From positions 1 to 28,580 of IMG/VR virus record IMGVR_UViG_3300036715_000571: 28,580 nucleotides of DNA. The stretch is one strand, 5' to 3'. Position 1 is the stretch's first letter, and every line of letters starts with the position of its first letter. Origin of the DNA: a virus. The translations under genes were made by a program, and so were the position numbers. The notes beneath the pieces were generated by a model. It ran no database searches. It was not told the DNA's origin and was given only the letters and a program-made list of their open reading frames with translations. Shown here in pieces: positions 1 through 28,580 of this stretch.

Positions 1-507
1 ATCCAAGTGCCACAGAAGACTTCCGCCACATGGTGGGAAGAGCTGATGAACGAATCTGGCAAAATCAATGATATTGCTGATGCGTCTAAAGCGCGTACTG
101 CTTTTGCGGTAAACGGGAATCACTCTAACGATGCAACAATTGTGAAGCGTTACCACTTGTGGGGACGTGATAATAATATTGCCACATCCACGATTCATGA
201 TGCGTTCTTTGCAAACACTGCTGATATGCTAAAGAGCCGCTCTGCGTTGCGCAAGGTCTACGCTGAAAGTCTTAAAAACAATGTCATTCTAAACACATTA
301 AATGAGATGCTCGATCGTGGCCTCCCTCGTGAGATTTACGAAAAGTATTTGAACGAGGCAATCGATACGGGGCTGATACCAGTACCTGGACGATCCGTTG
401 TAGGAGGTAAGGTTATCACCGTTGAAGATATCCTGACTGAAAAGGACATCCTCAAGGAAGTGCCTGAGCATTTTGACAACGATAATTACTGGTATGGGGT
501 AGGTTGA
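1..507 (+). CDS. Single-subunit RNA polymerase, C-terminal part (5' end outside window)
   Basis: The frame is open from base 1 to the stop at 505-507, so this is the last 168 residues of a larger protein. The GTG at 7 is only an internal codon. The stretch HSNDATIVKRYHLWGRDNNI followed by TSTIHDAFF aligns without gaps to the end of T7 RNA polymerase (HSQDG...RKTVVWAHEKYGI...IHDSFG), which carries the conserved HSxD and motif C. The catalytic aspartate of motif C is encoded at 199-201. Family knowledge: in T7-type and N4 virion polymerases this Asp binds catalytic metal. About 100 residues follow motif C, more than in T7, and they end in a Trp/Tyr-Gly-rich tail. The HDAFF form and the long C-terminal extension resemble N4-vRNAP-like enzymes more than T7; this is recalled, not computed. 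It lies directly upstream of scaffold and capsid genes, suggesting a virion protein, perhaps the end of a very large polyvalent protein. The rest of the polymerase cannot be seen here. Confidence 0.8.
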   Translation: MQVPQKTSATWWEELMNESGKINDIADASKARTAFAVNGNHSNDATIVKRYHLWGRDNNIATSTIHDAFFANTADMLKSRSALRKVYAESLKNNVILNTLNEMLDRGLPREIYEKYLNEAIDTGLIPVPGRSVVGGKVITVEDILTEKDILKEVPEHFDNDNYWYGVG

Positions 508-550
508 CAACCTATCTCACACTAGTGTTAGCATTCATGGTTAAATAAAA

Positions 551-563
551 GAAGATTCTCTTC
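551..563 (+). promoter_or_regulatory. Short triloop hairpin after the polymerase gene
   Basis: GAAGA and TCTTC form a perfect 5-bp stem around a 3-base loop (TTC), 43 bases after the polymerase stop. A 5-7 bp stem with a 3-base loop is the geometry of N4 virion RNA polymerase promoters, but such small hairpins also arise by chance. No function is shown. Confidence 0.2.
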
Positions 564-570
564 GTGCATC

Positions 571-625
571 CTAAGGATTCACCAGGAATAATCCTAGAGA
601 AATTATTTATTATAATAATTTTCTC
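571..625 (+). terminator. Two consecutive hairpins, candidate transcript end or processing site
   Basis: The first inverted repeat pairs 571-579 with 590-597 (core AGGATT/AATCCT, one bulged A). The second pairs 597-607 with 614-625 (GAGAA and ATTATT arms against AATAATTTTCTC, one bulge, six-base loop). They share base 597, so they are adjacent or mutually exclusive. The second stem is AT-rich and ends in TTTTCTCTT, a weak U-tract. They separate the polymerase gene from the capsid genes and may end or process its transcript. Confidence 0.4.
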
Positions 626-660
626 TTAAAATCTGAGAACTTCAGACCGGAAATTTTGAG

Positions 661-681
661 CTTATATACTGTGTATGTAAG
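661..681 (+). promoter_or_regulatory. Nine-bp triloop hairpin upstream of the scaffold gene
   Basis: Bases 661-669 pair with 673-681 (eight Watson-Crick pairs and one T-G wobble at 665/677) around the loop TGT. It lies 36 bases before the scaffold start, so it is either in the 5' leader or part of a promoter. The wobble pair makes it stronger as RNA or + strand DNA than as the template strand, which has an A-C mismatch. TATACT at 665-670 resembles a sigma70 -10 box, but no good -35 box accompanies it. Confidence 0.35.
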
Positions 682-717
682 ATAAATTAATAAGCTGTGC
701 TTAAAAGGATACATATT

Positions 718-1374
718 ATGTCTGCAAATGAGACAACTACAACCAATGATGAATCTACAACCAACAATGGTGTCACTCCTGATGGTGTGTCCCAACCTGC
801 TGGTACTTCCGACGTTGATGCTCTCGTAGCTGAACGTGTCAAAGAGACCAAAGGTGCTCTTGATCGTGCCTATAAACAGCGTGACGAAGCGTTGGCGAAA
901 GCTGCCGCATTCGAAGCTAAAGAGCGTGAGCGTGAACTTGCTAGACTTCAAGAAGAAGGAAAGCACCGTGAAGCATTTGAAATGCAACTCGCTGAAGTGA
1001 AAGCACAAAAAGAAGAAGCCGAACGCAAGTTGGTTCAACTAACACGAGACAATGAAGTAAGACGCGCATTGACCTCATTCGACTTTAAGAATGATCGTGC
1101 AGCTGAAATTGCATTTAAAGAGATTATTGCAGGTCTCACTCAGGATGCCAGTGGCAATTGGGTAGGCTCAGGCGGGGTTGCAGTCAAGGCTTCTGTAGAA
1201 TCATTCGTCAAGGATGAGTCTAACAGTTTCCTGCTAAAACCTAAAGCAAACAGTGGTGGTGGCAGTACTCCTGCGGATCATACAACTCAATCGACTTCAA
1301 AGGAAACATCTGTATTTAGGATGTCTCAAGAAGAAGTCATTCGTCGTGCTCGTGAGGGTACGCTAAGAAAATAA
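718..1374 (+). CDS. Capsid scaffolding protein
   Basis: A 218-residue protein. The ATG at 718 is chosen because AAAAGGA lies about 8 bases upstream; an in-frame GTG at 697 would read through that ribosome binding site. It starts with a Thr/Asn/Ser-rich low-complexity tail (about residues 1-35), followed by a long charged helical segment (about 40-125) rich in Glu, Lys, Arg and Ala with coiled-coil character, then a Gly/Ser-rich linker and a basic helical C-terminus ending RRAREGTLRK. This architecture and its place immediately before the major capsid gene are typical of scaffolds that template procapsid assembly, with a basic C-terminal helix binding the coat protein. No protease signature is seen. 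The assignment rests on architecture and position. Confidence 0.8.
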   Translation: MSANETTTTNDESTTNNGVTPDGVSQPAGTSDVDALVAERVKETKGALDRAYKQRDEALAKAAAFEAKERERELARLQEEGKHREAFEMQLAEVKAQKEEAERKLVQLTRDNEVRRALTSFDFKNDRAAEIAFKEIIAGLTQDASGNWVGSGGVAVKASVESFVKDESNSFLLKPKANSGGGSTPADHTTQSTSKETSVFRMSQEEVIRRAREGTLRK

Positions 1375-1388
1375 TTAAGGAAACTTAA

Positions 1389-2588
1389 ATGTCTGTTATT
1401 ACTAACCTCCAGGGTGCTGATAATTTTGTATTACAAGAAGCGATCAGTGCGTACACTGATGAAGCTTACACAAATGCCAAGAAATTGACTGGCACTGGTA
1501 TTGTCGGGACTAACGCTCAGATCGATACAAACACCGAAACATACATCGGTCAAATCCGCTGGGAAAAGCCTTTGCATGCAAACATTAACATTGCATCTTT
1601 GACAGATCCTACAAGCGGTACACCTACTACCACTTCTATGGACTACTTGAAATATATCAAGACAGTTCGTACCCATGGTGCGCACAAGGTCAACGTTCAA
1701 GAAATCATCACTCAACGTGACGGCTTGGCTAAGATCGGTCGCGACTTTGGCGAAACACGTGGTCAAGACGAACATAACTCTATCCTTGCTATTTTGAAAG
1801 GTGTTGCGTTATCTGAAGTATTACTAGGTGCTGGCTCAGCTTCTGGTGCTGCAGGCTTGGGTGGTCAAACTTTCGACAATGACCCTACAAATAACAAGTA
1901 TGGTTTCTATGTTGATTTAGGTGCTGACAAAGTTATTACAGACGCTGCAATTGCTAACCAAGGTGCGAATCGTGCTACAGGCTTCTTGAATGCTGTCGGT
2001 GCTGCTTACAAAGATTATGAGCCTGAGTATTTCTACTTAGTTGTTTCTCCTGAAGTAATGGCTTCATTGCGTTCTGCAAACTTGATGGACGAAGTAGTTG
2101 TTACAGAAGGTAACATGAACTTCTCTACAATCTTCAGTGGTAAATTCCGCTTAATTCAGACACGTGCGCAACAAGGCTTCACTGCTGCACAGATGACTAA
2201 ATTAGCTACAGGTGCCGGTGTTGACATCGTTGGCTCTAAAGTGTCTTTCATCTGTACACCTGCTGCAATTGCACAGGCTGGCTTGAATGTTCCAGTTCCA
2301 GTTGAAATCTATCGTCGTGCTGATACATACCAAGGTGGTGGTGAAACTTCTATTTGGTATCGTTGGGGTAACGTCTACGCACCTAATGGCTATAGCTGGA
2401 CTGGTAACGAAAGCGTGTTCCCTGCTGATGCTGACTACATGGGTGTCAACACCTATGGTAGCAATGGTGCAGTGACACGTGGCACTATCGAAGCTGCTAC
2501 TGACGGCTTGGCGGGTGTAACTGGTGCTTGGACTCGTAAAGCGACTTCAGCATTGTCATTGGGCATCCTCCCAGTATTCCACGCATAA
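1389..2588 (+). CDS. Major capsid protein
   Basis: A 399-residue protein, the expected size for a HK97-fold coat protein of a siphovirus. AAGGAAA about 6 bases before the ATG is a good ribosome binding site. It follows the scaffold gene by 14 bases and precedes the adaptor genes, the usual order. Visible traits include an N-terminal helical segment, an E-loop-like region rich in Thr/Gly around residues 60-85, the segment EYFYLVVSPEVMASLRSANL (about 214-233), typical of P-domain text in phage coat proteins, and a C-terminal region with SIWYRWGNVYAPNGYSW. Codon use is strongly biased to GCT, GGT and ACA/ACT, as expected for the most abundant virion protein. No cysteine-rich or Ig-like insertion is seen. 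Confidence 0.9.
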   Translation: MSVITNLQGADNFVLQEAISAYTDEAYTNAKKLTGTGIVGTNAQIDTNTETYIGQIRWEKPLHANINIASLTDPTSGTPTTTSMDYLKYIKTVRTHGAHKVNVQEIITQRDGLAKIGRDFGETRGQDEHNSILAILKGVALSEVLLGAGSASGAAGLGGQTFDNDPTNNKYGFYVDLGADKVITDAAIANQGANRATGFLNAVGAAYKDYEPEYFYLVVSPEVMASLRSANLMDEVVVTEGNMNFSTIFSGKFRLIQTRAQQGFTAAQMTKLATGAGVDIVGSKVSFICTPAAIAQAGLNVPVPVEIYRRADTYQGGGETSIWYRWGNVYAPNGYSWTGNESVFPADADYMGVNTYGSNGAVTRGTIEAATDGLAGVTGAWTRKATSALSLGILPVFHA

Positions 2589-2602
2589 GCAGGTGATAGA
2601 CT

Positions 2603-3079
2603 ATGGCGCTCCTTAAAGGACTCAATTCCTACGTAACAGTAGCTGAGTCTGATAGCTATTTTGCTAATCGTATCGACGTTGCTGCATGGGAAGCTGCTAG
2701 TGGTATCCAAAAAGAGCAAGCTCTTGTCACAGCAACTATCCTACTAGAGGCAGTCCTATGGTGTGGCGTCGTAGTCGATGACTCTCAAGCGTTGGCATTT
2801 CCTCGCAATGGTTATTACTTTGATCCACGACTCGGTAAGCAAGTTTCGCTAGCGGATCTTGGCACGCCTAATCGTGTGCTACAAGCTTGCATGGAAACTG
2901 CATATCACTTGCTAAACAATGACGGCTTAATGGATGAGACCGGGGCTGTTCTTGACATGCAAGTGAGCGGAGTCTCTATGACTAAGATACGTAACCCTAG
3001 CAAAATGCCAGGCATTGCCCGCACGTTAATCCAGCCACTACTCTCTAGTAACGCTAGAAATTGGTGGAGGGCTAACTGA
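2603..3079 (+). CDS. Head-tail adaptor (DnaT-like family)
   Basis: A 158-residue protein preceded by AGGTGA. It opens with NSYVTVAESDSYFANR and continues through AAWEAASGIQKEQALVTAT and LAFPRNG. This pattern (SYvT-eAd-YFa-R, W--A----KE-AL--AT--l, l-wPR-G) is characteristic of the phage family often labelled putative DnaT-like, found just after the major capsid gene. Members are helical adaptors forming the first ring between portal and tail; the DnaT name reflects remote similarity, not a shown replication role. The stop overlaps the next start (TGATG), implying translational coupling. Family recognition is by memory of the motif. Confidence 0.75.
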   Translation: MALLKGLNSYVTVAESDSYFANRIDVAAWEAASGIQKEQALVTATILLEAVLWCGVVVDDSQALAFPRNGYYFDPRLGKQVSLADLGTPNRVLQACMETAYHLLNNDGLMDETGAVLDMQVSGVSMTKIRNPSKMPGIARTLIQPLLSSNARNWWRAN

Positions 3080-3429
3080 TGGGTAATCTTGCGCTTGTAG
3101 ATACAGGTTTAAGATTGGCGTTTAACGCTATGAAGGATCTTGCGCAGGATGTTACGTTTGTTTCCGAAAATGCTGGTACATTCGACTTTGCCACTGGACA
3201 AGCTGTCTCACAGACAGTGACTCGGGTGGTTAGAGCAGTCATTACAACAACAAACACATCGACAGATACAGTTGGTGTCTCTCAGATCAACTTGCTAGTT
3301 AAATCTAGAGACTTGACTTCGTTGACGCGATGTACACATGTCATTATCCAAGGTGTCACTTGCAAAATTGTGAGTTTCTCCAAGGATACTGGCTATGTGG
3401 CAATGTTCGAGGTAATCAAGAATGGCTAA
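3079..3429 (+). CDS. Head closure / neck protein
   Basis: A 116-residue protein with GGAGG shortly upstream and its ATG overlapping the previous stop by one base. After an N-terminal helix (about residues 5-22) it is predicted mostly beta: FVSENAGTFDFATG, VTRVVRAVITTT, QINLLVKSRDLT, CTHVIIQGVTCKIVSFSKD. The small beta-barrel pattern and its place after the adaptor and before the tail terminator fit a head-closure protein (role of SPP1 gp16 or lambda FII). It overlaps the next gene by 8 bases. No specific family motif is recognised, so the call is positional. Confidence 0.55.
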   Translation: MGNLALVDTGLRLAFNAMKDLAQDVTFVSENAGTFDFATGQAVSQTVTRVVRAVITTTNTSTDTVGVSQINLLVKSRDLTSLTRCTHVIIQGVTCKIVSFSKDTGYVAMFEVIKNG

Positions 3430-3829
3430 GTTTTCAGATATACAGACAGGAGTGTTTGGGATTTTCTCTAGCGATAGCTGGAATGCTCTCAATATCTTGA
3501 CAATTCCGCAAAACTTCGTAGCTGCAACGTCAGTTACCACTTTCATTAGAGTAGGCATTGTACCTGGTTCTCCAGGCATTAATAGATTGTCTGTTAATGG
3601 TGTACTTCTCATAGAAATATTCACGCCTGCTAACTCTGGCCCTACAGTCAGTATGCAGATTGCGGACTCATTGGATTCATTTTTAGGTTCAAATACAGTG
3701 TCGATTTCCCCTAAAACCTCAGTACAATTTTTTAATAGTACAATTGGAACACAGGCACTTGATAAAGTAAACCCCTCTTTGTTTCGAATGATTTACTCAA
3801 TCCCTTTTAAATACTATGGAGTCCTTTAA
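3422..3829 (+). CDS. Tail terminator / tail completion protein
   Basis: A 135-residue protein starting within the previous gene and ending one base into the next (TAATG). An N-terminal helix is followed by an alternating beta/alpha pattern including LLIEIFTPANSGP, then a helical stretch (QIADSLDSFLG) and a C-terminal strand ending IPFKYYGVL. The size, fold pattern and position directly before the tail tube gene match tail terminators (lambda gpU type) that cap the tail and dock it to the head. The assignment is mainly positional. Confidence 0.55.
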   Translation: MAKFSDIQTGVFGIFSSDSWNALNILTIPQNFVAATSVTTFIRVGIVPGSPGINRLSVNGVLLIEIFTPANSGPTVSMQIADSLDSFLGSNTVSISPKTSVQFFNSTIGTQALDKVNPSLFRMIYSIPFKYYGVL

Positions 3830-4404
3830 TGGCACACATTTCTTCTATTGGCGCAGGGATGTTCTCTGACTTGGCAATTTCCTTGCCTGCCACTATTACT
3901 TCTTTAGCAGCTGTGGATACTCAAGCTGAGTTTGAAGCACTGTTCGCTTCTGATATCACTGGGGGCGGTACTAAAGCTACCGGTACCTTCTCTCGCGTTA
4001 TGAACGTTCGTGAGTTCCCTGCAATTGGTGTTCCTGCTAACATTGTAAAAGTGCCTACATACGGTCGTCGTATGAATGCTCAAGTTCAAGGTCAAGCAGA
4101 TGCTCCTACTTTAGAAATCAAACTCAACTTCGTACCAGCTGATTGGGCTGCGAGTGCGCCTCTAGGTGCGCTTGTAGGTGATGGTAACCAGTATGCTTTC
4201 CGCTTTACAATGCTTAACTCTGCGCCTACTGGTGTTGATGGGTATGCTTCTAAAGCAACAGGTTTAGGCTCAGTCCAGAACTCTGAATTTTACTGGATCG
4301 GTAAGATAGAAGCTTTACAAGCTACCGCGTCTTTAACTGACGCTAACCAAGCTACATTGACGCTGACTATCCAGTCTCCGTTCTATGGTGCTTACACTTG
4401 CTAA
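3829..4404 (+). CDS. Major tail (tube) protein
   Basis: A 191-residue protein, start preceded by GGAG and coupled by TAATG. It is rich in Ala, Thr, Ser and Gly with a mainly beta pattern: SRVMNVREFPAIGVPANIVKVP, LEIKLNFVPADW, YAFRFTML, FYWIGKIEALQATASLTDA, ATLTLTIQSPF. The ending pattern of a strand followed by TLTIQSP is common in siphovirus tube proteins, whose beta-sandwich rings stack around the tape measure. Codon bias resembles the capsid gene, as expected for high expression. It is followed at once by a strong UUCG hairpin. No extra Ig-like domain is present. Confidence 0.8.
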   Translation: MAHISSIGAGMFSDLAISLPATITSLAAVDTQAEFEALFASDITGGGTKATGTFSRVMNVREFPAIGVPANIVKVPTYGRRMNAQVQGQADAPTLEIKLNFVPADWAASAPLGALVGDGNQYAFRFTMLNSAPTGVDGYASKATGLGSVQNSEFYWIGKIEALQATASLTDANQATLTLTIQSPFYGAYTC

Positions 4405-4417
4405 TTTGTGAGTGATT

Positions 4418-4441
4418 GACAGGTGTCTTCGGATGCCTGTC
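4418..4441 (+). terminator. UUCG-tetraloop hairpin after the tail tube gene
   Basis: A ten-pair stem (4418-4427 with 4432-4441, eight Watson-Crick and two G-T pairs) closes on a TTCG tetraloop, an exceptionally stable RNA loop with its preferred C-G closing pair. Only a weak T-run (TCCTTAATTT) follows, so it may be a partial terminator or an mRNA-stabilising 3' end that sets tube protein above the downstream chaperones. Confidence 0.6.
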
Positions 4442-4464
4442 TCCTTAATTTATGAGAGATTAAC

Positions 4465-4710
4465 ATGCAACAGCCAGATACAGGCGAAATCGCTCCTTTT
4501 GATAAGAGCTTTGTGTTGCGACTTACCGCGAAGCACCAGAGAAAAGCCTTGGATATTAGTATCCGAAAGACTTTCGAACGTATCAAAGACTTCCCAGATG
4601 ATACTGAAAAATCAGCTGAAGTTTTTGAGACATTAATGCTACTTCACGCACAACGAGCACAATTAGATGAATTCCAACAAATCAATTCCGAACATTTCAA
4701 AGGAAAATAA
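4465..4710 (+). CDS. Small protein of the tail assembly block, unknown
   Basis: An 81-residue, highly charged protein with GAGAG 6 bases before the ATG. It is predicted almost wholly helical after residue 20, with two helices (about 22-42 and 46-75) separated by a DFPDD turn. It lies between the tail tube gene and the G/GT pair, whose start follows its stop by one base. Position and helical character suggest an accessory tail chaperone, but I recognise no family. No membrane segment or signal peptide is present. Confidence 0.65.
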   Translation: MQQPDTGEIAPFDKSFVLRLTAKHQRKALDISIRKTFERIKDFPDDTEKSAEVFETLMLLHAQRAQLDEFQQINSEHFKGK

Positions 4711-4711
4711 T

Positions 4712-5023
4712 ATGTCACAATTGACAGGTATCAAGGCACTCGTAGGCCGTTCAAAAACTATGAAGACTAAATTTTTAGACTCTGACGTTGTTATCAAAAA
4801 ATTAACAGTTGCAGAAGTCTTAGAGATTCAAGAAACTGCCAAAGACACAGCTGATAATGAGACAGCTGGTTTTGACATTCTTAAAAAGGTGATTCGCACC
4901 GCTACTGAAGGCGGTCAAGATTTGACCGATGAAGATTTTCAAAGCTTCCCTATGGACGATTTGAGCAAGCTCTCAAATGAAATCATGAAGTTCTCAGGAA
5001 TGGGAAACGACTCTCAGAAGTAA
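4712..5023 (+). CDS. Tail assembly chaperone, G-like product
   Basis: A 103-residue protein. The ATG at 4712 has AAAGGAAA shortly upstream; the longer in-frame start at 4667 lies inside the previous gene and lacks such a site. It begins with a short beta region (TKFLDSDVVIKKLTVAEVLEIQE) of the kind seen in many siphovirus tail chaperones, followed by acidic helices (TAKDTADNE, LTDEDFQSFPMDDLSKLSNEIMKFSGMG). The last residues are encoded across the slippery heptamer GGGAAAC at 5002-5008. Family knowledge: G binds the tape measure protein and a minor fraction is extended into GT. Location between tube and tape measure genes supports this strongly. Confidence 0.8.
   Translation: MSQLTGIKALVGRSKTMKTKFLDSDVVIKKLTVAEVLEIQETAKDTADNETAGFDILKKVIRTATEGGQDLTDEDFQSFPMDDLSKLSNEIMKFSGMGNDSQK
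5002..5008 (+). other. Programmed -1 ribosomal frameshift site (GGGAAAC)
   Basis: G GGA AAC lies exactly in the zero frame of the G-like gene, 12 bases before its stop, as an X XXY YYZ heptamer. It differs only in the last base from lambda's GGGAAAG site. The -1 frame is open from 4981 to the stop at 5356-5358. Slippage gives a predicted 215-residue fusion (99 zero-frame residues plus 116). Confidence 0.85.
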
Positions 5024-5358
5024 GTCTCTCTAATGATAAGTTATTGTTGTTTGAAGTTGCATACCAGCTTAAAACACCTGTGTACTTATTATCAGAAATG
5101 CCATATGATGAGCTTCTAGATTGGATTGCGTATTTTGAAAAGCGACCTGTTGGGTGGCAAGACGATGATCGTACTTTCAAACTCTTACAAGCACAAGGTG
5201 TCAAGGCACAGCCTGGCGACATATTCACATCGTTGAAGAGGATTTACACAAATGCTCCTCAGATCGGTGAAAACGGTCAGGTACTTGGGGATCTGAGCGG
5301 TAGTGGTTTATTTAGCAAAATGATGGGCGCGATAGGGGGTGACAAGCTTGAATTTTAA
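5008..5358 (+). CDS. Tail assembly chaperone T extension, made as GT fusion by -1 frameshift
   Basis: This reading frame has no convincing start of its own: the first candidate is TTG at 5044 with no ribosome binding site, and the frame is open back to 4981. After slippage at GGGAAAC translation resumes at 5008 (RLSEVSLSNDKLL...), adding 116 residues. The extension is helical and contains YDELLDWIAYFEKRPVGWQ, a pattern typical of T-like parts (helix, then P-GW--D-R). A Gly-rich tail, GSGLFSKMMGAIGG, closes it. Family knowledge: the T domain recruits tube protein to the G-coated tape measure. It overlaps the next gene by 20 bases. Confidence 0.8.
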   Translation, partial: RLSEVSLSNDKLLLFEVAYQLKTPVYLLSEMPYDELLDWIAYFEKRPVGWQDDDRTFKLLQAQGVKAQPGDIFTSLKRIYTNAPQIGENGQVLGDLSGSGLFSKMMGAIGGDKLEF

Positions 5359-5647
5359 TTTAAGATCAATGGTAGATAGCAAGATTGCAGATAGTGTCTC
5401 AACTGTTAAGCAATCACTGCTACAGGCACTTGCGCAAGCTACACCTGTTGATACAGGTTTTGCACAGTCTTCATGGCACTTGGATGACAAAGGTAACATT
5501 GTAAACGATGCCCCTTATATCCTTGAGCTGGATGTAGGTCATTCTCAACAAGCTCCCTCATACTTCATCGAGACGACTGTCTTGTCTAATCCAAATGTGC
5601 ATCCTAATGGCACAATCGTAGTCGATACAGATTCCACACCTAGTTAA
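5339..5647 (+). CDS. HK97 gp10-like neck / head-tail joining protein
   Basis: About 102 residues. The start is uncertain: GTG at 5339 has G-rich sequence directly adjoining, TTG at 5348 has the same GGGG at better spacing, and ATG at 5369 has no ribosome binding site. The features ATPVDTGFAQSSW, then NDAPYILELDVGHSQQAPSYF, match the HK97 gp10-like pattern (a-PvdTG-l--sw ... N--PYa--le-GhS-qaP--f). Such proteins normally lie with the neck genes between capsid and tail tube; here the gene sits after the tail chaperones and before the tape measure, which is unusual. An intrinsic terminator follows 11 bases after the stop. Confidence 0.6.
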   Translation: MTSLNFNLRSMVDSKIADSVSTVKQSLLQALAQATPVDTGFAQSSWHLDDKGNIVNDAPYILELDVGHSQQAPSYFIETTVLSNPNVHPNGTIVVDTDSTPS

Positions 5648-5658
5648 CGCTAGGCTCG

Positions 5659-5685
5659 TCCCTCCTTAATTGGAGGGATTTTTTT
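5659..5685 (+). terminator. Intrinsic terminator before the tape measure gene
   Basis: TCCCTCC (5659-5665) pairs perfectly with GGAGGGA (5672-5678) around a six-base loop, followed immediately by seven T's (5679-5685). This is a textbook rho-independent terminator. It lies between the neck-like gene and the tape measure ribosome binding site (AAGGAG at 5690-5695), so it should reduce transcription into the tape measure gene. Confidence 0.85.
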
Positions 5686-5701
5686 AGACAAGGAGCTATT
5701 C

Positions 5702-8700
5702 ATGTCAGGTATTTTAATCAACGTAGGGGTGGATACAGGTTCCTCCTATTCCAAAATTGACACACTAAGTACGAAATTGCAGTCCGTACCTAGTCAGAAA
5801 GATGTAAAAATCAATGTGACAGCTGATGCTGCAGCATTGACAGAAGTGCGCTCTTCACTAGATACTCTAGCAAAAAGTTCAATGGATACTGCCGATACCA
5901 CTCGAAAGATGTTGGCTGACATCCAACGCGGCATGTCCGATATGACTGCCCAAATGCGTAATATGGGCACAGGAGGTGAGACTGCCTTTAAGAAGCTAGG
6001 TAGTAGTGTAGATGCTGTAGGTAGTAGCCTAAAGAGTGTCACCAGTGGTTTCAAGGCACTGATTACAGTCGTTGCATCAGGTGCGCTCGTAAAGAGTATT
6101 AATGACGCAGCAGGTAGCGCTCAGGATTTGCAAAACCGATTGTCGCTGGTTACAGGCTCATACCAAGATATGTTATCGTTACAAGCAAAGCTGTCCGTTG
6201 TAGCGCGTGAGACACGTTCATCACTGGCGGGCATCGCTGATGTGTTTGTACCTATGTCGCTTGCTTTGAAGAGTCAAGGTATGGCTGAAGAGCGTATGGT
6301 CAGTATCGTACGTACAATCCAGCAAGCTTCTGTAATGTCAGGGTCTGCGCCCGAGTCTATCAAGGCAGGTCTCGTACAGCTCAGCCAGGGCCTCTCAGCA
6401 GGTACGATTCGTGGTGAAGAGCTTAACTCTGTAATGGAACAGATGCAATACTTAAGCTTGGGATTACAAAAGCAGCTAGGTATGAATGGCGCAGAGTTAC
6501 GCCAATTTGCTACAGAAGGTCGGTTAACGTCTCAGATGTTTGCTGAACTCGTCGAAAAGATGAAGGCAACGACCGACGCGGACTTTGCAAAGTTTGCACC
6601 TACAGTCGCACAGGGCTGGGAGCGCGTCAGTGTTGCTATCTCAGGCGTGGTTTCGAGCTTGTCAATGACTACAGGCTCCTCCGCTAGATTTGCGTCTCTC
6701 TTATTCGATATCGGAGATGGCATCGAATCGATGGGTAAGTCGGCAGACTTGGCTTTAGCTAACTTGATGAGTTCGGTAGCTAGCGGTGGTGGCGTTGCAT
6801 CTGGGATTGGTAGCCTCGTTGCAGATGTAATGAAAGAGCTACGTGATGGTGTAGTCAATACAGATTTCTCATGGATCGGGAACAGTCTCGTTTCAGCAAT
6901 CTCTTCAGGCTTTAGCTTAGGTGCTATGGTAAACATTGAAGATTTCAAGGATGCAGTGATGGGAGTCTTCACTGGTCTTGGTTCGGCAGTTTCAAGTATA
7001 TTTTCTGGTATTTTCAATCCGTTGATTACAGCATTTCCAGTATTAGATCGCTTAGTTGCGGGCTTTGAAATCTTAGGACACCTCGCTGAAAGCTTTCTGC
7101 ATAAGATCACGCTCTCCGCAGGGGACGCTGTAGATTCTATTAGAAATATCTTCCATATCGTACCCGAACATGGTGTCGCAGAAGCCCCAATGCGCTTCTT
7201 TAAGACTGGTCTCAATAAAGCTGAAGAATCGCGTGATTCTGCTGTACAATCGATTAATGACATGTTACGCGTACCTACTGTTGATAGCTTTAAGGATGGG
7301 GCTGAAGATGCCTTTAAAGATTTCACTTCTGTATCTAATAGTGCAATCGATGAGATGGGTTCGGTGGCTGCCAAAGCTGCTCAAGATGTAAAGACGCGTC
7401 TGTATAAAGCGATTGATGGCTATGCTATGCAGAACATCGTTACAATGGGTGATTCTCATTTGATGGGGATGTTAGGTGTTGGCACAGTTTCTACAAGTGC
7501 CGGCTTGGCAGCGGGGCTTGCCTTCGAGCGTATGCTCGATATGGGTAAACACTACATAGACGCGCTTGTAGATTATATGCGCCCAGCGATGGCACGGATA
7601 CAAACGGGTACTACGCAACTGCTAGTAGGTATGCATATTTATGAGCCTGTGATGGAGGCTGCTAGTAAAGTCGCTGATGCAATCATGTATGGGCTTACGC
7701 ATTCTTTGGAAGGCATGACGTCTGTACTTAATGGTGTAATGGACACCGTTATAGGGGTACTGATCTTTGCGTTCGGAGGCTTTTACGCTAAAATCTTCGC
7801 TGGACTCGCTACGCTAGGTGGTGCCGGTGGTGTTGCTCTAGACGCTCTTCGTGTACCTCTAGAAGCCTTAGCAGAAGGTGTCGGCAGTACCCTTCAGCAT
7901 ATGACACTTACAGGTCTTGTAGATGGTGTTGCTAATGCTGCATTATTTATTGGGGATATGTCTGCCAGCTTGTTCGACGGCTTCTTTAAAGGAATGTTCG
8001 GGGATTTCGGGGCAGAGCTTGTATCTTGGGTTCCAGGTCTAAACATTCTAACCAATAGCGCCTTACATGCAATGTTAGGTATTGCAGGTGCTATAGCATT
8101 GATCCACAAGGGTACCAGAGGTGCTCTTAAAGAGTTTGTGATGGGTAGCGAAAAGAAGAGTAGCTATGGACTTGTGGATTATTTCAGTTTGCAGCCAAAG
8201 ACTGCAGCTAACGGCTCACAATACAAAGACATTAACCCTAAAATCATGGGAGCCGCTGCAGGTGCTGCTTTTATGTCTGCATTTGTATCCTCCGTGTCAA
8301 TGCTTGAAGCTGCTTCACTTGGGATCCCTCTTGCATTGTTTGCATTGTTTGGCAAGTCTGGCGGCAGTGCTATAGTTCAACGTCAAATAGATGTCGCGAC
8401 TACAATGGTGTCTGCCGGTGCATCTCGTATGAAGAACGCTTTTATGAACTCCTCATTGGCGAATTCAGCGCACGCGCCTGCTGTGCTTGCTATGCTGAAT
8501 ACGTTCTCTGTAGCAGCTCCCTCTCGTATAATTGATGCTAGCGCTGCGCTAAGCGCCAGTGTAGCTGCTGCTACTGCTAACTTTACTAAGAACCGTGATG
8601 CCTACATTTCGGGTAAAATGGGCTTCTTCACAGCATTGAAAAACCATGACGCCACCATGTCTGCTTTGCCGTTACCACCTTCTCCATTTAAAACCGGTGT

Positions 8701-11700
8701 GGGTGGTCGTCAGATTGACACACGCTTACCTGTTTGGAGCGGCTCGCAAAGCATGACACCGACACCTATCATGTCGTTGGGAGATGCATCCGCTAATATG
8801 TTGATGTCGCTAGGCTTGCTGTCTGACAGCTGGAAAGCCGGGCTTACAAAGATCGGCTCACTGACAGACGCAATGCTACCTAAACTTGCTGCGAGTTTGA
8901 GCATGTTCGCGCAAGGTACTGGTTCTGCGATATACAACGGCATCGCTGCAGGGTTTGCGGCATTGACACTACGACTTCCAACCATGCTATCACGTATTGG
9001 GAATATGATATCAGGGATGCGTACAGCCACACTTGGTATCGTGACCGCAGTAGGGCAGCTTGGTGCGTATGTCGGACGTGTAGGCGGTACAGCCGCTACC
9101 AGCGTGTTCTCTACCAGTAGCTTGTTCGACTCTTTTAATAACTTTACAACAGCGCTGAAAGATGCCGCTCGCTTAAGCTTCTCCACGATTACTGACCTAC
9201 TTCGTAATAAATTGAAACATATTGGTATGGCTGCTGCAGGTATTGCCGCGATGGGTTATGCCGGTGAGGGTAAGTCGGCTGTCGATAACGGTAAGATGAT
9301 GATCGACAATGCCTTGCAAGATTTTGGATTAGCTAAGAAGGACATGTTTGACTCTAGTAAAGAGACTCGCTTGTACTCAAACTTGGCAGGTGCAAATCTG
9401 TCACCTGAAGTCTTGAATGATCCTGCACTGAAGGGAAAAGTTAATGCTCCTGATTTGACCAGTTTGGTTGCACAAATCGATTTCTCAAAGGTATCTGACC
9501 GTGAAATGAAGGGGCTGCTCGAACTTACTAATAAGTATAGTCAAGCTGTCTATGATGTCAATCAGAAGAAGCTAGAAGGCTCTGAGATCGACAAGGAAGA
9601 GTTAGATACACTAAGCAAAATCCAGCATCAGGTGGAAACACAGTTAGGTAAGAGAGCTATCAAGGCTAAGGGCAGTCTGCAAGATATGGTAGATGCGCAA
9701 TTCCAAGTCTCCATGCATGATGACTTTCTACAGTCTGTCCCCACAACTTTCAAAGGCTTGTTCGAGAACTACGACCGACTCTCTAGCGCAAAGCAAAGTG
9801 AGCTAGTTAAAGCTTGGAATGAAGCTGTAACTTATAGTAAGCTATCTGCTGGTAAATCTGTAGACCGTAAGAACTTGAAGGCGATTGAGGCTGCTGCTAA
9901 AGACTCTCCTCTTTATAAACGCAATATAGAAGAGCTTACGGCTGTCCAAGAGAATATGAGACGTTCATCGGCAACAGATGCGCAGAAAGTGTTTCTTGCT
10001 GCAAGAGAGAAAGAGCTACTAGCTGAGAATGCCAAGATTATGGATAAGTTTCATAGCGCAGGAACTTTCTCAGACAAAGCTGCATTCTCTAAAGATAAGC
10101 TATTTCAAGTGTTGACTGAAAGCTCATCGGACGCACTCGCTGCTAAGATGAAACAAGAGCTTAGCATGAAATTAAGTACCGCAGATGGTATCCAGAAACA
10201 GTTTGGGACTGACTTTGGAGATAAGTATAGTAAATTCTATATGTCTCAAAGTAGCATCGACCGTATGAGCGCGATTAGCGGAGAGTCTTCTGATCTCTTA
10301 CAATCCGCTAACGCTCCTACAACAATTACACAAGCTGACCGTGAGCGTTACTTACGACGTATACGAGAGCTAGGTAGTGAAGCGCAAGGGCGTTATAACT
10401 TTGCGTCTGGTGGAGGCAATAGTGTTGGAGGCTCCCAAACATTTACTGGTAAGCTACTCGGTTTGGGCGATACGGTAGGTCTGTTTTCTGGGGCCCTGAA
10501 GGGCGGTCACAGTCTTGCGCAAATGTTCAAAGAAGCTTCACAGCAGTTGTCTATCTTCACTGAGCAGAAAAATCAAGCGTTTGCAGATGGTGATTTGTCA
10601 CGAGTCAATGCTTTAACTCTTGCAATAGCAGGGTTGACAAAAGGGCTTCACGCACTGTTCACTAGCTCTACGCAGAGCTTTGGGTCACTTGAGAAGGGTC
10701 TAGGCTTGACAAGTACACATGTTGTGGCACTTAATGGTGCTTCACAATCTGTCAAAGACCGTTACATGGATAAGCTAAAGGCATTAAATCTTGCAGACCA
10801 AGCTGTCGCCAATAGTCCTGGTGGCGCAACGGATGACCAGCTACGTGCTCAGGTTAATGCCAGAGTGTCGGCTGAACGCCAACGTCTAGTTGTAGAAGCT
10901 AACGGTATGAAGAATGCTGCCGGTAATAAACTAGCTAACACACTTGCAATGGGCACAGAGATTCCTTCGCATATCATGGCGAATAGTGGTGCAATGCGTA
11001 AGTACCTTGGTGTACTTCAACAAGTTGCAGATGCTACTGCTACACTCGCTGTTGCTGAGGATAACCTCGCCAATGGCACAGGTCTCGAGCGCAACGTTAC
11101 GACTGCGGCAGCTACACTGAAGTCTGCATTACGTACTAAAGACCTCATGAGTCAAGATGTTACCTACAATGCATCTGGGTTACTAGCTTCTATCCAGAGC
11201 GCAGGTGTAGCTTTAAGCGAGCTTGATTTTGCGAAAATGGGCGAAGGTGCTAAGCAGAGCTTGCTAGGGCTGGCGCATCAATTGCAAGACATTGATCGAG
11301 GAATGAGTAACTACGATATGTCGTCGGCAGCGATGACTTCATCACTGATTGCCAAGTCTGAGACACTTGCTAAAATGGCAAAAATTATTACTGATGCTTT
11401 CATGCAGTCCTCCGAGTCTATAAAAGGAGCGATGGAGGGTATCGGTTTGAAGTTTAGTATGCTGTTTAAGCTAAGTGCTGAAGGTTTGCAACGTGCGATG
11501 AAACTTGCCACAGATCTTGAGAAGCTTAAGCAACTGATCAAGTATGGTGATGCCAAGGATGTGCCTGTACTGAGTAAGCAACAGTTTGATCTTGAAAATG
11601 AAATGGCGAAAGTCCAGCGTTCTGCAAACGACACTTCGCTAGGCGGTGCTGTTACTAACGTCAACGCTGCGTTCGGTGGTGGTTTCAATTCCGACATGCT

Positions 11701-13291
11701 ATCTGCATTACCTGCCAATCTCCGTAATGCCATGCGGGAGTCTGCCGTACATCTAGGTGACCTTCGTCAAGATGCCGAGACTGCTAACGCTCCTATGTCG
11801 CCCGCGTTACGCGATATGCTTAGCTCTTCAGATTCGCTAGGTAAAATTGTTAGTAACTTACAGAAAGCAACCGATGAAACTGCCAATGCTGACATTGCGA
11901 CACTCACTAAGCTTGCAGGGGATAAGTTAGGTACGCAATATACGTCTGCTGACATGAAACGCCTAGGCGAAAAAGGACGCTCTGGTATTGACGTCGCAAA
12001 CCTTGTTGAAGCCTTCAAGGCTATTGCAGAGCATCCAGCTCTCTCTCCAGATACTGCCAAGATATTGGACAAGCTAACTTCCAAAGACGCATCACTTGCT
12101 GATATAGTGCCTAATGCTTTCAAGCAACTACAGGCAGACATTGAGTCAGGCAAGGACGGTGGCAAGGTTGCTGCAGGTACGGTATCAGCTGCGGATGGTA
12201 TTAAGTATGCAGTGGATAGACAATTACTTCAGGGATTACCAAGCAATCGCCAAGGTGCTCTTTTGAGTAATATGTTGTCTAACAAAGGGGATGCTAGCCC
12301 TAACTATTCGCGTGGTACTGTTGATCACATGAATGGATTAGCCGATGGCTTGGATAACGCCAATAAAGCTTTAAAGGCTGCGATGTCGGACCCAAGTGTT
12401 GACCCCTCTGAAGTGGATCGTTTGAAGGCAGTATATGCTCGTTTACGTGATGATGCATCTGATTATGTAAAGGGTATGGAAGATATAGCGAACGCGGGCA
12501 TGGTCGCAGGTAAGAAACTACGTGATGACATGGCTAGTGATTTCAACAAGAATTTCAAGTCATGGATTACAGGACAAGCTAAAACTGGCGACTTCATGCA
12601 CTCGCTAATCGACACTTTCACAGACTCTGTTGTCAGTATGTTCACTGAATCATTTACAAAGAATCTTCTCGGACCTTCGAGCCCTCTAGGCCAGATGATC
12701 AAAGGCTTTGGTGAAGATTTGATGAACATGCTGATGGGCTTGTTTTCTGGAGTACCTGGTACAGCTGGCGGAGCTTCCGGTGGAATGGCTGGTGGACTTG
12801 CTTCATTATTTGGAGGTGGCACAGGCTCAATAGGTAACTATTTCGCATCTAGCGCGGACTCTGAAATGATGTCTTCGTTAGGCTACTCCGGTTTTATGAC
12901 ATTTGCTACAGGTGGACATGTGTCAGGTGCTGGTAATGGTACTTCTGACTCAATCCCTGCGATGGTATCTAATGGGGAGTTTGTGGTAAATGCTTCTGCT
13001 ACCAAGGACAACCTTGGTCTTCTCCATGCTATCAACAATGGTAGCCTTAGCAAATTTGCCACAGGTGGCCTTGTGGGAGGTGACCCTGCTAGTAGCCTGT
13101 CACTGGTGGCTGCGCCTGCCTACGTGCCCGTGGCGAGCACTCAGGTGCAGTCTGGGGGCGGTTCAGGCACGACGGTGAACATGAGCGTTACAGGCGACAT
13201 TTCAAGACAAACAAGGGCGGAAATCATGCAAATGATTCCACATATTAGCGCTGGTGTAAATCAGTATAACAAATCTAGAGGTTACAGATGA
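5702..13291 (+). CDS. Tape measure protein
   Basis: A 2529-residue protein, by far the largest in the window, with AAGGAG seven bases before the ATG. Residues about 20-120 are helical and coiled-coil prone. Residues about 140-320 (SAQDLQNRLSLVTGSYQDM through SVVARETRSSLAGIADVF and GTIRGEELNSVMEQM) match the N-terminal tape measure domain. Hydrophobic stretches near 673-714, 788-804 and 850-884 could insert into the inner membrane during ejection. A long helical region follows to about 2380. Near 2405-2455 the motifs FATGGHVSGAGNGTSDSIP and AMVSNGEFVVNA are typical of lambda-H-type C-termini. No peptidase or lysozyme motif was spotted, but a full domain search was not possible. At about 0.15 nm per helical residue, full extension implies a tail near 380 nm. 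The stop overlaps the next start (ATGA). Confidence 0.92.
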   Translation: MSGILINVGVDTGSSYSKIDTLSTKLQSVPSQKDVKINVTADAAALTEVRSSLDTLAKSSMDTADTTRKMLADIQRGMSDMTAQMRNMGTGGETAFKKLGSSVDAVGSSLKSVTSGFKALITVVASGALVKSINDAAGSAQDLQNRLSLVTGSYQDMLSLQAKLSVVARETRSSLAGIADVFVPMSLALKSQGMAEERMVSIVRTIQQASVMSGSAPESIKAGLVQLSQGLSAGTIRGEELNSVMEQMQYLSLGLQKQLGMNGAELRQFATEGRLTSQMFAELVEKMKATTDADFAKFAPTVAQGWERVSVAISGVVSSLSMTTGSSARFASLLFDIGDGIESMGKSADLALANLMSSVASGGGVASGIGSLVADVMKELRDGVVNTDFSWIGNSLVSAISSGFSLGAMVNIEDFKDAVMGVFTGLGSAVSSIFSGIFNPLITAFPVLDRLVAGFEILGHLAESFLHKITLSAGDAVDSIRNIFHIVPEHGVAEAPMRFFKTGLNKAEESRDSAVQSINDMLRVPTVDSFKDGAEDAFKDFTSVSNSAIDEMGSVAAKAAQDVKTRLYKAIDGYAMQNIVTMGDSHLMGMLGVGTVSTSAGLAAGLAFERMLDMGKHYIDALVDYMRPAMARIQTGTTQLLVGMHIYEPVMEAASKVADAIMYGLTHSLEGMTSVLNGVMDTVIGVLIFAFGGFYAKIFAGLATLGGAGGVALDALRVPLEALAEGVGSTLQHMTLTGLVDGVANAALFIGDMSASLFDGFFKGMFGDFGAELVSWVPGLNILTNSALHAMLGIAGAIALIHKGTRGALKEFVMGSEKKSSYGLVDYFSLQPKTAANGSQYKDINPKIMGAAAGAAFMSAFVSSVSMLEAASLGIPLALFALFGKSGGSAIVQRQIDVATTMVSAGASRMKNAFMNSSLANSAHAPAVLAMLNTFSVAAPSRIIDASAALSASVAAATANFTKNRDAYISGKMGFFTALKNHDATMSALPLPPSPFKTGVGGRQIDTRLPVWSGSQSMTPTPIMSLGDASANMLMSLGLLSDSWKAGLTKIGSLTDAMLPKLAASLSMFAQGTGSAIYNGIAAGFAALTLRLPTMLSRIGNMISGMRTATLGIVTAVGQLGAYVGRVGGTAATSVFSTSSLFDSFNNFTTALKDAARLSFSTITDLLRNKLKHIGMAAAGIAAMGYAGEGKSAVDNGKMMIDNALQDFGLAKKDMFDSSKETRLYSNLAGANLSPEVLNDPALKGKVNAPDLTSLVAQIDFSKVSDREMKGLLELTNKYSQAVYDVNQKKLEGSEIDKEELDTLSKIQHQVETQLGKRAIKAKGSLQDMVDAQFQVSMHDDFLQSVPTTFKGLFENYDRLSSAKQSELVKAWNEAVTYSKLSAGKSVDRKNLKAIEAAAKDSPLYKRNIEELTAVQENMRRSSATDAQKVFLAAREKELLAENAKIMDKFHSAGTFSDKAAFSKDKLFQVLTESSSDALAAKMKQELSMKLSTADGIQKQFGTDFGDKYSKFYMSQSSIDRMSAISGESSDLLQSANAPTTITQADRERYLRRIRELGSEAQGRYNFASGGGNSVGGSQTFTGKLLGLGDTVGLFSGALKGGHSLAQMFKEASQQLSIFTEQKNQAFADGDLSRVNALTLAIAGLTKGLHALFTSSTQSFGSLEKGLGLTSTHVVALNGASQSVKDRYMDKLKALNLADQAVANSPGGATDDQLRAQVNARVSAERQRLVVEANGMKNAAGNKLANTLAMGTEIPSHIMANSGAMRKYLGVLQQVADATATLAVAEDNLANGTGLERNVTTAAATLKSALRTKDLMSQDVTYNASGLLASIQSAGVALSELDFAKMGEGAKQSLLGLAHQLQDIDRGMSNYDMSSAAMTSSLIAKSETLAKMAKIITDAFMQSSESIKGAMEGIGLKFSMLFKLSAEGLQRAMKLATDLEKLKQLIKYGDAKDVPVLSKQQFDLENEMAKVQRSANDTSLGGAVTNVNAAFGGGFNSDMLSALPANLRNAMRESAVHLGDLRQDAETANAPMSPALRDMLSSSDSLGKIVSNLQKATDETANADIATLTKLAGDKLGTQYTSADMKRLGEKGRSGIDVANLVEAFKAIAEHPALSPDTAKILDKLTSKDASLADIVPNAFKQLQADIESGKDGGKVAAGTVSAADGIKYAVDRQLLQGLPSNRQGALLSNMLSNKGDASPNYSRGTVDHMNGLADGLDNANKALKAAMSDPSVDPSEVDRLKAVYARLRDDASDYVKGMEDIANAGMVAGKKLRDDMASDFNKNFKSWITGQAKTGDFMHSLIDTFTDSVVSMFTESFTKNLLGPSSPLGQMIKGFGEDLMNMLMGLFSGVPGTAGGASGGMAGGLASLFGGGTGSIGNYFASSADSEMMSSLGYSGFMTFATGGHVSGAGNGTSDSIPAMVSNGEFVVNASATKDNLGLLHAINNGSLSKFATGGLVGGDPASSLSLVAAPAYVPVASTQVQSGGGSGTTVNMSVTGDISRQTRAEIMQMIPHISAGVNQYNKSRGYR

Positions 13292-13887
13292 GTTTCGATT
13301 ATGGAATTCTGAATACAGCTGGGGATATGGTGGCGCGTTTTTGCGCCCCATTGACCGTCAAAAGTAATACACCTGTATTTGTGAAGGATACTCTCTCTTT
13401 AAAACGGGTGGTGTCTAGACGTACAGCGCAACGTTGGGAAATCGAAGGCTCATTGGAACCTTTAAACACAACTGCACATAAGCTACAATCTCTACTGGTT
13501 CAGAGCGGTAGCTTTGCACCGGTATCTATTGCTTTCCCACAAAACTACGGTGCTGACGTCAATATGACCTGCAGCTCTCCCGTTGTAGCGTCTGGTTTAG
13601 TTAATGGTACAACCGTCACATTGTCTGGTTTAAACGGGGTAATCCCGGAAGGACGTTATGTGACATTTGGCAGTGATCCGAAGCTTTACATGTTGACAGG
13701 GGATGCGTCTCCTGGCAATCTTAGTGTAGGTGTATTTCCACCGTTACGCAATGCGGTTTCTGGCACTATGAAGTACTCAGGTATTATCATTAGGATGTTC
13801 ATTGACACCGACTCTGTGTCGGGTATGGTGTATTCCGACGGTATCTTAATGGACAATGGAACAATTAAATTATTGGAGCAATTATAA
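13288..13887 (+). CDS. Distal tail / minor tail protein
   Basis: A 199-residue protein coupled to the tape measure gene by ATGA. It starts MSFDYGILNTAGD and is mainly beta. Its N-terminal third (LTVKSNTPVFVKDTLSLKRVVSRRTAQRWEIEG, read in pieces) resembles the first beta domain of distal tail proteins, with a characteristic RW-i-gsl strand. The middle (SGLVNGTTVTLSGLNGVIPEGRYVTFG) looks like an inserted small beta domain, and it ends with SDGILMDNGTIKLLEQL. In siphoviruses the gene after the tape measure encodes the first baseplate ring (Dit, or lambda gpM). The call is from position and fold pattern. Confidence 0.65.
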   Translation: MSFDYGILNTAGDMVARFCAPLTVKSNTPVFVKDTLSLKRVVSRRTAQRWEIEGSLEPLNTTAHKLQSLLVQSGSFAPVSIAFPQNYGADVNMTCSSPVVASGLVNGTTVTLSGLNGVIPEGRYVTFGSDPKLYMLTGDASPGNLSVGVFPPLRNAVSGTMKYSGIIIRMFIDTDSVSGMVYSDGILMDNGTIKLLEQL

Positions 13888-14451
13888 GTGATACAATTTT
13901 CACAGACCTTGGCGACTCTCCTTAGGGGGGAGTCCGTCGAGACATTTGTGCTGGTGTCGATTGGCAATCAGCATTTTACAGACTTCTATACAGACTTGGC
14001 GTTTAATGGTGTAACTTATTTACATGGCTCAAGCTTACTAACAGTAGCTCCTCCGCAGTTGACTTCGACTGTGGATAAGGCTAACTATAAAATTTCTTTT
14101 GCAGACCCAGCAATGGCTTTTGGTGTTGCAGATCCTTCAACGCTGACAGGTCAGACTGTCGAAGCACGTATCGGTGTGGCTGATGCACAGGGTGTGCCGT
14201 TATTGCAAACTGATGAAACGATTGTAATTTACAAAGGTCGTGTTGATTCTGTAGAATATGCAATTAAAACGGAATCTACAGGGGAGTCTGTTTTCAACCT
14301 TGTGTGTGCCAGTCCTATGGCGGATTTAGATTTCAAGAAACCATTCTATACTAATGAGTATTATCAAGGGCGTGTCGATCAAGATGACACATGCTTTAAC
14401 TCTTTGTATGATGGATCTCAACAGGTGTTATTAAAGTGGGGTAAAGCATAA
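13888..14451 (+). CDS. Minor tail / baseplate hub protein (gpL role)
   Basis: A 187-residue protein that starts with GTG directly after the previous stop; GGAG nine bases upstream supports this start. The sequence is mainly beta: FVLVSIGNQHFTDFYTDL, ANYKISFADPAMAFG, VEARIGVADAQGVPL, ETIVIYKGRVDSVEY. It ends with DQDDTCFNSLYDGSQ then VLLKWGK. The D-DD-cF---y-gsq---lkWGk ending is common in tail proteins encoded just before J-like proteins. A Cys there could bind metal with partners, as in lambda gpL, but only two cysteines are present (one in NLVCASP, one in DTCF), so an Fe-S cluster is not supported. It overlaps the J-like gene by one base (TAATG). Confidence 0.65.
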   Translation: MIQFSQTLATLLRGESVETFVLVSIGNQHFTDFYTDLAFNGVTYLHGSSLLTVAPPQLTSTVDKANYKISFADPAMAFGVADPSTLTGQTVEARIGVADAQGVPLLQTDETIVIYKGRVDSVEYAIKTESTGESVFNLVCASPMADLDFKKPFYTNEYYQGRVDQDDTCFNSLYDGSQQVLLKWGKA

Positions 14452-17400
14452 TGGCTAGTATACCTGTTATCGTCTGGCAAATTATCGTTGTGGTTGTCTC
14501 GGCAATCTACCAACAGCAACAAGCCGCTGCCGCCAGACAGCGCATGGAAGAAGCTGCACGCGTTGCTGCGGAAGCCCGCAAAGGCTTTGAAACAGTCACC
14601 GAAGCAACTGTCGTATCATTACCTATTGTGTATGGTAAAGCGTTGGTAGGTGGCTCACGCGTATATCACGCTACCGCAGGTAACTTCCGTTATATCCAGA
14701 GCCAGTACGATAAGTCCTTTAACGTTGGACCAGATGCAGTCGCAGGAAGCTCTTATACGTCTTATGTCCCAGTTACCGACCCTGTAACAGGTGACGTTAC
14801 ACAGACCAGTGTCACGACAAATGTACCTGCAATCCCTGCGGGATCGTTTGTGGCAGATATTGAGGGTACGCATAATGAAATGCTTTTCTATCAGCAAGCG
14901 TTATGTATTGGACCGATTCAATCCTGCCAAGACGTTATTATTAATGGCAATATGACGATTAACTCTGAATTGATCTCTTCCTACAATACTACACGTACTG
15001 CAGATGGCATCGAGGGTGTTTGGACGTTCAATTACCAGCACCAACGTCAGATCAAGGCGGCTTTTAGGACAGATGTACATTTCAACGGTGGCGCAGATAA
15101 GCTATTTGCTTACAACTGCCCTGACCGCTCTTCAGCCACATTCACAGGGCTTGCATATGCATCTACCTATATTCGCTTAGATAGAGACAACCCTCAGTTT
15201 AATGCAATACCTTCTGTGCAATATATGATCGAAGGTCGAAAGGTTAGAACCTCATCCAACGGAGTGCTCAGCAGTACATTAGTCTACTCTAATAACCCTG
15301 CGTGGTGTCTACTGGACTATCTGCTTGATGCTAACTATGGGCGTGGCTTGAAGACTTCTGAGGTTAATCTCAGCAGCTTTGAATCGGCAGCGGCAGTGTG
15401 TGACAAGGTCGTAATACAGAATGCTCCAGTGGGTGGATACTTTTACCAGCCGTCTGATAAGTCCAGAGATGTCCACACACGTAACATTCCTTTGTTTGAA
15501 TGTAACGTGATGCTAGATACTGAGAAGGCAGTGCGCGACAATGTGAAGACGCTAGTTGAGACAATGCCGGGTGCTTCATTGACCTGGGTACAAGGACAGT
15601 ACAAGCTTAACCTGCAGTATCCTGTTGCAAGTGAGAGTCCCGTATTAGCTGCGGTATTGACAGATGACGATATTGTGTTAGGTTCTCAAGTAGACATTAC
15701 GTGGCCTTCTGCAGCTACTCGTCTGAACAATTGTACGGTACGCTTCCACGATGAGTCTGGCTCTTTTAAAGAAGCATCCGCATCATGGCCACCTAAGCGC
15801 ACTGAGACACGTTTCATCGGTGGCGGTGGTAAATTCTACCAACCAGCGAGTGATGCAGGTACGGGTGGTTGGACGTCCCCTACAATGCAATACGCGGTAT
15901 GGGAGGGGCCTAGCTACCAAGGTAATTGTACGTTGACTTATAAGCTTGCTGTCAGAGTGTCTGGCGCATACACCTTAAAGATTGCAGCTGACGATATAGG
16001 CTCACTGAGCATTGACGGAGTTGGGCAATTTGCGGTGGTAAATCCCCCAGACGGTCGCAGATCTTGGCAAAGCGGTATATTAAATGGTGCGTACCAAGAC
16101 TACGCAACAACGTACACAGTTAATCTTAACGCTAACCAAGTGTATACGATTACTGTCAGTGGCAATAACAATCTGGACGGCAATAACTCTAGTGTTGTCA
16201 ACAATGCCTCTGGCAAGAACGTTCCAGGTGACAGCTCAACATACGTCAACGCAAACCCAGCTGGTGTCGCAGCAATATTGTCGTTAGCTTCCAATGGGAA
16301 TGTGGTATGGACAACTCGTAGTGTTGCATACTCTGATCTTCGTCTCCTACCGGTGACGGATACAATCTACCAACAGCTTTTAACTGAAGACAACGGAAGC
16401 CAGCTCGAGAGAGATACTTTCCAAGACGGCATCACTGATTACTACCACGCATTGGCGATGGCAGAAGAGTCCGTACGTACGTCGCGTACTGCCTTTACTG
16501 TCAAGTTTGAGTATGTGCTAAAAGACCGCTACTTAGAACCGGGTGACTTTATTTCGTTGACAAGCAGTGACTTGAACTTGGCGAACGCTGTGCTGAGGGT
16601 CAATGAAGTGACACTGAAAGAAGGCGCGTCCTGTGAGGTTGTGGCAACACGCTTTGATTGGACACAGCTGTCATGGAATGTTGATGATAATAAGTGGTTA
16701 TCGCCAACAAACCCCTTCGTGGGAAATGCACTGCCGGCACCTGTTTACTTAAATTACACGTTGAAAGTAGGCGGTGACAGTTTACCATCGGATTCTGCCG
16801 GTCGATTAGATTGGAACAAAGTTTCCGATGTACGTGTGGTCGAGTACAAGCTGTACTTCCACGAAATTTCAAACGTTGATGCAAGTGGACAACCTGTGTT
16901 TGAGGAGATATACCGTACTTCAAACAACAGCTACATACTGCCTAACATGGGTGCGGTGGTTGGGGTGTTTGGTGTACGCTCTGTATCTGGTACAGGTGCG
17001 GTGTCAGCAATGACTGTTAGCAGCAGTAAGGGCGCGTCACTGTGGTATGACCCTACTGCGGTTGTATTACTCACATGCGAGCCACCTACTATCAGCATCA
17101 TGGCAGATATCACAGGATCAGTCACATCTACCGCCTACGCTGCTGCCAAAACTGCAATCACAGTAACAAGAAATGGTGCTGACGAGACTCACTTGTGGAC
17201 AGTGCGGTCGTCTGCTACAACAGGTGTCGCTGGTGAGATCTTAAAGACTTCTGCAGGTACTTACTACCATGTCACTAGCTTTGATTCTACACTGCAGACT
17301 GCCACAGTGCCATTAATTGCTACACGCGACGGTTTCATGTCAGTACAAGGTAGCGTGTCACTTCAAAAGGTACTGGGTGTTACAAGCGCGTGTGCGGGTG

Positions 17401-19691
17401 CTGAGAATCCTACCAAGCCTGCTAGCGTCTCCGCCAGCGGTGCAATGGGGGTGATCGTTCTAACATGGCCAAGTGTGGTTTATAAGAAGCACGGCTATAC
17501 AGAGATATGGGCTAGTACGACTAACGATTTTAAAACTGCGCAATATGCCGGTCAGACCTCAGGGGCTTATTTCAACTACGTAGCACCTATTACCTCGACC
17601 GCACCTACCGCGTCGGGTGTTGCAACAGGGGCTGCTTCTGGCAACATTAGCGGAGGTTCAGTAGCTGTGACCGCTGCGCTGCCTGCAACGGTAACTGCAC
17701 CTATCGCCTTAGGGACGACAACTGTCTACTTCTGGTTACGAAACGTTTCGGCTTGTAATCTCGGAGCTAGTGCATGGTCTGACGTAGTGACAGGTGTTAC
17801 CGATCCTTCCGTGGATACTATCGGTACTGTTATGACCAATAATGCCGCGTATTTTGTAAATCTCTTGGGATTAAACACTGCTGTCAAGCTGCTTACAGAC
17901 CTCGATGCAACTATTGGTGGTATCATCGGCAGTGCCAACAGGACACAGGAGGCAGGAAAGACGCTTTATGACTCTGTCACTACGGTTACAAACAAGGTTA
18001 CCGATCCAACGACAGGTTTGTCTAATACGTATAAACTCGCCAATGGTGCGTCTGTGGTGCTAGGTGACGCTAGCCTCGGACTCGTAAAGACTGTGAATGA
18101 TATCAATTATTCGATCACAAATTCAAGCGGTGCAGTAAACTCGTCTATAAAATCGCTACAAGACACCATCGGTACTACTACAGCCTCAGGCTCCGTGTTG
18201 TATCGTATCAATAACATTGAGACAACGTTTACATCCCCTACAGCATTGACCAGCTATGTTACCAACTCTACCTTGAACACAGCAATTTCAAATGAGGCAG
18301 GTTCTATTTCTCAAGCGATGTCGCAATTGGTTGCAGGAATGGGGCTGGTAGCTCATACATGCGTCATCAACGGTAGTGTTGACAGTACCAAGACTACGCA
18401 AAGTGCTTGTACTACTGCAGGTGGTGTTTGGACAGCAGATACCACAGGTACATGCTACATCAATGGTAGTGTTGACAGTACCAAGACTACGCAAAGTACT
18501 TGCACTACTGCAGGTGGTGTTTGGAAACCTAGTGTCTCTAGTACTATACAGCAGACTGCAGATGCACGTGTAGGATACTGCCAAATGACTACTGTTGCCA
18601 CTACCACTACTCCTGCCACTACTTACATTGACTGGAGCGCTACTAAAGACACTTGCACTGGTACTTGGGTTAAAGACCCTGTAACGTCATTGCAAAACTC
18701 AATGTCGATAACAAATGGCCTTACAAGTTATAGCTTTAGCCAAGCAGCTTCACTGATAGGTAGCCTGGGCTACGCTTATACTGTTAAACTCGCAAGCTCT
18801 ACAGGGGCTGTAACAGGCTTTGGCATGTATAGCGGTGGTACTACCAACGACAAGAGTCTAATAGTTTTCAATGCCGATAACTTTTACATCGCCAATAACA
18901 CCACCGCAGCCGCTACACTTGCGGGTGGCACAAGCCTCGCGAAAGATGCCACTACCTTGCCCTTCGCTATCCAGAAGGATGCAGACGATGTTACGCGTCT
19001 CTATATGCAGAACGCTTATATCAAGTCCGCCCAGATTGTAGATCTCAAGACAAACAACATAACGCTACAGCAAGCTATTTCGAACCAAGGCGTCACCGCA
19101 CTATCAAGCGGTAATATCCAAACTTCCAACTTCGTACCGGGGTCTGCTGGATGGCAGATTAAGTACGACGGGACAGCTGAGTTTAGCAACCTGACAGTAC
19201 GAACTGGCAACATTAGTGCTAACGCAGTTACGCGCTTTGCATCCGCAACAGGAGGTAGCGTAGCACCTAACGGTGTGTACAGCAGGCTACTCTCTGTAGC
19301 AATTTCGGCAGGTGCGCTAGGGATGAATGTCGTCGGAGCATTCAGCGGAAGAGCAGCTTACAGCTCTGGTACGAAAAAGATAGGGTATGTGGTACTACGA
19401 AGTTCTTCAGAGATACCAAGCGCTATCACATTTCCATTTAAAGACACCACGATAGACATCAGTCAATTACTCTATCTAGACCAGACAACAAATACTTTAA
19501 AGTACCAATACGATACAACCTCAGTGTTTGACACAAAGGCTATGTCCGCCTATACCGACCTGCCTTCATTCAGTTTTATGTCAGGACAAGAGAGCGCCAA
19601 GACATGGTATTATAGCGCTTGGGCATATGCCGAGGATGGTACGGTCGCCATTACAACATCTACAGTGAATCTGCTAGGGAGGATGCTATGA
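14451..19691 (+). CDS. J-like tail tip / host-specificity protein
   Basis: A 1746-residue protein ending the tail module. It begins with a hydrophobic helix (about residues 5-20) and a Gln/Ala/Arg-rich helix, then TVVSLPIVYGKALVGGSRVYH, a typical tip-protein N-terminal motif. Residues about 150-760 form the hub-like body. Inside it, about 446-620, is a likely PA14-type carbohydrate-binding insert with SGAYTLKIAADDIGSLSIDG at 504-523. Fibronectin-III-like segments follow near 763-863 and 990-1110. Residues 1303-1358 carry two near-identical cysteine-bearing repeats. Further on is a Thr/Ser-rich shaft and a C-terminal receptor-proximal region (GWQIKYDGTAEFSNLTVRTG near 1564-1583, a motif frequent in J C-termini). 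The protein probably determines receptor choice. The stop overlaps the next start (ATGA). Confidence 0.88.
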   Translation: MASIPVIVWQIIVVVVSAIYQQQQAAAARQRMEEAARVAAEARKGFETVTEATVVSLPIVYGKALVGGSRVYHATAGNFRYIQSQYDKSFNVGPDAVAGSSYTSYVPVTDPVTGDVTQTSVTTNVPAIPAGSFVADIEGTHNEMLFYQQALCIGPIQSCQDVIINGNMTINSELISSYNTTRTADGIEGVWTFNYQHQRQIKAAFRTDVHFNGGADKLFAYNCPDRSSATFTGLAYASTYIRLDRDNPQFNAIPSVQYMIEGRKVRTSSNGVLSSTLVYSNNPAWCLLDYLLDANYGRGLKTSEVNLSSFESAAAVCDKVVIQNAPVGGYFYQPSDKSRDVHTRNIPLFECNVMLDTEKAVRDNVKTLVETMPGASLTWVQGQYKLNLQYPVASESPVLAAVLTDDDIVLGSQVDITWPSAATRLNNCTVRFHDESGSFKEASASWPPKRTETRFIGGGGKFYQPASDAGTGGWTSPTMQYAVWEGPSYQGNCTLTYKLAVRVSGAYTLKIAADDIGSLSIDGVGQFAVVNPPDGRRSWQSGILNGAYQDYATTYTVNLNANQVYTITVSGNNNLDGNNSSVVNNASGKNVPGDSSTYVNANPAGVAAILSLASNGNVVWTTRSVAYSDLRLLPVTDTIYQQLLTEDNGSQLERDTFQDGITDYYHALAMAEESVRTSRTAFTVKFEYVLKDRYLEPGDFISLTSSDLNLANAVLRVNEVTLKEGASCEVVATRFDWTQLSWNVDDNKWLSPTNPFVGNALPAPVYLNYTLKVGGDSLPSDSAGRLDWNKVSDVRVVEYKLYFHEISNVDASGQPVFEEIYRTSNNSYILPNMGAVVGVFGVRSVSGTGAVSAMTVSSSKGASLWYDPTAVVLLTCEPPTISIMADITGSVTSTAYAAAKTAITVTRNGADETHLWTVRSSATTGVAGEILKTSAGTYYHVTSFDSTLQTATVPLIATRDGFMSVQGSVSLQKVLGVTSACAGAENPTKPASVSASGAMGVIVLTWPSVVYKKHGYTEIWASTTNDFKTAQYAGQTSGAYFNYVAPITSTAPTASGVATGAASGNISGGSVAVTAALPATVTAPIALGTTTVYFWLRNVSACNLGASAWSDVVTGVTDPSVDTIGTVMTNNAAYFVNLLGLNTAVKLLTDLDATIGGIIGSANRTQEAGKTLYDSVTTVTNKVTDPTTGLSNTYKLANGASVVLGDASLGLVKTVNDINYSITNSSGAVNSSIKSLQDTIGTTTASGSVLYRINNIETTFTSPTALTSYVTNSTLNTAISNEAGSISQAMSQLVAGMGLVAHTCVINGSVDSTKTTQSACTTAGGVWTADTTGTCYINGSVDSTKTTQSTCTTAGGVWKPSVSSTIQQTADARVGYCQMTTVATTTTPATTYIDWSATKDTCTGTWVKDPVTSLQNSMSITNGLTSYSFSQAASLIGSLGYAYTVKLASSTGAVTGFGMYSGGTTNDKSLIVFNADNFYIANNTTAAATLAGGTSLAKDATTLPFAIQKDADDVTRLYMQNAYIKSAQIVDLKTNNITLQQAISNQGVTALSSGNIQTSNFVPGSAGWQIKYDGTAEFSNLTVRTGNISANAVTRFASATGGSVAPNGVYSRLLSVAISAGALGMNVVGAFSGRAAYSSGTKKIGYVVLRSSSEIPSAITFPFKDTTIDISQLLYLDQTTNTLKYQYDTTSVFDTKAMSAYTDLPSFSFMSGQESAKTWYYSAWAYAEDGTVAITTSTVNLLGRML
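18357..18525 (+). repeat. Tandem 93-bp repeat within the tip protein gene
   Basis: Copies at 18357-18432 and 18450-18525 are offset by 93 bases (31 codons) and nearly identical; the few differences are mostly synonymous or single substitutions (such as GCT/ACT). Each encodes C-x-INGSVDSTKTTQS-x-CTTAGGVW, a two-cysteine motif ending in Trp. A third, diverged unit may follow (GYCQ ... DTCTGTW, about 18577-18668). Confidence 0.85.
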
Positions 19692-20005
19692 GTACTTATT
19701 ATATAACAGACGCAAATGGTTATTTGGTTCAGAGTGGCATGGGTCAGCCGCCCCGTTTGGAGGACGGATGGTCTCTATACGAGGGTGTGCCAGACGTTGC
19801 CCTGGTCAGCCGCACAGAGGAGCATGTAAAGGCATCGCTATATAGAGACTACGCATCGTATCGTATGCATGAGTATCCTCCAATTGGTGACCAACTAGAT
19901 GCTCTGTGGAAGCTTATCATGGCTAACCAAGATAAGATTGACTTGGCAGCGGCCGCACCCTTGCTATCTGCGGTACAAGCTGTTAAGGAGAAGTACCCCA
20001 AGTGA
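19688..20005 (+). CDS. Small tail-fibre-associated protein
   Basis: A 105-residue protein. The ATG at 19688 overlaps the tip gene stop (ATGA) and has GGGAGGA upstream; longer in-frame starts lie inside the tip gene without a site. The N-terminal YYITDANGYLVQSGMG and the motif MHEYPPIGDQLDALWKLI followed by a helix are shared with many small phage proteins encoded after tail fibres (YP-i-dQLDalwk). Their precise role is unproven; attachment to or folding of the tip fibre is the usual suggestion. The C-terminus (LLSAVQAVKEKYPK) is helical. It is coupled by GTGA to the next gene. Confidence 0.75.
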   Translation: MSTYYITDANGYLVQSGMGQPPRLEDGWSLYEGVPDVALVSRTEEHVKASLYRDYASYRMHEYPPIGDQLDALWKLIMANQDKIDLAAAAPLLSAVQAVKEKYPK

Positions 20006-20451
20006 TACGTGATGCGATGTCTCAGGCAGATTTAAAAGTCTGCCTGGAGATGTATAAGTCTATTAATGATGAGACGTTCATCCACGTAGACGATACTTTT
20101 GCACTTAAGCAGCTGCGTGAGTTTACAAAGCTACCTAGCGTACACGGTGGCTTTTACTTGAGCGTTGAAGAGCACCGTATCGTAGGGTGGATGGCGTACC
20201 ATGTTACTCGATCGAAATATGGTGGTGAGCTGCAAGTAGTGCAACACGTGTGTGGTGTAGCTCCTAGGGGCTTAGCAGGTATACGTGTGCAGTCAGAGCT
20301 ACACGAAGAACTTATTAGGCGAGCATATCTCGTTAATGCCGTTAGTGTAGTCTCTTCCGGAAACCCTTATGACACCTCTTTCGTATTCGCAAGGGTACTC
20401 GAGCGCCAGGGTTGGAAGCGGAGAGGCTTCATGGCGATTTATGAACTATAA
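20002..20451 (+). CDS. GNAT-like acetyltransferase-fold protein
   Basis: A 149-residue protein starting with GTG inside GTGA overlap; AAGGAG lies about ten bases upstream. The order of elements fits a compact GNAT fold: N-terminal helices, HGGFYLSVEEHRIVGWMAYHV (beta strands 2-4), LQVVQHVCGVAPRGLAG (strand 4 into the acetyl-CoA loop, with an R-G similar to the family R/Q-x-x-G-x-G/A motif), a helix to about residue 113, VSVVSSGNPYD, and FARVLERQGWKRRGFMAIYEL, typical of the GNAT C-terminus. The strict G-x-G loop is degenerate, so activity is uncertain. Substrate unknown. It is encoded between tail and lysis genes, hence probably expressed late. Confidence 0.6.
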   Translation: MIRDAMSQADLKVCLEMYKSINDETFIHVDDTFALKQLREFTKLPSVHGGFYLSVEEHRIVGWMAYHVTRSKYGGELQVVQHVCGVAPRGLAGIRVQSELHEELIRRAYLVNAVSVVSSGNPYDTSFVFARVLERQGWKRRGFMAIYEL

Positions 20452-20466
20452 TAACATGGAGGTGTA

Positions 20467-20829
20467 ATGTCACAACAGGACTTTACGCAAGGTGAGTCGA
20501 ATCCTCGGAGACGAGAGGGTGACGCCTCACTTGTCCGATTAGAGATGGGGTTAGCGAACGTTGTAGAAAAGTTGGCAGACATGTCAGAGCGGCTACAGGT
20601 AGTCCAAAAGCATGAACTAGCAATTTTGAACTTACAACAAACCAAGGAGCAACAGCAAAAGAGCATTGAAAGTTTGACTGATGCAATTCACAATTTGACA
20701 GATAAGTTAGGGCAGCTATCTATAAGATTCTTAACAGGTATTGCATGGGTTGCAGGGGCGTCTGCTGTAATCTTTATTATGTATGTGCTGCTCAATTCCG
20801 GCTGGATACATGTAGGGGGCGCAAAATGA
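20467..20829 (+). CDS. Coiled-coil membrane protein with one C-terminal span
   Basis: A 120-residue protein with GGAGG before the ATG. The N-terminus is charged (SNPRRREGD), residues about 25-85 form a heptad-like helix rich in Leu, Gln and Glu (KLADMSERLQVVQKHELA, QQKSIESLTDAIHNLTDKLG), and residues about 88-110 form one membrane span (FLTGIAWVAGASAVIFIMYV). This C-tail-anchored topology is seen in phage proteins near the lysis genes, including some class III holin-like or antiholin proteins, but no family is recognised. It is coupled by ATGA to the next membrane protein. Confidence 0.7.
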   Translation: MSQQDFTQGESNPRRREGDASLVRLEMGLANVVEKLADMSERLQVVQKHELAILNLQQTKEQQQKSIESLTDAIHNLTDKLGQLSIRFLTGIAWVAGASAVIFIMYVLLNSGWIHVGGAK

Positions 20830-21338
20830 GTCAATTGGACATTGCTGCGCGTAGGTTTGATCTCTGGGTTAAAGGTCTCCTTATCATGTCTGTGCTGGCA
20901 GTAGCTGGCGCAGGTGCTTTATTTCATCACTGGTACTATGCACCTGATCCTTTGTATGTAGATTACCCTGAAGGAGATAATCATTGGTCACAGTGTTTTG
21001 AAAGGAAATTTCCACTCGCTAGAATGGTGAAATCTGATGCAGACTTAGAGATCGCTATCAAAGGGTACTGGTGGAACATAGACGGTATCGATGATGTCGC
21101 AGGTAAGCTAAACGAAGTACCCGCTGACTACACACACTACTCGCTTACTGCAGGTACAGATCAAGAGTTTACTTTTCCAAAAACAGTGCCTGCAATAATT
21201 GGATTCGGACGATATAGGTACCGACCGCAAGCTACCTACCGCGTCAACCCTATCAAGACTATTGTAAGGGATCTACCTGTACAGTATGTAAACGTAGTCT
21301 GCGACTATGATATCGTAAAACACGGGGCAATGCCATGA
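20826..21338 (+). CDS. Single-span membrane protein with periplasmic domain, unknown
   Basis: A 170-residue protein. The ATG at 20826 is in an ATGA overlap, and CATGTAGGGGG lies before it. Residues about 15-36 form a membrane span (VKGLLIMSVLAVAGAGALF); the preceding Arg/Lys residues favour an N-in topology, putting about 130 residues in the periplasm. That domain contains HWSQCFERKFPLARM, GYWWNIDGIDDVAG and RYRYRPQATYRVNP, with two cysteines (QCFE and VVCDY) that could form a disulfide. No family is recognised. Position in a chain of envelope proteins suggests an envelope function, but none is shown. Confidence 0.7.
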   Translation: MSQLDIAARRFDLWVKGLLIMSVLAVAGAGALFHHWYYAPDPLYVDYPEGDNHWSQCFERKFPLARMVKSDADLEIAIKGYWWNIDGIDDVAGKLNEVPADYTHYSLTAGTDQEFTFPKTVPAIIGFGRYRYRPQATYRVNPIKTIVRDLPVQYVNVVCDYDIVKHGAMP

Positions 21339-21472
21339 TAGAGTTGGTATTGAGTGTAGGCTTTACAGTGTGGTTCTGGGGTACAGCTACTGGATTTATT
21401 CAGCCACTACCTCATGTAGACACATCAACACAACAAGAGGAAATTATATATGGCAAAGATTCTACTAACTAG
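21335..21472 (+). CDS. 45-residue membrane protein, nested start
   Basis: The ATG at 21335 overlaps the previous stop (ATGA). Translation gives 45 residues: MIELVLSVGFTVWFWGTATG and then a polar tail rich in Thr, Gln and Glu. Residues about 3-23 form one hydrophobic span. The last 23 bases overlap the start of the outer-membrane protein gene in another frame, so translational coupling is likely. No separate strong ribosome binding site is present. Function unknown; it continues the run of small membrane proteins before the lysis genes. Confidence 0.6.
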   Translation: MIELVLSVGFTVWFWGTATGFIQPLPHVDTSTQQEEIIYGKDSTN

Positions 21473-22076
21473 TTTCTTATTTCTACTGATGACTTTTTCA
21501 GCTCAGGCTGCTGTAACAGAGTCTTCGTTTTCGTACCTGACAGGTAATGGCTTCGTTTCAGGAGACCCTTCTAGAAATACCTATAGGTTTGACACACTTA
21601 CTATAGGAGAATATGGTGTTATTTACGGACGTGCCGACACTACCAGCTTTGACGACGCTAATGCTTCTGTCACTACTCGTCTTATTGGTCATCTGGGTAA
21701 AGGCTTCCATCTGTCGGCAAATCTGCAAAATCAAAAGGGGCTTGACGTCAGTGCCGTCGGAGGTGGCTTTAGTCACTTTGGAGCACAGAGCTTCAGTGTG
21801 GATGTGTCCAAGATGTCCTCCAACTACTACGGAGACGGTACACACCTCTTCATATTTGGAGCTTCTGAGTTTGGTGGCAGCTTCAAGGTCGACGGCTTCA
21901 TCGAGGTGTTGTATCCTGAAAAAGGACAAGACGTATACTTCGCGCAACCTGCGATAAGCTACGTTGTAAATAAGACATTCTCAGTTGGCCTGGAGAAGCA
22001 GCTCTACCTCAATAAGAACGGGGTGTACAATTTGAACGAAGATGTTACTCAATTACGACTAAAGGTGGTGTTCTAA
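21450..22076 (+). CDS. Outer-membrane beta-barrel protein
   Basis: A 208-residue protein with AGAGGAAA before the ATG. It opens with a clear Sec signal peptide (MAKILLTSFLFLLMTFSAQA, cut after AQA). The mature part alternates polar and hydrophobic residues in strands with aromatic edges: YRFDTLTIGEYGVIYGRAD, TTRLIGHLGKGFHLSANLQ, SFKVDGFIEVLY, FAQPAISYVVNKTFSVGLE, and ends TQLRLKVVF, a C-terminal Phe beta-signal for the BAM machinery. The pattern suggests about ten strands and recalls Tsx/OmpK-type barrels, though I could not test this. A barrel encoded between tail and lysis genes is unusual and may act in superinfection exclusion, receptor masking or release. The stop overlaps the next start (TAATG). 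Confidence 0.75.
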   Translation: MAKILLTSFLFLLMTFSAQAAVTESSFSYLTGNGFVSGDPSRNTYRFDTLTIGEYGVIYGRADTTSFDDANASVTTRLIGHLGKGFHLSANLQNQKGLDVSAVGGGFSHFGAQSFSVDVSKMSSNYYGDGTHLFIFGASEFGGSFKVDGFIEVLYPEKGQDVYFAQPAISYVVNKTFSVGLEKQLYLNKNGVYNLNEDVTQLRLKVVF

Positions 22077-22387
22077 TGCGTTATCTAGATATTATTAAGG
22101 ATGGAAGAATCTACCTGCTACTGATACCTGCGCTTGCTGTGCTTTCAACAGATGTCAACTTGTTGCTTAGTATTTTGTTCATAAGCTCTGCTGCGCTTAT
22201 TATTGCGGTGTTCGTGCATCTAATTCGCAGAATCTTGATTAAAGATGCCGATATGGGTGATGCAGCTAAACTCGCTATGACAACGCCTACAGGCTCAGCC
22301 ATTATACATGCTGGTGTGAGCGTTATGCTAGGTTTGATGTTTATCGGCATGGCAATCTGGCTATCAGGTGGTGGCCATGGCGGTTGA
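22076..22387 (+). CDS. Putative holin
   Basis: A 103-residue membrane protein with three predicted spans, about 11-25, 28-50 and 74-96. Between spans two and three is an amphipathic segment RRILIKDADMGDAAKLAMTTP. A Gly/His-rich tail ends the protein. The size, span number and place directly before an SLT endolysin match class I-type holins, which form inner-membrane lesions to release endolysin. No charged N-terminal dual-start motif is visible. The end overlaps the endolysin start by 11 bases. The holin role is inferred from context and topology. Confidence 0.65.
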   Translation: MRYLDIIKDGRIYLLLIPALAVLSTDVNLLLSILFISSAALIIAVFVHLIRRILIKDADMGDAAKLAMTTPTGSAIIHAGVSVMLGLMFIGMAIWLSGGGHGG

Positions 22388-22991
22388 TCTGCCGCCCAAC
22401 GCGCTCCTATACTACCCGATGCTACAACAAGAAGTGCATGCACATTGGAGTGAAGCACCTAGTGTTCCATTTCTTGGTGCGCAAGTCGAACAAGAGACTT
22501 GCATTAGCCTGAAGAGTAAGGGTTGCTGGAACCCGCGTACAGAGCTTAAGACTGACAGGGAGTATGGCTTTGGCTTGTCACAGCTTACCGTCACTGATAA
22601 GTTTAATAACTTCACAGCGGCTAAGGGCTGGGACAAGTCTCTGGCAGATTGGCAATGGGAAGACAGGTACAACCCTAAATACCAATTGAGGGCACTTGTA
22701 ATCTATATGCGTGATCTGTCTTCCAAGATAATTGGCGCGAGTACTCCTGCAGACCGCTATGCATTCACACTTAGTGCCTATAATGGTGGATTAGGTGGCG
22801 TTTTGAGAGACAGAGCTTTGTGTACTGCAACGCCAGGTTGCGATTCTAGTAAATGGAAAGGCAATGTGGCTAACGTCAGCTTTCGATCCAAGACAGCAGT
22901 CAAGGGGTATGCTCAGAGCTTCTTTGGAATCAACAGAGGCTACGTGGTGAATGTAATGGAGATTCGTTATAAAAAGTATGAGGACTTATAA
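22377..22991 (+). CDS. Endolysin, SLT-type lytic transglycosylase
   Basis: A 204-residue protein. The ATG at 22377 is preferred, with AGGTGG five bases upstream; GTG at 22368 would add only three residues. It has no signal peptide, so it needs the holin. Family landmarks appear in order: AQVEQETCIS (residues 35-44, with the catalytic Glu position of the E-S motif, probably Glu40), YGFGLSQLT (the GLMQ-like motif), YQLRALVIYMRDL (helix after the motif) and FTLSAYNGG (the AYNAG motif). These identify a lysozyme-fold transglycosylase cutting the MurNAc-GlcNAc bond with 1,6-anhydro product. Four Cys residues (CISLKSKGC and CTATPGC) may form disulfides. The stop overlaps the Rz-like start by one base. 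Confidence 0.9.
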   Translation: MAVDLPPNALLYYPMLQQEVHAHWSEAPSVPFLGAQVEQETCISLKSKGCWNPRTELKTDREYGFGLSQLTVTDKFNNFTAAKGWDKSLADWQWEDRYNPKYQLRALVIYMRDLSSKIIGASTPADRYAFTLSAYNGGLGGVLRDRALCTATPGCDSSKWKGNVANVSFRSKTAVKGYAQSFFGINRGYVVNVMEIRYKKYEDL

Positions 22992-23335
22992 TGTGGTTGA
23001 AATTAAAGCTTACAGTGATGCTGCTTCTACTTTCTTACATCGGATATCTCAATATAGAGAACTATCGGATGAAGTCGGAGGTTGCTCAGTTGAAAGAAGC
23101 TGTGGCAAAACAGATTGCGGAAACCAATGCAGAAGCCGCACAGAATCTCCAAGCCGCGCAAGTCCTGGCGAACCAGTTAGGAGAGAAGCAATTGAAATTG
23201 CAAAGGAGCATTCAGAATGGCAAGAGTTCAATTGATCGCAAGATTTCGACCAGTGGTGATGATTGTGGCTTTGGGAGTCCTTGCTGGTTGCAGCTCTACA
23301 ACGACGCCAATGGTGGAAGTCAAGTACGTCCGTGA
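22991..23335 (+). CDS. Rz: Inner-membrane spanin subunit, Rz-like
   Basis: A 114-residue protein. One N-terminal span (about residues 5-21, LKLTVMLLLLSYIGYL) is followed by a long helix rich in Ala, Gln, Glu and Lys (about 28-80, SEVAQLKEAVAKQIAE and onwards), the coiled-coil build of i-spanins. A C-terminal part contains DDCGFGSPCW. The gene directly follows the endolysin and contains the start of the Rz1-like gene in another frame. Family knowledge: the i-spanin pairs with the o-spanin lipoprotein across the periplasm to fuse the two membranes in the final lysis step. Sequence similarity is weak, as usual; the call rests on topology and the overlapping architecture. Confidence 0.85.
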   Translation: MWLKLKLTVMLLLLSYIGYLNIENYRMKSEVAQLKEAVAKQIAETNAEAAQNLQAAQVLANQLGEKQLKLQRSIQNGKSSIDRKISTSGDDCGFGSPCWLQLYNDANGGSQVRP

Positions 23336-23531
23336 GGATGTACCTGCAATATTCCTGGTGTCACCAGAGGGACCTGAAATGGTCCCTTTGACTGCTTCGC
23401 CTAAAGAGTTTCTCCTCATCCATAACGCTAATGCAGCTAAGTGGGCCACTTTGCGTGCTCAAGTTAGTGGACTTATTGAATGGAATGCTGAGAGAGCTAA
23501 CGCTACTGACGGGTTTTCGCACAAGCCTTGA
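23217..23531 (+). CDS. Rz1: Outer-membrane spanin lipoprotein, Rz1-like
   Basis: A 104-residue protein whose ATG at 23217 has AAAGGAG eight bases upstream inside the Rz-like gene; the two overlap by 119 bases in different frames. The N-terminal segment MARVQLIARFRPVVMIVALG is a signal peptide, and VLAGC is a lipobox with lipidated Cys25. The mature part (SSTTTPMVEVKYVREDVP, then a Pro-containing stretch and a helix LIHNANAAKWATLRAQVSG) fits an o-spanin, although it is longer than lambda Rz1. It ends the lysis cassette and the run of late genes. Confidence 0.85.
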   Translation: MARVQLIARFRPVVMIVALGVLAGCSSTTTPMVEVKYVREDVPAIFLVSPEGPEMVPLTASPKEFLLIHNANAAKWATLRAQVSGLIEWNAERANATDGFSHKP

Positions 23532-23550
23532 CGCCTGGTTACAACACCAA

Positions 23551-23582
23551 AGCACGCCTGTGGCACGTTTGCAGGGTGTGCT
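23551..23582 (+). terminator. Hairpin 20 bases after the lysis cassette
   Basis: AGCAC (23551-23555) pairs with GTGCT (23578-23582) and CCTG (23557-23560) with CAGG (23572-23575), with a one-by-two internal loop and an 11-base apical loop. No U-run follows, so this is not a canonical intrinsic terminator, but it could stabilise or end the late mRNA. Confidence 0.4.
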
Positions 23583-23834
23583 ATATGGTAGCCATGCTTA
23601 AAAATTGTGCGCCACCACGGACTCATAACAAAATCCCCTTGGGAATCATCAGCTTACAACTGGTGGTTTCTGAGGGGTAAAAAATTGCGAACGGGGAGGC
23701 ACTACAGAAACACGCGAGACGCTAGCTTAGGTGCTACAGGTGCGGTTTTTTTGGTGTTGGTAGGGTAGTCGGCTATCGGCCGAATTTGCACACCACACGC
23801 GCCAGCTTTGGTGATCTGAATTTTCACAAAAGTA

Positions 23835-23863
23835 TTGATAAAAAACTGCGCAAAACGTAGTAT
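23835..23863 (+). promoter_or_regulatory. Sigma70-type promoter
   Basis: TTGATA at 23835-23840 is followed after exactly 17 bases by TAGTAT at 23858-23863, five of six and four of six matches to the -35 and -10 consensus. The surroundings are AT-rich, and the first downstream gene starts at 23908 with a strong AAGGAG site. It would allow host RNA polymerase to read the small membrane genes and possibly the phage RNA polymerase gene. Confidence 0.65.
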
Positions 23864-23907
23864 CTTATATGAAAAGACTTTTAACAATTACTCAAGGAGA
23901 GTATATC

Positions 23908-24111
23908 ATGGCTATCAAGCTAGTATTCGTTGCAATGGTTGCAGCTACGTTTCTACATATGTATGAGTCTTCAGCACAAGCTGAAAGGATCATTGCGTTG
24001 CAGCAGGCTGTCACTGCTGAGATGTCTACCCTAGAAGCACAGATGACAGCATCGGAAATTTCCGACGCAAATGCAGAGATCTTATCAATGCTGCAGAAGG
24101 CAGGCAAATAA
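23908..24111 (+). CDS. 67-residue exported or membrane-anchored helical protein
   Basis: The ATG at 23908 has AAGGAGAG about 9 bases upstream; the longer in-frame start at 23869 would include this site and is unlikely. Residues about 3-18 (IKLVFVAMVAATFLHM) are hydrophobic after one Lys, followed by ESSAQAERI, which may be a signal peptidase site (SAQA) or just a juxtamembrane segment. The rest is helical and acidic (ALQQAVTAEMSTLEAQ, SEISDANAEILSMLQKAGK) with coiled-coil character. It is the first gene after the sigma70-type promoter. No family recognised. Confidence 0.7.
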   Translation: MAIKLVFVAMVAATFLHMYESSAQAERIIALQQAVTAEMSTLEAQMTASEISDANAEILSMLQKAGK

Positions 24112-24112
24112 G

Positions 24113-24187
24113 ATGATGACGTATAAAATGGCTATTTGCGTATTTTGTATGTGGGCGGTGTTTAAGCTGCTTACATACAAACCGTAA
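24113..24187 (+). CDS. 24-residue candidate membrane peptide
   Basis: ATG at 24113 lies one base after the previous stop, with GCAGG about nine bases upstream. The peptide MMTYKMAICVFCMWAVFKLL ends TYKP and consists of one short hydrophobic segment flanked by lysines. Its size is below usual gene-finding limits; support comes from the ribosome binding site, tight packing and the similar nature of its neighbours. Confidence 0.45.
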   Translation: MMTYKMAICVFCMWAVFKLLTYKP

Positions 24188-24205
24188 AGGTGTTTGGGAA
24201 GTGCT

Positions 24206-24439
24206 ATGAAGACTTTTCTATTATTGACAATTTTGTCTTGCAATGTGTTCGCAATATCTCAAGAAGAAATGCGTGAGAACACGAAGAAGCTTTTACAAAG
24301 CCTCCCAGCAGATGCTGTAGAGCTTGTCCCAATAGTCTCACAGAGTGCTCAAAAGCAACTAACTGTAAGACAGGTGGATGGGTACGGTAACCCTACAAAA
24401 GACGGTATCATATTTATAATAAAGGATGAAAGTAAATGA
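24206..24439 (+). CDS. Small secreted periplasmic protein, unknown
   Basis: A 77-residue protein. ATG at 24206 is chosen over TTG at 24194 because it gives a canonical signal peptide (MKTFLLLTILSCNVFA, cleavage after VFA) and has GGGAAG upstream. The mature part of about 61 residues is polar: a helix with EEMRENTKKLLQSLPADAV, then beta-like segments (KQLTVRQVDGYGNP, DGIIFIIKDESK). No Cys remains after cleavage. Function unknown. The stop overlaps the next start (ATGA), and the last codons (GAA AGT AAA) were copied in the duplication that built the next gene. Confidence 0.7.
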   Translation: MKTFLLLTILSCNVFAISQEEMRENTKKLLQSLPADAVELVPIVSQSAQKQLTVRQVDGYGNPTKDGIIFIIKDESK

Positions 24440-24853
24440 CTACTATTAAACTCGTAGTATTGGTAATATCAAGCATAACGCTGGGTATGCTCTTAGGATT
24501 CTCTGCACATGAGGCGATGTCTTTCTGGACGTTGGTGCGGGTGTTTGAGATGAAGCAGACAATCACTCCATACATCACTGTCATAGCACTGGTGGGTGTG
24601 ATAGGTGTATTGGTACATAAGCTTGCACAGCCTCAAGAGTGTGAAAGTAAAATGACTACGATTAAACTTGCAGCCGTGGCAACCGCAGGCATCTTGCTAG
24701 GGATGTTCTTAGGTTTCGCGATACATGACGCGATGTCTTTCTGGACGTTGGTATGGGTGCTTGAGATGACGCAGACGGTCATTCCTTACATCATGATTGT
24801 AAGTCTCGTTGGCGTGATAGTAGGATTGGTACATACGCTTGCACAGCCACAGA
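24428..24853 (+). repeat. Diverged tandem duplication of a small membrane gene
   Basis: Copy one runs from GAAAGTAAATG at 24428 to about 24638, copy two from GAAAGTAAAATG at 24643 to about 24853. Start codons at 24436 and 24652 are 216 bases apart. Copy two carries one extra A before the ATG, which changes the overlapping stop (AAATGA) into in-frame AAA ATG and fuses the copies. Confidence 0.8.
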
Positions 24854-24963
24854 ATGAAGCTGCTGCAGTAGCACCTGCAACTTCAACATGGTCGGAAGAA
24901 GACGAGACTCTACTTAGAGATCTTATAAAAGAAGACCTACAATCTAACCCAAGTAATACTTGA
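24436..24963 (+). CDS. Four-span membrane protein made by internal tandem duplication
   Basis: A 175-residue protein consisting of two similar halves, residues 1-67 and 73-139. Both begin MTTIKL, share LGM-LGF-xxx-AMSFWTLV and end in LVH-LAQPQ. Each half has two spans, about 4-22 and 43-63, and 76-94 and 115-135. The linker (residues 68-72, ECESK) contains the last three residues of the preceding gene's product, showing how the fusion arose. After the second half comes a 36-residue cytosolic or periplasmic tail, NEAAAVAPATSTWSEEDETL and on, rich in acid residues. Even span number puts both ends on one side. Function unknown; a small channel, exclusion or anti-host protein are possibilities only. 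Confidence 0.75.
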   Translation: MTTIKLVVLVISSITLGMLLGFSAHEAMSFWTLVRVFEMKQTITPYITVIALVGVIGVLVHKLAQPQECESKMTTIKLAAVATAGILLGMFLGFAIHDAMSFWTLVWVLEMTQTVIPYIMIVSLVGVIVGLVHTLAQPQNEAAAVAPATSTWSEEDETLLRDLIKEDLQSNPSNT

Positions 24964-24982
24964 TATCTCCAACTAACAGCCC

Positions 24983-25024
24983 TGAACATGGCTTAAAACT
25001 GTTCAATTTTTATTTTTTTTTTTT
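24983..25024 (+). terminator. Hairpin with long T-tract before the T7-type polymerase
   Basis: TGAACA (24983-24988) pairs with TGTTCA (25000-25005) around an 11-base loop, followed by TTTTTA and a run of twelve T's (25013-25024). The stem is modest but the U-tract is exceptionally long, so intrinsic termination is likely. It lies 20 bases after the duplicated membrane gene and upstream of the polymerase gene. Confidence 0.6.
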
Positions 25025-25052
25025 CCTTTAGAATCAGGATTCCTAGATAATT

Positions 25053-25172
25053 ATGAAGAGTATTTCACCAGTAACAGCCGGGATCGCTATGATCCTTGCG
25101 GCTACTGCTCTGAAGTACTTTTTGTATTTTATTGCCGCATTAACAATTTACAGAGTATTGACAAAAAGATAG
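25053..25172 (+). CDS. 39-residue membrane peptide upstream of the polymerase gene
   Basis: ATG at 25053 to TAG at 25170-25172. The product, MKSISPVTAGIAMILAATAL then KYFLYFIAALTIYRVLTKR, is almost wholly hydrophobic with positive ends, giving one long or two short spans. The AGGA at about 25036 is rather far upstream, so translation may be weak. Its stop is 13 bases before the polymerase ATG, and the polymerase's AGGAG site overlaps the stop. This suggests a leader-like or coupled small gene. No family recognised. Confidence 0.55.
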   Translation: MKSISPVTAGIAMILAATALKYFLYFIAALTIYRVLTKR

Positions 25173-25185
25173 GAGAAACGCAAGA

Positions 25186-27414
25186 ATGAGTACCAGAGAA
25201 GCACTTGTAGAAAGCTGGAATAGGCGGGCGAGGGCAGAAATCTCACCAAATGAGGCGATTTCTTTTCTTCGTGAGATTAATACCGTGAGCCTCCTTGACG
25301 ACGTAATAAGCACGTTATACCTCTTTACGAGACCCTCACGTGGTAGCGATGTTCATTACTTCACAGATGTGGCTAACAGAATCGGAGGTATCGTAAGACG
25401 TAGATTGTCCTTACCACTAGATACCGGCACTAATGTACGAGCAGGTGCCTTTTTGCTGTATACTTTCGAGGAACTTGGCATCACGACTGTGGGACAAGCT
25501 GCCAGGAACAATCATGCGGCATATACTGTGGTGATTAAAGACGAAGAGGCTCTCAAGCGATTGTGGGGTGCGGTACCCGCGACACGCACCACTCAAATGC
25601 CGTCGCTCACCACTTACGCACCTTGGCGTGCCGGCATTCATAGTAATGGCAAAAAGATGATTAAGACAGGTAATAAAGAAATCTTAGCAAAGCTAGACTT
25701 TACTGAAGACTTTCTGCTATTTGAAAATCTTAATAAATCTCAAGCTATCGGCTGGAATGTTTCCGAGGAAGTTGTTAGCATTGCAAAATGGGCGTTACGC
25801 ATTAAGGCTGATGCATTTCTAGATATCTGGGAAGCATCTAACAGAGAAGCGAAAGCTACCAAACTTCGTGAAAGCGAGACAATCCTGGAGATAGCCAACA
25901 AGTTCTTGCATGAAACATTCTATCACCAATACTACTATGACTTTCGAGGTCGTAAGTATTGCTCGACTGCGTATTTGCATGAACAAGGCCCAGATTTATC
26001 CAAAGGTATCTTGGTGATAGCCAAGAAAAAGTCATTAGGAGATCAGGGATATTTCTGGCTATTAGTCTCGATTGCTACCAACTGGGGCGGAGCGTCTCAT
26101 GTCGAGGGTGTCAAGACAGATAAGCTTCCACTCGCGGGACGTGCTGAATGGGTGATGGCTAACGAAGAGTGGATACTGGAATGTGCAGTGGATCCTCGCA
26201 AGCAAGACAAGTGGATGGAAGCTGACAGTCCTTGGCAATTTCTGTCCAACATAATTGTACTTCGAGATCTACGTGTAAACCAAGCATCAATTGGGGATTT
26301 CAATGACTACTCTTTTGAGACGGGCATTGTGGTATATATTGACGGCTCTAACAACGGCTCACAGCACTTAGCTGCAATGACACATGACGAGGTAACTGCA
26401 CCGCATGTCAACCTGGCTCCTTCTGAGTTGCCAGGAGACTTATATGCATATGTTGCAGAGTATGCTTGGCAAAGTGTTCAAAAAGAATGTGATGAACTAA
26501 CTGAAGAGGAGATTGCAGAATGTAATCAGTTCATAGATGAGTTGATCAATCTAAAAGCGATGTATCAAAAATCTACACCCAAGTCAGAGGAGCGCGAATT
26601 ACTGGGTGCTATGATAACGGTGTTGAAGCAAGAAAATGATTTGCTTTCTAAAATATCTGCACCAGTCTATTGGAGTCGTATCAAGGATCTTAAGGAACGA
26701 AGAAAGATCGTCAAGAGAAACGTGATGACAGTTCCCTACGGTGGCAGCAGATATGGGATGGGTGAACAACAGATCGATGACGCTAAGAAGCATGGTATTC
26801 AGTTGCTAATGGCTATGGAGCATCGCTGGGGCGGCTGGATGGGTAGCGTCATTTTTGAGACTTGCCAAGGACATATGAATAAGCCAATGAAGCTTCTAAA
26901 GATTTTTGAAGCGGCAGGTGCGCGAGCAGAAGCTGAGGAGAGATACTTAGAATGGACTACACCTTTAACAAACTTTCCAGTGTGTCAGTTCTATGTGGAA
27001 GGACAAGTCAAAAAGGTATGGGTGCAGTATGGGCCAAAGTATGAGCGAGCGTCCACCGGTAAGTATGTCAACACGTTTCAGCTACGTGTAGCTTTCCCTG
27101 AGCTACCTATCATGTCTAAGCGTAAGCAAGCGCAAGGTGCTAGCCCTAATGCAATTCACAGTCTAGATGCTGCGCATTTGTGTCTGACAGTGAACGCTTG
27201 CCCATTTGATATTGTGACTATTCACGATTCATTTGGAAGTCATCCCTCAGACATGCCAGAACTGTTCAGGATTGTACGTGAGCAGTTTGTTGCCTTGTAT
27301 CGAGCTGAGCCACTGGCGCATTTGATGCATTGTCTTCAGACAGACGCTTCTCACGTGGAAATCGGTACACTTGATTTGGACTTAATTTTACAATCAGAAT
27401 TTGCATTTGCATAG
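25186..27414 (+). CDS. T7-type single-subunit DNA-directed RNA polymerase
   Basis: A 742-residue enzyme; AGGAG ends ten bases before the ATG. Diagnostic elements appear in order: DFRGRKY at 252-258 (T7 DWRGRVY), GILVIAKKKSLGDQGYFWL (about 274-292), motif A IVVYIDGSNNGSQHL with catalytic Asp386, motif B RKIVKRNVMTVPYGG with Arg506, Lys510 and Tyr518 spaced as T7 Arg627, Lys631 and Tyr639, HSLDAAHL, and motif C VTIHDSFGS with Asp681. It ends QSEFAFA, matching the T7 C-terminal foot (SDFAFA). All residues needed for catalysis are present. The N-terminal part before DFRGR is about 170 residues shorter than in T7, so promoter-binding and melting elements must differ. It probably transcribes phage genes from its own promoters, none of which I could identify. 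It follows small membrane genes behind a host-type promoter. Confidence 0.97.
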   Translation: MSTREALVESWNRRARAEISPNEAISFLREINTVSLLDDVISTLYLFTRPSRGSDVHYFTDVANRIGGIVRRRLSLPLDTGTNVRAGAFLLYTFEELGITTVGQAARNNHAAYTVVIKDEEALKRLWGAVPATRTTQMPSLTTYAPWRAGIHSNGKKMIKTGNKEILAKLDFTEDFLLFENLNKSQAIGWNVSEEVVSIAKWALRIKADAFLDIWEASNREAKATKLRESETILEIANKFLHETFYHQYYYDFRGRKYCSTAYLHEQGPDLSKGILVIAKKKSLGDQGYFWLLVSIATNWGGASHVEGVKTDKLPLAGRAEWVMANEEWILECAVDPRKQDKWMEADSPWQFLSNIIVLRDLRVNQASIGDFNDYSFETGIVVYIDGSNNGSQHLAAMTHDEVTAPHVNLAPSELPGDLYAYVAEYAWQSVQKECDELTEEEIAECNQFIDELINLKAMYQKSTPKSEERELLGAMITVLKQENDLLSKISAPVYWSRIKDLKERRKIVKRNVMTVPYGGSRYGMGEQQIDDAKKHGIQLLMAMEHRWGGWMGSVIFETCQGHMNKPMKLLKIFEAAGARAEAEERYLEWTTPLTNFPVCQFYVEGQVKKVWVQYGPKYERASTGKYVNTFQLRVAFPELPIMSKRKQAQGASPNAIHSLDAAHLCLTVNACPFDIVTIHDSFGSHPSDMPELFRIVREQFVALYRAEPLAHLMHCLQTDASHVEIGTLDLDLILQSEFAFA

Positions 27415-27424
27415 GAGGCATTAT

Positions 27425-27718
27425 ATGCGAAAACCTTTCGTGGGACAAGAGGGCTACACAAGGGCGTTGCAACAACTTCGCTTGGACCGTAATCAAGTTA
27501 GAACAGATGTGTTTGGATGCGTAGCGTATACGCTTACCAAGCCATACTCAAAGGTGTATAAGGCGCATCGCGGAAAGATTTACCTAGTCTCTTACAACTA
27601 TAAGGATCTTCCGTTGATGGGATTTTATTGCGAAGACGGTACAATCACAATGGCGGACGTTGTGGCTTTTCAAAACTTCATTATCATGCTAAAGCAAAAT
27701 AAGGTGAATTTCTCATGA
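27425..27718 (+). CDS. Hypothetical protein, 97 residues
   Basis: ATG at 27425 has a perfect AGGAGG seven bases upstream, overlapping the polymerase stop; the longer in-frame start at 27401 lies within the polymerase gene. The protein is basic (KPFVGQEGYTRALQQLRLDR) and mixed alpha/beta, with KIYLVSYNYKDLPLMGFYCE in the middle and a C-terminal helix (ADVVAFQNFIIMLKQNK). No membrane span or catalytic motif is seen. It is coupled by ATGA to the next gene. Family not recognised. Confidence 0.7.
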   Translation: MRKPFVGQEGYTRALQQLRLDRNQVRTDVFGCVAYTLTKPYSKVYKAHRGKIYLVSYNYKDLPLMGFYCEDGTITMADVVAFQNFIIMLKQNKVNFS

Positions 27719-28065
27719 GGTATTATACAGGCCTCAGGCAGCTGCATTATGCAGGTTTACGTGAGCATGTCCAAACAGGGACAGATGCACAATGGCGACT
27801 GAGTGTGTTGCTGCGTGAAGGTAGCAGTGTTGCGACAGTGCGGGCTGTGGTAGGCGTTGTCGGTGATGTAGTCAAGGCTGGCTTAGAAGAGCTTTCCATG
27901 GGGCTGATTGACTTCACACACTTGTCACGTAGACATATTATTGGCACTGAACTGCAGGTATTGAATATGGGCGATAACATCCAACTCCATGTACGCCTTA
28001 TAGGTGCAGCCAGTGTTGTATTGGATTTTTATAAACATGAGGTTATAACTGATGCCGACATTTAA
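27715..28065 (+). CDS. Hypothetical protein, 116 residues
   Basis: ATG overlaps the previous stop (ATGA), with AAGGTG eight bases upstream. The N-terminal half is helical (LRQLHYAGLREHVQTG, AQWRLSVLLREGSS), and the middle VATVRAVVGVVGDVVKAGLE is Val-rich but not a convincing membrane span. The C-terminal half looks beta-rich (TELQVLNMGDNIQLHVRLIG, ASVVLDFYKHEVITD). No family is recognised. It overlaps the next gene by 14 bases. Confidence 0.7.
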   Translation: MRYYTGLRQLHYAGLREHVQTGTDAQWRLSVLLREGSSVATVRAVVGVVGDVVKAGLEELSMGLIDFTHLSRRHIIGTELQVLNMGDNIQLHVRLIGAASVVLDFYKHEVITDADI

Positions 28066-28231
28066 TTACATATATGGATGGGAACTATCCACAGGCAACG
28101 TCATCGCACTGATAGGCTTGTACTTGCCGGAAGGCTACTATGACTTGACACAGTTCAAGGCAGAAGACTTACCGCAAGCAATTTATGAGCGTTATCTCGA
28201 TCTTCGATCAGGGCTGGAGCGTTGGGCATGA
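28052..28231 (+). CDS. Small hypothetical protein, 59 residues
   Basis: ATG at 28052 lies inside the end of the previous gene and has GAGG nine bases upstream. The frame runs 59 codons to TGA at 28229-28231, overlapping the next ATG (ATGA). The sequence (MPTFNYIYGWELSTGNVIAL, then a Tyr-rich segment and FKAEDLPQAIYERYLDLR) is acidic and soluble-looking with a helical C-terminus. No family recognised. Coupled starts on both sides support it as real. Confidence 0.65.
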   Translation: MPTFNYIYGWELSTGNVIALIGLYLPEGYYDLTQFKAEDLPQAIYERYLDLRSGLERWA

Positions 28232-28557
28232 AAATAGCAAACACATTTGCTGAGCTAGAAGTCTTCCCACAGGAAGCTTTAGCAAAAATCAAAGAAGCTC
28301 CATTTTGGGGCGACTCTGATTATGAACCTTTTTCAACAAACTTAGGAGGAACTTTTTATCTACTAGAGGCGCAGGGAGAGCTCAACTTTGTCTATGCGCA
28401 TCTCGCCATAAACGATCTTTCGGAGCCTGTATGGGACTTCATAGATCGCTTAGGGGACTGGGTTGTCTTAACCCTTATTCGGAACTCACTTGGTGGTGAT
28501 GTATTCGTTATCCCGGGAAACTATCCTGAAACAATCAACTTTAAAAACTCTCAATAA
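28228..28557 (+). CDS. Hypothetical protein, 109 residues
   Basis: ATG at 28228 is in an ATGA overlap and has GGAG upstream, making it more likely than TTG at 28222. The protein is acidic. It starts MKIANTFAELEVFPQEALAK, has an aromatic-rich middle (APFWGDSDYEPFSTNLGG, then FYLLEAQGELNFVYAHLA) and an amphipathic helix (LSEPVWDFIDRLGDWVVLTL). The acidic and aromatic make-up recalls small phage proteins that bind host enzymes, but this is only an impression. No family recognised. Confidence 0.7.
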   Translation: MKIANTFAELEVFPQEALAKIKEAPFWGDSDYEPFSTNLGGTFYLLEAQGELNFVYAHLAINDLSEPVWDFIDRLGDWVVLTLIRNSLGGDVFVIPGNYPETINFKNSQ

Positions 28558-28562
28558 AACGT

Positions 28563-28580
28563 AAGGAATATATGTAATGG
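28563..28580 (+). promoter_or_regulatory. Ribosome binding site and probable start of the next gene
   Basis: TAAGGA at about 28562-28567 is followed by ATG at 28577, with the window ending one base later. The ATG at 28572 is followed at once by TAA, so the start at 28577 is more likely. Nothing can be said about the product. Confidence 0.4.

Follow-up and report, generated by a model that had tools for sequence, protein, structure and literature searches.

A lysis-linked block encoding a Tsx-like outer-membrane barrel and an Ig-like periplasmic protein in a siphophage fragment

Phage lysis is usually accounted for by holin, endolysin and spanins. Outer-membrane barrels are also encoded by phages, as exemplified by lambda Lom (Ail/Lom family), which is located after tail gene J, and the outer-membrane protein Tsx is the receptor of phage T6. 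Its relative OmpK is the receptor for most Schizotequatroviruses (PMC12028318). The cor exclusion locus lies directly after the tail genes in unrelated phage backgrounds (PMC13164509), and in T4 the periplasmic domain of holin T can feed signals into lysis as a regulatory input (PMC12642591). We analysed a block of envelope genes in a 28.6-kb IMG/VR record, hereafter the window, which is a siphophage fragment and, judged by its proteins, is related to EBPR siphovirus 1 and DSS3_VP1.

Organization of the block and of the lysis genes

The window carries genes for scaffold, capsid and tape measure proteins and for a lambda J-like tail tip (14451-19691), together with a lysis cassette and a gene for a T7-like RNA polymerase. 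For the capsid and tail proteins the nearest relative is EBPR siphovirus 1 (53% identity for the capsid, 43% for J), followed by DSS3_VP1. Downstream of J, two small genes precede the four-gene block, which is followed by holin, endolysin, Rz and Rz1.

The four genes lie at 20467-22076 on the plus strand, and an ORF and transmembrane (TM) scan verified the coordinates, topologies and overlaps of the original prediction. The first gene (20467..20829) encodes a C-anchored protein of 120 aa with a cytoplasmic coiled coil and one TM segment at residues 91-109, a topology like that of XhlA and holin accessories. The second (20826..21338) encodes an inner-membrane-anchored periplasmic protein of 170 aa, with a TM segment at 15-33 and an Ig-like beta sandwich at 40-162; the longer ORF starting at 20745 is in the same frame. 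A 45-aa hydrophobic peptide with a TM segment at 4-22 (21335..21472) and a predicted outer-membrane barrel of 208 aa (21450..22076) complete the block. The genes had been described as coupled, and the junctions bear this out: ATGA at 20826 and 21335, a 23-nt overlap at 21450 and TAATG at 22076, where the barrel stop overlaps the holin start, so that the block indeed stands directly ahead of the holin. The clear signal peptide and C-terminal Phe reported for the barrel were also recovered, with no TM segment after the signal peptide and the sequence ending in KVVF.

The lysis genes follow on the same strand. They comprise a holin with three TM segments (22076..22387; phrog_8226 holin, E 0.0022, and 4e-10 for the homologue in record L097, introduced below), a transglycosylase-like endolysin with more than 100 relatives (22377..22991; phrog_669, E 1.6e-23), an Rz-type inner-membrane spanin (22991..23335; phrog_1403, E 5e-7) and an Rz1-type lipoprotein spanin with the lipobox VLAGC, out of frame with Rz (23217..23531; phrog_456, E 7e-5). 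The idea that the barrel replaces the Rz/Rz1 spanins was rejected, as Rz (22991) and Rz1 (23217) are both present.

The barrel and periplasmic genes are clearly real as judged from their sequences: other phages encode homologues of both (E<=1e-25), and among these relatives dN/dS is far below 1. For the coiled-coil gene, position and topology are conserved in relatives. A profile built without the window placed it first of 239 window ORFs at E 0.058, a level at which sequence homology is not demonstrable, and its matches to PHROG hemolysin/holin families are very weak (phrog_1193, E 0.015; phrog_689, E 0.032). The gene is supported by its place, its topology and its ribosome-site context.

The 45-aa peptide, proposed as a fourth partner, did not hold up in this role, having no counterpart gene in the relatives. 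In these phages the barrel signal peptide begins right after the periplasmic stop, i.e. at the start site of the window peptide; the window barrel carries a different signal peptide of its own. Similarity of the peptide to the barrel N-termini of the relatives did not reach significance (p 0.08-0.34). Judging by position, the peptide could be what is left of an earlier barrel N-terminus or start.

Several other genes of the window deserve mention. The second gene after the tail tip (20002-20451) encodes a small protein with 25-29% identity to proteins of EBPR siphovirus 1 (L002, 48273-48716) and of L020 (15405-15869); it has no family match and looks acetyltransferase-like by eye. The ORF at 1-507, cut by the contig start, matches single-subunit RNA polymerases at its C-terminus (PF00940, E 5e-6, above cut-off) and is separate from the window RNA polymerase at 25186-27414. 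At its place DSS3_VP1 has a single 1463-aa protein with a Mu F-like head domain and RNA_pol (L003, 1243-5634), and the counterpart in EBPR siphovirus 1 is apparently split by an HNH gene (gp47/gp48/gp49; L002, 20772-26145). This ORF and its counterparts are candidate head-protein fusions that would carry an RNA polymerase within the capsid. A small membrane protein at 24436-24963 consists of two near-identical tandem halves (MTTIKL...LAQPQ twice), and the interior of the tail tip gene, at about 18350-18600, encodes a short Cys-containing repeat, INGSVDSTKTTQSxCTTAGGVW.

The barrel and its periplasmic neighbour

As a direct query, the window barrel retrieved nothing from phages, IMG/VR or bacterial genome contigs, and it had no match in Pfam, the Ail/Lom family included, nor in PHROG, NCBIfam, PDB sequences or GenBank phages. 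When 274 genomes sampled from one proteobacterial class were searched with the profile of the barrel family, 8 contained weak matches, most of them C-terminal. Several of the matched proteins are Pfam Channel_Tsx or DUF5020 members, and in one genome the sole PF03502 match was also the sole barrel-profile match. We compared the barrel with an alignment of Tsx proteins chosen by PF03502 alone, so that the query did not select the target. With hhalign the comparison reached 98.3% (local) and 99.1% (global) over 210-213 of 214 columns, compared with 0.1-1.6% for the barrel against a control alignment of OmpW from the same class and at most 3% for OmpW against Tsx. Phage barrels and Tsx proteins also have a C-terminal signature in common, GxEyQ..NKxGvxxxDExxxQ, as seen by eye. 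By profile comparison, the barrel is thus a full-length remote homologue of Channel_Tsx/OmpK. We call it Tsx-like rather than a family member, because the curated Pfam score of PF03502 is met neither by the window barrel nor by four relatives. The barrel call itself rests on homology, since a simple alternating-hydrophobicity score did not by itself set the protein apart from shuffles (172-216 of 2000); single-sequence AlphaFold2 gave a pLDDT of 39.

The phage barrels form one phage-only clade (support 0.997) with about 40% identity within it. The genome-contig scan contained no close bacterial copy, and the homologues recovered from about 570 sampled genomes were all remote and Tsx-like. A recent stray acquisition from a host was rejected on these grounds, i.e. 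the lack of a close bacterial copy and the single clade. In the literature searched we found no phage-encoded Tsx-like barrel.

The full-length remote homology to Channel_Tsx raises the possibility that the protein is a channel for nucleosides or small molecules, in effect a reduced Tsx by which uptake would be raised during infection, and one of the barrel-bearing phages has its own ribonucleotide reductase. However, the mature barrel is only about 187 residues long, where bacterial relatives have roughly 230 or more, it is not recognised by the Pfam Tsx model, its lysis-linked and presumably late position fits less well with DNA synthesis nearly over, and its link to an Ig-like partner would be left unexplained. 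We consider such a channel rather improbable.

The periplasmic protein has homologues at 39-46% identity in six phages, two invariant cysteines (57 and 159) and the motif GxYxYxPxATYxxNPxKT. With seven homologous sequences, AlphaFold2 predicted a TM helix followed by an Ig-like beta sandwich (pLDDT 83), and the beta domain was assigned to the periplasmic side from charge and cysteines. One TM segment (15-33) and a C-terminal beta domain (40-162) make up the topology expected of a T4-type holin T. Fold searches of the PDB returned generic Ig-like domains (best Z 9.1, rmsd 4.1, many unrelated rows), including RbmA, GbpA, NPC2 and pilus chaperones, without a functional lead, and T4 T was not among the rows listed by Foldseek or VIA-align. 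In BFVD, matches to several phage proteins were listed (E 1e-4 to 1e-6), including one of 162 aa from Pseudomonas phage SM1 (TM 0.57). SM1_021 fits that length, is flanked by a putative small membrane protein and an endolysin, followed by Rz-/Rz1-like genes, and carries a GxYxYxxxAxYRxN motif. As hhalign gave 10% for this pairing, the connection is one of length, motif, place and BFVD match, not of sequence homology. Look-alikes of the periplasmic protein adjoin endolysins in other phages without the barrel, and we infer that this type of protein is a recurring component of lysis loci.

Distribution, co-inheritance and loss

With the window proteins as queries, the barrel and the periplasmic protein gave no matches except a periplasmic homologue in L006. 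Barrel homologues were instead reached via the endolysin alignment, which yielded 34 genome and 80 virus loci, some of them already recovered, and through a final scan with the barrel alignment. The barrel is encoded in six IMG/VR records corresponding to five distinct phages, the window aside, at 37-42% identity: 3300036715_000304 (L124), 3300042143_000004 (L097), 3300035661_000414 (L150), 3300035661_000628 (L130) and 3300035182_000382 (L128), the last two apparently one phage, and 3300034737_000014 (L153/L154). Among the remaining lysin loci, no other secreted barrel candidate with a C-terminal aromatic residue stood out. A periplasmic gene lies immediately upstream of every barrel found, and all six records have the order coiled coil, periplasmic protein, barrel, holin, endolysin, Rz. 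The original prediction had proposed a search for the same block in related phages and had set joint conservation as its test beforehand; the block was found in these six records, and its genes are kept together in five other phages.

Flanks were compared for three phages, using parts of the L124, L097 and L153/L154 records and 21 window proteins. The only window proteins shared with them were the periplasmic protein, barrel, holin, endolysin and Rz1, and upstream of the cassette no window gene was matched in these three phages with comparable flanks. L124 and L097 have a phrog_1216 portal, and L153/L154 has a DNA polymerase, a ribonucleotide reductase and an internal-virion-protein homologue. 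Since no window proteins outside the cassette were found in L124, L097 or L153/L154, the cassette is common to otherwise different phages. Unrelated phages have the same pair of barrel and periplasmic genes beside the same lysis genes, and the pair therefore probably moves between phages as an addition to the cell-bursting machinery. In L153/L154 the barrel gene spans the contig ends (end of L153, start of L154; overlap of about 18 residues), and the 60.6-kb record 3300034737_000014 is therefore probably a complete, circularly permuted phage genome with the cassette.

The pair is not always present. L131 has the same coiled coil, holin and endolysin (80-88% aa identity) and Rz (68-69%) and lacks both genes, and L146 is likewise without them and has a different coiled coil; the pair is therefore dispensable. 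In L006 the order is holin, endolysin, coiled coil, periplasmic gene, and the barrel is absent throughout the 82-kb record, so that the periplasmic protein can occur without the barrel. As records were partly picked via the endolysin, these presence and absence counts are not unbiased. Such variation among close relatives at a mosaic site would be expected if tail and lysis genes flanked a recombination hot spot in which the pair were simply carried along, the two genes having no function in common. Nevertheless, order and coupling are fixed at about 40% identity, every barrel found adjoins a periplasmic gene, and both genes are, by codon comparison of close relatives, under purifying selection (dN/dS 0.05-0.12 for the barrel, 0.09-0.15 for the periplasmic gene). 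A mere passenger is thus very unlikely.

Two further loci were observed. Directly upstream of the coiled-coil gene of its cassette, L124 encodes a small protein that combines an HEYTH motif with a membrane segment (3763-4200). In L009 (6686-8011) a coiled-coil protein and an N-anchored protein precede the holin in a layout like that of the window block; the N-anchored protein did not align with the block, and the locus is a possible independent version of it.

Proposed role and comparison with known systems

The best reading of these data is that the pair is a lysis-linked, dispensable envelope module. The suggested set spanning inner membrane, periplasm and outer membrane is supported by predicted topology and barrel homology, and its suggested link to lysis by the fixed order beside holin, endolysin and Rz in five other phages. 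We tentatively view the block as an accessory arm of the lysis cassette, with lysis tuning as its likeliest use. The block genes would be made late, together with the lysis proteins. The barrel would be the outer-membrane partner of the periplasmic protein, a contact suggested by gene order only, and the pair would bridge inner and outer membrane as infection ends. The periplasmic domain might act on the holin or lysis complex in the manner of T4 holin T, while the barrel would condition the outer membrane or report its state. The pair cannot be essential for lysis: a sister phage that lacks it keeps the same holin, endolysin and Rz, and the spanins of the window phage are complete. To our knowledge, no known lysis accessory uses a Tsx-type barrel. 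A more specific version, in which barrel and Ig-like protein form a trans-envelope sensor that signals to the holin when a second phage adsorbs, or what state the outer membrane is in, and so sets lysis time by a control unrelated to T4 RI/T, appears very improbable at present.

The main rival to lysis tuning is receptor interference, because phages use OmpK, a barrel with the Tsx fold, as a receptor and because unrelated phages have an exclusion locus behind the tail tip gene. The barrel and its periplasmic partner would then occupy or mimic a host receptor, exclude superinfecting phages and keep progeny off debris after lysis. Tsx-type barrels do serve as phage receptors, late expression alongside the lysis genes would suit progeny protection, and the block lies near the tail tip gene much as the cor locus follows tail genes. 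However, the block travels with holin and endolysin, not with tail genes, it holds no Cor-like lipoprotein, its profiles are matched by none of T1 ST30-ST32, and a working receptor copy would attract progeny too. From gene content and order, we regard receptor interference as unlikely. A cor exclusion cassette as such was rejected, as T1 ST30-ST32 scored at most 1.3 bits with the barrel, periplasmic and coiled-coil profiles and no lipobox was seen by eye in the four proteins.

Lysis tuning remains our working model. Several described systems can be compared with the block. The extended cor cassette of T1, N15 and HK022 (ST32-ST31-cor) also follows the tail tip gene directly, in phages that are unrelated, and holds proteins annotated as outer-membrane, membrane-associated and exclusion proteins, a similar type of locus, whereas the window has no lipoprotein and T1 ST32 (101 aa) and ST31 (229 aa) are unmatched. 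Small coiled-coil TM proteins of the XhlA/hemolysin type (phrog_1193) share with the first protein of the block an N-terminal coiled coil, a C-terminal TM segment and a place adjoining the holin, but its profile matches to them are very weak. T4 holin T (class III) resembles the periplasmic protein in its short cytoplasmic N-terminus, single TM segment, periplasmic domain and lysis locus; unlike T4, the window has a separate multi-TM holin, and no sequence or fold match to T was found. Lambda Lom is likewise a phage-encoded outer-membrane barrel, but of a different family, the window barrel being Tsx-like and lysis-linked. With Channel_Tsx/OmpK (PF03502, PF16412) the barrel shares a full-length profile alignment, the signal peptide, the C-terminal aromatic residue and the C-terminal signature, yet it is shorter, falls below the Pfam cut-off and lies in a phage lysis cassette.

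The block is real, conserved and without a label in the databases searched, and it yields a testable gene pair together with a branch of a host channel family that is specific to phages and carries no label in current databases. Phage-encoded outer-membrane proteins and lysis accessory genes are kinds already known; here a conserved mobile cassette joins a barrel of the Tsx/OmpK type, a receptor class, to lysis genes, and remodelling or sensing of the outer membrane in the last stage of infection is thereby suggested for some phages.
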